DNA from: Myxococcales bacterium
GTDB taxonomy: Bacteria > Myxococcota > Myxococcia > Myxococcales > Myxococcaceae
DNA: 64,000 nucleotides
NCBI GenBank assembly: GCA_016191815.1
Contig: JACPVI010000014.1
Location: 1 to 64,000, forward strand
Direction of reading: 5' to 3'
Of the stretch, positions 1 through 64,000 are shown piece after piece; positions within the stretch are counted from its first letter, which is position 1, and each line of letters begins with the position of its first letter. The notes under the pieces are model-generated. The model saw only the letters and a list, made by a program, of their open reading frames with translations, made no database searches and was not told the origin of the DNA. The position numbers and the translations under genes are program-made.

Positions 1-622
1 GCACTCCATCATCACCTTCTCGAAGTTGCCGTCCGGCACGAGGTGGCTCAACGCGGACTTCACCTCCTCCGGCCTCTGCTTGAATTCGGGGCCGACGCTC
101 ATCCGCAGCGCATACCGCTCTGCGTTGAGTGGCTCGAGGGTGGGCGGCTTGGGCGGGGGCACGACGAGGCAGGTGGCCGTCCCCAGCTCGCCGGTGGCAG
201 CGGGAGAGGAGGAGAGTTGGGGGGCCGATGACATCCGGGGCCTGCGCGTGGAGGGGCGCCGGGAGAGACAGGGCCGAGGGGACTTCGAGGGGACGCACGG
301 AGACTCTGCGGATGCTGTCGGCGACGTCGACTTTGGGCCGAAGCGTCGCGGCGAGGAGCTTCACCTCGTCCTCGGTGCGGCCGGAGGCGAGCTCCAGGAC
401 TTTTCGGCAATTGTCGGTGCTCAAGACGTCGCGCAGCTCGACGAGCGTCGTCAGGCAGAGCCGGCCGTCGGCGAGGTAGTCGGCGATGAGGGGGAAGCGC
501 ACGAGGAGTCGGGAGGCGGCGGTGCGGCGGAAGGAGCTGGCCTTGGACATGCGGAGGCCCGGGCCACCATCTGCACCGGTGTCAACCGAATTCGTAAGGC
601 CGATGCATTTTTCCGGGTCCAT
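1..622 (-). pseudogene. HNH-endonuclease-type protein, partial and frameshifted
   Basis: Reading the minus strand from an ATG at 622 gives a helical N-terminal part with SKASSFRRTAASRLLVRF, DYLADGRLCLTTLVELRDVL and SGRTEDEVKLLAATLRP. This resembles the N-terminal region of HNH endonuclease-like proteins common in myxobacteria. Past about position 260 this frame becomes Pro/Arg-rich noise. The family-like sequence resumes in the +1 frame (NAERYALRMSVGPEFKQ, then SALSHLVPDGNFEKVMMEC) and runs off the left edge. The shift lies in a low-complexity linker, and a run of six G at 219-224 is a likely site. The catalytic HNH module would lie outside the window. A sequencing error in the G run cannot be excluded. 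Confidence 0.55.
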
Positions 623-886
623 CCGGAGGCTATCAGATCCACACCCCCCAAGGAGCGAGATGGGCAGGGCTGGAAAGAGAGGCCCACCCTTCCCTCTCCC
701 TGCGAGGCGCACCGGCGAGCATTGTCCGGGTGTGGAGCTCCTCGCGGTGATCGGACTGGGGCGAGGCACCCGCGTGGGGGAGCGGCGGCGCGGCCCTCCT
801 GTCACTGCCGGGCGACGGGTTGGGGCTGGCGGTTGGATTCCTCGCAGGCGGTGCGTGTATTCCGGCCCGCTCGAATTGGAGGCGCG

Positions 887-2017
887 ATGTTCCGCTTCGT
901 CTTCTGGCTGATGTTCCCGTCGCTCGCCGCCTCGTGTGGGGTTCAGGACGCCGAGCTGAGCTCGCAACTGCGGGAAGACGAGGCCGGGGAGTGGGAGGGA
1001 GCGGTGCAATCGGTGCGCGGCGGCGGCGGCAAGCTGGTGCACTGGCAGCAGAACATCGACGTGCATTCGGGGCGCATCCCGGTGGCGGTGAGCGCCGCGG
1101 TGGAGGACAAGTACGCCCTCCAGCCGGATCTCTTCGCGATCCAGGAGTGCGGCACCGCCTGCGTGTGCGGCGAGGGAAACGTCGATGCGGCCCAGGGGAG
1201 GTGCCAGGGCGAGCCGCTCGCGGGCAGCCTCCTCCAGGTCATTCGCAGCAAGAGCCGGAGCGACGCCTGGGACGCCAGATTCGCGCGCCGCCGGGACACC
1301 TCCGGCTTCCCCTTCCCCGCGCAGGATGGCTACCCGCAGACGGTGGTCTTCCGCTCCGACCGGTTCCAGTTCCTGAAGATGGCGGAGTTCAACGGCAACG
1401 ACGTCGGCTGCAGCGCCCCGCCCACCACCCGCAACGTGGCGGTCCTCTTGCGCGACGGGCGCTACACCGCCGATCCGTCGGACGATCGGTTCCTGATCGT
1501 GGCCTCCTTCCACGTCCTGCCGAGCCACTGCGTGCTCAGCCAGCTCGCCTACTACGAGGAAGCCTGGCCGCGTTGGTTCGGCAGCTACACCGACCCGGCG
1601 ACCGGCGCGCAGGTGAAGGTGACCCGGCCTCACCGGTTCCTCTCCGGGGACTTCAACCTGGTCTCGACGTCCAGCTCGAGCGAGAGCGTCGGCCGCGCGG
1701 AGGAGAATCCCGGCTGCTGGTGGGAGGCCTACTCGACCGCCCGCTCGGAATGCGGAGGCGACTTCGGCCCCGGGATGTGGGACGCGGTCCGCGCGCTTCA
1801 CGCCGATGGCATGTCGCCTCACTGGACCTACCCCAACGGAGGCACGCAGGGCTGCGCCAGCGGCTGGAGCCGATGCCGCGTGGACTACACCTTCCTCAAG
1901 TGGAACCCAACCTTCTCGCCCACCCGGCTGGTGAAGGCGACCACCGACAGCGGGCTGTCCGCCTCGGGAGCGCGCTACGGCGACCACCGGGCGGTCCGCA
2001 CGGTGATCGAATACTGA
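887..2017 (+). CDS. Exported lipoprotein with endonuclease/exonuclease/phosphatase fold
   Basis: The 376-residue product starts at ATG 887 behind a GGAGG ribosome site, although the frame is open further upstream. It has a lipoprotein signal (MFRFVFWLMFPSLAASC, Cys at 17). The EEP superfamily pattern follows: WQQNIDVHS near 60, the metal-ligand Glu in LFAIQEC near 85, SGDFNLVS in the middle, VDYTFLKW and a terminal YGDHRAV. These motifs suit a Mg-dependent phosphoesterase or nuclease of the DNase I/sphingomyelinase type, acting in the periplasm or at the outer membrane. The substrate cannot be read from sequence. It has no co-oriented close neighbour and looks monocistronic. Confidence 0.75.
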   Translation: MFRFVFWLMFPSLAASCGVQDAELSSQLREDEAGEWEGAVQSVRGGGGKLVHWQQNIDVHSGRIPVAVSAAVEDKYALQPDLFAIQECGTACVCGEGNVDAAQGRCQGEPLAGSLLQVIRSKSRSDAWDARFARRRDTSGFPFPAQDGYPQTVVFRSDRFQFLKMAEFNGNDVGCSAPPTTRNVAVLLRDGRYTADPSDDRFLIVASFHVLPSHCVLSQLAYYEEAWPRWFGSYTDPATGAQVKVTRPHRFLSGDFNLVSTSSSSESVGRAEENPGCWWEAYSTARSECGGDFGPGMWDAVRALHADGMSPHWTYPNGGTQGCASGWSRCRVDYTFLKWNPTFSPTRLVKATTDSGLSASGARYGDHRAVRTVIEY

Positions 2018-2101
2018 CGGGCGAGCGCTCCGCGGGGACGTGCCGCCCGAGGCCTTGCCGTGCTTCCTCACCTCCGGCCGAACGCTGTCACCCCTCGCCG
2101 A

Positions 2102-2395
2102 TCACCTCACGCCTCCCACCAGCGAGCGGTACTCGCTCTCGCTGAAGGCCCGGAGAGTCTCCGAGCGCACGTTCCCCTTCGCGCACAGCGACAGGCTGTA
2201 CTTGGTAGCCGTCTCGTCGTTCGGCGCCTCGAGGATGAGGCAGGTGTCATAGGGACCAAGCAAGGCGTAGAAGTCCTTCACTTCGGCTCCAAGCTCCTTG
2301 GCCAGCCCCTTCGCCGCCTCGACCCTCGATGGGCTCTCGCGAATCGTCTCGATGCCCTTCTGGGTGAACCGCAAGAGCAGCAGATAGCGCGCCAT
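2102..2395 (-). CDS. GYD-domain protein
   Basis: This is a 97-residue cytoplasmic protein. Start ATG at 2395 was chosen because AAGGAGGT lies just upstream; the longer open frame has no ribosome site. It opens MARYLLLLRFTQKGIETI, carries GAEVKDFYALLGPYDTCLIL and ends SESEYRSLVGGVR. This matches the small GYD family (PF08734), ferredoxin-fold proteins of unknown role in which the G-x-YD segment is the hallmark. It stands alone between genes of unrelated type. Confidence 0.8.
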   Translation of the reverse strand: MARYLLLLRFTQKGIETIRESPSRVEAAKGLAKELGAEVKDFYALLGPYDTCLILEAPNDETATKYSLSLCAKGNVRSETLRAFSESEYRSLVGGVR

Positions 2396-2506
2396 CGCAC
2401 ACCTCCTTGGTTGCAACCTTGTGCCTCGCCGGGGCGAATGCACTGGCGGCCCGGCCGAGACGCCGAGCGCCCGTCCGGAGCTTCCGCCCGTGAGCATCTC
2501 GGCCGG

Positions 2507-3208
2507 CTACGGGCCGGCGTAGATCGCGTTGGAGTAGATCCAGGGCCGGTCTGCCTTGACCAGATCCACTCGCCGGCCGGCAAACGGGCTCAGGTGCGAG
2601 GGCACCATCCGGACCTCCGCCCGATAGGCACCCACGTGGGCTACATCGACCTCCAGGCCGCCTTCCTCCGCCTCGGCGACCACGTCCCAGCCCTTGTCCC
2701 TCGCCCGGAGGAGGCGCAAGATCAGGATCGGTGGCTCGGCGGCGGGGTCGAGCTGGCGAACCCCCGGCCTTTGCACCACCAGCCTCACCCCGCGGGCTCC
2801 GCGCGAGAGCACCGAGCCCCAGGTCCCGAGGTAGGCGGGGTCCTCGACGTTGAAGAGGAGCAAGAAGGCGTCCGGGTGCGGCATTCCCTCGAGCTGCCCG
2901 CGGTCTGCCTTGAGCATCAGGTCGGCCACCACCGCGAGGTTCTTGAAGGTGCTGGCGTGGAGGTTGAACCTCTCGAAGCCGTCCAGCGGGAGCTCGACGA
3001 GCTGCTCGGGCGTCCACTTCTCGGTGTGGGCGACCAGCGCCACCGCGCCCGCATCCTGAGTCTGCCGGTAGGCCTCCGCAGAGTCAGACCCGTAGATCGC
3101 TCCCCGAACCGATCGCGAGGCGACGTGGCCTTCGAGGCCGACGGGCATCATCGTGCTCGACTCGCAGCCGGCCATCACCAGCGCCGGCGGCGCATCGGGG
3201 CAAGACAT
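2507..3208 (-). CDS. PHP-like metallohydrolase fragment lacking the N-terminal metal site
   Basis: The 233-residue frame resembles the middle and C-terminal part of PHP-domain proteins: GLEGHVASR, GAVALVAHTEKWTPEQLV, GFERFNLHAS, then a distorted GARGVRLVVQ barrel end. The first metal-binding cluster of the PHP fold, an HxH motif close to the N-terminus, is absent. The open frame before it only overlaps the 3' end of the metalloprotease gene at 3229-4626. The start at 3208 is the best available but has a poor ribosome site. It is probably a 5'-truncated gene or a non-catalytic derivative, and the family call is tentative. Confidence 0.45.
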   Translation of the reverse strand: MSCPDAPPALVMAGCESSTMMPVGLEGHVASRSVRGAIYGSDSAEAYRQTQDAGAVALVAHTEKWTPEQLVELPLDGFERFNLHASTFKNLAVVADLMLKADRGQLEGMPHPDAFLLLFNVEDPAYLGTWGSVLSRGARGVRLVVQRPGVRQLDPAAEPPILILRLLRARDKGWDVVAEAEEGGLEVDVAHVGAYRAEVRMVPSHLSPFAGRRVDLVKADRPWIYSNAIYAGP

Positions 3209-3228
3209 CCAGCTCGCGGTGGGCCTGC

Positions 3229-4626
3229 CTACGGGCGGATCCGCCGGCGCCTGAGCAGGAGCATGGCCGCCGCCAGCGCGAGCAGGTTTGCGCCCACGGC
3301 CGCCCCACAGCCGCACCCCGGCTTGAGCTTCCCGGTGTCTTCCAGGGTCTCCCACTTGGATGGCCCGTTTCCGCCGTCAGTCGCCGGCTGGACCGGAGGC
3401 TCGTTGTTGCCCGGCTCGGAGCCAGCGTCCACCGGCTCGGTCCCCGCATCGGCCACGCCGGAATCCGCCACTCCCGCATCGGCCGGCACAGTGCCCGCAT
3501 CCTGAACCACCGTCCCCCCATCCGTGGGCGGGGCGATGCACCCGGCGCCGGAGAGGCGAGTGTCCATGGTGCCGCGGGCGTCGGTGGCGAAGCTGAACCA
3601 CGGACCCCAGCGCTTCCGGTACGCCTCCACCTTCTGCAGCATCGCCGGCGGCGCGGAGGTCTGCCCTGGAGCGAGCACCACCACGAACGCCACCCGCCAG
3701 CAGCTCTGCGCGCTCGGGTAGGCCGGAACCCGGGTCCCCATCGCTCGCACCACGTCCTCCACCGCCACGTCCACCCTGGTGCCGGTGGCGGTTCTGGAGC
3801 TGCCCTTGGGCAGAGGCTGCGAGGGATCGCCCTCCCCGGTTCCGGGATCGACGATCATCATCGGCGGCACCTCGGTGGGCGCCCGCAGGCCCATCAGGTA
3901 CTGGTCCAAAAGGCCATACCTGCGCACTCCGCCCTCGAGCTTGAACGAGCCCCCGCCGAGATCGGTGACGAAGCTCCCGTACATCACCGAGTGCGAGTCG
4001 GCGAGCGCGCTGTAGTGCTGGTTGGGATCGCACGGCTGGCTCGGATCCGAGCCACCCTCGCACCCGCGGATGAAGTGCCGCTTGCCCAGGCCATCGTTCC
4101 TGTCGAACTCCACTCCCATCAGCCAGTGGTGCCCGTACTCGTGTCCCAGCATCTCCACCCCGGTCTGGCCGGAGAACAACCCGAAGGCCCGGACCAGGTC
4201 GTCCGGGTTCGGCGGCAAGGGCTCGTGGGGAGGAAAGCCGGGGAAGACCGAGAGCGAGCCCAAAGTCCCCATGAAGACGCACTGCGAAAGCTTGGAGGAG
4301 TTGAAGCCCTGCCCCAAGAGGTTGGTCCCGCTGCGGCCGATGCCCTGCGCGGTGTACCGCACCGGCGCGCCGTACCAGGTGTTCTGCGTCTCGTTCCATC
4401 CCTCGTAGGCCGAGAAGGCGAAGATGCCGTCGTAGATGTCGGCGAATCCCCCGGCCCGCACCGCGTTGAAGGCCTCGCGGCAGAACCCCGGGATCCACAT
4501 CTGGTTGGTGATCGTCCCGTTCGGGTCCGCGACGATCACCACGTCCCCGACCGTCGAAACTTGGGCCTGCGCCGTCATCGCCACGAAGGCCAAGGCAAGG
4601 CTCGCGCCGCGCGCCGGAAACCGCAT
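3229..4626 (-). CDS. Secreted zinc metalloprotease-like protein with MYXO-CTERM-type tail
   Basis: The product is 465 residues from ATG 4626, preceded by GGAGGATCTCCC. It has a signal peptide (MRFPARGASLALAFVAMTAQAQ) and an HExxH zinc motif in GVEMLGHEYGHHWLMG. A long Ala/Asp/Gly/Thr-rich linker (residues about 370-425) precedes a C-terminal GCGCG, a hydrophobic helix and RRRR. This tripartite tail is the MYXO-CTERM pattern, a sorting signal for surface anchoring and processing in Myxococcota. The protein is probably exported and displayed at the surface; its substrate is unknown. Confidence 0.75.
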   Translation of the reverse strand: MRFPARGASLALAFVAMTAQAQVSTVGDVVIVADPNGTITNQMWIPGFCREAFNAVRAGGFADIYDGIFAFSAYEGWNETQNTWYGAPVRYTAQGIGRSGTNLLGQGFNSSKLSQCVFMGTLGSLSVFPGFPPHEPLPPNPDDLVRAFGLFSGQTGVEMLGHEYGHHWLMGVEFDRNDGLGKRHFIRGCEGGSDPSQPCDPNQHYSALADSHSVMYGSFVTDLGGGSFKLEGGVRRYGLLDQYLMGLRAPTEVPPMMIVDPGTGEGDPSQPLPKGSSRTATGTRVDVAVEDVVRAMGTRVPAYPSAQSCWRVAFVVVLAPGQTSAPPAMLQKVEAYRKRWGPWFSFATDARGTMDTRLSGAGCIAPPTDGGTVVQDAGTVPADAGVADSGVADAGTEPVDAGSEPGNNEPPVQPATDGGNGPSKWETLEDTGKLKPGCGCGAAVGANLLALAAAMLLLRRRRIRP

Positions 4627-4734
4627 GGGAGATCCTCCCGGAAGAGGGCGAGAGGACAAAGCACGGATCCGATCCTCTGGGCAAGCCTCCGCCCCGGCAT
4701 CGGCCGATGCCTTCTCGGGAGCTGAGAAACCATC

Positions 4735-7700
4735 TCAGCTCGAGGAGACCAGCGAGAGCTGCCGGCGGGCGGAAATCGGAGCCACCTTGGCGCCCGCGGC
4801 GCGGAACAGCTCCTCCAGGGTCGGGTGGCAGGTGAAGGCGATCACCTGATGGCGCCGGGAGAGCCTCGCCAGCACCGAGAGGGTGTGGCGCGTCCGCTCC
4901 GGATCGAAGTTCACCAGGATGTCGTCGACGATGATCGGCAAGGGGACCCGGGTGTCGCCGAAGTCCTCGATCACCGCCAGCCGGAAGGCGAGGTAGAGCT
5001 GCTCCCTGGTGCCGCGGGAGAGCTGCTCGGCGTTCCACTCCTTGCCCTGCGCGTCCGCGACGAACAGCTCCCTGCCTCGGGTGTAGACGTTGGCGTACCT
5101 GCCGCCGGTCAGCTCCCCGAAGAGCCCGGCGGCGAGGCGGATGACCTTGGGCTGCTGCTCCCGCTCGAAGCGGCGCCGGGCCCTAAAGAGGAGCGAGAGC
5201 GCCAGCCGCTCGATGGCCACCCGGTTGGCCAGCTCCATCGCCCGCGCGGAGAGCTGCTCCTCCTTGAGCCGCTGGGCCGGCACCTGGGCGTCCTCCTCCC
5301 AGGCCTTGACCCGCTCCAAGAAGCTGCCGCGCTCCTCGGCGAGGCGCTTCTTCTCCGCCTCGTGCACAGAGAGATCCTGAGCCATGCCCTCCAGGCGAAT
5401 GAGAAGGGCGGCCTCCCCTCCCGCCTCGCGCAAGCCGGCCCTGGCTTCCGCCGCCGAAAGGCCGGTGGCCGCCTCGGCGCGGGAGGCGGACTCCCTGAGC
5501 GCGAATCGAAGCTTTTGGAAGCGGGCCGCCTGCGCCGCCCGGGCACGGAAGGCCTCGGCTTCGGAGCAGCCGGCCGAGGCGAGCAAGGATGCGACCCCCG
5601 TCTCCAGCTCCTGCACCGCCCGCTGCCGGCCGGCGATCTGCGCGAGCATCACTTCCCTCTTCTGCCCCAGCTTGAGGACGGCCTCCTTGGCCTCCTGGCC
5701 CCGCTCGAGCAGCGCTCCCACCGCGGTGGCGGCGCCCTCCGGTCCCAGCTCCTCCACCCCGGAGAGCGCGGCCTGCCTCGCCAGCTCCACCAGGCGCTCC
5801 GCCGCCTCGCGGCAGCCCTTCTCGTCCGCCTCCAGGGCCTTTCCTTCCGCGGACAGCTCGAGGAGCCGCTGCTGAATGGAGGCCGCATCGCTCCACAGCT
5901 CCACCGCAGCCCGCGCGGAGAGCCCCTTGGGGAAGCCCTTGGGAACCACCAGAGCGTCGATCTCCCGCAGCACTCGGGAGAGGGAGGCCTCCGCCATCGC
6001 TCGGTCGGCCTGGGCGGCCCGCTCCTGCCGCACGGCCGCGCTGAGCTGAGCGGTCAACGACTCCAATTCCTGGGCCAGTGCTGCCCGCCGGCTGACCGCG
6101 GCCAGCGCCTCGGAGACCTCGTCCGCTCGCCTGGCGAGGCGCGGTGGCTCGGCACCCGGCTCCACTCCGGCCTGGGAGCTGACCGAAGCCAGCTCGGCGC
6201 CGAGGGCGCCTTCCCTCGCGCCCAACTGTTCGAGCTCCGACTCCAGATGGGAGACCTCCTGCTTTCGCCGGGCGGCGGCGGCCTCGAGGGCACGGCACTG
6301 CTCCCGGTGCGAGGAGGCAGCACGCCTTTGCACCAAGAGCGAGATGGCCCCTAGCGCGGCGGCGGCGGCCAACGCGGCCGAGAATGCGCGCGGCTCGACC
6401 AGCCACAGCGCGCCGACCGCTGCGGCGAGCACCAAGAAGCCGAGGAAGAATGACCAGAGCGGGAACAACTCCCTGGGCGAGGCCAAGAGCTGCGCCCGCA
6501 GCCTATCGAGCGAGGTGCGGCGGTCGAACATCTGATCGGCCAGCCGGGCTCGCTCCACCCTCAGGGGCTCGACCCGCGCGAGCGCGGCCTGGACTCTCCT
6601 CAGCTCCGAGGCCGCCACGGAGGGGAGCGCGGTCACCTGGGCAGTCAGCCGCCGCACCTCCTCCTCGGCCCGCTCCCGGATGCCGGAGGCCGCCTTGAGC
6701 GCGTCGGCTGCCTTGGAGAGCTCGCGCTCGCACCGGTCGGCGCGCTCCCGGGCCTCGGTGAGGCTTCCCCTCGCGGCGGCGCCCAGGTCCAGGCCCAAGA
6801 GCCAGGAGTCGTCGCCTCCCAGCCCCAGTCCCCAAAGCTGGGCGGAGAGCTGCCGCCGCGTCTCCTCCAAGGCCGCTCGCCGCGACTCCAGGGAGCGCCG
6901 GAGCGGCTGCCTCGAGGTGAACGCCTCCAGCCCGGCGCGCAGCTCCCCTTCGGGCCGCTCCCCTCCTTGGGCCTTCTGGTGCCAGGACAGCTCGCGCTCC
7001 AGCGCGCCCACCTGGGCGGACAGCTCTTCGCGCTCCATGCGGGCGGCGGCGAGCTGGCGGAGCAGCTCCTCGAGCCTGGACACCCCCGCCTCCGGGAAAC
7101 CCGAGAGGTCCGGCAGCTCGGAGAGCTCCTTCTCCAGGCGCTCGGCGGCACACAGATCCACCACCGCGGCCTCGAGCCTCCGCAGGCGGTCGTGCTCGGC
7201 CTTGGCGGAAGAGAGACGGCCATCGAGGTCTTTGAGCCTCTCTTCGAGAGCCCCGAGCTGGGCCCGCGCCTCGAGGTAGTGCGCCGGCCGGTCTCCCACC
7301 GCCCGGAGCTTCTCCTGGACCTCGGCGAGGGCAGAGAGGGCCGCGTTGAGGGCAGGCTTGACGCCGCGGGGAGTGTAGATTTCCTCCGCCGACTTCCTCA
7401 AGACCTCCACCACCTGGGGCAACCTCTGCGCGCCCTGCATCCCGGCGGCGAAGAGCGCCTCGGAGACGGTGCCCTGCTCCGCCAGCCGCTCGAAGGAGGA
7501 CAGCTCGCCGAGTCCGAAGGCGAACACCTCGAAGAAAAGCTCGCGGGTGACGCCGGCCAGGGCCTCGGCGAGGCGGGACTCGGGGAGAGGCTCGCCGTCC
7601 GGTCCGCGGAGGTGAAGCTCTCCGTCGGCTCTCCTCCGGCTCCCCTGGCGCCGGACCCGGAGCGGACCGAAGTGGGTGGAAAGCTCCAGCTCTCCCCCGA

Positions 7701-7917
7701 AGTCGCCCGACTCCGGCTGGTAGCGCTGAGGGCTCTGGCGGCGCTCGAACCCGAACAGCACCGCCCGGATGAAGGCGAGCAAGGTGCTCTTGCCCGCCTC
7801 GTTTTCCCCGAAGAGGAGGTTCAGCCCCGGCGACAGCGACAGCTCGTACCCATGGAAGTGGCCGAAGCCGAGAATGCGGATGCCGGAGATCTTGAGTCCC
7901 TCGCCTGATGGGCTCAT
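4735..7917 (-). CDS. YhaN/SbcC-like ATPase with membrane-associated coiled coils
   Basis: This 1060-residue SMC/Rad50-type ATPase has an N-terminal half-domain with Walker A GENEAGKSTL (about 37-46). Long Ala/Glu/Leu/Arg-rich coiled coils follow, then the C-terminal half with LSRGTREQLYLAFRLA and Walker B LPIIVDDILVNFD (about 985-1010). Two hydrophobic helices (SFFLGFLVLAAAVGALWLVE and the Ala-rich one after it, about 475-520) interrupt the coil. This is typical of the YhaN branch rather than cytosolic SbcC. Its ATG overlaps the stop of the upstream YhaO-like gene by 4 bp, so the two are translationally coupled and probably form one DNA-end-processing complex. Its role in this organism is not established. 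Confidence 0.85.
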   Translation of the reverse strand: MSPSGEGLKISGIRILGFGHFHGYELSLSPGLNLLFGENEAGKSTLLAFIRAVLFGFERRQSPQRYQPESGDFGGELELSTHFGPLRVRRQGSRRRADGELHLRGPDGEPLPESRLAEALAGVTRELFFEVFAFGLGELSSFERLAEQGTVSEALFAAGMQGAQRLPQVVEVLRKSAEEIYTPRGVKPALNAALSALAEVQEKLRAVGDRPAHYLEARAQLGALEERLKDLDGRLSSAKAEHDRLRRLEAAVVDLCAAERLEKELSELPDLSGFPEAGVSRLEELLRQLAAARMEREELSAQVGALERELSWHQKAQGGERPEGELRAGLEAFTSRQPLRRSLESRRAALEETRRQLSAQLWGLGLGGDDSWLLGLDLGAAARGSLTEARERADRCERELSKAADALKAASGIRERAEEEVRRLTAQVTALPSVAASELRRVQAALARVEPLRVERARLADQMFDRRTSLDRLRAQLLASPRELFPLWSFFLGFLVLAAAVGALWLVEPRAFSAALAAAAALGAISLLVQRRAASSHREQCRALEAAAARRKQEVSHLESELEQLGAREGALGAELASVSSQAGVEPGAEPPRLARRADEVSEALAAVSRRAALAQELESLTAQLSAAVRQERAAQADRAMAEASLSRVLREIDALVVPKGFPKGLSARAAVELWSDAASIQQRLLELSAEGKALEADEKGCREAAERLVELARQAALSGVEELGPEGAATAVGALLERGQEAKEAVLKLGQKREVMLAQIAGRQRAVQELETGVASLLASAGCSEAEAFRARAAQAARFQKLRFALRESASRAEAATGLSAAEARAGLREAGGEAALLIRLEGMAQDLSVHEAEKKRLAEERGSFLERVKAWEEDAQVPAQRLKEEQLSARAMELANRVAIERLALSLLFRARRRFEREQQPKVIRLAAGLFGELTGGRYANVYTRGRELFVADAQGKEWNAEQLSRGTREQLYLAFRLAVIEDFGDTRVPLPIIVDDILVNFDPERTRHTLSVLARLSRRHQVIAFTCHPTLEELFRAAGAKVAPISARRQLSLVSSS

Positions 7918-9197
7918 CGGCCTTCCTCCGCGAGCAGAAGCTCGAGGGCCCGAAGTGCCGCCCTCTCGTACAGCCTGGGAGCCTCTTCCAAAAGCCGCGC
8001 CAGCCCGTGCCGGGCGAGGGCGGCATCGAGCTTGTCCAGCTCGGCCTCGGCGTACAGCTCGTCGAGCTGCGAGCCCGGAGCAGAGAGCGCCGCCTCGGCC
8101 AGCGCGCCCGCAAGGCCACCCGAGGCCGCGGTGGCGGAAAGCTCGATCTCGGGGCGGGTGTCGTCCTCCACCGACTCCAGGAGCACCGGCGGGGAGAGGG
8201 CGGCGAAGCGCTCCGCCAGCGCGTCCTCCAGCCCTTCGATGGCGCCCGCGCGCGATAGCTCCGACCTCAAAGGACCCCTCCCGGTGAGGGTGAGCCGGAC
8301 GGCGTGGGCGTCGAGGCCGCCTGCGTGGGCGTCTTCCTGGCTCTGGCAGGAGCGCTCCACCGCCGCCGTGGCGGCCTCGGAGAGGCCATCGAGCGAGGAG
8401 AGCGCGGAGATGTCCACCACGAGCCGGTGCCAGCGGACCGCGTCGGTGGGGAAGAAGCGGACGGAGATCGGCCGGCCCTGATCGGGGATCTCCACCAGCG
8501 CGCAGCCGCGCGGGCCGTCCTCGTTGACGTGCCGGCCCTGGGGGTTGCCCGGGTACACCGCCAGCGAGCCGCCGGGAAGCGCGTGGACCACCCGGGTGTG
8601 CACGTGCCCCAGGGCCCAGTAGTCGAGGCCGCGGTCGGCGAGGCCCTGCGCGGTGCAGGGGGCGTAGTCGGCGTGGCCGCGGCTTCCGCCCAGGTTGGCG
8701 TGCAAGAGGCCCACGGTCAGCTCTTGCCCGCGCCGGGAGAAGAAGGCGGAGAGATCGTCGCCCACCCGCTCCTGCGGGTAGGAGATGCCCTGGACGCGGT
8801 AGCGGACGGTCCCCTCGGCGCGGATGGCGACCTCCTCCCAGGTGGCGCCGAACACCGTCACCGACGGCGGCAAGGAGAGCCCGCCGCCGCCGGGGGGCAA
8901 CGGATCGTGGTTGCCGTGCACGATGAAGGTGCGGATTTGGGCGGCATCCAGGCGGGACAGCTCGCGGTGGAGAGCGAGCCGCGCCCGCACCGATCGATCT
9001 TTGCTGTCGAAGAGGTCGCCCGAGAGGGCGAGGAAATCGACCCGCTCGCGCAGGCAGAGCGCGACGATTCGCTCGAAGGCCTTGAAGGTGGCGCCGGCCA
9101 AGAGCGGCAGGAGCTTGGCCGCCGCCGCATCGGCCCCGAGCCCACGGAAGGGGCTGTCGAGGTGGAGATCGGCGGCGTGGACGAACTTGAGGCCCAT
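7914..9197 (-). CDS. YhaO/SbcD-like metallophosphoesterase
   Basis: The product is 427 residues; ATG 9197 was chosen because the frame upstream lacks coding character and the protein then opens MGLKFVHAADLHLDSPF. Calcineurin-type metal motifs follow in order: D-x-H in AADLHLD, GDLFDSKD near 55, GNHDP near 85, and His residues in GHVHTRV. This is the Mre11/SbcD nuclease fold in the YhaO branch, and the C-terminal third is Ala/Glu/Leu-rich. It overlaps the YhaN-like ATPase gene by ATGA, which supports a two-subunit nuclease-ATPase. DNA repair is the usual inferred role. Confidence 0.87.
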   Translation of the reverse strand: MGLKFVHAADLHLDSPFRGLGADAAAAKLLPLLAGATFKAFERIVALCLRERVDFLALSGDLFDSKDRSVRARLALHRELSRLDAAQIRTFIVHGNHDPLPPGGGGLSLPPSVTVFGATWEEVAIRAEGTVRYRVQGISYPQERVGDDLSAFFSRRGQELTVGLLHANLGGSRGHADYAPCTAQGLADRGLDYWALGHVHTRVVHALPGGSLAVYPGNPQGRHVNEDGPRGCALVEIPDQGRPISVRFFPTDAVRWHRLVVDISALSSLDGLSEAATAAVERSCQSQEDAHAGGLDAHAVRLTLTGRGPLRSELSRAGAIEGLEDALAERFAALSPPVLLESVEDDTRPEIELSATAASGGLAGALAEAALSAPGSQLDELYAEAELDKLDAALARHGLARLLEEAPRLYERAALRALELLLAEEGR

Positions 9198-9338
9198 CGC
9201 ACCCACCCTACCCCGGCCCGCCGACAGTCGGGAAACTCCCGCCGGCGCATGCTGAAAAAACCGCGGCTGGGGCGCTGGATACCAAGGTTGACCAAGCGCG
9301 GCCGCCACCATATTAGGGACGCCTCCGGGGAGGGGATC

Positions 9339-9719
9339 ATGGGCCGCACGCGGATGAGCTTTTTCTACCTGGCGGGCTACCTCTGGCTGGCCGGGCTCAC
9401 CTTCCTCGCCGCGCCACAGGCCGGCCCCAAGCTGCTACTCGCCACCGGCAGCTACGAGCCGACCTTCGTGCGACTGTGCGGGGGCCTCATGGTGGGGCTG
9501 GGGATCATCGTGGTGCAGATCATCCGCCACCGGGTGGAGGCGCTCTACCGCACCACCCTCTACGTCCGCGGCTTCTTCGTCGGGCTCCTCGTCTGGATCT
9601 ACGCCCTCACCGAAGACCGGATGTTCCTCCTCATCCTCGGAGTGGTGCTGCTCGGGCTTTCCTTCACCGCCGCCGGCTTCATCGCCGACCGGCGTCGCGC
9701 GAGCGCACCTGCGCGATAG
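9339..9719 (+). CDS. Small four-helix membrane protein
   Basis: This 126-residue protein starts at ATG 9339 behind GGGGAGGGG. Four hydrophobic helices are visible: FFYLAGYLWLAGLTFLAA, LCGGLMVGLGIIVVQII, VRGFFVGLLVWIYAL and MFLLILGVVLLGLSFTAAG, followed by a basic tail. The arrangement is like small DUF4345-type membrane proteins, but no specific family motif was recognised. It is divergent from the YhaO/YhaN operon and stands alone. Confidence 0.7.
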   Translation: MGRTRMSFFYLAGYLWLAGLTFLAAPQAGPKLLLATGSYEPTFVRLCGGLMVGLGIIVVQIIRHRVEALYRTTLYVRGFFVGLLVWIYALTEDRMFLLILGVVLLGLSFTAAGFIADRRRASAPAR

Positions 9720-9841
9720 GGCGGGCTCTCCCGCGCACCCCGGGAGCCGGAAGCTTGGCTTCGCGGTGCTTGACAACGATCAGATTCGCCGCGAGCATCC
9801 GCCGCCGTTCGCGCAACGCCGCCGCGAGTGTAGGGGGTCCC

Positions 9842-10603
9842 ATGCTGCGCCGGTTGTCGTTCTGCGTCCTCGCCGTCACCGCGTTCGGCTGCAACTGCGG
9901 CCAGCCCCCATCCGGACAGGACGCCGGCCCCACCTGTGTCGACAAGGACGGCGACGGCTCCGATAGCTGCTCCGATTGCAACGACAACGACGCGGCGATC
10001 GCCCCCGGCAAGGCGGAAGTCTGCGACGCAAAAGATAACGACTGCAACGGGAAGGTCGACGACAGCCCTGCCTGCGAGTGCGTGCCGGGCTCCCAGCCGA
10101 AGACCTGCGGCAAGAACAGCTCCTGCCAGCAGACCTGCGGCGCCGACGGCAAGCTCCAGACCTGCCTGCCGCCGGGCGCCACCACCGTGGATCTGCAGAC
10201 CGACCCGGCCAACTGCGGAGTGTGCGGCAACGCCTGCCCCGCTCCGGTGAACTCCTCTGCGGCCTGCAAGAAGGGGGTCTGCACCCGCGGGCCCTGCAAG
10301 ACCGGATTCTTCGACATCGACGGCGCCAAGACGTTCGGCTGCGAGTCGACCTGCACTGGCCGCGTCTGCACCGACCCTCAGGGCGCCTCGGTGACGTTGA
10401 GCAACGATCCTTTGCCGGAGGCCGGCGCCGTCTTCCAGGTCCCCTCGAGCGGCGGCTCCTTCGGCGACAAGCTGCAGACCAGCGCCAGCCACACCAACTT
10501 CGGAGTCCTCGGCGAGCCCACTCCCCCCGGCGCGGGCGGCGCCGTCGAGTCCAAGAACGATGTCTACCGGCACTTCGGCGGCTTCACCGCGTCGAAGCGC
10601 TAG
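9842..10603 (+). CDS. MopE-type Asp/Cys-rich lipoprotein
   Basis: The product is 253 residues. The signal MLRRLSFCVLAVTAFGC ends in a lipobox Cys at 17. A putative metal-binding repeat follows (DKDGDGSDSCSDCNDND and then VCDAKDNDCNGKVDD), the pattern of the MopE repeat (PF11617) common in myxobacterial surface proteins. The middle is Cys-rich (CGKNSSCQQTCG, NCGVCGNACP), and the last 80 residues are Ser/Gly-rich without a known domain. It is likely an outer-membrane or surface lipoprotein. The repeat protein gene starts 39 bp downstream, so the two are probably co-transcribed. Confidence 0.75.
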   Translation: MLRRLSFCVLAVTAFGCNCGQPPSGQDAGPTCVDKDGDGSDSCSDCNDNDAAIAPGKAEVCDAKDNDCNGKVDDSPACECVPGSQPKTCGKNSSCQQTCGADGKLQTCLPPGATTVDLQTDPANCGVCGNACPAPVNSSAACKKGVCTRGPCKTGFFDIDGAKTFGCESTCTGRVCTDPQGASVTLSNDPLPEAGAVFQVPSSGGSFGDKLQTSASHTNFGVLGEPTPPGAGGAVESKNDVYRHFGGFTASKR

Positions 10604-10642
10604 CGAAGCTCCACAAACCTCATCCTGCCCCGGAGGCGGAAG

Positions 10643-13600
10643 ATGCGTGCGGTCCTAGCTGCGATCCTGTTGTTGCCCGCGATGGCGCTCGCCCAGGTGC
10701 CGAGCAAGCTCGGATACCAAGGCCTTTTGCTCAAGGCCGACGGCACTCCCGAGGCGGGCGTGCAGTCGATCAAGTTCGCCATCTTCGCCACCGAGACCGG
10801 CGGCACCGCGCTCTGGCAGGAGACCCAGCAGGTGGCGCTGAGCGACGGCTTCTACGCCACCTTCCTCGGCGAGGCGACCGCCATCCCGCCGGGGGTGTTC
10901 GACGGCTCGGAACGCTTCCTGGAGCTTTCGGTGGGAGGCACCGCGCTCACCCCGCGCCAGCGGATCAACTCGGTGGCCTACGCCCTGGCCGCCAACACCG
11001 CCCGCGACGTGGTCGGCGGCACGGTGGACGTCTCCTCGATGAAGGTGGGCGGCGTCACGGTGATCGACAACACCGGCAAGCTCACCGGGCCCGCCGCGTA
11101 CGGCGCCGGCCCCGGGGTGGTCCTCGACGGCGGGGTCTTCTCGCTCCCCACTAGCTGCGCCTCGAGCGACGTGCTCCGCTGGAACGGCACCTCCTGGGGC
11201 TGCTCCACCGCGGGCTCCTCGAGCTACCAAGCCGGGAACGGCATCGCCCTCACCGGCACGGTGTTCTCCATCGACTCCACCGGCTGCACCGGCGGCCAGG
11301 CGCTCAAGTGGGACGGCACCAGCTGGGGCTGCGCGGCCGACTTCAATTCCACCGGCGACAACCTGGTGGCCTGGGTCGATGTGGCGGCGACCTGGAACCG
11401 GGTGGTCGGATCCGGCACCGTCTCGGTCATCACCACCGATCACGCGGAGGGAGACGCCTCCTTCGAGTTCACCGTCCCCGGCGCCGGCGGAGCGACCTAC
11501 ACCTATGGCCCGTCATTCGCGGTGGCGCCCAGTCAGTCCCTCCAAGGCCGGGTCTGGGCCAAGTACGTCGCCGGGGCAGGGAGCTTCTCCGCGGGCGTCA
11601 CCGCCTACGACGCCGCGGGCAATGCCCTGGGTGCGCGCTGGTTCATCGCCGATTCGGTGAGCCTTTTGGCTGGCCCGTGGATTGAGTACGTGGGGACCAT
11701 CTCGGGAGAGGGTGCGGCGACCAACCAGTTCCCCACCGGGACCCGCTTCGTGCGGCCGACGGTGATCGTCAACGCCGGCAACATCGGCACTACCCGGGTG
11801 GACGGGCTGCAGCTCTTCCGGAACCAGCGCTACCAGGCCGGCGCCGGGCTTTCGCTCTCCGGCGACACCCTCTCGCTCAATTCGGCCGGATGCACCAGCG
11901 GGCAGCTCCTCAAGTGGAACGGCACCGGGTGGGCCTGCCAGAACGACTCCAGCCCCGTCTACGGGACGCAGGTGGGCGGCGGCCTGTCGATCGACGGCAG
12001 CAGCAACTTCTCGCTTTTGCGCACCTGCGGGAATGGCCAGCTCCTCAAGTGGGACTCGGCCTCCTCGGCCTGGGCCTGCCAGAGCGACACCGATACCGAT
12101 ACCCAGTACGGGGTGCAAGCGGGCAGCGGGTTGGTGAAGGACGCGAGCAACAACTTCTCCATCCTGCGCACCTGCGCCAACGGCCAGCTCCTCAAGTGGG
12201 ACTCCGCGACCTCTGCCTGGGCCTGCCAGAACGACACCGACACCGACACCCAGTACAACGTGCAGGCGGGCGGCGGCCTGGTGCGGGATGCGAGCAACAA
12301 CTTCTCGATGCTGCGCACCTGCGCCAACGGGCAGATGCTGAAGTGGGACAGCGGCACCTCCGCCTGGGCCTGCCAGGCCGACAACGACACCACCTACGGC
12401 ACTCAGGCGGGCGGCGGCCTGGTGCGGGATGCGAGCAACAACTTCTCGCTCCTGCGCACCTGCGCCAACGGGCAGCTCTTGAAGTGGGACACCGTGGCCT
12501 CCGCCTGGGCCTGCCAGGGAGACCTCGACTCCGGCGGCGACATCACCGGAGTGACCGCGGGCGTCGGAATCACCGGCGGCGGCGCGGGTCCGGGCAACGT
12601 CACCGTGAGCGCCGACACCACCTACCTCGCCACCTTGGGGACGGCGCAGACCGTCACCGGAGTGAAGACCTTCAACAACGGTACGGTGAACCTGAGGAAC
12701 ACCGGCAACACCGCCTCGACGACGCTGAGCGCGGGCGGCTCCACCGCCGCGCAGACCATCACCTTCCCCGACGCGACGGGAACCGCGATCACCACCGGCA
12801 ACCTCGGAAACATCACCGGCACCGGCGTGGTGAGCGTCGGCACCTGGCAGGCCGGGATCATTGGCCCGGCCTACGGCGGCACCGGGCTGAACACGGCGGC
12901 CGCGGGGGGCGGCTCCCTCCTCCGGCGCAACGTGGCCGGCACGCTCTGGGAGACGGTGGCCGCCGGCGGGGCGGGGGAGGTGCTGAAGATGTCCGGCGGC
13001 GTTCCCACCTGGCTCGCCGACAACGACACCACCTACGGAGTGGTGCCGGCCGGCGGCCTCACCATCAACGCCAGCAACCAGTTCGCGGTGGACGCAACCA
13101 TCACCGCCACCCTGGCCGGGGCGCAGACCTTCACCGGGACCAAGAGCTACAACGACGGCACCCTCTTGCTCCGAAACTCGGGCGGCACCTTCACCACCGC
13201 GCTGAGCGCCGGCGCCAGCACCGCGGCGCGCACCATCACCTTCCCGGACGTGACCGGCACTGCGATCACCACCAGCAACCTAACGGCGATCACCGCCACC
13301 GGCACCATCGCTTCGGGCACCTGGAACGGCACCGCCATCGGCGCAGCGTACGGCGGGACCGGCATCGACACCTCCGCGGCCACGGGAGGCTCCATCTTGC
13401 ACCGCAACTCCGCTGGCACGGCCTGGACGACGCTGGCAGCCGGTTTCAACGGAAGCATCCTCAGGATGGCCGGAGGCGTACCCACCTGGGGCACCGATCC
13501 GAGCTTCGTCAACCAGCAGCTTCCGCAGACCAACACCCTTTCCGCTCCGGACGCCACCTTCACTGTCGGGTCCTACCCCTCGGTCGCGATCGGCGCAGAC

Positions 13601-14626
13601 GGCCTCCCGGTGATCTCCTACTACTACGGGAGCGGCGCGGACCTGAGAGTGCTCAAGTGCGGGACCCCCGACTGCGCAACGGCGTCTGCCAACACCATCT
13701 CCAACGTGGATACCACCGTCGCAGTAGGCGGCTACACCTCGATTGCCATCGGCACCGACGGGTACCCGGTCGTCGCCTACTACGACTTTTCCAATGGTGA
13801 TCTGAAGGTGGCGAAGTGCGGGAATGCCGCCTGCTCATCCGGCAATACCATCACCACTATCGACACCCTGAACGTCACGGGGCAATACACCTCCATCGCC
13901 ATCGGCACGGATGGGCTGCCGGTGATCGCCTACGCAGACGCCACCACCTGGGATCTGAAGGTCGCAAAGTGCGGTAATACGAGCTGCTCGGCAGGGAACA
14001 TCATCACGGTCCTCGATGCGGGGAACGTCGGCATCAACGGAAACTCGATCACCATCGGCACCGACGGGCTTCCGGTGATCTCCTACTACGATTGGGGATT
14101 GGGGGACCTGAAGGTGGCGAAGTGCTCGAGCACCGCGTGCCTTGCCGCGACCATCACTACGGTCGATTCAGCTCTCTTTGTCGGTCAATACAGCTCGATC
14201 AACATCGCAGCCGACGGCCTTCCGATCATCTCCTACAACGATCAAACGAACCTGGAGCTGAGGGTGGCCAAGTGCGGCAATGCCGCTTGCAACGCAGGGA
14301 ATACTTTCATAGGGATCGACTCTGGCGTCACCAACGTGGGCTGGTACAGCTCGCTCACCATTCCGGCTGACGGACTGCCGCTCATCTCCTACTACGACGC
14401 GACCAATGGAGACCTGAAGGTGGCAAGATGCTCCACCTTCGGCTGCACCGGCGGCGGCGTCAACGTCGTCGCCGTGGATGTCTCAAACAACGTGGGCCAG
14501 TGGACCTCTGTGACCACCGGCAGCGACGGCCTGCCGATCATCGCCCACTACGACAGCACGAACTTCGACCTGCGCGTGGCCAAGTGCGCCAACTCCTTCT
14601 GTCTCAACAACTGGAGCCGACGGTAG
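10643..14626 (+). CDS. Giant secreted repeat protein (fibre-like plus seven-repeat propeller)
   Basis: This 1327-residue protein has a signal peptide (MRAVLAAILLLPAMALAQ) and a GGAGGCGGA ribosome site. Residues 20-130 are a domain seen in tail-fibre-like proteins (ALTPRQRINSVAYALAANT). Residues about 235-400 look like a jelly-roll carbohydrate-binding-type module. Residues about 400-640 hold four near-identical tandem repeats of 47-49 residues. Two further repeats contain TITFPDATGTAITT and AYGGTG. The last 350 residues carry seven repeats of about 50 residues built on IGTDGLPVISYYD and LKVAKCG. No anchor or autotransporter domain is visible. It is likely an extracellular adhesin or matrix protein; no enzymatic motif was found. 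Confidence 0.7.
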   Translation: MRAVLAAILLLPAMALAQVPSKLGYQGLLLKADGTPEAGVQSIKFAIFATETGGTALWQETQQVALSDGFYATFLGEATAIPPGVFDGSERFLELSVGGTALTPRQRINSVAYALAANTARDVVGGTVDVSSMKVGGVTVIDNTGKLTGPAAYGAGPGVVLDGGVFSLPTSCASSDVLRWNGTSWGCSTAGSSSYQAGNGIALTGTVFSIDSTGCTGGQALKWDGTSWGCAADFNSTGDNLVAWVDVAATWNRVVGSGTVSVITTDHAEGDASFEFTVPGAGGATYTYGPSFAVAPSQSLQGRVWAKYVAGAGSFSAGVTAYDAAGNALGARWFIADSVSLLAGPWIEYVGTISGEGAATNQFPTGTRFVRPTVIVNAGNIGTTRVDGLQLFRNQRYQAGAGLSLSGDTLSLNSAGCTSGQLLKWNGTGWACQNDSSPVYGTQVGGGLSIDGSSNFSLLRTCGNGQLLKWDSASSAWACQSDTDTDTQYGVQAGSGLVKDASNNFSILRTCANGQLLKWDSATSAWACQNDTDTDTQYNVQAGGGLVRDASNNFSMLRTCANGQMLKWDSGTSAWACQADNDTTYGTQAGGGLVRDASNNFSLLRTCANGQLLKWDTVASAWACQGDLDSGGDITGVTAGVGITGGGAGPGNVTVSADTTYLATLGTAQTVTGVKTFNNGTVNLRNTGNTASTTLSAGGSTAAQTITFPDATGTAITTGNLGNITGTGVVSVGTWQAGIIGPAYGGTGLNTAAAGGGSLLRRNVAGTLWETVAAGGAGEVLKMSGGVPTWLADNDTTYGVVPAGGLTINASNQFAVDATITATLAGAQTFTGTKSYNDGTLLLRNSGGTFTTALSAGASTAARTITFPDVTGTAITTSNLTAITATGTIASGTWNGTAIGAAYGGTGIDTSAATGGSILHRNSAGTAWTTLAAGFNGSILRMAGGVPTWGTDPSFVNQQLPQTNTLSAPDATFTVGSYPSVAIGADGLPVISYYYGSGADLRVLKCGTPDCATASANTISNVDTTVAVGGYTSIAIGTDGYPVVAYYDFSNGDLKVAKCGNAACSSGNTITTIDTLNVTGQYTSIAIGTDGLPVIAYADATTWDLKVAKCGNTSCSAGNIITVLDAGNVGINGNSITIGTDGLPVISYYDWGLGDLKVAKCSSTACLAATITTVDSALFVGQYSSINIAADGLPIISYNDQTNLELRVAKCGNAACNAGNTFIGIDSGVTNVGWYSSLTIPADGLPLISYYDATNGDLKVARCSTFGCTGGGVNVVAVDVSNNVGQWTSVTTGSDGLPIIAHYDSTNFDLRVAKCANSFCLNNWSRR
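12020..12525 (+). repeat. Four tandem coding repeats of 141-147 bp
   Basis: The units begin LLKWDS.SAWACQ, continue DTDTQY and QAGGGLV, and end NNFS.LRTCANGQ. The codons for the LLKWD element start at 12041, 12188, 12335 and 12476, giving spacings of 147, 147 and 141 bp. The DNA is nearly identical between units, which suggests recent internal duplication and makes the copy number liable to change. More diverged relatives of the same unit occur around 11170, 11310 and 11910. Confidence 0.85.
13570..14623 (+). repeat. Seven propeller-like coding repeats
   Basis: Seven consecutive units of about 48-53 residues share (Y/W)(T/S)S(I/V)xIGxDGLPVIxYYD, DLKVAKCG and a second Cys five residues on. 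The DNA of the units is diverged, unlike the upstream 147-bp repeats. Seven four-stranded repeats is a classic count for a closed beta-propeller, and the Cys pair within each unit could form a disulphide. The propeller assignment is inferred from repeat number and strand pattern. Confidence 0.65.
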
Positions 14627-14650
14627 AAGGACCGCCGCTCCATCGATGCC

Positions 14651-15811
14651 ATGAGACCAACGCTCGGACCTCTGCTCGCAGTGCTCGCCCTCTCTGTCGC
14701 GGCGTGCGGAGACCGCCTCTCCCGCGAGCGCGCCGCCGCCGCCCAAACCCACGCCGACCGCGCCCGAGCCGCCTTGGAGAAGGCCGACTACGCCCGGGCG
14801 GTGATCGCCGCGGAAACGGCCTCGGCCTATGATCCGCTGGACCCGAAGATGAGGGACCTGGCCCTCCGCGCCCGGCTGACCGCGCTGGCGGCCGCTCCAC
14901 AGTCGGTCCAGGTCGACCGGCCCGCCGAGCTGGATTACCAGGCCGAAGTCCTCTCCGAGCGCGACCCGGCCCACGCCCACGTGTACAAGACCGCCCGGGG
15001 CTACCTCGCCCTGGTGCGAAACGACGAGGTCTCGGCGGAAGAGCTCCTCCGCGAGGCGACCTCCAAGAAGCCCAACTGGGCGCCGGCCCAGGTGGCCCTC
15101 GCCCAGCTCTTCGTCCGCCAGCGCAAGGTCGATGACGCGGTGGCGGCCTACGAGGCCGCGCTCAGCTCCGATCCGAAGAACGCCAGGGCCCTCGCCGGCA
15201 TCGGGAGGCTCTTCCTCGACAAGGGCCAGGCGGACAAGGCCGTGGAGGCGCTCTCCAAGGCGGTGGAGGCGGCCGACTCCGCCCAGGCGAGGATGGACCT
15301 CGCCTCCGCGCTTACCGCGCGGGGACAGGGTGGGCAGGCGGTGGAGCACCTCCAGCGGGCGGTGGCCCTCGAGCCGCGCAACGGCGAGGCCCACCGCCGG
15401 CTCGGGGAATGGCTCCTCGCCGCCGGGCAAGTCGACGCCGCCCAGCAGCAGCTCGCCGCCGCCTCCCAGCTCGGGGCAGAACCTTTGGCCACCTTCGGCC
15501 TGGGGCAGATCCTCTCGCGCAGGGGCGAGCACGCCCAGGCGGCCCGGCACTTCGAGGCGGTGTTCAACACGGACCCCAAGCTCTTGCCCGCCGGCTACCA
15601 AGCGGGGCTCTCCTTCGAGCAGGCCGGCGACGCCGCGAACGCCGCGAGGATGTATACCCGCTACCTCCAGGCCGCCTCCCAGGACCCGACCGAAGCGCAG
15701 CGAGTGGCCGACGCCCAGCAGCGTCTGCAGAGGCTATCGGCGCCGCTCCCTGCCCCGGCCCCCAAGCCGGGAACAGCGCCGAAGCCGAAACCGCCGAGCG
15801 GCAGCCCCTGA
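14651..15811 (+). CDS. TPR-repeat lipoprotein
   Basis: The product is 386 residues with lipoprotein signal MRPTLGPLLAVLALSVAAC (Cys 19). Most of the chain is TPR-type helical hairpins. Clear units include WAPAQVALAQLFVRQRKVDD, ALAGIGRLFLDKGQADKAVE and AHRRLGEWLLAAGQVDAAQQ. The tail is rich in Pro/Lys/Ala. It is probably an outer-membrane-tethered scaffold for protein-protein contacts. It begins 24 bp after the giant repeat protein and ends 16 bp before the DUF3999-like gene, so the three may form one transcription unit. Confidence 0.8.
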   Translation: MRPTLGPLLAVLALSVAACGDRLSRERAAAAQTHADRARAALEKADYARAVIAAETASAYDPLDPKMRDLALRARLTALAAAPQSVQVDRPAELDYQAEVLSERDPAHAHVYKTARGYLALVRNDEVSAEELLREATSKKPNWAPAQVALAQLFVRQRKVDDAVAAYEAALSSDPKNARALAGIGRLFLDKGQADKAVEALSKAVEAADSAQARMDLASALTARGQGGQAVEHLQRAVALEPRNGEAHRRLGEWLLAAGQVDAAQQQLAAASQLGAEPLATFGLGQILSRRGEHAQAARHFEAVFNTDPKLLPAGYQAGLSFEQAGDAANAARMYTRYLQAASQDPTEAQRVADAQQRLQRLSAPLPAPAPKPGTAPKPKPPSGSP

Positions 15812-15827
15812 TTGCTCCCTCGGGTCG

Positions 15828-17081
15828 ATGGGCGCCGCCGCTCTCCTCCTAGCCATCGCCATCTCCCAAGTGACGCGCGCCCAGCCCGAGCTGTCGCAGT
15901 GGCGCTACCTCCGCCCCATCGAAGGGAAGGCCGAGGGGCTGGCGCGTCTCGAATTGGACCTCGCCTCCCTCGCGCACGCGCGGCCAGACTTCTCCGATTT
16001 TCGGCTTCTCGACCAGGAAGGCGCCGAGGTGCCCTTCGGCCTCCACCGGGCGCCTCCCCCGGGCGCTCCCGAGGATGTCCCTTCGCGGCTCAATAAGGCC
16101 CAGGCCGCCGGGACAGAGCTTTTGCTCGTCATCGAAGCGGTCCAGGGCGCCGGCAAGCACAACCGCGTCGAGCTGGAGCTGCCGGAGGAATCGTTCGTGC
16201 GCCGCGCGGAGGTGGCGACGAGCGGAGATGGGAAGGACTTCCACACGGTGCCGGGAGATGGGCTCCTGTTCGACTTCCGGGCGGGCGAGGCCCACCTCCG
16301 GCAGACCGAGGTGGAGTACCCGGAGACGGACGCGCGATACCTCCGGCTTCGGCTGTTCGGTGGCGAGGGGCAGCTCCCCTTGCCAGCAAGGGCCAGGCTC
16401 CTCCGCGCCACGGCGGCTACGATGCGGGAGATCTCCCTCGAGCTTACGTCGCGGTCGCCCCCGGGAGAGTGGGCCCACGTCGACTTCGACCTCGGGCTCG
16501 AGCGGGCTCCGTGCGACGCCATCCGCCTCGCAATCGCGGAGGCCAACTTCTCCCGCGAGGCCGAGGTGCGGGTGTCGGACCTGCCGGGCCAGTTCGAGTC
16601 TCCGCCAGTCGCCAAGGGGACGTTGACCCGGCTGCCGGTGGGGACCCAGCTCCCCCATCCGGCGGTCCGCACCGAGCTTGAAACTCCAGGCGCTCGTGGC
16701 AGGTATCTTCGCGTCTCCTATTCCGCGCGCGCAGGGGCGCTCCACGTGCAGGGCGCCGCCGCGCGACACCTCGCTGCCGCGCTGGTGTTCCGAGCCGAGC
16801 CCTCCCGGGAGTACCGGCTCGCCTACGGAAATCCTTCCGCGGAGCCGCCGAGCTACCCGGAGGCTCCATCGCTCGCCGCCGCCCCGTCTGCCGCCACCGG
16901 CTTCTTTCTCGGTGCGGAGACCGAAAACCCGGCCTACTCCCCGGCACCGCTGCGGACGACGGTCGCCGCAGGCGACGTGGGCGCCCCGGTGGTGCTCATC
17001 GTGGCAGTCGTGCTCGTCGCCTCCGCCGCGCTGCTCATGGCGGCGGCCCTGGCCGCGGCGCGACGCCGGAAGCGCCGGTAG
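15828..17081 (+). CDS. DUF3999-like exported membrane-anchored protein
   Basis: The 417-residue product has an N-terminal signal (MGAAALLLAIAISQVTRAQ) and a C-terminal anchor helix (VVLIVAVVLVASAALLMAAA) followed by RRRKRR. The extracytoplasmic part opens LSQWRYLRPI and contains FRLLDQEGAEVPF and NRVELELPEESFVRRAEV. Two beta-sandwich-like halves match the pattern of DUF3999 proteins. The function is unknown. The family call rests on overall layout and these phrases. Confidence 0.6.
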   Translation: MGAAALLLAIAISQVTRAQPELSQWRYLRPIEGKAEGLARLELDLASLAHARPDFSDFRLLDQEGAEVPFGLHRAPPPGAPEDVPSRLNKAQAAGTELLLVIEAVQGAGKHNRVELELPEESFVRRAEVATSGDGKDFHTVPGDGLLFDFRAGEAHLRQTEVEYPETDARYLRLRLFGGEGQLPLPARARLLRATAATMREISLELTSRSPPGEWAHVDFDLGLERAPCDAIRLAIAEANFSREAEVRVSDLPGQFESPPVAKGTLTRLPVGTQLPHPAVRTELETPGARGRYLRVSYSARAGALHVQGAAARHLAAALVFRAEPSREYRLAYGNPSAEPPSYPEAPSLAAAPSAATGFFLGAETENPAYSPAPLRTTVAAGDVGAPVVLIVAVVLVASAALLMAAALAAARRRKRR

Positions 17082-17397
17082 ATGGCTTCGCGGTGCGCCA
17101 GAGTACGGGCGGCGGGACCAAGCCCGCGGACCGAAGGGGAAGATCGGGTATCGCTCTCATCCTGAGCGGCAGATCCCGGTTGCTCAGGATGGGATCCACG
17201 GCGGGAGGGAGCGACCGGAGGGTCGCGATTGGGCGCGCGACCGCAGGCAGCGATCGACGCCCCGGTCCAGCAGCGGCCGCGCGGGGCCTTCGCCCGAAGC
17301 AGCCTGGGCGCCGCAGCGTAGTGCCACCCGGGTCTGGCCGCCCGATCCGCGGCGCACAGCGGGTATGCTCGCGCGGCGACTCGGCCGCGGAGGGGCA
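17082..17397 (+). other. Structured 316-bp intergenic region with two hairpins
   Basis: No credible gene lies here. Two hairpins are visible. The first, at 17155-17194, has arms containing CATCCTGAGC and GCTCAGGATG plus a short outer extension and a 14-nt loop. The second, at 17211-17226, is GCGACC-GGAG-GGTCGC. Neither is followed by a T run. They could end transcription of the upstream unit, form a leader for the aldo/keto-reductase-like gene, or belong to a small RNA; the sequence alone does not decide. Confidence 0.5.
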
Positions 17398-18225
17398 ATG
17401 AGCACCTGGACAGAACCTGTGGATCTGGGGTCCAGCAAAGTCAAGGTCGGCCGGTTGGCGGTGGGGTCCTCGTACGGAGTCGGCGCGCGGGCGATCGAGG
17501 CGGCCTTCGACCGGGGAGTGAACTTCATCCTCTGGGGTTTGCTTCGCCGAGAACGCGTCGCGGTCGCCATCCGCCACCTCGCCCGCCGCGACCGCGATCG
17601 CCTCGTCGTCGGAGTCCAGAGCTACTCGCCCTTCGCCTCGCCGATCTCGATGAGCCTCAAGTGGGCGCTGTGGCGTCTCGGGCTCGATCGGGCGGACGTG
17701 CTGATGCTTGGAAAGTGGAACCGAGCGCCGCCTCGACGGATTGTCGATGAGGCGCTGCGGCTGCGCGAACGGGGGCTGTGCAGGGCGCTTTCAGTCTCCA
17801 CCCACAAGCGGACCCTCGTCCCGGAGCTGGCGGCGATGAACGCCTTCGACCTGATCATGGTCCGCTACAACGCGGTCCACCGTGGCGCGGAGCGAGAGGT
17901 ATTCCCGCTGGTTCCGAAGGACAACCCGAGGCTGATGGCCTTCACCGCCACTCGCTGGGGCGCCCTGGTGGATCCCCGCCGCACACCCGCCGGCGAGCGC
18001 ACGCCACAGGCCAGCGACTGCTACCGCTTCGTCCTTACACACCCGCGCGTGGACCTGGCCCTGTGCGGTCCGGGCAACGATGCCCAGATGGAAGAGGCGC
18101 TCCGCGCGATGGAACGAGGGCCAATGAGCGAGGAGGAGCTCGCCTGGATGCGCCGGGTGGGCGACGCGATCTACGAGAAGCGCGGCGTGCGGCGCGGCGA
18201 TGCCGAGCGCAAATCCGCGACGTGA
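17398..18225 (+). CDS. Aldo/keto-reductase-fold protein lacking the catalytic tetrad
   Basis: The product is 275 residues from ATG 17398 behind GGAGGGGC. The barrel pattern is recognisable: GRLAVGSSYGVG, AIEAAFDRGVNFILWGLL, DRLVVGVQSYSP, ALWRLGLDRADVLMLGKW, RLRERGLCRALSVSTHKR, VRYNAVHRGAER and DLALCGPGN. Classical family members carry Asp and Tyr after GVNFFD, a Lys in strand 3 and a His in strand 4. Here those places read ILWG, VQSYS and LGKWN, so Asp, Tyr, catalytic Lys and His are all missing. It is probably a non-redox derivative; its real activity is unknown. Confidence 0.7.
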   Translation: MSTWTEPVDLGSSKVKVGRLAVGSSYGVGARAIEAAFDRGVNFILWGLLRRERVAVAIRHLARRDRDRLVVGVQSYSPFASPISMSLKWALWRLGLDRADVLMLGKWNRAPPRRIVDEALRLRERGLCRALSVSTHKRTLVPELAAMNAFDLIMVRYNAVHRGAEREVFPLVPKDNPRLMAFTATRWGALVDPRRTPAGERTPQASDCYRFVLTHPRVDLALCGPGNDAQMEEALRAMERGPMSEEELAWMRRVGDAIYEKRGVRRGDAERKSAT

Positions 18226-18305
18226 CGGGATCGAGCCGGCTCCGCGCCTTTCACCCGCGAGTTGCGCGCCTCCCCGCTCGCGGCTCGTCCCTCCGGGTGC
18301 GGCCG

Positions 18306-19304
18306 TCAGCGGCTGAAGACCACCATCATCCCGGTGCTCTTGTAGTTGCCCAGACCGCCGCTCGAGCCGGCGATCCGGCCTCCCGAGGCGTACAGCCGCA
18401 CCACCCGGCCGTTCCCCGAGTCGTGGGCCACGTAGTACGAGCGCCCCGAGCTGTCGGTCCGCTTGGCCACCACGGTGATCCAGTGGTCTGTGCCGTTGGC
18501 CCCGCCGAAGGAGCCGGGCTTGAAGTCCACCGAGATGACGCTCGGCTTGCCCGCCTCGAGGTTCGCGTCCAGCCGCGAGAGCGAGAAGCCCACCTTCGAG
18601 GCGGAAAGCCCGCGCGCCCGTGCCGCGGTGTTCCAGATGAGCCCGTCCCCGTAGTAGCCGCGGTGCTGGTCGAGAAAGGCGTCGAGCTGACCCGGGTTGA
18701 TCGCCCGCCCCGAGATCTTGCTGATCGCCACCGCGGTGGCGCTCATCGCGCAGCCCGCGCTCCGCACGGTGAGGTTGCGGCCGAGGGTCCGGCCACCCCA
18801 CCTGGAATCCCCCTGGTAGTAGAGCGGAGTGCCGCTGGCCGCATCCAGCCCGCCCGGCTTTGGCGCCGGCTTGGGGCTGGGCTTCGGGGCGGGACGGGAA
18901 GAGAGCGCGCGCTCCATCGCTTTCCGGGTGACGGGCCCGTAGACGCCACTCGGAGGGATGCGGTGCTGCCGCTGGAAGGCCTTCACCGCCGCCTCGGTGC
19001 GGGGGCCGAAGATCCCCGGGCCGGTCTGCATCTGGGCCCGGCTCATGTGCCCCAGCCGGATCAGCGCCAGCTGCAGTTCCTTCACCGCCTCCCCCAGCGC
19101 ACCCCGCCGCAGCTCCGCTCGCGGCGCCCCCGAGTCTCGGGTGGACGGCGCGAAGCTGTCCGGCACCACCAGCCGCTGCCCAACCAGAATGAGGTTGACG
19201 TTCCGGATCCGGTTCGCACTCGCGAGCGCAGCGACGGTGGTGTGGTACCGCGCGGCGATCGCACTGAGCGTATCGCCCGAGCGAACGGTGTAAGTGCTCG
19301 CCAT
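18306..19304 (-). CDS. LysM / peptidoglycan-binding / C39-like peptidase-fold protein
   Basis: The product is 332 residues. An N-terminal LysM domain ([20 protein letters not shown] to [10 protein letters not shown], residues 5-50) is followed by a PG_binding_1-type repeat (about 65-135: [10 protein letters not shown] and [16 protein letters not shown]). A Pro/Lys linker leads to a C39/papain-like domain (about 165-332) with nucleophile-type Cys in [16 protein letters not shown] and a His in [11 protein letters not shown]. No signal peptide is visible, so it may leave by another route or act on lysis. Cell-wall hydrolysis or a self-cleaving cargo role is inferred. Confidence 0.72.
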
Positions 19305-19387
19305 TGGCTGCCCCTGGTCAGCCCCTTTGCAACCTGTATTCTCGTGTCTTGAGAGGTAAGAGTTGCGCGTACGGCCCCAGGGGGCGG

Positions 19388-20818
19388 CTAGGCGGGGATT
19401 CGCGCCACCCTGGCGAGGAGATCATCGCGCCTCGCCGGCTCCTTGCAGACATCGGCGGCGCGGCGCAGCACCTCCCGGGCGGTCTTCCTGAAGCCGAGCT
19501 GCAGGTACAGCTCTCCGAGCTGGGTGAGCGGCGGCTCCAGGTCGGGGCGGAGGCCGGCGGCGCGCTCGAGGGCGGCGAGCGCCCGGTAGGTGTCCCCGGT
19601 CCGGGCAAAGAGCTGGCCGAGGTAGAAGTGGGGCTCGGCGCTGTAGGGGTCCTTCGCGGCAGCCGCCTGGAGCAGGTCGATCGCCTCGGAGAGTTTCCCC
19701 GCCCGCGCCACCGCCGCCGCCTGCTTGCAGGTGGCGAGGGCCGACTGGCGGCGAGCCTTGGCGGCGTCCTCCTCGGAGCTTCCGGCCATGAGCAGCCGCC
19801 TCACCGCGCGGGTGAAGTCGTCGGCCTTGAACGGCTTTTCGAAGAAGCCGTCCGCCCCGTACACCTCGGACACGTCCACCCCCACCTGCCAGCCGGTGTG
19901 CACCCCGCTGACCATGAGGATGGGAATGCTCCGGAGGGCGGGATCTCCCTTGATCGCCCGGCACACCTCGAAGCCGTGCATGCCCGGCAGCATCGCGTCG
20001 AGCACGATGAGATTCGGCTTGAGCTCGCGGGCCTGGGAGAGGGCCAAAAGGCCATCCCCGCACTGGAGGATGGCGCAGCCGAACGGCTCGAGGAGCTTCG
20101 CCTCCAGGCCCCGCATCTCCGCGTCGTCGTCCACCACGAGCACCACCTTGCCCGCGCCGAGGTCGGTGCGCTTGGTGGTGCGGGCGGCCTGCTCGTCAGG
20201 GAAGTCGATCGCCGTCCGCGGCGGAAGCTCGGGGCCCGAGAGGAGGGCGTCGAGGAGCGAGGACGCGTCGGGCCCGCTGGGAGGCTCGGGCACCGCCGGG
20301 GCCTCCTCCGGCTCGGGGCGGATGACGCCGGCGCGCCCCTCGGGGCCGGGCTTGAAGGACCAGGCTTCCTTCCCTCTCCACTCCTGCTCGCCGAGCGCGC
20401 GGACCTTGGCGAGGCCGTCCAAGGCGGAGAGGAGCAGCCCGGGCACCGCCACGTGCCTGAGCACCTTCCGGCCGGTCATGAAGCCGATCTCCTCGGCGGT
20501 GGCCCGGTCGTCGGGGTTGGCCATCGCCACCACCAGCCCGCCGGTGGCGTCCATCACCGAGAGCACCTTGGCCCTCCGCGCCACGTCGATGGGGATCAGC
20601 TCCGCCACCCGGAGAGGAATCACCGACTGGGAGAGGTCGAGGCCCGGGTAGCCGGTGTGCCTCGCGAGCAGCCGCACCATCACGTCTTCGGTGGCCAGCT
20701 TGAGCGCGCAGATGGCGGTGGCCCAATCCTCGCCGCGCTCGTACACCCGGGCCTTCACCTGCATCAGCTGGGCGTCGGAGAGCAGCCCGTCGCGGCGGAT
20801 CCGCTCGAACAGGTCCAT
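19388..20818 (-). CDS. MshEN - receiver - TPR fusion regulator
   Basis: The product is 476 residues. Residues about 1-150 match the GspE/MshE N-terminal domain ([42 protein letters not shown]), a fold that in some members binds c-di-GMP. Residues about 223-345 are a response-regulator receiver: [13 protein letters not shown], phospho-acceptor Asp in [10 protein letters not shown] and Lys in FFEKPF. The C-terminus is TPR ([20 protein letters not shown]). There is no DNA-binding or enzymatic output domain. It probably acts through protein contacts in gliding, pilus or secretion control. It is divergent from the ABC1 kinase gene. Confidence 0.8.
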
Positions 20819-20897
20819 GGAGCCGATGATGCCTCAGCTCGGCCGCGGCGAGTAGTTTGACGTCCGAGCGGGCGCCCCAAGCCGGTCAGGACCGAAA

Positions 20898-22622
20898 TTG
20901 CCGGGGCCCCTCCCCCGTGCGAAGTTGCGGCGAGTGATCCGCGAGACGTTCCAGGACCTCAACCGGCTCCGCCAGATCGCGGTGATCGCCGCTCGCCATG
21001 GGTTCGCCGACCTCTTGGAGCGGTCGGGGCTCTGGCGCCTGCTCGGCCGGAAGGAGGCGGTGGAGCCGACCCCGGAGGCCCGCCGCGAGTCGGTGGCGCG
21101 GCGGTTTCGCTCGCTGCTCAACGACCTGGGGCCCACCTTCATCAAGCTCGGCCAGGTGATGTCCACCCGTGCCGACCTCTTGCCGGCGGAGTTCATCGAG
21201 GAGCTTTCCAATCTCCAGGACAACGTCCCTCCCTTCCCGCTGGAGGAGGCCTACGCGCAGATCCGCTCCTCGTTCGGCAAGGAGCCGCTGGAGATTTTCC
21301 GGAGCATCGAGGAGACCCCGCTGGCGGCAGCCTCGATCGCCCAGGTCCACCGCGCGGTGACGCTGGAGGGGGACGAGGTGGTGGTGAAGGTGCAGCGCCC
21401 GGGAATCTCCGAGCGGATCCGCGCCGACCTCTCGGTTTTGCACTACCTCGCCCGGGTGCTGGAGGCGGTGATCGAGGAAGTCGGCGTCTACACCCCCACC
21501 GGCATCGTGGAGGAGTTCGACCGCGCCATCCACGAGGAGCTGGACTTCCTCCACGAGGGGGCCAACGCCCGGGCGATGTACCGCAACCACGAGGGCCGCG
21601 AGCAGGTGCGCATCCCCAAGGTGTACGAGGAGCTGACCAGCCGCACCGTGCTCACCATGGAGTTTTTGAAGGGGACCAAGATCTCGCAGGTCGACGTCCA
21701 GAAGCACGACCGGCAGAAGCTGGCCCGGGCGATCCTCGAGGCCAGCTTCCGCCAGCTCTTCGAGGACGGGCTGTTCCACGGCGACCCCCACCCGGGGAAC
21801 ATCCTGGTGCTGGACGGCGACGTGCTCGGGCTCCTCGACTTCGGGGTGGTGGGCCGGATCACCAAGCAGATGCAGGACACCCTGGTGTCGTTGGTCCTCT
21901 CCATCGCCCTCAAGGACTCCGAGTCGGTGGCGCGGATCCTCTACCGGGTGGGAGTCCCCGACAGCCGCGCCAACCTGGTGGGGTTTCGGAACGACATCGA
22001 GCAGATCCTCAATCAGTACCTGCCTTCGACGCTGGGGGGGATCAACGCCCAGAATCTCCTTCGAGACTTGCTGGACCTGGCGGTGCGCTACCGGATCCGC
22101 ATCCCCAAGGAGTACGCCATCCTCTCCAGGGCGGCGATCTCGACGGAGGGCATCCTCCGCACGCTCTACCCGGAGATGAACATCCGCGAGATCGCCCTGC
22201 CCTACGCCAAGAAGCTGCTCGCCGAACGGTACGATCCCACCCACCTGCAGGGCGGGCTGATGCGCACCCTGCTTCGAGTGCAGAGCATCGCCTCCGATCT
22301 GCCGATGCAGCTCTCGCAGATCATGCTGGATCTGGAGTCGGGGAAGTTCTCCGTCACCGTGCGCTCGGATCAGCTCGAGCGCACCAACTCCAACCTCCGG
22401 AGCCTGGCGGTGATCGCCTTCCTGGGGCTATTGGCCTGCGGCTTCATCGTCGGCGCGTTCATCTCCTTCGCCAGCCAGCCCTGGACGGTGGGCGGAGTGC
22501 CGGTCCTGGGCGTGGTGGGCGCCGTCGCCGCGGCGGGCCTGTTCGGCGCGGCGCTCACCTGGTACCTCTTCGGCGGAGGGATGAGGAAGCTCTCGCTCAA
22601 GCGGCTCCTCAAGAAGCGCTAG
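20898..22622 (+). CDS. ABC1/UbiB-family atypical kinase
   Basis: The product is 574 residues from TTG 20898; a GTG at 20934 is equally plausible because no strong ribosome site marks either. All ABC1 hallmarks are present: the KxGQ motif in TFIKLGQVMSTRADLLP, the Ala-rich loop AAASIAQVH, the Lys in VVVKVQRPG, the catalytic HGDPHPGNI and the metal site LLDFGVVG. Two C-terminal hydrophobic helices (LAVIAFLGLLACGFIVGAF and VVGAVAAAGLFGAALTWYLF) anchor it in the membrane. The family supports ubiquinone and other isoprenoid lipid metabolism. No other quinone genes are adjacent. Confidence 0.88.
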   Translation: MPGPLPRAKLRRVIRETFQDLNRLRQIAVIAARHGFADLLERSGLWRLLGRKEAVEPTPEARRESVARRFRSLLNDLGPTFIKLGQVMSTRADLLPAEFIEELSNLQDNVPPFPLEEAYAQIRSSFGKEPLEIFRSIEETPLAAASIAQVHRAVTLEGDEVVVKVQRPGISERIRADLSVLHYLARVLEAVIEEVGVYTPTGIVEEFDRAIHEELDFLHEGANARAMYRNHEGREQVRIPKVYEELTSRTVLTMEFLKGTKISQVDVQKHDRQKLARAILEASFRQLFEDGLFHGDPHPGNILVLDGDVLGLLDFGVVGRITKQMQDTLVSLVLSIALKDSESVARILYRVGVPDSRANLVGFRNDIEQILNQYLPSTLGGINAQNLLRDLLDLAVRYRIRIPKEYAILSRAAISTEGILRTLYPEMNIREIALPYAKKLLAERYDPTHLQGGLMRTLLRVQSIASDLPMQLSQIMLDLESGKFSVTVRSDQLERTNSNLRSLAVIAFLGLLACGFIVGAFISFASQPWTVGGVPVLGVVGAVAAAGLFGAALTWYLFGGGMRKLSLKRLLKKR

Positions 22623-22652
22623 AGCACCAAGGCCTGCGACGCCCTCGCCGCC

Positions 22653-23723
22653 TCAAGGCACTTCGCGGCTCTCGCCGAAGCCGAGCAGCCAGAAGCGGGC
22701 GTCGCCGCGAGCCTCGGCGAGGAGGTTGGGCGCCTCGTCTTCCCCGTCGTCGGCGAGGCGGAAAGTGCCGAAGTGGATGCCCACGCTGGTGCCGGCTTCG
22801 AGGGTGCGGTGGGCCTGCACCGCCTGGACGGGAGAGAGGTGCACCGGGCCCATGAACCACTCCGGGCGGAAGGCGCCGATCGGCAACAGCGCCAGCCGGA
22901 TCGGCCCCAGCCGCTCGCGGATCTGCTCGAAGTGGGGGCCCTGGCCGGTGTCCCCGGCGAAGTAGACCCCCCCGGCCTCTCCTTCCACCACGAAGCCCGC
23001 CCACAAGGTGCGGTCCGAGTCGCACAGCCCGCGGCTGGAGAAGTGCTCGGCCGGCACCGCGCTGACTCGGACACCGGGCTTGATCGCCACGCTCTGCCAC
23101 CAGCCCAGCTCGGTGGCTCCGGCGACGCCTTTCGAGTCGAAGAGCGCCTTGTTTCCGAGGCCCGAGACGATGTGCGGCCGATGCTCCCTGGCCAGCCGCC
23201 GGAGGGTGGGGACGTCGAGGTGATCGTAGTGGTTGTGGCTGACCAGCACCGCGTCGATCGGCGGCAGGTCCTCGAACTTGATCCCCGGAGGGCGGACCCG
23301 CCTGGGCCCGGCGAAGGAGACCGGGCTGGCGCGCTCGGACCAGATCGGATCGGTGAGGATGTTCACCTCGTCCATCTGGATCAGCGCGGTGGCGTGGTTC
23401 ACGAAGGTGACCCGAAGCTGACCCTTCCCCACCCTTTGCGGGGGAGGGGGCCCGGGCTCGGCGTCGGTCCACTCCCGCCAGGGCCCCAGCTCGCGGTGGG
23501 TCATCCACTTGAAGAAGTCGCCGGTGCGGCCGGTGCCTCTCCCGGAGAGGTTGCGGAAGCGCTTTCCGTCGAAGTGAGCCGTGGGTGGTCCCCGGTAGCG
23601 CGGCGCCGAGAAGACGCAGCAGCCCAGCGTAGCGCCGAAGCCCAAGGCCGCCACCAGAACGCCCATCACCCCGGCCGCCCACCGCCGCGCCGCCCGGCCC
23701 TTCTTGGCCGTTCGCTCAAGCAC
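22653..23723 (-). CDS. Membrane-anchored metallo-beta-lactamase-fold hydrolase
   Basis: The product is 356 residues from GTG 23723, which overlaps the end of the kinase gene by 8 bp; the longer frame inside that gene is not credible. An N-terminal hydrophobic segment with a Cys (GVLVAALGFGATLGCC) suggests a signal or lipoprotein anchor. The zinc cluster HxHxDH lies in VLVSHNHYDHLDVPT, with later metal ligands in AEHFSSR, YFAGDTG and GIHFGTF. This layout matches the NAPE-PLD/UlaG-like branch, whose members cleave phosphodiesters. Coupling to the kinase gene suggests a shared regulatory unit. The substrate is unknown. Confidence 0.8.
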   Translation of the reverse strand: MLERTAKKGRAARRWAAGVMGVLVAALGFGATLGCCVFSAPRYRGPPTAHFDGKRFRNLSGRGTGRTGDFFKWMTHRELGPWREWTDAEPGPPPPQRVGKGQLRVTFVNHATALIQMDEVNILTDPIWSERASPVSFAGPRRVRPPGIKFEDLPPIDAVLVSHNHYDHLDVPTLRRLAREHRPHIVSGLGNKALFDSKGVAGATELGWWQSVAIKPGVRVSAVPAEHFSSRGLCDSDRTLWAGFVVEGEAGGVYFAGDTGQGPHFEQIRERLGPIRLALLPIGAFRPEWFMGPVHLSPVQAVQAHRTLEAGTSVGIHFGTFRLADDGEDEAPNLLAEARGDARFWLLGFGESREVP

Positions 23724-24831
23724 GGCGCGGCTTGGGCTGGACCCCGGGGCGAGCCGCCGCCGGAGTGACGTCCTGGGTGTCAGACCCGCCGCGCTCCGCC
23801 GCCTCGATGGTGTCCCACGCCGCATCGTCGGGGAAGGTGTCTTTGGGGCCATCTCCAGGCGCTCGCTCCTCGTCGTCCAGCGTCTCCGAGGAGCTGGTGG
23901 AGCACGCCTCCTCCAGCGCCAGGAGCATCGCCGATGCGGTGAGGAAACGCTCCCCCGGCGACTTGGCGAGGGCGCGCGCCACTACCCGAGAGACCGGTGG
24001 CCGGACCCAGGGCGCCACCGCAGAAGCGTCGGGCACCGGCGCCCGGACGTGGGCCCTCAAAACCTCGAAGTCGCTGCCTCCCTTGAAGGGGGGAGCGCCG
24101 GTGACGAGCTCGTAGACCACCGCCCCCAGCGAGTAGAGATCCGCCCGGTGATCCAGCTCGCCCCGGCCGACGATCTGCTCTGGCGCCATGTAGTGCGGGG
24201 TGCCCACCATCACCCCGGGCTGGGTGAGCGCCGGCAGGCTCAAGTCGCGCGCGATGCCGAGGTCCAGGATGGTGATGTGCCCGTCCTCCCCCACGAAGAC
24301 GTTGCTCGGCTTCACGTCGCGGTGGATGAGGCCGTGGGAGTGGAGGCAGGCGAGCCCGGCGCAGACCTGCCGCAAGAGCCGGAGCATCTCGGAGATCGAC
24401 AGCCTCCCGCCCCTCCTCTTGCGGTGCTCGCCGAGGGTGGTGCCCGGGAGGTACTTCATCACGATGAAGGGGACCGCCCCCGCTCGCCCGATGCCGTGGA
24501 GCGCGACGATGTTGGGGTGCCTCAGGGCGGCGAGCAGCCTCGCCTCTCGCTCGAAGCGGGCCACGCAGTGGGAGTTGCGGCACAGCTCGGTTGAGAGCAC
24601 TTTCACCGCCACCAGGCGGTGCTCCTTGGCGTCCTGGGCCAAGAAGACCGTGCCCATCGACCCCTGGCCGAGCTTCCGCTCCAGGCGCCAGCGCCCGTCC
24701 AGTTCCTCGCCCAGCGCCAAGGGATGGATGACGGTCTGCTCGGCCTTGGCGCGGTCGGCGACCTTCGGCTGGGCGCAGCGATGCGTCTGGTCTCGGTCGG
24801 CGAGCACGGCGCCGCAGCGCGAGCAGTTCAC
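23716..24831 (-). CDS. Ser/Thr protein kinase with N-terminal zinc ribbon
   Basis: The product is 371 residues. It opens with a Cys-x2-Cys ribbon half (MNCSRCGAVLADRDQTHRC). The kinase domain (about 48-300) has the glycine loop LGQGSMGTVF, the Lys in VAVKVL, the catalytic HRDVKPSNV, the metal motif DLG in ILDLGIAR and MAPEQ. All catalytic positions are intact. The last 70 residues are acidic and disordered, and there is no transmembrane helix, so it is cytoplasmic. It overlaps the downstream metallo-hydrolase gene. Such kinases are abundant in Myxococcota; its targets are unknown. Confidence 0.88.
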   Translation of the reverse strand: MNCSRCGAVLADRDQTHRCAQPKVADRAKAEQTVIHPLALGEELDGRWRLERKLGQGSMGTVFLAQDAKEHRLVAVKVLSTELCRNSHCVARFEREARLLAALRHPNIVALHGIGRAGAVPFIVMKYLPGTTLGEHRKRRGGRLSISEMLRLLRQVCAGLACLHSHGLIHRDVKPSNVFVGEDGHITILDLGIARDLSLPALTQPGVMVGTPHYMAPEQIVGRGELDHRADLYSLGAVVYELVTGAPPFKGGSDFEVLRAHVRAPVPDASAVAPWVRPPVSRVVARALAKSPGERFLTASAMLLALEEACSTSSSETLDDEERAPGDGPKDTFPDDAAWDTIEAAERGGSDTQDVTPAAARPGVQPKPRRA

Positions 24832-24996
24832 GGTCCCCTGTCCCGGCCCCAGTCTTCCACCGGGGCTCGGGGCCGACGATAGCCGCAGCGCGGGCTCCTA
24901 GGCGATGCCCGCGCGCAGCTAGCTGCTCCACTCCCTCCAGGCGCCGCGGTTCCCAGATACCCGGTGCCTCCCGGTGACGAAGATGAGCATGTGCGC

Positions 24997-25019
24997 CTCC
25001 AGGGGGCTACGCCCTGGAG
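24997..25019 (-). terminator. Hairpin at the end of the DsbA-like gene
   Basis: Perfect 8-bp inverted repeat CTCCAGGG/CCCTGGAG with a 7-nt loop, overlapping the stop codon of the DsbA-like gene. It lacks a clear U run on either strand, so intrinsic termination is only a suggestion. Confidence 0.4.
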
Positions 25020-25621
25020 CGCGCCCCCGCCCGCCGCGCGGCCTCGGCGATCACCTCGTATGGCTGGCAGCCGACGACCACCTCTCCGCCGAGGAAGAGG
25101 GTAGGCACGCCGGTGACTCCTTGCTCGTCTGCTTCGGCGCGGGTGTCGTCCACTCGCCGCAAGTAGGCGCGCTGGTCGGCGGCGACCAGCGCCAACCCTC
25201 GATCCAGGCCGGCCTGGGCGGCGATCTCGCGCAACGAAGTGTCGTCCTCCAGGCTATGGCCGAGGCGCCAGTACGCGTCCATGGCGGCGGCGCGGAAGTC
25301 GTCCAACCTTCCTTCATCGCGGGCGTACTCGGCCATGGCGAGCGCCCGCCGGGTGTTGGGGAGCCAGTCGTTGGTCCTCATGTCGCGGATGCCGAAGCGA
25401 GCCGCGAAGGCCGCCAGGTACTCGCGCATCGGGCCGAGGCGGGAAGGCGGGAAGTAGCTGGAGAGCGCCACTCCTCCTCGCGGGGTCTTGGGGTGTAGCT
25501 CGAACCCACGCCAATCCAGCTCGATCTCGAAGTCTCTCCGCAGCCTGACCAGGCTGCTCTGCTCCGCGATGAAGCAGAAAGGTCAGACGAAGTCGGAGTA
25601 CAGCCTCGCGCGCACGATCAT
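25007..25621 (-). CDS. Probable selenoprotein: DsbA-family oxidoreductase with UxxC active site
   Basis: Reading from ATG 25621, the frame gives MIVRARLYSDFV, then TGA (25583-25585), then PFCFIAEQ and an uninterrupted thioredoxin-fold DsbA/FrnE-like protein of 204 residues to the stop at 25007. In this family the same place reads DFVCPFC, so TGA sits exactly at the first Cys of the CxxC active site. The rest of the protein is intact and family-like (RRALAMAEYARDEGRL, MDAYWRLGHSLEDD, cis-Pro loop GVTGVPTLFL). A SECIS-like stem-loop begins 26 nt after the TGA. Selenocysteine insertion explains all of this; a nonsense mutation is the alternative. A conventional gene call would start only at GTG 25471 and lose the active site. 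No strong ribosome site is seen. Confidence 0.75.
25540..25557 (-). promoter_or_regulatory. SECIS-like hairpin
   Basis: On the mRNA the stretch reads GCAGCCU-GGUC-AGGCUGC: a perfect 7-bp stem with a GGUC tetraloop. Its first loop base lies 33 nt past the in-frame UGA. The loop has the G and U that SelB recognises in known bacterial SECIS elements, and the Escherichia coli fdhF element also presents GGUC in its apical loop. The hairpin lies wholly inside the coding sequence, as is usual in bacteria. Confidence 0.65.
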
Positions 25622-25678
25622 CGGTGGAAGGCAGACTAGCAGCGGTCCAGGGTCGAAGGAGATCGGCCTGAGCCAGGC

Positions 25679-26908
25679 CTAATGTGGCTCGGCCGAATCG
25701 GGAGCCGCCCTCCCCGGGGCCACCGCCCCGCGCTCCCCGCCGATCGCCTCCCCGGCCTCCTGGGGCACAAGGTGCCTGGGGAGGAAGAACGCCCCGGCGA
25801 TCAACGTCGGCACCACCGCGCTGCCGATCACCACCGCCACCAGGTGGGAGTATTGCTCCTGGCTGACGATGCCGTGCGAGTAGCCGAACAGCGCCGAGAT
25901 GGTCCCGAACGTCAGCCCGGTGGACATCAAGAGCGTGTAGTACCAGCGCTCATTCCTCTCCCGGCGAAAGCGGGCGATCACCGGGAACAACCCGAAGATC
26001 TTCGAGCCCACCTTGCCCGCCAGGAGCACCACGAAGGCGAGCGGCGCGGCGGCCAGCGCCGGCAGGGCCACCAATGAGCCGGCGCGCAAGAAGTAGAAGG
26101 GGCTCAAAAAGCCGACCGTCAGGGTGCGGAGGCGCCGCATGAAAACGGGGTCGCCTCCCAGAGTCCGGGTGAGGACCATGCCGGCGATGTACGCCGGGAG
26201 CACCGGCTCGCTGCCGGCCCACAGAGCCAGCCCGCCGAGCCCGAACAGCACGAAGAGCACCCACTTGGTCCGGAAGGCCGCCGTCTTGTGCGCATACCGT
26301 TCGATCAGACGAGGCGTCACCAGCGGCAGGCACACGAACGCGGCGGCGCAGGCTCCGGCGAAGACGAGGGTGCGCCAGGTGAACGGCGCGAACAACAATC
26401 CGAGGACGATCACGGTGCCGAGGTCGTTGACGAAGCATGCGCCGAGAATGCCCTTGCCAAACTCGGTCCGGTTGAAGCCGGTCTCGAGCATCACCGCATA
26501 GACCACCGCCATCGAGGTGGTGGAGAGCGCGATGCCCGCCAGCCAACTCGCCGGCCCGGACCAACCGAGGACGAAGCGAGCCAGCGCCGCGCACCCGAGG
26601 AACGGCGCCAAGAAGCCCACCAGGCCGACCACGGTGACTTCCTTCCACTTCTTCCGCATCACCGAGGGCTCCAGCTCCGCTCCTGCCAAGAAGGTGAGCA
26701 GCGTCGCGCCCGCGCTGGCGACGAACAGCAGCCAAGGCGCCTTGGCGCCGGTGGCGTCCGGGCCAAAGGCGTGGACGATGGCCGCCGACGCGAGCATCCC
26801 CACCACGATCTCCGTCAAGGCGACCGAGACGCGTAGCCTCGAGGCGGCGAACGTCGCGACGAGCGCCAGCCCGACCCAGATGCTCGCGGTGATGAGCGCC
26901 TGTTCCAC
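25679..26908 (-). CDS. CPA2-type cation:proton antiporter
   Basis: The product is 409 residues from GTG 26908 behind GAGGAGG. It is a polytopic membrane protein of about 12 hydrophobic helices. Family features are the N-terminal VSVALTEIVVGMLASA, GATLLTFLAGAELEPSV, the unwound helix region with STTSMAVVYAVMLETG, and the ion-binding pair in GACFVNDLGTVIVLG. The Asn-Asp pair is usual for this Na+(K+)/H+ exchanger superfamily. No C-terminal TrkA nucleotide-binding domain is present. The DsbA-like selenoprotein gene follows 57 bp downstream on the same strand. Confidence 0.85.
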   Translation of the reverse strand: MEQALITASIWVGLALVATFAASRLRVSVALTEIVVGMLASAAIVHAFGPDATGAKAPWLLFVASAGATLLTFLAGAELEPSVMRKKWKEVTVVGLVGFLAPFLGCAALARFVLGWSGPASWLAGIALSTTSMAVVYAVMLETGFNRTEFGKGILGACFVNDLGTVIVLGLLFAPFTWRTLVFAGACAAAFVCLPLVTPRLIERYAHKTAAFRTKWVLFVLFGLGGLALWAGSEPVLPAYIAGMVLTRTLGGDPVFMRRLRTLTVGFLSPFYFLRAGSLVALPALAAAPLAFVVLLAGKVGSKIFGLFPVIARFRRERNERWYYTLLMSTGLTFGTISALFGYSHGIVSQEQYSHLVAVVIGSAVVPTLIAGAFFLPRHLVPQEAGEAIGGERGAVAPGRAAPDSAEPH

Positions 26909-27235
26909 CGTTCAGCCTCCTCGTGCGCCGTCGCGCACCTATCGTCAGGGGGCCGGCTCCGCAGGCGGGCTCGACACCTACGGAGGGACAGCCCCGCAGG
27001 AGTCATTGGCCACCCGGGAAGGCGTGGCGGTTTCGGCGGACTCCACCGCCATCGCCAACGGAAAGCGGGCGTTGATACGCCGGCCACGGAGGAAGCGCAA
27101 CCGGGAGATCGACCGGCGGCGCACCGCTCAAGACCCTCGGCCGCCAGGAAGCCGGCCGCTCTTGTCGCGCTCCGGTCATCCCGCGGCGCGCTCAGTTGCG
27201 CGCTCGACTTCCCATGCAAATAGGCAATCGCCGAG
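26909..27235. other. 327-bp intergenic region, nothing recognised
   Basis: This stretch separates the divergent antiporter and outer-membrane protein genes and presumably holds both promoters. No reading frame, hairpin or repeat stood out. Confidence 0.5.
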
Positions 27236-28483
27236 GTGGGCGAGCGCCAGAGATCGCGGCGGCATTGGGTCCTCCTGCTCTCTGCAGCCCTGACGGCTGC
27301 CGGCGCAGGTGCTCAGACAATCTCCCCAGACGGCGAAGGGCCGTCCGCCGGGGGCCGCGCCTCGGGAAGCTTGCACTGGGCACTGTTCGCCGGCTGCGAC
27401 GTGCAGGGCAGCGCGCGGGGAGGCGCCCAGTGCTTCGGCGCCAACTGGCTCTCGGCGGCGGGGCACGTCCGGTGGGCCGGAGGGGAGCTGGGGGCGCGGC
27501 TGATGCTCAGCCTGGAGCCGCTGACGGTGGGTGCCCGCGGCTATCCGCTGCTGTTGCAGACCGGGGAGAGCTTCGAGGGTGAGCCGCTGCACGACCGGCA
27601 GCATCCGCACGACCTGTTCATGGAGGCGGCACTCCTCTACACGGCGAGGATCGGGGAGGAGCACCTTGCCCGCTTCTACGCCGCTCCGGTGGGTGCGCCG
27701 GCCCTTGGGCCGGTCGCCTATCCGCATCGCGCGTCGGCAGCCTCGGACCCCTTCGCTCCACTAGGGCACCACTGGCAGGACTCGACCCACATCAGCTTCG
27801 GCGTGCTGAACGCGGCCGTCCTCTCGGAGCGGGCCACCGTGGACGTGTCCTGGTTCAACGGCCGAGAACCCGACGAGCGCAGGTTCGACTTCGATCTGAG
27901 ACCGCCCGACTCTTTCTCCGCACGAGTCACCGCCAGCCCTGCGAGCTCCCTCAGCCTCCAGGGCTCGTTCGGCTATCTCCGCAGCCCCGAGGAGTTGGAG
28001 CCGGAGATCAGCGTCCACCGGATCACCGCGTCGGCGACCTACCAGGGACGTTTCGCAGACGAAGGAGCCCTGGCGGTCACCGCATTGATCGGGAGGAACG
28101 TGCCCTCGCAGGGTCCGCCCTCGAGCGCCTGGCTCCTCGAGGCCAACCTGGATGCAGATGGCCGAAACACGCTCTTTGGCAGAGCCGAGCTCGTCGAAAA
28201 GATCGGACACGATCTCGTGTTGCGGCCGGAGCAGGGCGAGCAGGTGTTCCCGATCGGCAGTCTCGCGCTCGGGTACCTCCGGCGGTTTCCCCTCACCCGC
28301 TGGCTGGAGGCCGGCATCGGAGCGCGTGGCGCGCTCAACTTCGTCGGCGCGGAGCTGGGGAGCTACTACGGAACGCGCACTCCGCCCGGGGGAATGGTGT
28401 TTTTTCTCCTGAGGCCCGCGCCTCCACCCGCCGGCGCGGAGCAGCCGCACGAGCGGCACGGCGCAGCTCGGACCGGGAGGTGA
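27236..28483 (+). CDS. Putative outer-membrane protein with HDRQHPHD motif
   Basis: The product is 415 residues from GTG 27236. It has a signal-like N-terminus (RHWVLLLSAALTAAGAGAQ), then alternating polar/hydrophobic strands typical of an outer-membrane barrel. A distinctive LHDRQHPHDLFMEAALLYT lies near residue 120 and HHWQDSTHISFGVLNAAV near 180. The clustered His/Asp could bind metal, and related proteins with this phrase occur in Proteobacteria and Acidobacteria without an assigned function. The start codon is weakly supported. Confidence 0.6.
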   Translation: MGERQRSRRHWVLLLSAALTAAGAGAQTISPDGEGPSAGGRASGSLHWALFAGCDVQGSARGGAQCFGANWLSAAGHVRWAGGELGARLMLSLEPLTVGARGYPLLLQTGESFEGEPLHDRQHPHDLFMEAALLYTARIGEEHLARFYAAPVGAPALGPVAYPHRASAASDPFAPLGHHWQDSTHISFGVLNAAVLSERATVDVSWFNGREPDERRFDFDLRPPDSFSARVTASPASSLSLQGSFGYLRSPEELEPEISVHRITASATYQGRFADEGALAVTALIGRNVPSQGPPSSAWLLEANLDADGRNTLFGRAELVEKIGHDLVLRPEQGEQVFPIGSLALGYLRRFPLTRWLEAGIGARGALNFVGAELGSYYGTRTPPGGMVFFLLRPAPPPAGAEQPHERHGAARTGR

Positions 28484-28522
28484 TCGGGTGCGGTGGTCTC
28501 TCGGAGCAGCGAGCACTCTTTT

Positions 28523-28550
28523 GGTCGACGGCTCGCCGGCAGCCGTCACC
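28523..28550. terminator. Bidirectional terminator-like hairpin
   Basis: Arms GACGGCT (28527-28533) and AGCCGTC (28541-28547) enclose a 7-nt loop; three more base pairs continue outside a one-base bulge. It lies between the convergent genes ending at 28483 and 28560, where a shared terminator is expected. Confidence 0.5.
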
Positions 28551-28559
28551 AACACTGCT

Positions 28560-29264
28560 TCACGGTTGAAGGGTCATGATGAACAGGTCGTAGTAATGCT
28601 CGGGGAGAAGGGCATCGCCGTATGGCTCAGGGCCGGGCACGGCCCGAACGAAGCCAGTGCCAAAATCGACTTCGCCGTTGAACGCTCCCGCGACGGCAAT
28701 CGCGTCTGGGAGGGCAGCGAGTCGCGCCGTCAGAAAAGGCACGCATGAGTACCTCGGGTCCCCCGTTTGCTTCCGTGAGATGGGGACTTGTCTCGTCCAA
28801 GCAATTTGTCCGTCAGGCGTGAGATGGACAATGCGCCATGGCTGGGTGCAGTCGTAGCCGTCAACAGCCTCGGCGACGACGACGCCACCCTTGGGGTGCG
28901 GCGCCATCGCATAGACTTCGCGAAAGAGTCTGAGCCAGAGCGGCCTGCCATCGGACGAAGCGGCAGCAACGAATGGTTTGGCGTCCGGGGTGCCATGGAC
29001 GCTGACGAGCGCCAATCGCTCCCCCGCCTCCACCACCAGCCCGCCTACCTCGTCCATCGTAGGGGCGTTGAAGATCCGGAGGCTCAGCAAGTCCCCCGGA
29101 GCTGCCCACGGCCGAGTGCGACTGAGGGAGCTGGCAGGCAATGCCTCACTCCCAGAGGGTTCCGGTACTGGGGCAGCTTCGGGCTCGCTGGGCACCGCGA
29201 CCGACGTTGCCTGCTGACAGGGCACCGCCAAGAAGCCCAAGACGACGAAGCTGCCCCACCGCAT
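28560..29264 (-). CDS. Lipoprotein of unknown function
   Basis: The product is 234 residues from ATG 29264 behind GAGAGGAG. Signal and lipobox are MRWGSFVVLGFLAVPC (Cys 16). A Pro/Glu/Ser-rich linker leads to a domain with repeated strand patterns (GGLVVEAGERLALVSVHG, YAMAPHPKGGVVVAEAVDG, ALPDAIAVAGAFNGEVDFG), like a few blades of a beta-propeller. At about 180 residues it is too short for a complete propeller, so it may be a remnant or may assemble. A decayed reading frame lies directly upstream. Confidence 0.6.
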   Translation of the reverse strand: MRWGSFVVLGFLAVPCQQATSVAVPSEPEAAPVPEPSGSEALPASSLSRTRPWAAPGDLLSLRIFNAPTMDEVGGLVVEAGERLALVSVHGTPDAKPFVAAASSDGRPLWLRLFREVYAMAPHPKGGVVVAEAVDGYDCTQPWRIVHLTPDGQIAWTRQVPISRKQTGDPRYSCVPFLTARLAALPDAIAVAGAFNGEVDFGTGFVRAVPGPEPYGDALLPEHYYDLFIMTLQP

Positions 29265-29279
29265 TTGGCTCCTCTCAGT

Positions 29280-29530
29280 TTCGCTTCACGAAGCCGTCTG
29301 TCGAGCCGCCGTACGGCTGCCCCGGAATCTGCCCATCGGCGTACCCCGCTACCCGGCCCCGAGCAGGCGATGCCTCCCGTTCGTCGTCTCATAGTTGGCC
29401 GACTGCGAGTCGTACGGGCAAGCGTATTGCCCGTCGCGGGCCCCGCAGTTGGTGTAGCGGTACTGGTACAAGTTGTTCCCGCTGAAGTCGCCGTTCCAGA
29501 GCACCTGACCGTGGGCACGGCTGGCGTGCA
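29280..29530 (-). pseudogene. Decayed fragment of a secreted protein
   Basis: One minus-strand frame reads GQVLWNGDFSGNNLYQYRY, TNCGARDGQYACPYDSQSAN and a stop. A second frame just after gives YADGQIPGQPYGGSTDGFVK and a stop, a plausible C-terminus. Neither has a start or a full domain, so this is best read as a frameshifted remnant. The opening resembles exported polysaccharide-lyase-like proteins, but the match is too short to be sure. Confidence 0.4.
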
Positions 29531-29539
29531 GCGCAAGGA

Positions 29540-29693
29540 GACGACGGCCAGCTCGAGCGCACCGTCTCGGTGCCGGAGGGCGGCGAGGCGGTGGTGCGCT
29601 TCGCCGAGCTCGAGTGGACTCCGGTGCCGAAGGTCGCGATGAAGGGGGGCTCACTGCTGACCGCATACCTGGGCGGCACCGCGTCCACGGGCA
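29540..29693 (+). repeat. 154-bp copy of an internal part of the caspase-family gene
   Basis: This segment matches 36302-36455 at 152 of 154 positions in the same orientation; the two differences are a G/C near 29575 and an A/G near 29652. The source encodes an internal portion of the caspase-like protein (VSVPEGGEAVVRFAELEW to LLTAYLGGTAST). Both ends are abrupt, so it is a displaced fragment, not a gene. Confidence 0.9.
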
Positions 29694-29721
29694 GCCTGGC
29701 GGCGTCGAGGACGAGCAGAGG
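29694..29721 (-). repeat. 28-bp copy of an oxidoreductase gene segment
   Basis: Exact 28-bp match to 32670-32697, which encodes the CSSSTPPGP motif of the FAD oxidoreductase remnant. It abuts the caspase-gene copy with no spacer, and CSSSTPPG can still be read here on the minus strand. Confidence 0.7.
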
Positions 29722-29844
29722 CCGCCCGCGCCAAGCTGGAGCTGGGGGAGCGCGAGGGTGCGCCTGTAGCCTTACTCGTAGGCGAGCAAGCAACAGCGGC
29801 TCCGGGAGGCCCCTCGGTCATCCCACTCGTCAAGGGAGCTGAGC

Positions 29845-30255
29845 TCACCCGGCCGCGGCGCGCTCGGCCACGGCCAGTACGGCACGAGCGCCTTCGAGGG
29901 CCTTCTCCGCTTCGGCGCGACCGTATTCCTCGGTGGGGATGAAGTCCTCGTCACCGTAAAAGCTGAATTCACGCTCCTTCCTCAGGATCGAGGAGATGTC
30001 GGCGACCATTGCGAGCTCTTTCCGGATCGCTTCCGGGAAGAGCCGGGCGTTCTCCAGGAGAATGCTGCCGACGTCATGCCACTTCGGTGGCTCGATACCA
30101 ACCCGCCGGAGCATCGACTTGGTCGCCAGCTCCACCAATTCCTGCGCCTCCCGCACCACGTCCGAGTGGCCGCCTCTCGCGAGGAGAAGCTCCAGCACCT
30201 CCAGCCGCAGCCGAGCCTTGACGAGGTAGGCTTGCGCCAGGCTGCCCGCGGTCAT
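29845..30255 (-). CDS. HEPN-domain protein
   Basis: The product is 136 residues from ATG 30255, which overlaps the nucleotidyltransferase stop by ATGA; a longer start exists but is less likely. The all-helical protein carries the signature DVVREAQELVELATKSMLRR, VGIEPPKWHDVGSILL and LRKEREFSFYGDEDFIPTEE. This closely follows the HEPN family (PF05168) usually paired with MNT enzymes. The RX4-6H RNase motif of the toxic HEPN group is not present in that exact spacing, as the Arg precedes the conserved His by nine positions. It is likely the HEPN half of an MNT/HEPN module. Confidence 0.85.
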   Translation of the reverse strand: MTAGSLAQAYLVKARLRLEVLELLLARGGHSDVVREAQELVELATKSMLRRVGIEPPKWHDVGSILLENARLFPEAIRKELAMVADISSILRKEREFSFYGDEDFIPTEEYGRAEAEKALEGARAVLAVAERAAAG

Positions 30256-30746
30256 AGCTCGATCACCTCGCCGGGCTTGTAGTCGGGCTTGAGCAGCCAG
30301 TACCACCGGGTGCCCCGCCAGACGCGACGCGAGCCGAGCTCGCGCATTCGTCCCCGCAGCCGCTCGAGGATCGCAGCGAAGATGCCGCCCCGGTCGATCA
30401 CCAGCCTGGCGTCCTCCACCATGTCCAAAAACAGCGGGCTGCCTCGCTGCGCATCCTCCGGGGTCTTGAGCACTGGCGAGAGGTAGGTCTGCACGCCCGC
30501 CCGCCTGGCCTCCTCGAGCGCCGGAGTGAGCGCGCGCTCCACGGCGAGGAACTCGGCGACCCGGTGCATGCGGCCCGGCGGAAGCCCTCGGGCGATCAGC
30601 AACACGTCGAGGTCCGAGTCGGGGCGTGCCTTCCCTCTCCCGACGGAGCCGAACACCACCAGGCTCAGCAGGCGATCGCCGTAGACCTGCTCCGCCGTCT
30701 CGGCCAGCGCTGCGATGAGCTTGTCGAAGGTCTCGGCGGTGGTCAC
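30252..30746 (-). CDS. MNT nucleotidyltransferase, partner of the HEPN protein
   Basis: The product is 164 residues from GTG 30746. The polymerase-beta-type nucleotidyltransferase motif is complete in LVVFGSVGRGKARPDSDLDV, with the GS and the two Asp needed for metal-ATP binding. The C-terminal half (LFLDMVEDARLVIDRGG, RVWRGTRWYWLLKPDYKPG) is typical of the long MNT type that travels with HEPN genes. In studied systems the MNT enzyme modifies and silences its HEPN partner. It starts 31 bp after the kinase-HD gene on the same strand. Confidence 0.87.
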   Translation of the reverse strand: MTTAETFDKLIAALAETAEQVYGDRLLSLVVFGSVGRGKARPDSDLDVLLIARGLPPGRMHRVAEFLAVERALTPALEEARRAGVQTYLSPVLKTPEDAQRGSPLFLDMVEDARLVIDRGGIFAAILERLRGRMRELGSRRVWRGTRWYWLLKPDYKPGEVIEL

Positions 30747-30777
30747 CGACTCAGAATAGGGACCGCTCCCCAGGGGG

Positions 30778-32232
30778 TCAAACCCGGCTTGCCGTGACCA
30801 TGCCCTCTAGCGCCGAGATCACCCGTTCCAGCTCGCCAAGGATGCGGCCGGGCGCATTGGCGACGCGGTACGCATCGAGCAACGCGCGGTAGTTCCAAAG
30901 GGTGTCCTCCTTGGAGGCCTTGAACCGGTCGAAAACCACGTCCCCTGCCTGGCGCAGGTCGAGCAGCGTCTCTCGGGCGTTGTGCAGCTTGTCCGCCGCG
31001 GAGACCAAGACCACCGACGGGTTCTTCTCTTCCTTCACGCGGGCGTGGTAGCGCAGCTTGCGCTCGCGCCACGGTGGCTTCGGGGTCTGGTCGGTGTCGC
31101 TGCAGGCGGCGACGATCTCGGCCACCTGCCGCCCGAAGCGCCTGCGGATCTCCGCCTGGGTTCGCTGTCCACCCTGGTCTTCAACCGCGTCGTGGAGGAG
31201 AGCGGCGATCATCTCGTCCTCGGTCCCTCCGGCTTCCCCGACCAGCGCCGCCACTGCGAGCAGGTGGGTGCTGTATGGGATTGCCGTCCCCTTCCGGGGC
31301 TGGTCCCGATGAAGCGCCCCCGCATACGCCAGCGCCTGATCGAAGCGGGGCCCGCCCCCGAGCGGCAGGGCCTCGAACAACCAGCGCATCAGCGTCGGCT
31401 GTGTGAGAAAGCAGGAGAGGTTGTCAGGCCCGCGTTCCTCGTTCCTCCGCTCAGCCACCTTCGCGTCACAGGTTACGCCGACGAGCTCGACGCGGTAGCC
31501 GCGTTGCTTCAGCGCACGGGCAATCCACTCGCCGCACCCCTCGCTCCAGGGAATGAACTCGAGCACGACGTTCCACTTCTCGGACAGGGCCTTCCGAGCG
31601 ATCTCTCGCCCAACCTGCTCGAGCCGGGCGCGAATATCGCCCGGGATCTCCGCCTCCCCGCGGGTGAGCGAGCGGTAGATGTCGGCCGGATCCAGGGTCA
31701 CCCAGCCATCGCCGTACTGCTCCTTGCGGAGGCGCGTCTTGCCCGCGGCCACCGTACCGATGACCAGCACCGCAGTCGGAGTGGCCTCGCGGCGGGCGGT
31801 CGCAAACGCGGCCCCGACGGCCTCCTCGACCGCAACGCCTGCCCTGCCGTTCCCGTCCCCGAGCGGCAGGTCCAGTGGAGCCCGCTCCTGATTCTCTACG
31901 CATCGGTCGCAGAAGCTGGCGAGCCGAACCTCGGTCGCGATGTGCATCTCCCCTCCCGGCCCCACCACGGTGAGCTCCTCGGTGACGTGGTGCCACACGT
32001 CCGCTCGGATCGGGGGAGCCGCGCAGAGAATGCAACGGTCGGCCGGCTCTGGCCACGGGTAGCTCGCGGTGCGCCCTTGCTCCAGCGAGCAACCCGGGCA
32101 CGCCTGGTCCAACGCCTCACTCGAGGCGATCTCCAGCGAGCCGCCATCGCGCCGCAGCTCGCGGCGCGAGCGCACCGTCATCCATTGGCCCGGGGAGATC
32201 TCCCGATCGCAGAAAGAGCAGGGGAACTGCAT
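30778..32232 (-). CDS. Zinc-ribbon / zeta-like kinase / RelA-SpoT-type HD fusion protein
   Basis: The product is 484 residues from ATG 32232 behind AGGAGGTG. Residues 1-125 have four Cys-x2-Cys sites (CSFC, CPGC, CILC, CDRC), suggesting two zinc ribbons. Residues about 155-310 are a P-loop kinase: VLVIGTVAAGKTRLRKEQYG (Walker A GTVAAGKT), Asp in WVTLDPADIYRSLT, then an Arg-rich lid, resembling zeta-toxin kinases. Residues about 320-450 match the HD hydrolase of RelA/SpoT and small alarmone hydrolases: FDQALAYAGALHRDQPRKG, HLLAVAALV, LLHDAVEDQGG and VSAADKLHNARE. No synthetase domain is present. The combination implies nucleotide phosphorylation and alarmone-type pyrophosphate hydrolysis in one protein. 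It leads an operon with MNT and HEPN genes. Confidence 0.8.
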   Translation of the reverse strand: MQFPCSFCDREISPGQWMTVRSRRELRRDGGSLEIASSEALDQACPGCSLEQGRTASYPWPEPADRCILCAAPPIRADVWHHVTEELTVVGPGGEMHIATEVRLASFCDRCVENQERAPLDLPLGDGNGRAGVAVEEAVGAAFATARREATPTAVLVIGTVAAGKTRLRKEQYGDGWVTLDPADIYRSLTRGEAEIPGDIRARLEQVGREIARKALSEKWNVVLEFIPWSEGCGEWIARALKQRGYRVELVGVTCDAKVAERRNEERGPDNLSCFLTQPTLMRWLFEALPLGGGPRFDQALAYAGALHRDQPRKGTAIPYSTHLLAVAALVGEAGGTEDEMIAALLHDAVEDQGGQRTQAEIRRRFGRQVAEIVAACSDTDQTPKPPWRERKLRYHARVKEEKNPSVVLVSAADKLHNARETLLDLRQAGDVVFDRFKASKEDTLWNYRALLDAYRVANAPGRILGELERVISALEGMVTASRV

Positions 32233-32588
32233 GCCGCACCTCCTGAGCCAGTCGAACGCCGCTCCTACGCCTGAGCAACCCTGTCAGCGAATGTACACGA
32301 AGTAGCGATCGCCCAACCCCCCGCACCAGTCGGCTTCCGCGATCTCCCACCGCGCATGGGACAGAATTCGCCGTGAGAATACGGCAGATAGGGCGGTTCG
32401 GGTGAACTTCCCCAGGGAAGGATGCGGGGACCTGGTGGGCGACCGGGCGGGGAGGGAGCGCCGTTTGAACGCGGGGGCGAGTCGCTCTCCCTGTGCAGCG
32501 GGGCCCGGCTCGTCGAGCCTGGGCGGGCGGACGGCGTCGAAGCGCAGGTCGCCCTCCTCCTCCTTGCGGAAGACGGCCGAGGGCGCCG
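32233..32588. other. 356-bp region without a recognisable gene
   Basis: This stretch lies between the truncated oxidoreductase and the kinase-HD gene. A minus-strand frame crosses it but has no family-like sequence and no start. It probably holds the promoter of the kinase-HD operon plus decayed DNA. Confidence 0.45.
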
Positions 32589-33077
32589 TCAAGTAGGCCT
32601 TCCCCGGAGCGCCTTGCCGGAAAGCGCGGCCTCCGCCGCCAGAAACCCGCACATCCCATGCACTCCCGGGCCTGGCGGCGTCGAGGACGAGCAGAGGAAG
32701 ATGCGCTCGTCGGGTGTGGAGTAGGGGTTGAGCCGAAGCGTCGGGCGCGCAAGGAGCTGGAGCCCGACGCAGGCGCCCCCGGCCACGTCGCCTCCAACGC
32801 AGTTGGGGTTGTATTGCTCGAGATCACGAGGCGAGCGCACCGGCCGCGCGAGCACCCTCTTCTTGAAGCCCGGGGCGAAGCGCTCGAGCTGAGCCTCGAT
32901 GCGGGAGGCCACGTCGAGCTCCGAGGCGTTGGGCACGTGGCAGTAGCTCCAGACGGTGTGATGTCCCTCCGGCGCACGGCTCGGGTCGAACAGGCTCGGC
33001 TGCGCCACCAGCACGAAGGGCCGTTCGGACACCTCGCGCCGGCTAATTGCCGCCTCGGAGGCGGCGATCTCCTCGAA
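32589..33077 (-). pseudogene. C-terminal fragment of a phytoene-desaturase-like FAD oxidoreductase
   Basis: The frame gives about 162 residues of the C-terminal half of a CrtI-type NAD(P)/FAD oxidoreductase: RPFVLVAQPSLFDPSRAPEG, HTVWSYCHVPNA, RFAPGFKKRVLARPV, DLEQYNPNCVGGDVAGGA, RLNPYSTPDERIFLCSSSTP and GVHGMCGFLAAEAA. The FAD-binding N-terminus is missing; a TAA lies directly upstream at 33078-33080 and transposase sequence follows within 25 bp. It is a 5'-truncated remnant, presumably inactive. Confidence 0.8.
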
Positions 33078-33097
33078 TTATGCGGAGCACTGCATAA

Positions 33098-33241
33098 GCC
33101 GTGGAAGTTCGTGAGGTGCACCCTCGCGGGCGGTATCAGCGTCACCAGGCGCTTCACCAGTTGTGCCGCCGTCAGCACCAACAGCTCGCCTCGCTTCGTC
33201 TGGTAGACGTACTTGCCGTCCTCGCGCCGGGAGAGCCTCCA
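33098..33241 (-). mobile_element. IS91-like transposase C-terminal fragment
   Basis: About 48 residues read WRLSRREDGKYVYQTKRG, LLVLTAAQLVKRLVTLIPPA and RVHLTNFHG. This matches the stretch near the end of Y2-type (IS91/IS801-like) transposases, where a Gly-Lys-Val-type strand, a Leu-rich helix and IPPPRxHLxxxHG recur. The catalytic His/Tyr region is absent on both sides and no ends were found. It borders the truncated oxidoreductase, so the element probably took part in the rearrangement. Confidence 0.6.
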
Positions 33242-33380
33242 TTCGGCAACAGGCCCTCGGAGGCGGGGATGGTGGTGGTGATGCTGCTGTGCAGCCCCAC
33301 ACGAGTCGCACGGCTCGACCGACTCGGCTCGGGCCAAACCGGGGCCGCGCTCCCGCTGACGGCCGTCCCCTTCCGAGCCG

Positions 33381-33986
33381 TCAGGGACACTGTCCAGTGC
33401 CCGGAATGCAGCGGCCGTCCGCGCAGGCGGTGAACGGAGCATCGGGGCAGACGCCGCCCAGGCACGGGCAGCTGTCCACCTTGCCAGTGGCCGAGTTGCA
33501 ACAGGGCGCGTAGATGAGCGGCGCTCCGGCATCGGCGGGCGGACCTGCATCGGACCAGCCAGCTCCGCCGTCCAGGCCCGCGTCGGGCCCGCCGCCGTCG
33601 CCGGGGTAGATGACCCCGCCGTCGGAGACGGAGCCGGAATCCGGTCCGGGGCCGCCATCGCCCGGCGCACCTGCATCCTGGCCGCTGCCTCCTCCGCCCC
33701 CGCCCGCTCCTCCACCGCCGCCGGCGCCACCTCCGTAACCTCCGGAGCAGGCCGCCGGGGCTGCACCGATCGCGGCCTCACCGCACGCGCCTCCCGCGCA
33801 CGCCTGTAGCCCGTACCGGCAGGGTTGAGTCCCCGGGCAGACGCAGGTGCTCACCATGCCCTGCTGGCAGCAGACCGCGTAGTGCGGAGCCGAGCCGCCC
33901 GGCCCGTCGTCCTCGTAGAGCGGGTCGAGGCACGCCGGCGCCACACAGAGCGCCATGCCGAACGCGCACACCGCCACCGCACGCAT
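33381..33986 (-). CDS. Cys- and Gly/Asp-rich lipoprotein
   Basis: The product is 201 residues from ATG 33986. Signal and lipobox are MRAVAVCAFGMALCVAPAC. A Cys-rich segment (HYAVCCQQGMVSTCVCPG) is followed by a Gly-rich stretch and a long Asp/Gly/Ala linker, then a second Cys-rich segment (YAPCCNSATGKVDSCPCLGG). The two Cys-rich ends look like related copies. It is a typical myxobacterial surface lipoprotein without a known function. The start lacks a strong ribosome site. Confidence 0.65.
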   Translation of the reverse strand: MRAVAVCAFGMALCVAPACLDPLYEDDGPGGSAPHYAVCCQQGMVSTCVCPGTQPCRYGLQACAGGACGEAAIGAAPAACSGGYGGGAGGGGGAGGGGGGSGQDAGAPGDGGPGPDSGSVSDGGVIYPGDGGGPDAGLDGGAGWSDAGPPADAGAPLIYAPCCNSATGKVDSCPCLGGVCPDAPFTACADGRCIPGTGQCP

Positions 33987-34135
33987 GCCGGAGAGACCAC
34001 TTCGCACGAGGGTTGGACACCTTAGCCTCGCCGGGCGGGACATGCGCGGCCCTGACTGGGGTAACCTGCTCGGTCCTGTTCCCAACGATGGGCGCCGGCG
34101 TGTCCAACGCAGGGCGCCCGAGGTCGGGGCCTTTC

Positions 34136-34639
34136 ATGGCGAGCGGGCTGGGTGCTGACGAGCTCCGTGACCTCTATGAGGAATTCGCGCCGGTCGTCCA
34201 CCGGCGCGCCCTGGCGATGCTGCGGCGCGACGCCGACGCCTGGGACGTCGTCCAGGAGGTGTTCGAGCGCATGCTGCGGTCCGGCTTCAACTTCCGCCGC
34301 GAGGCCAGGCCGATGACCTACGTCTACCGGGTAACCACCAACGTGTGCCTGAACGCGCTTCGGGGCCGCAAGGTGCGGGAGCCGTCGGCCTCTTCCCCCG
34401 AGGAGCCCGCCGTCGATCAGGCCGCCGCGGAGGCCGCCGATCTCCTCGCCGCGCTCGCCGGGAGGCTCTCCGAGCGGCAGCTCCGGGTCGCCGCGCTCCA
34501 CTTCGTCGACGGCTTGACCCAGGAGGAGATCGGCCAGGTCCTCGACCTGTCGCGGAAGACCATCGGGCGCGAGCTGGAGGCGATCCGCTCCGAGGCTGCC
34601 GCGCTCGCCGGCGCGCCAGGAAGGGTGGAGCATGGCTGA
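34136..34639 (+). CDS. ECF-type RNA polymerase sigma factor
   Basis: The product is 167 residues from ATG 34136; an upstream open frame has no coding look. Region 2 is seen in LYEEFAPVVHRRALAMLRRD, DAWDVVQEVFERMLRSG and RPMTYVYRVTTNVCLNALRG. Region 4 is LSERQLRVAALHFVDGLTQE followed by EIGQVLDLSRKTIGRELEAI, a helix-turn-helix. The anti-sigma-like gene overlaps its end by 8 bp. The pair probably controls its own operon, which includes the caspase-family gene. Confidence 0.88.
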   Translation: MASGLGADELRDLYEEFAPVVHRRALAMLRRDADAWDVVQEVFERMLRSGFNFRREARPMTYVYRVTTNVCLNALRGRKVREPSASSPEEPAVDQAAAEAADLLAALAGRLSERQLRVAALHFVDGLTQEEIGQVLDLSRKTIGRELEAIRSEAAALAGAPGRVEHG

Positions 34640-35354
34640 GCACCTTTCCAACCTCGTGCTCGACGAGCTGGCCGCCGGGCTCGCGGCGCCGCCGGGCTCC
34701 CAAGCCCACGTGGACGGATGCGAGAGCTGCCGCACCCGCCTGGAGGCGATCGCGCGGGCTCGCGCCGAGGCAGTTGCCTCGCCGCGCTACCACGCCATTC
34801 ATGCCCAACTCAACTCCGCCCGCCCCTCCGCGCGGCCGTGGTGGCTGGCGCTCCTCGCTCCGCTTGCCGTGGCGGCGGTGCTGGCGCTCTTCGTGGCTTC
34901 TCCCGAGGAGCCGGGCTCCACCCGCACCAAGGGCGCGGCGACGGTGCGGGTGCTCAGGGGCCCTGACGGCGAGTCGATCTCCGCTGCGCGAATCGGCGAG
35001 CGCGTGGTGCTGGCGGTGGGAGCCGCTGGCCGTCCCTATGGCCTGGTGGCGGCGATCGACGCCGCCGGGACGGTGAGCGTGGTGTGGCCTGCGCGCGGAA
35101 GACTGAGCGAGAGAGTGCCCCCTGGGGCACAAGCGCGCCTGGAGCCAGGCTTCGAGGTGACTCCAGGCAGCACGCTGTTGCTCGCGGTCTTCTCCGAAAC
35201 GCCGATCGAGCTCGAGTCGGCGCGGCGCGCCATCGAGCGATCGGTCGAGGAGGTGCGCAAGGAAGGACGGAGCCCGCTCGAGGTGAGCCCCGAGCCGCTC
35301 CCCAGCGAGACAGCGAGGGCGCAGGCGCTGCTCGTGGTGGAGGGCTCTCGGTGA
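34632..35354 (+). CDS. Anti-sigma-factor-like membrane protein
   Basis: The product is 240 residues. The cytoplasmic N-terminus has a short zinc-finger-like motif (HVDGCESCRTRLEAI), as in zf-HC2 anti-sigma factors. One transmembrane helix (WWLALLAPLAVAAVLALFVA, about 75-95) follows. The outer domain (VRVLRGPDGESISAARIGER, RPYGLVAAIDAAGTVSVVWP) resembles DUF4384-type sensor regions. Its stop overlaps the GTG of the caspase-family gene by 4 bp. It probably holds the sigma factor until an envelope signal is sensed. Confidence 0.78.
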   Translation: MAEHLSNLVLDELAAGLAAPPGSQAHVDGCESCRTRLEAIARARAEAVASPRYHAIHAQLNSARPSARPWWLALLAPLAVAAVLALFVASPEEPGSTRTKGAATVRVLRGPDGESISAARIGERVVLAVGAAGRPYGLVAAIDAAGTVSVVWPARGRLSERVPPGAQARLEPGFEVTPGSTLLLAVFSETPIELESARRAIERSVEEVRKEGRSPLEVSPEPLPSETARAQALLVVEGSR

Positions 35355-36895
35355 GGAGTCCTCGATGCCGCTCGCGATGGTTGGACGTTGTGCTCCTCCT
35401 CTTGCTGTCCGGCCTCGCCAGGCCGGCGGAGGCCCGCCGCTTCGCGCTCGCGATCGGACAGAACGTCGGCGATCCAGGCGAGGAGCGCCTCCGCTTCGCT
35501 GATGCCGACGCCGCTCGCTTGCTCGAGGCCATGGTGGAAGTGGGCGGCGTCTCTTTGGGCGACGCCACGGCCCTGCGCGGCGCGGAGGCCGAAGGGGTGC
35601 GTTCGGCGCTGGCCGCTCTCGAGTCACGCATGGCCCGGGAAGCCACGAGGGCTGACCAGCTCCTCCTGTACGTTTCCGCCCACGCCGACGAGGGTGAGCT
35701 GCACCTTGGCGGCACGCGCCTACCCCTCGCCGAGCTGAACGACTTCCTCCGCCGCGCGCCAGTGGGAGTGGCGATGCTGGTGGTGGACTCGTGCCGCTCT
35801 GGCGCCGTCACCCGCCTCAAGGGCCTCAGGCCGGTGGAGGGCGCTCGGGTCTTGGTCGAAGCGGCGGAGATCGCCGGCCGCATCGTCATCAGCTCCTCGG
35901 GGCCCGACGAGTACGCCCAGGAGTCCGATGAGCTGGGAGGCAGCTACTTCACCCACCACTTGGTGGCCGCCATCCGAGGCGCGGCGGATACCTCGCGCGA
36001 CGGGCGAGTGACGCTGCAGGAGGCCTATTCGTACGCGTACGCCCGTACCCTCGAGTCCACCTTCTCTACTCCCGGCGGGGTCCAGCGGCCGAGCTACCAC
36101 GTGGATCTCCGCGGCCACGGGGAGCTGGTGCTCTCGGAGCCTTCCCGCGGGCGAGGGCGGCTGGTGCTCGATATCGAGCCGGCCGGGCGCTGGCAGATCG
36201 CCTCCGCCGACGGCCGCACGCTGGTCGCCCAGCTCGACAAGGCCCAAGGGCCGGTGGTGCTCGGCCTCTCGCCCGGAAAGTACCGGGTGAGGACGCGCTC
36301 CGACGACGGCCAGCTCGAGCGCACCGTCTCGGTGCCCGAGGGCGGCGAGGCGGTGGTGCGCTTCGCCGAGCTCGAGTGGACTCCGGTGCCGAAGGTCGCG
36401 ATGAAGGGGGGCTCGCTGCTGACCGCATACCTGGGCGGCACCGCGTCCACGGGCATCGTCCGCGGAATCGACGCCACCCTCGGCGTGGAGGTCCGCCTCC
36501 ATCTGGCGCGTCCCGGCCTGCTTGGCCCCGTGGACACCGCCGCGCTGGCGATCGCCTATCGCCGCGCCGAGGGGAGCAGGTCCGTCCGCTTCGGGCAGGA
36601 CGAGCTGGAGGTCCGCCTCGGGTCCGAGCGCAGTTTCGGGGCCGGGCGGATGAGCTTCGCCCTCGGCCCGGAGGTCGGGGCGCTCCTGGTGCTCCAGAGC
36701 AATCTCCCCGACGGGAGCGGCCGGACCGGGCTCGAGGGCTACGCCGGCCTGACGGCCCAAGCGCGCCTCCGTCTCTCGAGGAGGCTCGGCATCTTCCTGT
36801 CGGCCAGCGGCGGCGCCGCCGCGGTCAAGCGCGACTCCGGAGTGAGCGCCACCTGGCGCGCCCTGGGAGCCATGGGAGTGGCCGCCGACCTCTGA
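35351..36895 (+). CDS. Caspase-family (C14-like) exported protein with C-terminal barrel-like domain
   Basis: The product is 514 residues from GTG 35351 in a GTGA overlap. A signal peptide (WLDVVLLLLLSGLARPAEA) precedes a caspase-like domain: ARRFALAIGQNVGD, RLRFADADAARLLEAMVEVG, catalytic His in QLLLYVSAHADEGELHLGG, catalytic Cys in VGVAMLVVDSCRSGAVTR, and GGSYFTHHLVAAIRGAADT. Both residues of the dyad are present. Residues about 270-370 form a beta-rich linker, and the last 150 residues alternate like an outer-membrane beta-barrel. A 154-bp piece of this gene is duplicated at 29540-29693. Sigma, anti-sigma and caspase genes form one coupled operon. Confidence 0.85.
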   Translation: MRSPRCRSRWLDVVLLLLLSGLARPAEARRFALAIGQNVGDPGEERLRFADADAARLLEAMVEVGGVSLGDATALRGAEAEGVRSALAALESRMAREATRADQLLLYVSAHADEGELHLGGTRLPLAELNDFLRRAPVGVAMLVVDSCRSGAVTRLKGLRPVEGARVLVEAAEIAGRIVISSSGPDEYAQESDELGGSYFTHHLVAAIRGAADTSRDGRVTLQEAYSYAYARTLESTFSTPGGVQRPSYHVDLRGHGELVLSEPSRGRGRLVLDIEPAGRWQIASADGRTLVAQLDKAQGPVVLGLSPGKYRVRTRSDDGQLERTVSVPEGGEAVVRFAELEWTPVPKVAMKGGSLLTAYLGGTASTGIVRGIDATLGVEVRLHLARPGLLGPVDTAALAIAYRRAEGSRSVRFGQDELEVRLGSERSFGAGRMSFALGPEVGALLVLQSNLPDGSGRTGLEGYAGLTAQARLRLSRRLGIFLSASGGAAAVKRDSGVSATWRALGAMGVAADL

Positions 36896-36946
36896 ACGGG
36901 AAGCTGCACATCGAAACGGGCAAGTCCTGAGCTAGCATGCCGGCTC

Positions 36947-38410
36947 GTGCCGGCGGCACCCGCACGCTACGTGGCTCGGGACGCGCTGGGCGAGCTGTGG
37001 ACCGAGAAGCGAGGCCGGCGCGTCGTGACCGTGCGGCGGCTCAACCTCCCGCCGCCGATCGCCGAGCAGGTCAGCCGGGACACGGCTGCCGCCGCCAAGC
37101 TCACCCACGACAACATCTTGCGGCCCCTGGAGGTCGGCGAGAGCAAGAACAAGCTCCAGATCGTCTACGAGATGACCGAGGGCCGGACGCTGCGGGCACT
37201 GCTCACCACGCTGGCGGCCACCGGCGAGAAGCTCCCGGTGAGCCAGGCGACCTGGGTCATCATGGAGGTGCTCAAGGCCCTGGAGCACGCCCACGGCCGC
37301 GTCGACGAGAAGAAGCGGCCGGTCCCGGTGTTCCACGGCCGCCTCTCGCCCGAGCACGTCGTGCTCACCAAGGCGGGCGAGGTGCGGGTGACCGGGTTCG
37401 GCCTCGAGGCGGCGGCCCGGCATCTGCTCCGGGACGCATCGAAGCTCGACCCGGCGTTCGCCTACGTCGCCCCCGAGCAGGTCAGGGGCGAGCAACTGGT
37501 GGCGGCCTCCGACAACTTTGCCGCGGGCTGCATTCTGGCCGAGGCCCTGCTCGGCGAGGCGCTGTTTCTCGAGTCGAATCTCTCCAAGACCTTCGACGCC
37601 ATCCTCAACCGGCCTCTGCCGGTGATTCGCAAGCGGCGCGACAACGTGCCGCTGGCACTGGACGAGGCGCTGGCGTGGTCGCTGGAGAAGAACCCCGACC
37701 AGCGTTGCCCGAGAGTCGACGCCCTCCTGACGCGCCTGTCGGCCTTCCAGGGAATGATCGCGGTGGGAGATCGCATCAAACCAGGCGAGCACGCCGGGCG
37801 CCTCGCCGATCTGATTCGGCTTCGGATGAAGGATGCGGCGGCGCCGGCCCTCGACATGACCAGCCTCGAGGCGGTGGACGAGAACACCGCGCCCGGTCTC
37901 GATGAGCCGATCGTCACCAAGGTGATCGCCAACCCGCTCTTCCGCGGCGGAAGAAGGCTGCTCACGGTGCTTCGCGCGGTGGCGGTGCTCTCCCTCGCCG
38001 TGCTCGGGGTGGGAATCTGGGCGAAGTGGCCCCAACTTCGAGGGCCGATCGAAGAGCGCCTCCCCGAGGCGTTGGTGCGTTACCTGCGTCTTGCCCCCGC
38101 CACTGCGGCGCCCGCCCTAGCGACTCCCGCCGCCGCAGCGCCCGACGCCGGGGAGCCAGACGCCGGGGAGCCAGACGCCGGGGCGACGCAGCCTCGGATG
38201 GCGATGCTCAGCATCCACACCATTCCCGCCTCGGCGGTGAGCCTCGACGGCAAGCCGGTCGGTCGAACTCCGCTCGAAAGTCTCGAGGTCGCCCCCGGGG
38301 AACACACGCTGGAGTTCGTCTCGGTGCGCCCGCGCCTCAAGGTTTCCCGGCGCATCACCCTCGCCGAGGGGGAGAAGAAGAAGCTCAAGCTCAGGCTGAA
38401 GCGCCGCTGA
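36947..38410 (+). CDS. Membrane-bound pseudokinase with PEGA domain
   Basis: The product is 487 residues from GTG 36947. Residues about 10-260 follow the Hanks kinase fold, but key residues are lost. The ATP Lys motif reads VVTVRRL, the catalytic HRD reads HGRLSPEHV (no Asp) and DFG reads VTGFGL. The fold shows in TWVIMEVLKALEHAHGRV, YVAPEQVRG and GCILAEALLGE. One transmembrane helix (VLRAVAVLSLAVLGVGIW, about 345-365) leads to an Ala/Asp linker and a C-terminal PEGA-type domain (LSIHTIPASAVSLDGKPVGR then LEVAPGEHTLEFV). It probably binds, but does not phosphorylate, a partner. Confidence 0.82.
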   Translation: MPAAPARYVARDALGELWTEKRGRRVVTVRRLNLPPPIAEQVSRDTAAAAKLTHDNILRPLEVGESKNKLQIVYEMTEGRTLRALLTTLAATGEKLPVSQATWVIMEVLKALEHAHGRVDEKKRPVPVFHGRLSPEHVVLTKAGEVRVTGFGLEAAARHLLRDASKLDPAFAYVAPEQVRGEQLVAASDNFAAGCILAEALLGEALFLESNLSKTFDAILNRPLPVIRKRRDNVPLALDEALAWSLEKNPDQRCPRVDALLTRLSAFQGMIAVGDRIKPGEHAGRLADLIRLRMKDAAAPALDMTSLEAVDENTAPGLDEPIVTKVIANPLFRGGRRLLTVLRAVAVLSLAVLGVGIWAKWPQLRGPIEERLPEALVRYLRLAPATAAPALATPAAAAPDAGEPDAGEPDAGATQPRMAMLSIHTIPASAVSLDGKPVGRTPLESLEVAPGEHTLEFVSVRPRLKVSRRITLAEGEKKKLKLRLKRR

Positions 38411-38517
38411 CAGGTTCCCGCTCCCAGCCGCAGCAAGTGTGGCCCGCCGAGCGCCGATGTCCCATCCCGGCCGGCACAGGTGTCCAAGGCCACGGCCGGA
38501 ACGTGGAGAGGGATCCG

Positions 38518-40617
38518 ATGCGTGGACTGAGGATGGACTTTGGCCGCGCGGCCTTCGGGCCGTTGGCTTTCGCGCTCATGTTGACGTCTTGCGGCGAGCT
38601 TCCGCCACCCTTTGGCCCCGAGGCGAGGAGCACCGGCGGGCGGGAGCGGTGGAGCACCCCGCGCCCGCTTCCTCCTCCGCGAGGAATCGAGGCGCAGCCG
38701 ACGCTCTCCCGGTTCCGCGACTGCGAGGAGCTGGAGCAGCACATCCAGGACACCGCAGTATTGGAGATGCGGACCACGCTCGAGAGCTACAAGAAGTATG
38801 CGTACCAGAGCAGCTGGGGGAGCGGAGGCGGCGCGGACGGCGGGGCCTCGGCGGGCATGGGTTCGGGCGGAGGGGCCGGCGGCGGCGGCGGCTCCGCGGG
38901 GCCTTCCCAGTACACCCAGACCAACGTTCAGACCCGCGGCGTGGACGAGGCGGACATCGTGAAGAACGACGGCACGCGGATCTTCGTCGCCTCCGGCAAG
39001 TGGGTGCACCTCGCCCGGAGCTGGCCGCCGGAGCAGCTAGGGCTGGTCACCTCCGTCTCCATCGAGGGTTGGGTGGGAGAGATGTTCCTCGAGGAGAAGG
39101 ACCGGCTGGTGGTCTTCTCGAGCGTGAGCGGGCCTTCGAAGGACTACGGCTGCGGCACCTACGGCTGCTACGGCGGCTACACCAAGGTGACGGTGCTCTC
39201 GGTGGCGGAGCTGGCGAGCCCCAAGAAGCTCGCCGAGTACTACCTTCCCGGCTCGTACATCAGCTCGCGGCGCATCGGGCCGTCGGTCAGGCTGGTGTTG
39301 AGCGACCACCTCCGCTGGCCGGCCGAGGTCCGCACCTGGCTGGACTACCAGCCCAACCGCACCGCGGAGGACGTCTCGCGCGCCTACGATGAGCTGATCG
39401 CGAAGAACGAGACGCTCATCCGCGCCCAGCCGCTCTCGGCCTGGTTGGTTCCCGCGCAGGTGCGAAGCGGCGAATCCCTGGTGGAGGTGCCTCGCCAATG
39501 CGACAGCTTCTTCGCGCCGAACGGCTCCACGCGCCTGGGGATGCTCACCATCGCCACCGTGCACCTGGACCTGCCGGGCGAGGTGGGGCAGACCTCGGTG
39601 GTCGCCTCTCCGGGAGAGGTCTACGCCTCGGCGGAGTCGCTCTACGTGGCCAACCGGCACTGGTGGTGGTGGTCCGAGCCGGGACAGACCGACTACACCT
39701 ATCTGCACAAGTTCGACATCCGCGATCCGTACGAGGCGCGCTACGCGGGCTCCGGCGCGGTCGCCGGGCACATCGTGGACCAGTTCTCGATGGACGAGCA
39801 CCGCGGCTACTTCCGGGTGGCGACCACCATCAACACCCGGCTCGACAACGACTGGCGGATGCAGACTACCAACCGAGTCACGGTGTTCGCCGAGCAGGAG
39901 GGGTTCCTCGCGCAAGTGGGGAGGACCGAGGACCTGGCCCCTGGAGAGCGCATCTTCAGTGCGCGCTTCGCTGGGGACAAAGGCTACCTGGTCACCTTCC
40001 GGCAGGTCGACCCGCTGTTCACCCTGGATCTCCGCGCCCCGAGCGCCCCGCGGAAGGTGGGAGAGCTGAAGGTGCCGGGATTCTCCTCCTACATCCATCC
40101 GATGGATGACGGGCACCTGCTCACCATCGGCGTCCACATCCCCGAGCAGCAGACGACCTGGAGCGAGCGCTCGCTCAAGCTCTCGATGTTCGACGTGACG
40201 GACCTCGCCCACCCGCGCGAAACCTTCACCCAGAAGGTGGGCAGCTGGGCCAGCTACTCGGAGGCGCTCTGGCAGCACAAGGCCTTCAATTACTTCCCGG
40301 AGCGGAAGCTGCTGGCCATCCCCTTCGTGGACTGGAGCTACTCGAGCGGGGACTACTGGTCGAGCTTCGTGAGCGAGCTTCGGGTGTTCGAGGTCGACGC
40401 GGTGACGGGCTTCAAGGCCAGGGGCGCGATCTCGATGAAGGACCTCTACCAGAACGCCGGCGGCACCTACTGGAGCTACTGGTGGGCGCCCTACGTGCGG
40501 CGGAGCGTGATGGCCGACGACTACGTCTACGCCGTCTCCGACGCGGGCCTCCGAGTGGCGGCCTCCGGCTCCTTGTCCACGCCGATTGCCACCGTCACCT
40601 TCCCCAAGGCCCAGTGA
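38518..40617 (+). CDS. Beta-propeller domain lipoprotein
   Basis: The product is 699 residues from ATG 38518 behind GTGGAGAGGG. The signal ends in a lipobox (FGPLAFALMLTSC). After a Gly-rich linker comes a beta-propeller protein of the PF09826 type: QTNVQTRGVDEADIVKNDGT near 140, FVASGKWVHLARSW, VTVLSVAELASPKKLAEYYL, YLHKFDIRDPYEARYAGSG and FSARFAGDKGYLVTFRQVDP. The QVxGVDEAD-type phrase is the family hallmark. These secreted propellers are widespread in archaea and bacteria and lack an assigned function. It converges with the RND pump gene, one base apart. Confidence 0.82.
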   Translation: MRGLRMDFGRAAFGPLAFALMLTSCGELPPPFGPEARSTGGRERWSTPRPLPPPRGIEAQPTLSRFRDCEELEQHIQDTAVLEMRTTLESYKKYAYQSSWGSGGGADGGASAGMGSGGGAGGGGGSAGPSQYTQTNVQTRGVDEADIVKNDGTRIFVASGKWVHLARSWPPEQLGLVTSVSIEGWVGEMFLEEKDRLVVFSSVSGPSKDYGCGTYGCYGGYTKVTVLSVAELASPKKLAEYYLPGSYISSRRIGPSVRLVLSDHLRWPAEVRTWLDYQPNRTAEDVSRAYDELIAKNETLIRAQPLSAWLVPAQVRSGESLVEVPRQCDSFFAPNGSTRLGMLTIATVHLDLPGEVGQTSVVASPGEVYASAESLYVANRHWWWWSEPGQTDYTYLHKFDIRDPYEARYAGSGAVAGHIVDQFSMDEHRGYFRVATTINTRLDNDWRMQTTNRVTVFAEQEGFLAQVGRTEDLAPGERIFSARFAGDKGYLVTFRQVDPLFTLDLRAPSAPRKVGELKVPGFSSYIHPMDDGHLLTIGVHIPEQQTTWSERSLKLSMFDVTDLAHPRETFTQKVGSWASYSEALWQHKAFNYFPERKLLAIPFVDWSYSSGDYWSSFVSELRVFEVDAVTGFKARGAISMKDLYQNAGGTYWSYWWAPYVRRSVMADDYVYAVSDAGLRVAASGSLSTPIATVTFPKAQ

Positions 40618-40618
40618 G

Positions 40619-43600
40619 TCAGCGGGATCTCGCCTCGCGCGGCCGTGCCTCGGCGTCAGGGGCCGTACCCAAGGGAGCCGCCGCAGGCGCCGGTTTTCCG
40701 AAGAGCCCACCCAGCCACACCTTGGCCCGGTCCGCCAGGACGTAGAAGGCTGGCACCACCAAGAGGCTCAAGGCGGTGGAGACGATCAGCCCGCCGATCA
40801 CCGCGATCGCCATCGGCCGCCTCGTCTCCGCTCCGGGCCCCAACGAGAACGCCGCCGGCGCCGCCGCCATCATCGTCGCCACCGAGGTCATCAGGATCGG
40901 CCGCAGCCGGATCGGCCCCGCCCGCTTCATCGCCTCCAGCGCCGCATGCCCCTCGCGCCTGAGCCGGGTCGCGTAATCCACCAGGATGATCGAGTTCTTC
41001 TTCACGATCCCCATCAGCAGCAACAGCCCGATCATGCTGAAGACGTTCAGGCTGGTGCCGGTGACCTTCAGCGCCACCGCCGCCCCCACCACCGACAGGG
41101 GGAGGATGGTCAGCACCGTCACCGGGTGGAGGAAGGAATTGAACTGCGAAGCCAGCACCATGTACGCGACGATGATCCCCAGCACCAAGGCGAACACCAG
41201 GCTCCCCATCGACTCGCGGTACGCCACGCTCGCCCCGCCCAACACCGCCCGGTAGCCGGTGGGCATCTCCTTCGAGAGCCGCTCCACGAAGTGGAGAGCC
41301 TCCTCCTGCGAGTGGCCCTTGGCGATGTTGGCGAAGAGGGTGATCGCCCGCTCCCGGTCGCGCCGGGTGATCGCCTGGAGCGCCGGCCGCTCCTCTTGCG
41401 TCACCAGCGCCGACATGGGCAAGAGCGCCCCGGACGAGGAGCGCACCTTGAGCCTGCCCAAGTCCTCCGGCCGCGCCCGCTGGGAGGCCAACAGCCGCAT
41501 CCGCACGTCCACCCTCCGCCCGCCGGTGGAGTACTTGCCCACCCGGACCCCGCCCACCAGCGCGTTCAAGGTTCCCGCCACCTCCTCCACCGAGACGCCC
41601 AGGTCCGCCGCCCGGCTGCGGTCCGGAGTGATCCGCAGCTCCGGCATCCCGAGCTGGTAGTCGGTGTCCAGATCCACCACCAGCGCGCTGTGCGCAAGCT
41701 GCTGCTTGACCCGGTCGGCGTGAGACACCAGCGTCGGCCAGTCCGGTCCGCGCACCGAGAACTCCACCGGGAATCCCCGCTGCGCGGTGAAGCCCGCCTG
41801 CGAGAGGTCCTGCACCACCGCCCGCAAGCCCGGGTAGGAGTTCAGCTCCCCCCGGAGCATCGCCGCGAAGGCCGCCTGGGAGAGCTTCCGCTCCGAGGGC
41901 GGAACCAGGGTGACGAACATGATCCCGGTGTTCACCCCGCCGCCGCCGAAGCCCCCCACCACCGCGAAGGCCCGCCTCACCTCGGGGCGGGCGTTGACGA
42001 AGGCCTCAGCCCGGCGGAAGAGGCGGTCGGTCTCCTCGAGGTCCGAGCCCACCGCGGTCTGCAGCCGCAGCATGAGCCGGCTCTGATCCTGCGAGGGCAC
42101 GAACTCTCCCGGCAGGCTGCGGAAGAGGAACACCGCTCCCACCAAGAGCCCCACCGCCACAAGGAGCACCAAAAACGGCCTGCGGAGCCCGTGGCCGAGC
42201 AAGAATCCGTAGGCGCGCTCCAACCGGGAGAAGGAGCGGTCCACCAACCGGCCCAGCCAGCGCCGGTCCTCTCGCGAGGTCCGGAGCAATTGCGCGCACC
42301 GTGCCGGCGCCAGAGTCACCGCCTCCACGTAGCTGAAGAGCACCGCCAGGCAGAGGGTGACGCCGAACTGGAGGAAGAAGCGGCCCACCACTCCCTGCAT
42401 GAACACCACCGGGATGAAGATCGCCACCACCGCCAACGTGGCGGACATGGCCGCGAAGGTGATCTCCGCGGTCCCTTCTCGCGCGGCCCGGACCCGGTCC
42501 TTCCCGCCCTCCGCGTGGCGGAAGATGTTCTCCATCACCATGATCGCGTCGTCCACCACCAGGCCGACCGCCAGCGCCAACCCGAGCAGGGTGAAGGTGT
42601 TGAGGGTGAAGCCGAGGAAGTAGATCACCGCCACCGTCCCGAACAGCGACATCGGAATGGCGAGCACCACGTTGAGCGTGCTGGAGAGCGAGCCCAGGAA
42701 CATCCAGCACACCAGCGCGGTGAGCAGCACCGCGAGGAGCAACTCCAGCTCGATTTCCCTCACCGAGTCCTCGATGAAGCGGGTGCCGTCGAAGTTGATG
42801 CCCAGCTCCATCCCCTCCGGCAGCGTCTTGCGGATCAGCTCCAGCTCGGCCCGCACCGCCCGCGCCACCGCCACCGCGTTGGCCCCGCGCTGCTTCTTCA
42901 CCCCCAGCCCCTGGGCGGGCGCGCCGTTCACCCGGGCCAGCCGCCGCACGTCCTCGAAGCCGTCCTCCACCAGCGCCACTTGCGAGAGGTACACCGGCGA
43001 GCCGTCCACCTCGCGCACCACGATGTTCCGCAGGGTGTCGAGGTCCAAGGCCTCGCCCATCACCCGCACGTTCACCTCGCGCCCCTCGGTCTCCAGCCGG
43101 CCCGCGGGCAGCTCGACGTGCTGCCTCCGGAGCGCCGCCACCACGTCCGAGGCGGTCACCCCGTGCGCGTCCAGCCACTCGGCGTTCAGCCACAGTCGGA
43201 CGTTGCGCTCCAGGTAGCCGCCCATCATCACCTCGCCCACCCCGGTCAAGGACTGGATGCGGTCCTTCACCCGGTAGCGCGAGAAGTCGGAGATGACCTG
43301 CTGCGCGAACGGCCCGGAGAGGCCGATCCACATGATCGGCTGGTCCTCCGGGTTGGTCTTCGACACCACCGGCGGATCCAGATCGCGAGGCAGGCGCATC
43401 TGGGCCTGGGCCACCCGGGTCTGCACCTCCTGCAGGGCGACGTCCACGTTCCGCCGCAGGTCCAGCTCGAGGGTGATGCTCCCCCCGCCCTGGCGCGAGG
43501 AGGAGGTGAGGCTCTTCACCCCCTCCACCTGCACCAGCCCCTCTTCCAGAGGCTCGATGACGTCGTGCTCCACCACCTCCGGCGCGGCGCCCTCCCAGGA

Positions 43601-43747
43601 CACCGAGACGCTGATGGTGGGGAAGTCCACGTCGGGGAACTGGCTGATGCCGAGGCGCCAGGCCGCCACCAGGCCGAACACCACGGTGGCCAGCATCAGC
43701 ATCCAGGCCAAAACCGGCCGGCGGATGCAGACCTCGGTGAGGTTCAA
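40619..43747 (-). CDS. RND-family efflux pump inner-membrane transporter (HAE-1-like)
   Basis: The product is 1042 residues from TTG 43747, in a TTGA overlap with the adaptor gene. Typical layout: helix 1 CIRRPVLAWMLMLATVVFGL, porter domain with FPDVDFPTISVSVSWEGAAP, then helices 2-6 with the proton-relay Asp pair in GLALAVGLVVDDAIMVMEN. A second half has GSLVFALVLGIIVAYMVLAS and GIVKKNSIILVDYATRLRRE. All core features of AcrB-like drug/proton antiporters are present and the length is normal. The three genes TolC-like, adaptor and pump overlap end to start, so a complete tripartite pump is encoded. Confidence 0.92.
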   Translation of the reverse strand: MNLTEVCIRRPVLAWMLMLATVVFGLVAAWRLGISQFPDVDFPTISVSVSWEGAAPEVVEHDVIEPLEEGLVQVEGVKSLTSSSRQGGGSITLELDLRRNVDVALQEVQTRVAQAQMRLPRDLDPPVVSKTNPEDQPIMWIGLSGPFAQQVISDFSRYRVKDRIQSLTGVGEVMMGGYLERNVRLWLNAEWLDAHGVTASDVVAALRRQHVELPAGRLETEGREVNVRVMGEALDLDTLRNIVVREVDGSPVYLSQVALVEDGFEDVRRLARVNGAPAQGLGVKKQRGANAVAVARAVRAELELIRKTLPEGMELGINFDGTRFIEDSVREIELELLLAVLLTALVCWMFLGSLSSTLNVVLAIPMSLFGTVAVIYFLGFTLNTFTLLGLALAVGLVVDDAIMVMENIFRHAEGGKDRVRAAREGTAEITFAAMSATLAVVAIFIPVVFMQGVVGRFFLQFGVTLCLAVLFSYVEAVTLAPARCAQLLRTSREDRRWLGRLVDRSFSRLERAYGFLLGHGLRRPFLVLLVAVGLLVGAVFLFRSLPGEFVPSQDQSRLMLRLQTAVGSDLEETDRLFRRAEAFVNARPEVRRAFAVVGGFGGGGVNTGIMFVTLVPPSERKLSQAAFAAMLRGELNSYPGLRAVVQDLSQAGFTAQRGFPVEFSVRGPDWPTLVSHADRVKQQLAHSALVVDLDTDYQLGMPELRITPDRSRAADLGVSVEEVAGTLNALVGGVRVGKYSTGGRRVDVRMRLLASQRARPEDLGRLKVRSSSGALLPMSALVTQEERPALQAITRRDRERAITLFANIAKGHSQEEALHFVERLSKEMPTGYRAVLGGASVAYRESMGSLVFALVLGIIVAYMVLASQFNSFLHPVTVLTILPLSVVGAAVALKVTGTSLNVFSMIGLLLLMGIVKKNSIILVDYATRLRREGHAALEAMKRAGPIRLRPILMTSVATMMAAAPAAFSLGPGAETRRPMAIAVIGGLIVSTALSLLVVPAFYVLADRAKVWLGGLFGKPAPAAAPLGTAPDAEARPREARSR

Positions 43748-44868
43748 GGCCGCCCCCCGGGCACCGCCCGCTCACGGGCCTCCGGAGCCGCCTGGCCGGA
43801 CACCGACACCTTGACCCCGTCGCGCAAGGCCTCCGCGCCCCGCACCACCAAGGACTCGCCCACCGACAGCCCGCCGCGCACCTCCACCTTGCCGTCCGGC
43901 GTGCGCAGGCCCAGCTCGAGCACGCGCTCCTTCGCCAGGCCATCCTCCACCACGAAGGCGAGGAAGCCGCGCTCGCTCGGGCGCACCGAGGTCTGCGGCA
44001 CCACCGGAGAGCCGCCGCTCTTCCCCACCGGCACCGTCACCTCGGCGAAAGCGCCGGGGCGCAGCTTGTCCTTCTCGGGATCATCCACCTCCGCGGTCAC
44101 CGCCACCATCCGGGAGCCCTCGTCCGCGGCGTCCGCCACGTGGGTGATGCGCGAGGAGTAGGGCCTGGCTTCCCCCCGGAGGGCAAAGCGGGCCACCATC
44201 CCCACCCGCAGCCTGGGCGCGTCCGGCTCCGGCACCTTGAAGCGGAGGAGCAACGGTTCCCTGCGGAGCAGAGTCGCCAGCACCGTCCCCGGCTGCACGT
44301 ACTGTCCGGTCTGCACGGTGCGCGTCTGCAGCACTCCGGAGACCGGCGCCCGCACGTAGGCGTCGCGGACGTTCAGCTCGGCCTGGGCCAGCGCCACCTC
44401 CGCCGACTGCAGCTCCGCCGCCGCCGCGAGGGCGCGGGTGCGCCAGGTCTCCAGCTCCTCGCCGCGGATCAGCCCGGGGCTCTTCTCGTCCACCGACTCC
44501 CGCCGCTTGAGCCCCGCGTCCGCCTCGGCCTTGGCCGCCGCCGCCTTCTCCACCGCCGCCTTCGCCGAGCGGACCGCCAAGGAGAAACGGGTCGGCTCGA
44601 TCTCCGCCAGCACCGTCCCCTCCTTCACCGACTGCCCCTCGGAGAAGCGCACCCGGTCCACCACTCCGGCCACCCGGGCGGTCACCTGCACCCGCTCGAA
44701 GGCCTCCACCGAGCCCACCGCGGAGAGGGTGTACTCCACGTCGCGCGAGGCGACCTCCTCCACCTCCACCGGGAAAGCCAGCGGCCCCTTGGGGGAGCGC
44801 GCGGCGGAGCCCTCCGGCTTGGAGCAAGCCGCGAGGAGGAGCAAGGCAAGCGCGAGGCTGCGAATCAT
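43744..44868 (-). CDS. RND efflux periplasmic adaptor lipoprotein
   Basis: The product is 374 residues from ATG 44868 behind AAGGAGC. A lipoprotein signal (MIRSLALALLLLAAC) is followed by the membrane-fusion fold. The lipoyl half is VEAFERVQVTARVAGVVDRV and GTVLAEIEPTRF, with a helical hairpin at about 95-170. The second lipoyl half is YVRAPVSGVLQTRTVQTGQY, followed by barrel strands LLRFKVPEPDAPRLRVG and membrane-proximal PVVPQTSVRPSERG. It bridges the pump and the outer-membrane channel. Both ends overlap neighbouring genes by 4 bp. Confidence 0.92.
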   Translation of the reverse strand: MIRSLALALLLLAACSKPEGSAARSPKGPLAFPVEVEEVASRDVEYTLSAVGSVEAFERVQVTARVAGVVDRVRFSEGQSVKEGTVLAEIEPTRFSLAVRSAKAAVEKAAAAKAEADAGLKRRESVDEKSPGLIRGEELETWRTRALAAAAELQSAEVALAQAELNVRDAYVRAPVSGVLQTRTVQTGQYVQPGTVLATLLRREPLLLRFKVPEPDAPRLRVGMVARFALRGEARPYSSRITHVADAADEGSRMVAVTAEVDDPEKDKLRPGAFAEVTVPVGKSGGSPVVPQTSVRPSERGFLAFVVEDGLAKERVLELGLRTPDGKVEVRGGLSVGESLVVRGAEALRDGVKVSVSGQAAPEARERAVPGGRP

Positions 44869-46259
44869 GGGGATGCTCCTTCCGCCAGCGCTTCCAATGG
44901 GCCCGCGCCGATCGCCGCGCGGAGATCGAGGAAAGACAGGCCGAGGCCGTAGCGCTCCCGCGCCTGGGCCACCTCGGCTTCGAACATGCGAAGGCTGGCG
45001 TCGGCCACCTCCAGGGCGCCGGTGAGCCCCTGGCGGTACAGCTCTGCTGTCTCCGCAGCGTTGCGCCGGGCCACCGCGGCGGCGACGGTGGCGTGGCGGA
45101 GCGAGCTCTGGGCGCTCGTTAGCGCCACCAGGGCCGTCCTCACCTCGGCGCCGGCCTTCCGCTGCCGCGCGCGGGCGGAGAGCGCAGCGATCCTCGAGAG
45201 CGCCGCCCGCTCTCGCGCCTCGCCGTAGCGCTCGCCGCCGTCGAAGAGGCTCCAGGACAGCTCCACCCCTCCGAAGCCGTCCACCGCCCGCCCGGTGAAG
45301 CCGGTCTCGTTGCTCGCGCGGACCTGCCCCAAAAGGGAGAGCGACGGGATCGCCCTCCGCCACGGCTCGCTCGCGGCCTCGGCCGCCGCGGCGGCGCGCT
45401 CGAACGACGCGAGCACGTCGGGCCGGGCCTGCTCGGCGCGGGCCACCAGCGCCTCGACATCGGGAAGCTTCCGGGAGGCCTCTTCGAACAGGGACTCCGG
45501 CGGCGAGAGCGGCGGGGCCAGCTTGGAGTCGAGCAAAAGCCCCAGGTTGACGTAGGCCGCCTCGGTGGCCGAGGCCGCCCGGGTGGACTCGCGCTCGGCG
45601 GTGGCCAGCTCCAGCTCGGCGCGGGTCAAGTCGTTCACGCTCACCAGCTTCGCTTCCAGCCGCGCGCGCGCATCGGAGAGGTTCCGCCGGGCGAACTCCA
45701 GCCGGCGCGAGGCGGCCTCCACCACTTGCTCGGCCGACAGGGTGAGGAGGAAGGCGTCGGCGGCCTCGAAGGCGAGCAGTCGCTTGGCTTCTTCGGCCTC
45801 CAGTTCGGCCGCGCCGCGCTCCCGCTTCGCTTGCCTGTAGAGCGGGTAGCCGCGGGCGTCGAAGGCAGTCCAGCGGAGGACCGCGACACCCGAGAGCGCG
45901 TCCTGCGACTGGAGCGTCACCGTCTGAGTGCCGATGGTCCGAACCGTCTCGTACGGCCGCCTGGAGTAGGCGGCGGTGGAGGACAGCTCGGGGAAGAAGA
46001 AGGCCCGGGCGCGCTGGAGCCGAGCCCTAGCCACTTCGGCCTGCTCGGAGGCGATCTGCGCCCGCTCGTTTCGCTCGAGCGCCATCGACACCGCCCGCTC
46101 GAGCGTGAGCGGCTCGGCTCGCTCCGGGGGAGCCGCGGCGCCGCCTGCAGGAACAGGGTCCGGCTCGGCCGCGGCGGAGGACGTCCCGAGGAGGAGCAGG
46201 AGCAAAAGGGCGACGCGCGGAGGGATCACGGTGAGGGCTCGGGGCTGTGGACCGGGCAT
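44865..46259 (-). CDS. TolC-like outer-membrane efflux protein
   Basis: The product is about 464 residues from ATG 46259; GTG 46229 is also possible and neither has a strong ribosome site. The signal is VALLLLLLLGTSSAAA. Two OEP-type repeats rich in Ala/Glu/Arg helices are visible: LTLERAVSMALERNERAQIA, ARLQRARAFFFPELSSTAAY and ARARLEAKLVSVNDLTRAEL in the first, and WRRAIPSLSLLGQVRASNET and AELYRQGLTGALEVADASLR in the second. It is the channel of the RND pump and the first gene of that operon. Confidence 0.9.
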   Translation of the reverse strand: MPGPQPRALTVIPPRVALLLLLLLGTSSAAAEPDPVPAGGAAAPPERAEPLTLERAVSMALERNERAQIASEQAEVARARLQRARAFFFPELSSTAAYSRRPYETVRTIGTQTVTLQSQDALSGVAVLRWTAFDARGYPLYRQAKRERGAAELEAEEAKRLLAFEAADAFLLTLSAEQVVEAASRRLEFARRNLSDARARLEAKLVSVNDLTRAELELATAERESTRAASATEAAYVNLGLLLDSKLAPPLSPPESLFEEASRKLPDVEALVARAEQARPDVLASFERAAAAAEAASEPWRRAIPSLSLLGQVRASNETGFTGRAVDGFGGVELSWSLFDGGERYGEARERAALSRIAALSARARQRKAGAEVRTALVALTSAQSSLRHATVAAAVARRNAAETAELYRQGLTGALEVADASLRMFEAEVAQARERYGLGLSFLDLRAAIGAGPLEALAEGASP

Positions 46260-46510
46260 ATACCGGCCGGAGGGCCGAGGTGCCAGCCCGCACCCAGCCG
46301 CCTCCCGGCCGCGGGGCACGGCGTAGCTCAGCGAGGTAGCCCGGGTGTGCTCCCGCGTGCCCGTACGGGAGAGTTCGGGCTCGGTGCGCGGAGGAGCCCC
46401 GGTCCGCGCGTTACTGGCGCACTCGCAAGATGCGCGAGGGTGATCAGCATGGGAACCACAGCCGATCTCGCGTGGTGCCGGAAGTTACAGGTCGGAATAC
46501 ACTGCGCGCC

Positions 46511-48427
46511 ATGCGGGTGACGCTCCTCGCCGCCCTTTCGCTCGGCGCGCTCCCGGCCTGCAACCCGAGGCCCCAGGGCGCAGCCCGGGTGGTGGTGAGC
46601 TTCGGCTTTCGGCCCGGCTGCCTGCGGGTGAGCGCGACCGACGTCTCCTCGCCGTCCCGCCGGCAAGAAGTCGACCTCCCGCTCGAAGGGGTGAAGTCGG
46701 TGGGCACCCGGACGGTGGGAGTCCTTCCCGGGAAAGACTGGAGCCCGTTCATCGAGGTGACCGCGGTAGCGCACCTCGGCGGGTGCGAGGCGCGGCCGGT
46801 GAAGCGCCGCAGCGAGCGGTTGGACCTGACTCCCCGCGGAATCCAGGAGGTGCTCCTCACGCTGGATGGTTCCGACGCCGATGGAGACCTCTACCTGGCA
46901 GGAGACGACGACCCTGCCTTCGAGGACTGCGACGACTCCGCCTCCGGGGCGGAGGTACACCCCGGCGCCCAGGAGCGATGCAACGGCCTGGACGACGACT
47001 GCGACGGAACGCGCGACGAGGGCCTCTCCGTGGCCGGCACCTACTACCGCGACATGGACCGCGACGGCTTCGGGGACCCGGCGACGGCGGTGCAGACCTG
47101 CACGGCGCCTCCGGGCCACGTGCTCACCGCCGGCGACTGCGACGACCAGGCCGCAAGGGTGCGGCCCGATGCCGGCGAGGTGTGCGACGGCGCCGACGAG
47201 GATTGCTCCGGCGCGGCGGACGAGCCGTTCGAGCTGGGCAAGGGCTGCAATGGCTGCGGGGGCACCTTCCGCTGCGAGTCCGACGGCGGTCGCTACTGCG
47301 GAGGCCCGACCACCCCGGTCTGGTACTACCCGGACAGCGACCGGGACGGCCAAGCAGCGGCCGGCGCCCAGCGGGTACACGCCTGCCAAAGCCCCGGGCA
47401 GGGCTACGTCTCCTCCGCAGGCGACTGCGATGACGGGGATCCGTTCAACCTCGCCGGCGGGACGGAGATCTGCGACGGCTACGACAACGACTGCCGGGCG
47501 GAGACCACCGAGGCTGGCGTCTGCCCTCAGGGTGCAGCCTGGGCGGTGCGGGCGGACGCGGCGGATGGAGGCGCCATCTGGAGGGCGGCTGCCGCCTACG
47601 GGCGCGGGAAGGTGTGGATCGCCGGCGACAACGGGGCTCTCCGAGTGCGCGACGGCCAGGGGCCCTTCCAGAGCTTCGACGGCAGGTGCATCGCCGACTG
47701 GCGCGCGGCCTGGGCGCGGCCGAACGTCGGGCGGGTGTACCTCTCGGGAATCTCGGCGCCGCTGGTGTCGATGGACCGCACCGGCGGGGGGTGCACCGAG
47801 GTGCTGTCGCAACAGACTCTCAACGCCGACGTCTGGGCGCTCAGCGGAACCGGGGGAAACTCGGTCGAGCTCTTCGGCGCAGGGTCCGAGCTGGTCTTCC
47901 GGGTGGACCCGGACGACCCACAGGACCTCGACATCTGGCGCATGCCCAACCGGAACCTCTTCGCCGTTCATGCGGTCGCCGATCGCGATGTGTGGGCGGT
48001 CGGCTACGATTCTTCCGCGAAGCGGAGCCTCATCCTGCACTACGACGGCTCGAGCTGGTCCACCTCCGCGCACCCGAGCTTCGGCGGCCCGCTGAGGGCG
48101 ATCTCGATGATCGAGCCCAGCTCCGGCTTCGCCGCCGGCGACGAGGGCAATGTCCTCAGGTGGGCAGGCGCCGCGTGGGTGAGCTTCCCGACGCCTTACG
48201 CCGCGGTGCCGAAGAACCGCCCCAAGCTGTTCGCGGTCGGGGCCTTCGGCGTCAACAACGTCTACGCCGCCTCCGAGGACGGGACGGTGTGGCGGTACAC
48301 CTCGGGCTGGCGCCCTCTCCACCTGGACAGCGGCGGAGAGCTGGTCGACCTCGCCGGGAGCGGGCCGGACGATCTATGGGCGATCGGGCCCCGCCCCACC
48401 GGCGTCCTCCACTGGCACGAGCCCTGA
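46511..48427 (+). CDS. MopE-repeat lipoprotein with propeller-like C-terminal half
   Basis: The product is 638 residues from ATG 46511. Signal and lipobox are MRVTLLAALSLGALPAC. Residues about 115-335 hold three MopE-type metal-binding repeats of the form D-x-D-x-D-G...GDCDD...EvCDG.D.DC (for example DRDGFGDPATAV, AGDCDDQAARVRPD and EVCDGADEDCSG). The remaining 300 residues read like a kelch/YVTN-type beta-propeller (GKVWIAGDNGALRVRDG, LFAVHAVADRDVWAVGYD, FAVGAFGVNNVYAASEDG). It is a probable surface protein with bound Ca or other metal. The MCE transporter operon starts 1 bp later. Confidence 0.78.
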   Translation: MRVTLLAALSLGALPACNPRPQGAARVVVSFGFRPGCLRVSATDVSSPSRRQEVDLPLEGVKSVGTRTVGVLPGKDWSPFIEVTAVAHLGGCEARPVKRRSERLDLTPRGIQEVLLTLDGSDADGDLYLAGDDDPAFEDCDDSASGAEVHPGAQERCNGLDDDCDGTRDEGLSVAGTYYRDMDRDGFGDPATAVQTCTAPPGHVLTAGDCDDQAARVRPDAGEVCDGADEDCSGAADEPFELGKGCNGCGGTFRCESDGGRYCGGPTTPVWYYPDSDRDGQAAAGAQRVHACQSPGQGYVSSAGDCDDGDPFNLAGGTEICDGYDNDCRAETTEAGVCPQGAAWAVRADAADGGAIWRAAAAYGRGKVWIAGDNGALRVRDGQGPFQSFDGRCIADWRAAWARPNVGRVYLSGISAPLVSMDRTGGGCTEVLSQQTLNADVWALSGTGGNSVELFGAGSELVFRVDPDDPQDLDIWRMPNRNLFAVHAVADRDVWAVGYDSSAKRSLILHYDGSSWSTSAHPSFGGPLRAISMIEPSSGFAAGDEGNVLRWAGAAWVSFPTPYAAVPKNRPKLFAVGAFGVNNVYAASEDGTVWRYTSGWRPLHLDSGGELVDLAGSGPDDLWAIGPRPTGVLHWHEP

Positions 48428-48428
48428 A

Positions 48429-49100
48429 TTGGATCTCCGCACCGACGCCCTCACCGTGCGCATCGACGGCCGCGCGGCGCTCTGGCAGGTCACCGTCTCC
48501 TTCCCCGGCGGCGAGCGGGCGCTGGTGGTGGGAAACGCGGGCAGCGGGAAGACGACCTTGCTCAAGGCGCTCGCAGGCCTCCTGCCGGCCTCCGCGGGGC
48601 GGGTGCTCTGGAACGGGGCGGAAGTCGGCTGCCTCTCACCGGAGCAGCGGCGGGCCGCGCAGGCAGCCTTCGGGATGGTGTTCCAGTCCGACGCGCTGTT
48701 CGACTCGCTCACCGTGCTGGAGAACGTGATGCTCCCGCTGTCACGGCGGAAGGTGCCGCCGAAAGAAGCGCGCCCGCGCGCCGAAGAGGCGCTGGTGCAG
48801 GTGGGGCTTTTGGACGCGGCCCGGCACTACCCGGAGCGCCTGTCGGGTGGAATGCGGAAGCGGGTGGGAATCGCGCGGGCGATCGTCGCTCGGCCGGAGG
48901 TGCTCCTGGCAGATGACCCGCTGGCCGGGCTGGATCCCGAGACCGCCGAAAGCGTCACGGAGCTACTGCTCTTTCTCGCCGCGGAGAGGACCTTGATCCT
49001 CGCCGCCCCGGAGGCCGCCCCGGCGCTCCGAGTACCGACGGTGCTCCGCCTCGAGGGGGGCCGCTTGGGGGGTGGCCCCCGCGGGCCGAGGGACGGCTGA
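48429..49100 (+). CDS. MlaF-like ABC ATPase with degenerate catalytic residues
   Basis: The product is 223 residues from TTG 48429. Walker A VVGNAGSGKTTLLKAL, Q-loop GMVFQSDALFDSLTV and signature RLSGGMRKRVGIARAI are canonical. Walker B reads VLLADDPLAGLD, with Asp in place of the catalytic Glu. The switch His is also absent: the region reads TLILAAPEAAP where LVVSHD is normal. It is expected to bind ATP at its Walker motifs but hydrolyse it poorly, while lending a good signature to its partner. It is the first gene of a five-gene MCE/Mla-type operon. Confidence 0.85.
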   Translation: MDLRTDALTVRIDGRAALWQVTVSFPGGERALVVGNAGSGKTTLLKALAGLLPASAGRVLWNGAEVGCLSPEQRRAAQAAFGMVFQSDALFDSLTVLENVMLPLSRRKVPPKEARPRAEEALVQVGLLDAARHYPERLSGGMRKRVGIARAIVARPEVLLADDPLAGLDPETAESVTELLLFLAAERTLILAAPEAAPALRVPTVLRLEGGRLGGGPRGPRDG

Positions 49101-49886
49101 TTGGAGGCGCTCTACGAAATCCCCGCCGCGCTGGGGCGAAGCCTGAGGACGGGCCTCAGGGCGGCCGGCGCCCTGGGCTTGGTGGCCGGCCGCACCGCCC
49201 TCCAGCTTCCGCGGCTGGACCGGCGCGAGCTGATGCGCGCGCTCTCTCAGTTCGGGGCGGAGTCGCTCTCGTTGGCGCTCTTGGTGGCCGCGCTCACCGG
49301 CGCGACGGTGGTGCTGCAGACCGCGCTCTACGTGCAGCGCTTCGGCGCCCGGGCCTACCTCGGCTGGGCCGCGGGCTACGCGGTGCTGTGGGAGTTCGGA
49401 CCGCTCATCCTGGGGCTGTTGATGGCGGCGCGGGTGGGAGCGCGCAACGCCGCCGAGCTGGCCACCCTCACCGTGGGAGGGCAGATCGAAGGGCTGCGCG
49501 GCATCTCGCTCGATCCCTTCGCGCTCCTGGTGGCGCCGAGGGTCCTGGCCACCGCGCTGTCGGTGACCTGCCTGTCGGTGGTGGCCTTCCTGTTCGCCAT
49601 CCTGATGGAGGCGGCGGCCGCGGCGGCCACCCTGCACCTCCCCACCGGAGTGTTCCTCTCCAGCTTCGCCGAGATGCTGTCCTTCAGCGACGTGGTGGGC
49701 GGCAGCGCCAAGGCCCTCGCCTTCGGGATCGCCATCGCGCTGGTCTCCACCGCCGCGGGACTTTCCGCCCAGGGTGGGGCGAGGGGCGTGGGCCGAGCCG
49801 CCGCCAGGGCGGTGGTGTGGAGCGCGGCCGCCATCTTCCTCCTCGACTTCGGGTTGACCCCTCTTTTGGTGTGGCTGCTCTCGTGA
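49101..49886 (+). CDS. MlaE-family permease, first of two
   Basis: The product is 261 residues from TTG 49101, directly abutting the ATPase stop. MlaE features: FGAESLSLALLVAALTGATV, QTALYVQRFGARAYLGWAAG, LWEFGPLILGLLMAARVGAR (the conserved EFGP and ARVGA phrases), AAELATLTVGGQIEGLRGIS and LVAPRVLATALSVTCLSVVA. About six hydrophobic segments are present. The family forms the inner-membrane channel of Mla/Tgd/Mkl lipid transporters. It differs clearly from the second permease in the operon, so it is not a recent duplication. Confidence 0.9.
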   Translation: MEALYEIPAALGRSLRTGLRAAGALGLVAGRTALQLPRLDRRELMRALSQFGAESLSLALLVAALTGATVVLQTALYVQRFGARAYLGWAAGYAVLWEFGPLILGLLMAARVGARNAAELATLTVGGQIEGLRGISLDPFALLVAPRVLATALSVTCLSVVAFLFAILMEAAAAAATLHLPTGVFLSSFAEMLSFSDVVGGSAKALAFGIAIALVSTAAGLSAQGGARGVGRAAARAVVWSAAAIFLLDFGLTPLLVWLLS

Positions 49887-50626
49887 ACGCACTGGGCTCC
49901 ATCGGCGCACCTGCGCTCCTGCTCGCCCGGGCCTTGCGCGCGGGCCTCTCCCGCGGACTCACCTTTAGGGAGTGGCTGGCCCAGCTCTACGAGATCGGCA
50001 ACCGCTCGGTGTGGCTGGTGAGCACTGGGCTGGCCTTCTTCGGGGCGGTGATGGTGGCGATTGGCCAGCACCAGGCGAGGCGCTTCACCGGAAACCTCGC
50101 GGTGGTCGGCCCCGCCTACTTCGAGCTTCTGGTGCGGGAGTTCGGGACGATGACCTCGGTGCTGCTCGCCGCTGCCAGCGCCGGGGCCTCCATCTCCGCC
50201 GAGCTGGCTTCGATGAAGGTCAACGAGCAGCTGGAGGCCCTGGAGATGTCCGCCGGAGATCCGCTGGCCGACCTGGTGGCGCCGCGGGTCTTGGCCTCGG
50301 CGGTGGCGGTGCCCCTCCTCTGCGTGATCGGCACGGTGGCTGCCGGCCTCTCGGCGGCGGTGGTGGCCACCTTCGCCTACGGCTCCGACGGGCTCGCGTT
50401 CATCGACGCGCGCTTCGTGGACCGGTGGGACTTGCTCAACGCTTTCCTCAAGGCGTTCCTGTGCGGCCTCTTCATCCCCGTCGCGGCGAGCTGGCGAGGG
50501 CTCAAGGCCGGTCCGGGCGCCGGCGCGGTGGGCGCGGCGGTCACCGGGAGCGTGGTGGACGCCTGCCTGGGCTGCCTCTTGATCGATTTCTTGGTGTCCT
50601 TCGCCTTCCTCCTGGTGGGCGTGTGA
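49883..50626 (+). CDS. MlaE-family permease, second of two
   Basis: The product is 247 residues from GTG 49883, in a GTGA overlap with the first permease gene. It shows the same fold with its own sequence: VWLVSTGLAFFGAVMVAIGQ, VGPAYFELLVREFGTMTSVL, AASAGASISAELASMKVNEQ, ALEMSAGDPLADLVAPRVLA and AFLKAFLCGLFIPVAASWRG. It ends with a hydrophobic LGCLLIDFLVSFAFLLVG. Together with the first permease it probably forms a heterodimer in the inner membrane. Confidence 0.9.
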   Translation: MNALGSIGAPALLLARALRAGLSRGLTFREWLAQLYEIGNRSVWLVSTGLAFFGAVMVAIGQHQARRFTGNLAVVGPAYFELLVREFGTMTSVLLAAASAGASISAELASMKVNEQLEALEMSAGDPLADLVAPRVLASAVAVPLLCVIGTVAAGLSAAVVATFAYGSDGLAFIDARFVDRWDLLNAFLKAFLCGLFIPVAASWRGLKAGPGAGAVGAAVTGSVVDACLGCLLIDFLVSFAFLLVGV

Positions 50627-51351
50627 GCGACGCCCTCCAGCGCTCCCAGGCGGCCCTGATCCTCGAAGAGGTCGCGCTCTCCTTCGGGCCGGAGGAAGTG
50701 CTCGCTGGCCTCTCCGCCGAGATTCCCCTCTGTGGAATCACCTTCGTGGTGGGCCGGAGCGGCTGCGGCAAGAGCGTCCTCTGCCGGGTGGCGCTGGGGC
50801 TGCTCAAGCCGAGCCGGGGGAGGGTCTTCCTCTTGGGCCAAGCGGTCCACCTGGCGACCGAGCGTGCGCTCATCGCTCTTAGAAGGAAGGTGCCGTACAT
50901 CGTGCAGGGCCCCGCCCTGCTCGACTGGCTCACCGTGGAAGAGAACGTGCGGCTTGCGGCAAAGGCCGCCGGGGCCAAAGAGGCCGAGGTGCGAGTGGCG
51001 CTCGGGCGGCTCGGGCTCGCGGAGCTGGGCCAGAGGCTGCCTCCGTCGTTGGGGCCGGGCACGAAGAAGCGCGCCGCCCTGGCGAGAGCGCTGGTGCTCT
51101 CGCCCCGCTTCTTGGTGCTCGACGAGCCGACCACCGGGCTGGACCCGGAGGCGGCCTCCCAGGTGAACGGGGCGATCGCCGCCATCGGCCGCGAGGGGCT
51201 TGGAGCGCTGGTGGTCTCGCACGATTATCGCGCCCTGGAGGCGATGGCCGACCGGGTGCTTTGGCTGGAGAAGGGCCGGGCCGCTTTCTTCGGCGGGCGT
51301 GAAGAGTTCCAAAGGGCGCGGGCTGTTCGGGCCGCTCCTTCGGCGAGGTGA
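50623..51351 (+). CDS. MlaF-like ABC ATPase with degenerate signature motif
   Basis: The product is 242 residues from GTG 50623, in a GTGA overlap. Walker A is VVGRSGCGKSVLCRVA, Q-loop VPYIVQGPALLDWLTV, Walker B with Glu LVLDEPTTGLDPEAA and the switch His in LVVSHDYRALEAMAD: all canonical. The signature, normally LSGGQ, reads PSLGPGTKKRAALARAL. The defects are therefore complementary to those of the first ATPase, which is the pattern of heterodimeric ABC proteins with one working and one degenerate ATP site. Confidence 0.87.
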   Translation: MSDALQRSQAALILEEVALSFGPEEVLAGLSAEIPLCGITFVVGRSGCGKSVLCRVALGLLKPSRGRVFLLGQAVHLATERALIALRRKVPYIVQGPALLDWLTVEENVRLAAKAAGAKEAEVRVALGRLGLAELGQRLPPSLGPGTKKRAALARALVLSPRFLVLDEPTTGLDPEAASQVNGAIAAIGREGLGALVVSHDYRALEAMADRVLWLEKGRAAFFGGREEFQRARAVRAAPSAR

Positions 51352-51355
51352 GGCA

Positions 51356-52366
51356 ATGGACGAAAGACGGCTGGAGATCAAAGTGGGAGCGCTCCTGCTC
51401 TCCGCGGTGGCGGCGGTGCTGGTGCTGCTCTGGCTCACCGGCGAGCTGAACCTGTCGTCGGGCTCCACTCTCGAGGTCCACTTCGGGCACACCGGCAACG
51501 TGGTGAAGGGGGCGCCGGTCAAGTTGGGGGGCGTGCCGGTGGGAAAGGTGGAGCGCATCGTGCTCCGGCCGTCCCACCGCGACGCCGCCGGCGAGCCCTT
51601 GCCGGTGAAGATGGAGGTGTCCGTCACCCAGGAGGTGCTGAACGCGCTCCGCGAGGACGCGGCGGTGACGGTGGCCACCATCGGCCCGCTCGGCGAGCCC
51701 TACCTCGAGGTTTACACCGGCTCGAAGGAGGCGCCCTTCGAGAAGGGCCGGCCCATCCGCGGGCTCGACGCCCCCAGGCTGGACATGGTCTCCAACCGCT
51801 TGGCCAACTTCCTGGAGTCCGCCGGGAGGGTGCTGGACGAGGATCCGCGCGCGCTCTCCACCCTGGTGAACGGAATCAGCGGGCTGGCACGGTCGGCCGA
51901 CGGAGTGCTGACGGAGAACCGAGGCGGGCTCAAGCAGATCGTCGGCGAGCTGTCGGCAGCGGCGAAGGATCTCCGGGCGCTTTCCGAGTCGGCGCGGAGG
52001 ACGCTGGAGCCTGGGAGCAAAGGGGCGCGTCTGATCGAGGATGCGGCGGAGAGCGCCAGCCTGGTGAGGAGAGACCTCCCTCAGCTCTCCAAGGAGGCGG
52101 CGGTGGCGCTGGGCGGCCTGGCCGCGCTCTCCGGCGGCTTCACCAAGGAAGACGGGCAGAAGCTCAAGTCCGCGATCGACCGGTACGCGGCGGCAGGACA
52201 GAAGCTCGAGCAGCTCGCCGACCGGGGAGACCGGATTCTCGCCAAGCTCGAGGCCGGCGAGGGAACCGCCGGAGCCACCCTGAAGGACAAGCAGCTCTAC
52301 GACGATCTCCGCTCGCTGGTGAGCGACCTCCGCAAGCATCCCTGGAAGATGCTCTGGAAGGATTAG
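51356..52366 (+). CDS. MCE/MlaD-family lipid-binding protein
   Basis: The product is 336 residues from ATG 51356 behind GAGGTGAGGC. An N-terminal transmembrane helix (LLLSAVAAVLVLLWLTG) is followed by one MCE domain (about 30-130): VHFGHTGNVVKGAPVKLGGV, VGKVERIVLR and VTVATIGPLGEPYLEVYTGS. A long helical tail (DAPRLDMVSNRLANFLESAG to KHPWKMLWKD) probably forms a coiled-coil needle or tether. It is the substrate-carrying part of the transporter and the last gene of the operon. Its end overlaps the convergent DUF2304 gene by 4 bp. Confidence 0.9.
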   Translation: MDERRLEIKVGALLLSAVAAVLVLLWLTGELNLSSGSTLEVHFGHTGNVVKGAPVKLGGVPVGKVERIVLRPSHRDAAGEPLPVKMEVSVTQEVLNALREDAAVTVATIGPLGEPYLEVYTGSKEAPFEKGRPIRGLDAPRLDMVSNRLANFLESAGRVLDEDPRALSTLVNGISGLARSADGVLTENRGGLKQIVGELSAAAKDLRALSESARRTLEPGSKGARLIEDAAESASLVRRDLPQLSKEAAVALGGLAALSGGFTKEDGQKLKSAIDRYAAAGQKLEQLADRGDRILAKLEAGEGTAGATLKDKQLYDDLRSLVSDLRKHPWKMLWKD

Positions 52367-52737
52367 GAGGCCGGCGGCGAGCCGGGCCGGACGCCCGGGT
52401 CGAGTTGCCCCTCGGCGGAGAGGATCGCCAGCTCCTGTGTCAGCCTCCGGACCTGGCCGGTGAGGCGGGAGAGCACGATCGAGTAGTGCACCGAGATGAT
52501 CAGCAGAAAGAGCAGCCCGAAGATGAAGAGCGTGGTGGTGGGAGTGACCGCGCCGACCGCCTGGGTGAGCCAGAGCAAGAGCGGGTAGGCCAGGCTGAGC
52601 ACGAGCATCCCCGCTCCGGTGAGGATCCACAGCCAGGCGTACTCCTCCTTGAGCCGGCGGCGCCGCACCAGCTCCACCATGTAGAACAGGGTCACCGCGC
52701 TGGTGACGATGGCGAACACCTTCTGCGTGGGGCTCAT
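52363..52737 (-). CDS. DUF2304 membrane protein
   Basis: The product is 124 residues with three hydrophobic helices: VFAIVTSAVTLFYMVELVRR, YAWLWILTGAGMLVLSLAYP and TTTLFIFGLLFLLIISVHYS. It then has a helical cytoplasmic tail (RLTGQVRRLTQELAILSAEG). DUF2304 proteins are typically found next to dolichyl-phosphate-mannose-synthase-like glycosyltransferases, as here. Its start overlaps the stop of the GT2 gene by 4 bp. Confidence 0.85.
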   Translation of the reverse strand: MSPTQKVFAIVTSAVTLFYMVELVRRRRLKEEYAWLWILTGAGMLVLSLAYPLLLWLTQAVGAVTPTTTLFIFGLLFLLIISVHYSIVLSRLTGQVRRLTQELAILSAEGQLDPGVRPGSPPAS

Positions 52738-53441
52738 CGCTTGTCGCTCCGCAACGGGACGAGCGCCAGGGCCAGGCTCATCCGAATGACGTAGTACAGC
52801 GGCCTCAAGAGGCCGCCGTGCATGCTCTTGCCCGGAGGACCGGCCTTCATCCGGGCGGGGACCTCCCCGAGCGCGAAGCCGGCCCGCACCGCCATCGCCA
52901 GGACGTCCGCGTCCGGGTAGTCGGCCGGGTAGCGCTCGTGGATGTAGAACCGGAGGACCTCTTTGGAGATCGCCTTGTATCCGCTGGTGGGGTCGGTGAG
53001 CCGCCGGCCCGCGAGCAGCGCGGCGATCGAGCCGAACAGCGCCATGCCGAGGCGGCGCACCAGCGGCGGCCGGTAGGAGCCGCCACCCAGGAAGCGCGAG
53101 CCGACCACCACGTCGTGCTCGGCGAGCGCAGACAACAGCTCGGGGATGCCGGCCGGATCATGCTGCCCGTCGGCGTCGAGCTGTACCACCGCGTCGAAGC
53201 CGTGCCGAAGCGCGAAGCGGTACCCCGTCTGCAGCGCCGCGCCGTAGCCCAGGTTCACCGCGTGGGTCGCCACCAGCGCGCCGGCCCGCCGCGCCTCCGA
53301 GGAGGTGGCGTCGGTGGAGCCGTCATCGACCACCAGGATGTCCGGCACTCCCGCCGCCCTCACCCCGGCGATGACGCCGCCGATCCGACTGGCCTCGTCG
53401 TAGGCAGGGATGACCGCGAGGGCGCGGACAGGGGCGGGCAT
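52734..53441 (-). CDS. GT2 glycosyltransferase (DPM1-like)
   Basis: The product is about 235 residues from ATG 53441; GTG codons just inside are alternatives. The GT-A fold pattern is complete: RALAVIPAYDEASRIGGVIA, the first Asp in ILVVDDGSTDATSSEA, the DxD in AVVQLDADGQHDPAGIPELL, VVVGSRFLGGGSY and LTDPTSGYKAISKEVL. This is the polyprenyl-phosphate sugar transferase branch, and the DUF2304 partner fits membrane docking. No polysaccharide gene cluster lies nearby. The region 53442-53729 upstream holds no recognisable gene. Confidence 0.88.
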   Translation of the reverse strand: MPAPVRALAVIPAYDEASRIGGVIAGVRAAGVPDILVVDDGSTDATSSEARRAGALVATHAVNLGYGAALQTGYRFALRHGFDAVVQLDADGQHDPAGIPELLSALAEHDVVVGSRFLGGGSYRPPLVRRLGMALFGSIAALLAGRRLTDPTSGYKAISKEVLRFYIHERYPADYPDADVLAMAVRAGFALGEVPARMKAGPPGKSMHGGLLRPLYYVIRMSLALALVPLRSDKR

Positions 53442-53729
53442 GCAAGCGCCGGGGAGGCAATTCGCGCGCCAGAGGGCGCTCGCCCGTGCAGCCGTCCAGC
53501 GGGGCAACGCAACGGTTGCGCGGACGAGGCGACCAAGACGACGGAAGTGCGACGCAGGTGCGCGGTTCCATCCGCGGCCACGCAATTCCTGCGCCGCGCG
53601 ACCCTCGGCGTCGGGCGAGCAGATCGCCGGATCATCCGACGTTCCGAGGCCAGGCGTCAGCTCGTCGGGTGAGCCGATCGGCGAATCAGAGCGAGCGGCG
53701 TGCCGTCGTCGCCTGAGCTGGCTGGCGAA

Positions 53730-54701
53730 CTAGAGCCATCGGCGACCCATCATCGCCATCCCTGCCACCAGCAGGAGGGCCGACGCGAGCGCCCACGGGT
53801 TGCCTGGAGCGCGCCGCGAGCGCAGAAGCACCGCCGGCTGCATGGAGATCTCCTCGAGGCGGATCGAGGCGCCGCTCTCGAGGCGCAGTTCCTGGCCTTG
53901 GAGCAGGAAGATGCGCTCGCGCGAGATCCCAACCGAGGAGCCGAGAATCGCCACTGGCACATTTCCCCAGTGCCCGGATGGGCGGATGTCCAGGACCGTC
54001 ACCGTGCCGGTGCCCGCCGGGCAGCTCTCTCCAAGCTTGGCGGAGCAGGATTGGCCGGCGATTGCGAGCCGCACCCCTGCGGGAACCTCGCCGTGCCTGG
54101 TCAGCAAGAAAAGGCTCGAGCCCAGGCCCGAGGAGAGCGGAGAATTGAAGCCGATCTCCTCTCGAGGGGTGGAGCCGCCCTCGTCGCGCAGCTCCAGCTG
54201 GGCGGACGCCTTCCAGACCTCGCCGTTGGGGTGGTTCTCGAGCTCGAGGCCCAACAGACGGCCCTCGAGCCGATCGCCCATCGGGCGCCACTCGCTCGCG
54301 AGGCGCACCATCCCGCGCTCCTGGCTCCAGAGGCCCCCGATGGCGTGGGCTCCGAGCGCGAGCAGAAAGGCGAGGTGCATCACCGGCGCGGCGTATGCCG
54401 AAGGCGCCCGGACGCGGCGGGCGATGTTCTGGGCCACGCTGTGCCACGTCGCGAGCAGGGCATTGAGTGCGTAGAGGGCGAGCACGGGGATCAGGAGGTA
54501 GAGCCAGGCGTGGTAGACCGACGGCTCGCGGAAGAACGCGGTGAGATCGTCCATCGCCACTGCCTTCGAGGCGGTCTTCCGCGTCGACACAATCGCCGCC
54601 GAGCCCAGCGCGAGGAGCGAAACCGTGGACAGGCCGCAGACCACGCCAAGCCCCTGCGAGCGCAGCCACTCCCACCTGGGACGCGCCTCGGCTCCGCGCA
54701 T
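53730..54701 (-). CDS. ResB-like cytochrome c biogenesis protein
   Basis: The product is 323 residues. Helices at GLGVVCGLSTVSLLALGSAA, YHAWLYLLIPVLALYALNAL and MHLAFLLALGAHAIGGLW are followed by a large periplasmic beta-rich domain and a C-terminal helix (ALASALLLVAGMAMMG). This is the ResB plan (three helices, outer domain, last helix) of system II haem attachment. The call rests on topology and the CcsA-like partner nearby. Length is on the short side for ResB, so it may be a reduced form. Confidence 0.65.
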   Translation of the reverse strand: MRGAEARPRWEWLRSQGLGVVCGLSTVSLLALGSAAIVSTRKTASKAVAMDDLTAFFREPSVYHAWLYLLIPVLALYALNALLATWHSVAQNIARRVRAPSAYAAPVMHLAFLLALGAHAIGGLWSQERGMVRLASEWRPMGDRLEGRLLGLELENHPNGEVWKASAQLELRDEGGSTPREEIGFNSPLSSGLGSSLFLLTRHGEVPAGVRLAIAGQSCSAKLGESCPAGTGTVTVLDIRPSGHWGNVPVAILGSSVGISRERIFLLQGQELRLESGASIRLEEISMQPAVLLRSRRAPGNPWALASALLLVAGMAMMGRRWL

Positions 54702-54807
54702 CGAACCTCACGGGCGTAGCGACGGGAGGTAGTATAGGCAGCGCGGACAGCCGCGGGCGGGAGTCCTCCCGGCCGCTCCGTCGAACCAGCCCAAGCAGGA
54801 GGTCCCA

Positions 54808-55485
54808 GTGGTCAAGCCAACGTGTGCCGCGCTTCTCGTCCTCCCCGCGCTCTGCTGGGCGCAGCCTGCGGCACCGACTCCTGCGCCGGCGGCCGAGGCC
54901 AGCCCGCTCCGGTTCCGGGCCGGACTCAATGCGGGCGCCGGCACCTTTCTCCCCGGGCCGATGATCGCCTTCGCCCTCTCGGCTCGCGCAGGAGTCCAGC
55001 TCAACGATCTCGCCGCGGTGTTCCTCGACGTGGGCAATCGCGCGGGTTTCATGATCGGCCTCAGCATCCAGGGGAGCAACGTCTCGCAGTCCGTCTCTGG
55101 GCTGGGATACTGGCACTTCGGACTGCTGGGCGAGCTGACTGTCGGGAACCAGTTCTTCGTCGCCGGCGGGCCGATGTTCGCGCGCGGCGGCTGGGGCTCG
55201 GTGCAGCAGGAGGTGATCGACGGGAACGTGAGCCAGTTCGTGGTCGCGGCTGGAGGCGACTTCTTTCCCGGAGCGGACCTCCGGCTGGGCATCGGGCTGG
55301 GCAAGCCGCTCTCCTCTGGCCGGCGCCAGCAGTTCACCATCGCCCTGGACTGCCAGTTCGTGTTCGCGAAGGTCATTTCGGTGAGCCAGCAGGCGGGCAG
55401 CGGCGGGGTGAGCCAGTCCATCAAGGTCGGCAATACGATGATGGGGACCACCCCGCAGCTGGTGCTCGGCTACGAGTGGAAGTGA
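54808..55485 (+). CDS. Outer-membrane barrel-like protein of unknown function
   Basis: The product is 225 residues from GTG 54808 behind CAGGAGG. It has a signal peptide (TCAALLVLPALCWAQ) and then short amphipathic strands: FRAGLNAGAGTFLPGPM, MIAFALSARAGVQLND, ELTVGNQFFVAGGPMF and a terminal LVLGYEWK with an aromatic near the end, typical of small barrels. It sits on the opposite strand between the ResB-like and CcsA-like genes. No family was recognised. Confidence 0.65.
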   Translation: MVKPTCAALLVLPALCWAQPAAPTPAPAAEASPLRFRAGLNAGAGTFLPGPMIAFALSARAGVQLNDLAAVFLDVGNRAGFMIGLSIQGSNVSQSVSGLGYWHFGLLGELTVGNQFFVAGGPMFARGGWGSVQQEVIDGNVSQFVVAAGGDFFPGADLRLGIGLGKPLSSGRRQQFTIALDCQFVFAKVISVSQQAGSGGVSQSIKVGNTMMGTTPQLVLGYEWK

Positions 55486-55507
55486 GCTCTTCGGCCGAGA
55501 GCGCGCC

Positions 55508-56293
55508 TCAGAACGCGTGGCTCGAGTCGCCGAGGAAGAACGAGGTGCCCACGTAGGCGACGAAGAGCCACGCCAGCCCCAGCCAGGCGAGGGCCGGACG
55601 CACCCAGGGTCTTTCCTTGAGCGACGGGGTCAGGCGGAGGTGGATGAAGGTGGCGTAGTGGAACCAGAGGATCACCGACCAGATGACCTTTGGGTCCCAG
55701 AGGAAGTAGGCGCCCCAGGCGAGCACTCCCCAGACGCCGCCGGTGATCATCGCCAGCGACCACAGGCCGAAGCCCTGGAGGGCGCGCAGGTCCACCGCCC
55801 TCAGCCATTCCGGATCCCGGCCTTGTGCCCAGACGAGGCCCGAGGCGGCGGAGGCGCAGAAGAGGGCGTAGGCGAGGAACGAGAGCGGCACGTGGAGCGG
55901 GTACCAGACGGTCCGCATCAGCGGAGGGGGGTAGGCGAGATCGAACGGGAAGAGCAGCGCGGCTCCCATCGAGGCGCAGGCGAGCGCCAACATCGCGGCG
56001 AGGTAGAGGCGCCGGGGGCGAAAGGACAGCGCCGCGGTCGCGGCGATCGCGAGGGCCAGCGCCGAGAAGGACTCGTGCTTGTTCGTGAGCGGGAAGAAGC
56101 CGATCGCCCAGCCCCGCCCGATCATCGCGAGCAGATGCGCGCAGGCGCCGGCGGCCAGCGGCCACCGTCCCCAGCGAGGGCGAACCATCGCCACCGCCAG
56201 CGCGAGCACGTACGAGCCGGCGGCGGCGAGGAACAGCCCGCTCAGCAGCGGGTGCGAGGCGGCGGAGAGCGCGGGATCGGGCAGAGGCGGCAA
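55508..56293 (-). CDS. CcsA/CcsB-type cytochrome c assembly protein
   Basis: The product is 261 residues with about eight hydrophobic helices. The haem-handling tryptophan-rich motif is seen as VWGVLAWGAYFLWDPKVIWS, with flanking His in WFHYATFIHLRL and in WYPLHVPLSFLAYALF. These features define the CcmC/CcsA superfamily. With the ResB-like protein at 53730-54701 it would form a system II cytochrome c synthetase. The 363 bp after its start (56294-56656) hold no recognisable gene. Confidence 0.88.
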   Translation of the reverse strand: MPPLPDPALSAASHPLLSGLFLAAAGSYVLALAVAMVRPRWGRWPLAAGACAHLLAMIGRGWAIGFFPLTNKHESFSALALAIAATAALSFRPRRLYLAAMLALACASMGAALLFPFDLAYPPPLMRTVWYPLHVPLSFLAYALFCASAASGLVWAQGRDPEWLRAVDLRALQGFGLWSLAMITGGVWGVLAWGAYFLWDPKVIWSVILWFHYATFIHLRLTPSLKERPWVRPALAWLGLAWLFVAYVGTSFFLGDSSHAF

Positions 56294-56656
56294 GGTTTCC
56301 TCGACGGCGGCAGGGAGCGACCCAGGTTGGTTCTACCTCGGCGTGCCGCGGGGCTCACCGGAGTCCGCAACTCGCCGTCGCTGCCGAACGGTCGGCCGCG
56401 AGCCACGGATCCCGGCCATCGCGTGGCCGTCGAGACCGGCCCGACTCCTGAGCCGCACATGGGCTCGTCGCCGAGCACCGCCCCACATCGGATCGGCTCC
56501 ACCGATCCAGAACGGATCGGCCGCGGATAGCCCCGCCTCCCACCAGCGCGAATCCGCACGGTTGGAGCTGGCCTTGCGCTTGCTCATGTGGCTTGGCAGC
56601 CGGGGCAAGGGGATCGCACCCGGCGCGAGGCCGCGGATCGGCAGAAGGAGGAGCCC

Positions 56657-57508
<852 letters not shown>

Positions 57509-57519
57509 TCGGGGGAGGC

Positions 57520-59076
57520 ATGCGGATGGACTGCTATAGTCCAGCGCCAGCGTTTCGGTTGCCGCCGCTCCCGATGCCCAAGTCCGACGACGCCTCCCAG
57601 GTGCTGCTCTCCGTTGGCGGGCTTTGGGGGCGCGAGGTGAACCTCGACGAGTTCCTCACCACCCTGGTCGACCGAGTGGCCACCTCGATGCAGGCCGACC
57701 GCGGCACCCTGTACCTGGTCGACCCGCAGCGGAACGAGCTGTTCAGCCGGGCCGCCCACCTGCCGGAGCTGTCGCAGATTCGCCTGAAGATCGGCCAGGG
57801 GGTGGCCGGCTTCGTCGCGAAGCACGGCGTGGTGGTGAACATGCCGAGCCCCAAGGGAGAGAGTCGCTTCAACCCGGAGATCGACCGGCTGACCGGGTAC
57901 CGCACCAACTCGCTGCTGGCGGTGCCTCTCTTCGATCGGGAGCGATCCGTGTACGGGGTCTTGCAGGTGCTCAACCGCCGCGGTGGAGGGCGCTTCCTCG
58001 AGGAGGAGGAGAGCCGCCTCGCCGGGATGGCCGAGCAGATCTCGACCGCGTTGCAGGCCACCAGCCTCTACCAGGAGCTGCGGCGCGCCAGGGAGCAGCC
58101 GGCGTGCCCGGTGGGCTACTTCTTCAACAAGGTGATCGGCGAGTCCGCCCCGATGAAGGCGGCGTACAAGCTGGTGCAGAAGGCGGCCGCCACCGACGCC
58201 ACCGTGCTCATCCGGGGAGAGAGCGGCTGCGGAAAAGAGCTGTTCGCCAGGGCGCTCCACGTCAACTCCCCACGGCGGAACCGGCCGCTCGTGAAGGTGG
58301 ACTGCGCCGCGCTTCCCCCGACCCTGGTGGAGAACGAGCTGTTCGGCCACGAGAAGGGCGCCTACACCGGCGCGGAGAGCAGAGGCGAGGGGAAGTTCGA
58401 GTCAGCCGACGGAGGGACCGCCTTCATCGACGAGATCGGCGAGCTGCCGATCTCCGTCCAGGGGAAGCTGCTCCGGGTGCTGCAGGACCGCGAGTTCGAG
58501 CGGCTGGGCGGCACCCAGACGGTGAAGGTGAGCGTCCGCATCGTGGCCGCCACCAACCGCGACCTCGCGAAGATGGTGAGGGAGGGACGCTTCCGTGAGG
58601 ACCTCTATTACCGGATAAAGGTGGTCGAGCTGCTGTTGCCGCCGCTTCGGGAACGGGGTGCGGAGGACATCGAGCGGCTGTCGCGGCACTTCGTGGCGCA
58701 GGCCGCCCGCCGGCACCAACTGGCCAGGGAGCCGAAGCTCTCCGCGGCGGCACTGGAGAGGCTCAAGGCCTATCGCTGGCCGGGGAACGTGCGGGAACTG
58801 GAGAACTGCATCGAGAGCGCGGTAGTGCTCTCCGACGGGGAGATCCTCCCCGAGCATTTGCCGCTGCCGGAGGTGCAGCGCTGGCCCGATGCGCCTGCGG
58901 CTTCTCCGCCAGGGCAGACCACCGCCATCATGGCGCTGGCCGACGTGGAGCGCCGTCACATCCTCGCCGTGCTGGAGCAGCTCAAGGGGAACCGGACCGC
59001 CGCCGCCAAGGCGCTGCGGATCGGGAGGAATACGCTGGCGCGGAAGCTCAAGGAGTACGGAATCGCCGAGGAGTGA
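57520..59076 (+). CDS. Sigma54-dependent activator with GAF sensor domain
   Basis: The product is 518 residues from ATG 57520 behind GGGGGAGGC; an internal ATG at 57574 is also possible. A GAF domain (about 35-180: [40 protein letters not shown]) precedes an AAA+ domain (about 208-435). The latter has Walker [17 protein letters not shown], the sigma54 loop as GAYTGA in [20 protein letters not shown], Walker [13 protein letters not shown] and the Arg finger region [13 protein letters not shown]. The C-terminus is a Fis-type helix-turn-helix ([20 protein letters not shown]). No receiver domain is present. It probably reads a small ligand and switches on sigma54 promoters. Confidence 0.92.
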
Positions 59077-59082
59077 CGGACG

Positions 59083-59640
59083 GCGACGGCTTGGCCCCAG
59101 CCGAGTGGGCGCAGCGCGCCCCCGACGCGCTCGAAGTGCTCGCGCCGCTCCTCCCCGTCCGGGGCGAACCCAACGCCCTGTCCAACTCCCCACACAGCCC
59201 CCAAGCGGGCGAAGGCGAGAAGCTCTTGTTTGCCCCGGAGGAGCTTGTAGAGGAACCCCACCGAAACCCGAAGCCTCGAAGCGATGCCCGCCACCAACAC
59301 CGCGTCCACCCCGCCCTTCACGACCTCCTCCGCCACCGCCCTCGCTATTTCCCCTTCCCCCAGGTCCAGCCACAGCCGCCCCGTGCCCTGCCCCACCCTT
59401 TTTCCCCGCACGTCGAGGCAGGTGGCCGCTCTCGAGGCGGCTGTCCGCGAGCATCGAGTACGGGCGCAGCAGCTCAACGGCGTGGCAGATCTCGGGGACG
59501 AGGTTCACGGACTTATAGTTGCGCACGCGGCGGAAGACGCACTTCAGTACGCGATCAGCCTTGTGCCTAGGCTCGCGCTCAAGGTCTACGAGGTCGAGTT
59601 CCGGCTGAAAGACCCGCCCCCACTGCTGGCGCGCGCACGC
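59083..59640 (-). pseudogene. Degenerate coding region, possible HTH-like remnant
   Basis: Two minus-strand frames have protein-like composition with high third-position GC. One, nearer 59640, reads WGRVFQPELDLVDLEREPRH and SVNLVPEICHAVELLRPYSM. The other, after a shift near 59410, reads LWLDLGEGEIARAVAEEVVK and IASRLRVSVGFLYKLLRGKQ, which resembles a helix-turn-helix. There is no start or stop that makes a whole gene, and the 3' end runs into the sigma54-activator gene. It is best seen as a decayed gene; its identity is unknown. Confidence 0.35.
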
Positions 59641-59797
59641 TGACGCCCACTCCCGATCCGGACGCCGCCTGGATCCAGCCGCAGCTCCGCCCACGATCTC
59701 CGCCTGTGTTGGGGATCGAGCTGAAGTGCTTCCGAAGGCCGGCGGGTGGCTCGGGCCGCGCCTGCGCGGGCGCTTCCTCGGTCTTGCCGTTTCTTCG

Positions 59798-59952
59798 TTT
59801 TCATCGTGAACGTGAATTCACGTTCGTTTTTCCGAGCCACCTCTGGCCGCGGACTGGGCCCGTAATCCACCGAATCTACAGGTGGATCCGACAATCGAGG
59901 ACGCACCGACCGTGAGATTTTTGTGAACGTGAATTCACGTTCACGATGAAAA
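59798..59952. mobile_element. Short inverted-repeat element with nested palindromes (MITE-like)
   Basis: Positions 59798-59825 and 59925-59952 are perfect 28-bp inverted copies of each other, separated by 99 bp without a gene. Inside each arm is an 18-bp perfect palindrome GAACGTGAATTCACGTTC; in the right copy it extends to 22 bp (59923-59944). The whole could be a miniature transposable element, or a pair of operator sites for a dimeric regulator with centres 117 bp apart. No target-site duplication was seen. Confidence 0.6.
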
Positions 59953-60003
59953 TTTGGCCCTCGGCCTCCTGCCCCTGCCCCTGCCCCTGCTGGCTGGCAG
60001 CCG

Positions 60004-60575
60004 CTACTCCGCGCGTATGAAGGCGGCGAGTGCCGCGAGAGCCTGTGGCCCGTCCAGCACGTCGTCATGGCCGGCGCCAGGCAGAAGCAGAAGGGTCGCA
60101 TCGGGGAATAGCCCGGCGAGCCTTCGCCCCATCTCCGCGGGCACGAGATCGTCCTCCTCGCCGTGGAGGATCAGCACCCGCATCTCGATCTCAGGGGCCT
60201 TGGCAGCCGAGTCGAACCTGTCGCGGGCCAGCACCTGCGCGGGGAGGAAAGGGAAGATGCGCGCGCCTACATCCGGAATGGACGTGAACGGCGCGACGAG
60301 GATCATCCTCTGCCCGAAGCCCCTTCGTGCCATCTCGACCGCGACGCCGGTGCCCAGGGAATGGCCGACACGTCGTAGCCGGGATACTCGACACCGTAGA
60401 ATCCGAACCCCATCTCGGAAAGCCGGAGGGGGAGCGGCATGGCGTCGGCGAGCTGCTCGCCGTTGCCGTGGAAAAAGAGCATCCACCGCTGCGAGAGGAA
60501 CACTGCCCCGGCGACGGCGAGGTAGCCCAGCGCCAGCGTTCCGAGCGCGACCCTGACAAGCCTGCCTAGCTTCAT
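60004..60575 (-). pseudogene. Alpha/beta hydrolase with internal deletions and frameshift
   Basis: From ATG 60575 the frame gives an N-terminal helix (LVRVALGTLALGYLAVAGAV), then FLSQRWMLFFHGNGEQLADA and GFGFYGVEYPGYDV. In the family about 40 residues usually lie between the helix and the FHGNGE strand, so part is missing. After GYDV the coding continues only in another frame: GHSLGTGVAVEMARRGFGQR, LILHGEEDDLVPAEMGRR and LLLPGAGHDDVLDGPQ. The segment before the nucleophile elbow GHSLG is deleted and the frame is broken near 60366-60378. Ser, Asp and His of the triad remain, but no intact protein can be made. Confidence 0.7.
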
Positions 60576-60608
60576 CGGCCCGGAGCATGCGCCGCGCGCC
60601 CTGCGCTG

Positions 60609-61406
60609 TCAGCTCAGCGACAGCAGGTACGCGCTCGCCGCGGAACACGCGAGCGCAAGGGCGAGCTGCGTCCAGGCGCGACGGAGAAGAGCCGCCACCG
60701 CCAGCGGGACGTCTCCCCCGATCACCAGCGCCGGCGGGCCGCCAAAGCCGCCCCGGAGCCTGCAGACGCCAGATGCGTCGAGCCGCAGCCTTCCGACCGC
60801 CAGGCAGGCCTCGCCGAGCCTCCCTACTCGCTCGAACGAGACTGCGTCGGGCGGCAAGTGCCCGGTGGCGAGCCATTGCGGCGGGGAGAAGGCGAGCGAC
60901 CCGGGACCGGGACACCTCCGCGCTCGCGTCGGGCCGAGGATCGATCCCGGGGCAACTTCGATCTCCGCGCGCGAACGCACACCGGCGAGGAACACCCTTC
61001 CAGCCCGATCTCGGTCGACTGAGAGAAGCGCCCCCCTTTTGCCCCACCCCGGCACCGCCCGGATCTCCGCCTCATAGAAGGCGCCCACCACGCCTCCGGG
61101 CGAGCTGACCTGGCCGTTCGCCTCCAGCCGGCCGGCGAACACTCCCTCCGCGCGCGCCGGCCGTCTTAGAGCCGTCGAGCCAGCCGCAGGCGAATGGGCG
61201 GGTTCATCCGCCTCCACCGCATCATCCAGCGGCAAAGGAACGCTCCGGCCGAGGTGCTCGGCGCACAGGCGAGCCCGCGAGGCGGCCACCGCGAAGTACA
61301 CCGCCGCCCCGAGCAGCAGCAAGCCCATGGGCCGCTCGAGGGCGGCCGCGAGGCACGCGACCGCCGCCAACGCCACCATCGAGCTGGCCACTCGCCGAAC
61401 GCCCAT
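60609..61406 (-). CDS. Membrane protein of unknown function, GIDE-like layout
   Basis: The product is 265 residues. Two N-terminal helices (SSMVALAAVACLAAAL and MGLLLLGAAVYFAVAA) and one C-terminal helix (LALALACSAASAYLLSL) bracket a beta-rich domain: AEGVFAGRLEANGQVSSPGG, FYEAEIR, RSRAEIEVAPGSILGP and GRLGEACLAVGRLRLDASGV. This layout, two helices plus a beta domain plus a final helix, resembles proteins with a GIDE-type domain, but without certainty. Function unknown. Confidence 0.55.
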   Translation of the reverse strand: MGVRRVASSMVALAAVACLAAALERPMGLLLLGAAVYFAVAASRARLCAEHLGRSVPLPLDDAVEADEPAHSPAAGSTALRRPARAEGVFAGRLEANGQVSSPGGVVGAFYEAEIRAVPGWGKRGALLSVDRDRAGRVFLAGVRSRAEIEVAPGSILGPTRARRCPGPGSLAFSPPQWLATGHLPPDAVSFERVGRLGEACLAVGRLRLDASGVCRLRGGFGGPPALVIGGDVPLAVAALLRRAWTQLALALACSAASAYLLSLS

Positions 61407-61468
61407 CGCCCCGGCCCAAAGTTCGGCCGACGCGGACGCCAGTCAAGGGCCCGCGGCCGGCACCGGAC

Positions 61469-61564
61469 ACTCTGACTCGGGTTTCGCCCTTTTCCGCCTG
61501 CTGCGGCCGGTCTCTCCGGGGCCGGGCATCGGTAGGCGGAAAAGGGCGAAACCCGAGTCTGAGT
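61469..61564. terminator. Long 31-bp inverted repeat downstream of the kinase gene
   Basis: Arms 61469-61499 and 61534-61564 are complementary at 30 of 31 positions around a 34-nt loop. The core of the left arm is GACTCGGGTTTCGCCC. It lies 45 bp past the stop of the Ser/Thr kinase gene (61609) and before the next gene on the same strand. The length and perfection exceed a normal intrinsic terminator, so a mobile or REP-like repeat is equally possible. Confidence 0.55.
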
Positions 61565-61608
61565 AGGCGCTCCAGCCTGGAGCCTCGGCGGCTCGAGGCA
61601 ATTCTCCG

Positions 61609-63717
61609 CTAGTTCTTGGCTCCCGGCCTCGGGGCCGGCTTGCCCGTCGCGCTGAGGTTGTCGAACTCGCAGTGCAGGTTGCGGCAGCCGACCGCCACCT
61701 TCCCCACCTGTCCCTGCAGTCCCACCAGCACCTTGTGCGCGAACCGCTGCCCGTTCGCGTACGCGCTCACGTCGACCCCGCTCTTGCCACGCTTGAGCGA
61801 CAGCTTCACCCGGAAGCGCCCCTTCGGCACCGGCATCTCGTCCTCCACCATCGCCTCCAAATCCCTGGCGCTGTTGCCGATCACCTCCACCCCGTCGGGA
61901 GTGAAGTACCTCCACATCAGCCGCATGCCGGTCCCGGGGATGGCGAAGATGCTCACCTGGAGGTCCTTGATCCGCAGGGCCAGCTCGCCGAAGCGCTGGG
62001 CATCTGGCTCGACGGGGAAGTCGGCCTCCAGCTCCCGCACCTGCATGTCGACTTCAGCCACGAAGTCGTCCGCCGAGAGGTACCGGTGCGCCAGATAGGC
62101 GCGAGGAATGAGCCTTCCCTCCCCGGCCTCGTTCCCCGCCTGCACCGCCGATAGCGCGCCTTCCTTAAGCTCCCACAGACCCGAGTGCGCGTTCAGCTCC
62201 TCCTCTCCGGGCTCGAACGTCACGTTGAGCGTCGCCCTGCCGTCCGCCAATTCGGCGTGGCTCGCCGCGGCGAACAGCTCACCGTCGGTGTTCGGCGGGT
62301 GCCTTCCCGGCCCCTCGTGCCCGTGCGTGTCGAGGGAGATCTCGAGCTTCTTGTCCCCGATCGTCACCGCCAGCGCGTCCTTCCGGTCCTTGGGCCCCCC
62401 GGGCCAGAGCCGAGAGAGCGCCGCCACCGCCGCCAAGGCTCCCACCACCATCAGCGCGACCTTGAGCCCCCTAAAGCCCTTCTGAATCACCGAATCCATG
62501 GGCGGCGACCCCGCGCTCGCGGAGGGCGGCCCCGCCAGCCGCGGCCCACTCGAGCCGGCGCCGATCGCCGATCCGGCGACCTCCTCCAGGGCGGCGCCAA
62601 TCTCCGAGGCGCGTTGGTAGCGGGCCTCCGGGTCCGCCTCCAGCGCGCGCGCGACGATCGCGTCCAGCCTCGAGTCGAGCCCGGGCACCTTCTCGGAGGG
62701 CAGCTTGAAGCGGCCAATCGGCACCTCCCCCGCCAAGAGCTCGTAGAGGATGACCCCCAGGGAGTAGAGGTCGGCGCGGCCGTCGACGTGCTTGGCGTCC
62801 TTGCGCTGCTCGGGCGCCATGTAGTTGACCGTGCCCATCGCCACCGAGGTCGCGGTCAGCTCCAGCTTGGATTGTGGCCCCCGGATCCCCGCCAACCCGA
62901 AGTCCGCCACCTTCACGTGGCCCCGCTCGTCCAGGAGGATGTTCTCCGGCTTGAGGTCGCGGTGGATGATGTGCTTCTCGTGCGCGTAGTCGATCGCCCG
63001 GCAGATCTGCGCCACCACCCCAAGCGCATCCTGCGGCGGCGGCCGCCCGGAGCTGATCAAGTCCCTGAGCGAACGGCCCTCCACGTACTCCATCACGAAG
63101 TAGTAGTGATCTCCCGCCCCTCCCCGGTCGATGATCTGAATGATGTTCGGGTGCGAGAGCGCGGCCAGCGCGGTGGCCTCCTTCTCGAAGCGCGCCACGA
63201 ACTCGGGGTCCCTCGCGAGCTTCTGGGGCAGGAGCTTGACCGCCACCTCCCTCCCCAGCGAGACCTGCCTCGCCCGCCACACCTCGCCCATCCCGCCGCG
63301 GCCGAGCACCTCGATCAGCTCGTAGCCCGGAAGCGCGGGCAGCGCCGGGGCGACGAAGGTCTCCGCCAGCTCTCCCTCCCCCGACACCTCCAGCGTCAAA
63401 GGAGAGGAGCCCAAAGGCGGAGGAGGCTTGGCGATGGGCGGCTCCAGCTCAGGCGTCGCGCTTGAGCCGGGCCGGAGGGTGCCGGCGGCGGCGCCGACCG
63501 GAAGGGGCACCACGTTCCCCTCCATCCGCCCCCCTGGAGCCGTGGGGTGATTGCCGCTCGGCCGCCGCGGGATGGTGGAAACGTCGCTCCGCCGCACCTC
63601 GAAGTGAATGCCGCACGAGCACCGGATCCGCTGCCCGCTGACGTACACCGACACGTCATGGGGGGTTTGGCAGTTCGGGCACGCCTGCGACGTCATCTGG
63701 CGGGCATTCGGCGCCAC
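61609..63717 (-). CDS. Transmembrane Ser/Thr protein kinase with zinc ribbon
   Basis: The product is 702 residues from GTG 63717 (ATG 63696 is an alternative). The N-terminus has Cys pairs (ACPNCQTP and IRCSCGIHF) forming a likely zinc ribbon, then a Pro-rich linker. The kinase domain (about 130-390) is intact: LGRGGMGEVWRA, VAVKLLPQK, HRDLKPENILL, VADFGLAG and MAPEQ. One transmembrane helix (LKVALMVVGALAAVAAL, about 420-440) leads to an outer domain of about 260 residues containing repeated strand motifs (FVAEVDMQVRELEADFP, GRFRVKLSLKRGKSGVDVSA), like a concanavalin-type sensor. It is probably co-transcribed with the cyclase gene 6 bp upstream. Confidence 0.9.
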   Translation of the reverse strand: MAPNARQMTSQACPNCQTPHDVSVYVSGQRIRCSCGIHFEVRRSDVSTIPRRPSGNHPTAPGGRMEGNVVPLPVGAAAGTLRPGSSATPELEPPIAKPPPPLGSSPLTLEVSGEGELAETFVAPALPALPGYELIEVLGRGGMGEVWRARQVSLGREVAVKLLPQKLARDPEFVARFEKEATALAALSHPNIIQIIDRGGAGDHYYFVMEYVEGRSLRDLISSGRPPPQDALGVVAQICRAIDYAHEKHIIHRDLKPENILLDERGHVKVADFGLAGIRGPQSKLELTATSVAMGTVNYMAPEQRKDAKHVDGRADLYSLGVILYELLAGEVPIGRFKLPSEKVPGLDSRLDAIVARALEADPEARYQRASEIGAALEEVAGSAIGAGSSGPRLAGPPSASAGSPPMDSVIQKGFRGLKVALMVVGALAAVAALSRLWPGGPKDRKDALAVTIGDKKLEISLDTHGHEGPGRHPPNTDGELFAAASHAELADGRATLNVTFEPGEEELNAHSGLWELKEGALSAVQAGNEAGEGRLIPRAYLAHRYLSADDFVAEVDMQVRELEADFPVEPDAQRFGELALRIKDLQVSIFAIPGTGMRLMWRYFTPDGVEVIGNSARDLEAMVEDEMPVPKGRFRVKLSLKRGKSGVDVSAYANGQRFAHKVLVGLQGQVGKVAVGCRNLHCEFDNLSATGKPAPRPGAKN

Positions 63718-63723
63718 AAGACG

Positions 63724-64000
63724 TCACCCGACCAAGTCCACGACCTTGTAGGTCGAAATGCCCCTCTCCTTGCCCTTCACCTGGGCCACCGACATCGCCT
63801 CGGCCTTGAAACCCTTGCCCGCCTTGCGCACCGTGGTCTCGGTGGCGATCACCTCGCCGCCCTTCGCCAGGCTGCACAGCCGGGAGGCGGTGTTCACGCA
63901 GTCGCCGATGGCGGTGAACTCGTGCCGCTCCTTCGAGCCCATGTAGCCCACCACCGCCTGGCCGGTGTTCACTCCAATCCCCACCTGGATCGGCCGCTCG
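63724..64000 (-). CDS. Adenylate/guanylate cyclase, C-terminal part
   Basis: Only the last 91 codons are in the window. They contain IQVGIGVNTGQAVVGYMGS, the typical HEFTAIGDCVNTASRLCSLA (metal and substrate loop of class III cyclases) and a final YKVVDLVG. The 5' part runs off the right edge, so sensor domains cannot be seen. It lies just upstream of the kinase gene on the same strand. Confidence 0.88.
   Translation of the reverse strand, partial: ERPIQVGIGVNTGQAVVGYMGSKERHEFTAIGDCVNTASRLCSLAKGGEVIATETTVRKAGKGFKAEAMSVAQVKGKERGISTYKVVDLVG

Follow-up and report, generated by a model that had tools for sequence, protein, structure and literature searches.

The window, that is, the whole 64,000-nucleotide stretch of DNA that was analysed, contains a minus-strand frame of 204 codons which is open throughout except for a single internal TGA at codon 13, in the context DFV-TGA-PFC (Table 1). 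Standard gene calling yields the part from GTG 25471 to 25007 only, a product of 154 residues from which the active site is missing. An earlier first-pass annotation of this DNA had described both a frame interrupted by one TGA and a truncated call without the catalytic site, and a re-reading of the open reading frames reproduced the two observations. Annotation is prone to truncate the gene or to label it a pseudogene.

Table 1. Coordinates of the selenoprotein gene and of the features within it
Feature	Position in window	Strand	Basis or remark
FrnE-type DsbA-family selenoprotein gene (predicted), 204 aa	25007..25621	minus	ATG 25621, stop TAG 25007-25009
UGA (Sec) codon 13, first position of UPFC	25583..25585	minus	TGA/Cys column in orthologs
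Resolving Cys-16 of UPFC	25574..25576	minus	invariant in 45/45 aligned clade members, also in A2
Second, 5' hairpin (TCTGCTTC/GGAGCAGA, 8 bp)	25558..25578	minus	MFE fold, between UGA and SECIS-like hairpin
SECIS-like hairpin GCAGCCT-GGTC-AGGCTGC	25540..25557	minus	ortholog conservation, peak synonymous constraint
Third conserved cysteine, Cys-185 (VVGCQPYE)	25067..25069	minus	clade alignment

Genes for a Na+/H+ exchanger and for a protein kinase are the neighbours in the window. The exchanger-family gene (25679-26908), likewise on the minus strand, stops 57 bp before the selenoprotein gene begins, and the two genes could be co-transcribed. No conserved neighbours were found, as the flanking genes of the window do not lie beside the orthologs and only generic kinases were matched; because the relatives do not share the neighbouring genes, the context gives no functional hint.

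Family, fold and key residues of the product

With the TGA read as selenocysteine, the Pfam family DSBA (PF01323) is matched from end to end (3.7e-30, 105.6 bits against a curated cut-off of 25.6), and the best solved relatives by sequence are D. radiodurans FrnE (1.3e-21) and S. coelicolor SCO1869. No family model of NCBIfam reaches its cut-off, the top one being NF041057 with 30 bits against 190. An AlphaFold2 model, built from an alignment of 36 sequences, has a mean pLDDT of 96.9, and a Foldseek search with this model returned FrnE first, followed by HCCA isomerases and kappa GSTs (TM 0.73-0.78). In the model, residue 13 immediately precedes helix 14-21, which places the active site UPFC in front of that helix, and model and alignment together show Pro-173, at the position of the cis-proline, to be invariant. 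The Pfam match, the FrnE matches and the alignment of homologues agree with the first-pass annotation in the DsbA/FrnE-like identity of the product and in the placement of the TGA at the first cysteine of CxxC.

D. radiodurans FrnE (PDB IDs: 5cnw, 5co3, 5cp1) superimposes with a TM of 0.86 at 28% identity, its CPWC being aligned to UPFC, so that it has a cysteine where the present protein has selenocysteine. FrnE has in addition a C-terminal CxxxxC, which is absent here: besides Sec-13, cysteines occur only at positions 16 and 185, and instead of the pair there is the single conserved Cys-185, found in 29 of the 33 Sec and eight of the nine Cys orthologs having a residue at this position. Some FrnE proteins lack the CxxxxC too, a feature that is frequent in the subfamily without being a defining one (PMC8945050). 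The same source describes FrnE proteins as cytoplasmic. The present product opens directly with beta-strand 1; it has no signal peptide-like extension, and a start at strand 1 leaves no space for one. Sequence and model taken together, the product is most likely a cytoplasmic thiol-disulfide oxidoreductase of the FrnE type, with the thioredoxin fold of the DsbA family.

The place of HCCA isomerases and kappa GSTs as next fold matches is what would be expected of a selenoprotein serving mainly another activity, for example a glutathione-dependent one like that of the HCCA isomerases or kappa-class GSTs that share the fold. FrnE, however, is clearly better by sequence as well as by fold, the UxxC pair with its invariant resolving cysteine points to dithiol chemistry, and HCCA isomerases are not known to depend on a CxxC, which counts further against such an activity; it is considered unlikely.

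Selenocysteine machinery and the UGA column

A search for selA, selB, selC and selD had been proposed in the first-pass annotation as a check, and all four are present in the genome to which the window belongs (89 contigs, 98.8% complete): selA (570 bits), selB (639 aa, 334 bits over cut-off), a tRNA-Sec (77.9 bits, anticodon TCA) and selD (363 bits). As a discriminator of Sec and Cys genomes selB was of no use among the 60 relatives, as it lies over cut-off in 44 of them, including the Cys carriers G014 and G029. The selD gene (L136, G000:C6:22128-23057, minus strand) has an in-frame TGA of its own, in the context RCAG-TGA-AAKI, and is itself a selenoprotein gene; the position of this TGA is the usual Sec site of SelD.

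Orthologs were searched for in the 60 relatives, in 195 genomes of the phylum and in a named genome collection. One clade (support 100/98) comprises 35 distinct orthologs with TGA and 10 with cysteine. Across its 45 members column 13 alternates solely between TGA and Cys codons, which is what the first-pass annotation had expected of homologues if the gene encoded a selenoprotein. The named members of the TGA clade belong to Myxococcota, Chloroflexota, Gemmatimonadota, Acidobacteriota and Fidelibacterota, many of them being MAGs, so that single phylum labels may err. On a tree of 71 rows at least eight changes between Sec and Cys are needed, six of which are forced by well-supported branches. 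Both forms occur even within genus g15, in which L141 and L150 have Sec and L016, L017, L146 and L149 have Cys, and having such closely related forms in one genus makes the group a good natural setting in which to study the reasons for retention or loss of Sec. A plasmid search returned relatives of less than 60% identity only; the best among the matches listed has about 30%, and several are annotated as DsbA family.

Orthologs with Sec conserve GTC as the valine codon that precedes the UGA (window positions 25586-25588). Its pairwise identity is 0.88 in the Sec set against 0.41 expected, and 0.31 in the Cys set. The constancy of GTC is possibly an effect of decoding context.

Non-programmed readthrough of the UGA, or a general reassignment of TGA, would have near-cognate tRNAs insert tryptophan or cysteine with no part played by SelB, and readthrough is tolerated in some GC-rich genomes. 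Against it, the genome has a dedicated tRNA-Sec together with selA and selB, and the restriction of column 13 to TGA and Cys codons fits selenocysteine. Moreover, TGA terminates other genes here, for example selD, and because selD ends in TGA this codon is a normal stop in the genome. Readthrough or reassignment is accordingly given very little probability, and the decoding of the UGA as selenocysteine is preferred.

The hairpin downstream of the UGA

The SECIS-like hairpin consists of seven perfect pairs and a loop of 4 nt whose first base is the 33rd after the TGA (a spacing of 32 nt), with a stability of -11.1 kcal/mol. It was found as the first-pass annotation had drawn it, as a perfect 7-bp hairpin with a GGUC loop after the UGA, and it is included in the MFE fold of the region downstream of the TGA. 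The published bSECIS model specifies a loop of 3-9 nt, a stem of 4-16 bp, a G in the first two loop positions, a spacing of 16-37 nt and an MFE of -7.5 or lower (PMC13188914), and the hairpin lies within all of these limits with its GGTC loop, stem length, spacing and stability. A search of Rfam with E values of up to 5 turned up neither a SECIS nor any other relevant RNA at the locus.

As a control for chance, every TGA triplet in the window was assessed, 1077 on the two strands together at 70% GC. Of these, 12.8% have a perfect bSECIS-like stem with an energy of -7.5 kcal/mol or lower behind them, and 2.6% have one as stable as -11.1 kcal/mol. Only three, the studied one included, are followed by at least seven pairs and a 4-nt loop starting with GG. 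Taken alone, the hairpin is modestly unusual and weak evidence for selenocysteine. It had been argued in the first-pass annotation that coincidence would hardly produce both a TGA at the one replaceable cysteine and a suitable hairpin behind it. The hairpin by itself carries less weight than was implied there, given the 2.6% in the chance control.

The conservation of the hairpin together with TGA and its absence together with Cys are decisive. At least five of the seven pairs and a loop starting with GG are kept in 34 of the 35 Sec orthologs and in none of the 10 Cys orthologs of the same clade, which answers the first-pass suggestion to look for the hairpin in TGA-bearing relatives. The loop is GGTC in 33 of the 34 and GGAC in the remaining one (L058). 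Stem pairs have changed on both sides at two places, the outer pair from GC to CG in four sequences and the fifth pair from CG to TA once (L069). Synonymous constraint in the Sec set peaks at codons +9 to +14, over the hairpin, which form the strongest window in the gene; the excess over the expectation from codon usage amounts to 0.45-0.48 there, compared with a mean of 0.05 and an SD of windows of 0.08. In the Cys orthologs the same codons show an unremarkable excess of 0.17. A pair test on the tree had only three supported independent Sec/Cys pairs to draw on, of which two agree with the hairpin, none speaks against it and one is undecided.

The exception among the Sec orthologs is L071, in which the TGA is present and the standard hairpin is absent, a weak hairpin shifted by 5 nt being found instead. 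One MAG (Myxococcota MAG.533) has two TGA paralogs, L071 and L056, and L071 is sister to Cys forms; it is perhaps an intermediate of a change from Sec to Cys.

The 5' hairpin between the UGA and the SECIS-like hairpin was also considered for a role in selenocysteine insertion and was rejected, its pairs being equally kept in the Cys orthologs apart from one. Since the Cys orthologs keep it as well, the protein sequence encoded there accounts for its conservation.

A rival reading, as a pseudogene or a sequencing error, takes the TGA for a nonsense mutation, or for a TGC read wrongly, in what was once a Cys enzyme, and the hairpin for a coincidence. It would call for a single base, which is all that separates TGA from TGC, and for an equally stable hairpin such as 2.6% of the TGAs of this GC-rich window have. 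Against it, the identical TGA recurs in 35 distinct orthologs of at least five phyla, which for practical purposes rules out a sequencing error, the remaining frame is intact, and the hairpin accompanies the TGA under synonymous constraint; the probability of this reading is negligible.

The selenoprotein reading of the gene, as put forward in the first-pass annotation, is thus supported, with machinery, TGA/Cys column and hairpin conservation all in its favour. With a confidence close to certainty, the sequence evidence points to a functional cytoplasmic FrnE-type selenoprotein with the active site Sec13-Pro-Phe-Cys16.

Proposed mechanism and related selenoproteins

In the proposed mechanism, SelB-GTP would carry Sec-tRNA-Sec(UCA), the machinery for which is evident from the genome sequence. 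SelB would bind the GGUC-loop hairpin, which begins 25 nt 3' of the UGA, and this codon would then be read as selenocysteine and not as a stop; without selenocysteine the product would be a peptide of 12 residues. Model and alignment put Sec-13 at the N terminus of helix 1, where it would be the attacking residue, and likewise give the positions of Cys-16 as the putative resolving residue and of Pro-173 as a proline of the cis-proline type, the chemistry of all three being modelled on FrnE and DsbA. Most likely, disulfides of cytosolic substrates would be reduced or isomerised under oxidative stress, and this faster than by a Cys form. D. radiodurans FrnE is a proposed cytoplasmic disulfide reductase (PMC8945050), and by analogy the present protein may likewise reduce or isomerise disulfides in the cytosol.

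Two more TGA lineages of the same Pfam family, with the motif UPWC, occur in the same order (L025 with L028-L034, and L035-L036). Their SECIS-like hairpins are of other sequence, for example TCGGCCTC-GGC-GAGGTCGA, and lie 20-21 nt after the TGA in both lineages, in contrast to the 32 nt of the 45-member clade. In L026, a Cys member among the UPWC lineages, the stem is still there and the loop is GCC. The differing hairpins across the three Sec lineages hint at independent gains of selenocysteine. A more comprehensive reading, that FrnE-type selenocysteine was gained several times independently, that a second hairpin precedes the stem-loop of the clade and that Cys-185 takes over regeneration in place of CxxxxC, is tentative and, taken jointly, rather doubtful.

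A 2005 study of the Sargasso Sea described DsbA-like UxxC selenoproteins of COG2761 (PMC1088965), and COG2761 is also the COG of D. radiodurans frnE (PMC1978522). The family was found again as 'DsbA 1' in the GOS data in 2008 (PMC2398784), DsbA-like selenoproteins were counted in 41 organisms (PMC5029168), and 'DsbA-like protein form 1' appears in a 2026 review (PMC13188914). The published family has PF01323, the UxxC motif and a bacterial SECIS after the UGA in common with the present gene, and, judging by motif, Pfam/COG and genus, its members NIP15863.1 and AACY01178397 may fall in this clade. From the same phylum, a DsbA-like selenoprotein of Anaeromyxobacter dehalogenans was listed by Zhang et al. 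2006 (PMC1794560); family, motif and genus suggest that it is the same gene, and TGA orthologs sharing the hairpin, at about 50-60% identity, occur in Anaeromyxobacter relatives. The gene studied here is a genuine further member of the DsbA-like UxxC kind that has already been published, and presumably shares the exact clade of the published members. It adds a well-supported selenoprotein and defines a widespread orthologous group.

The hairpin resembles the SECIS of E. coli fdhF in having a GGTC apical loop on a short stem 3' of the UGA. On the other hand, the loop follows 18 nt after the UGA in fdhF and 32 nt here, the stem sequences differ, and two hairpins are found here where fdhF has one long one. 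The group is also suited to tests of a SECIS placed unusually far from its UGA.
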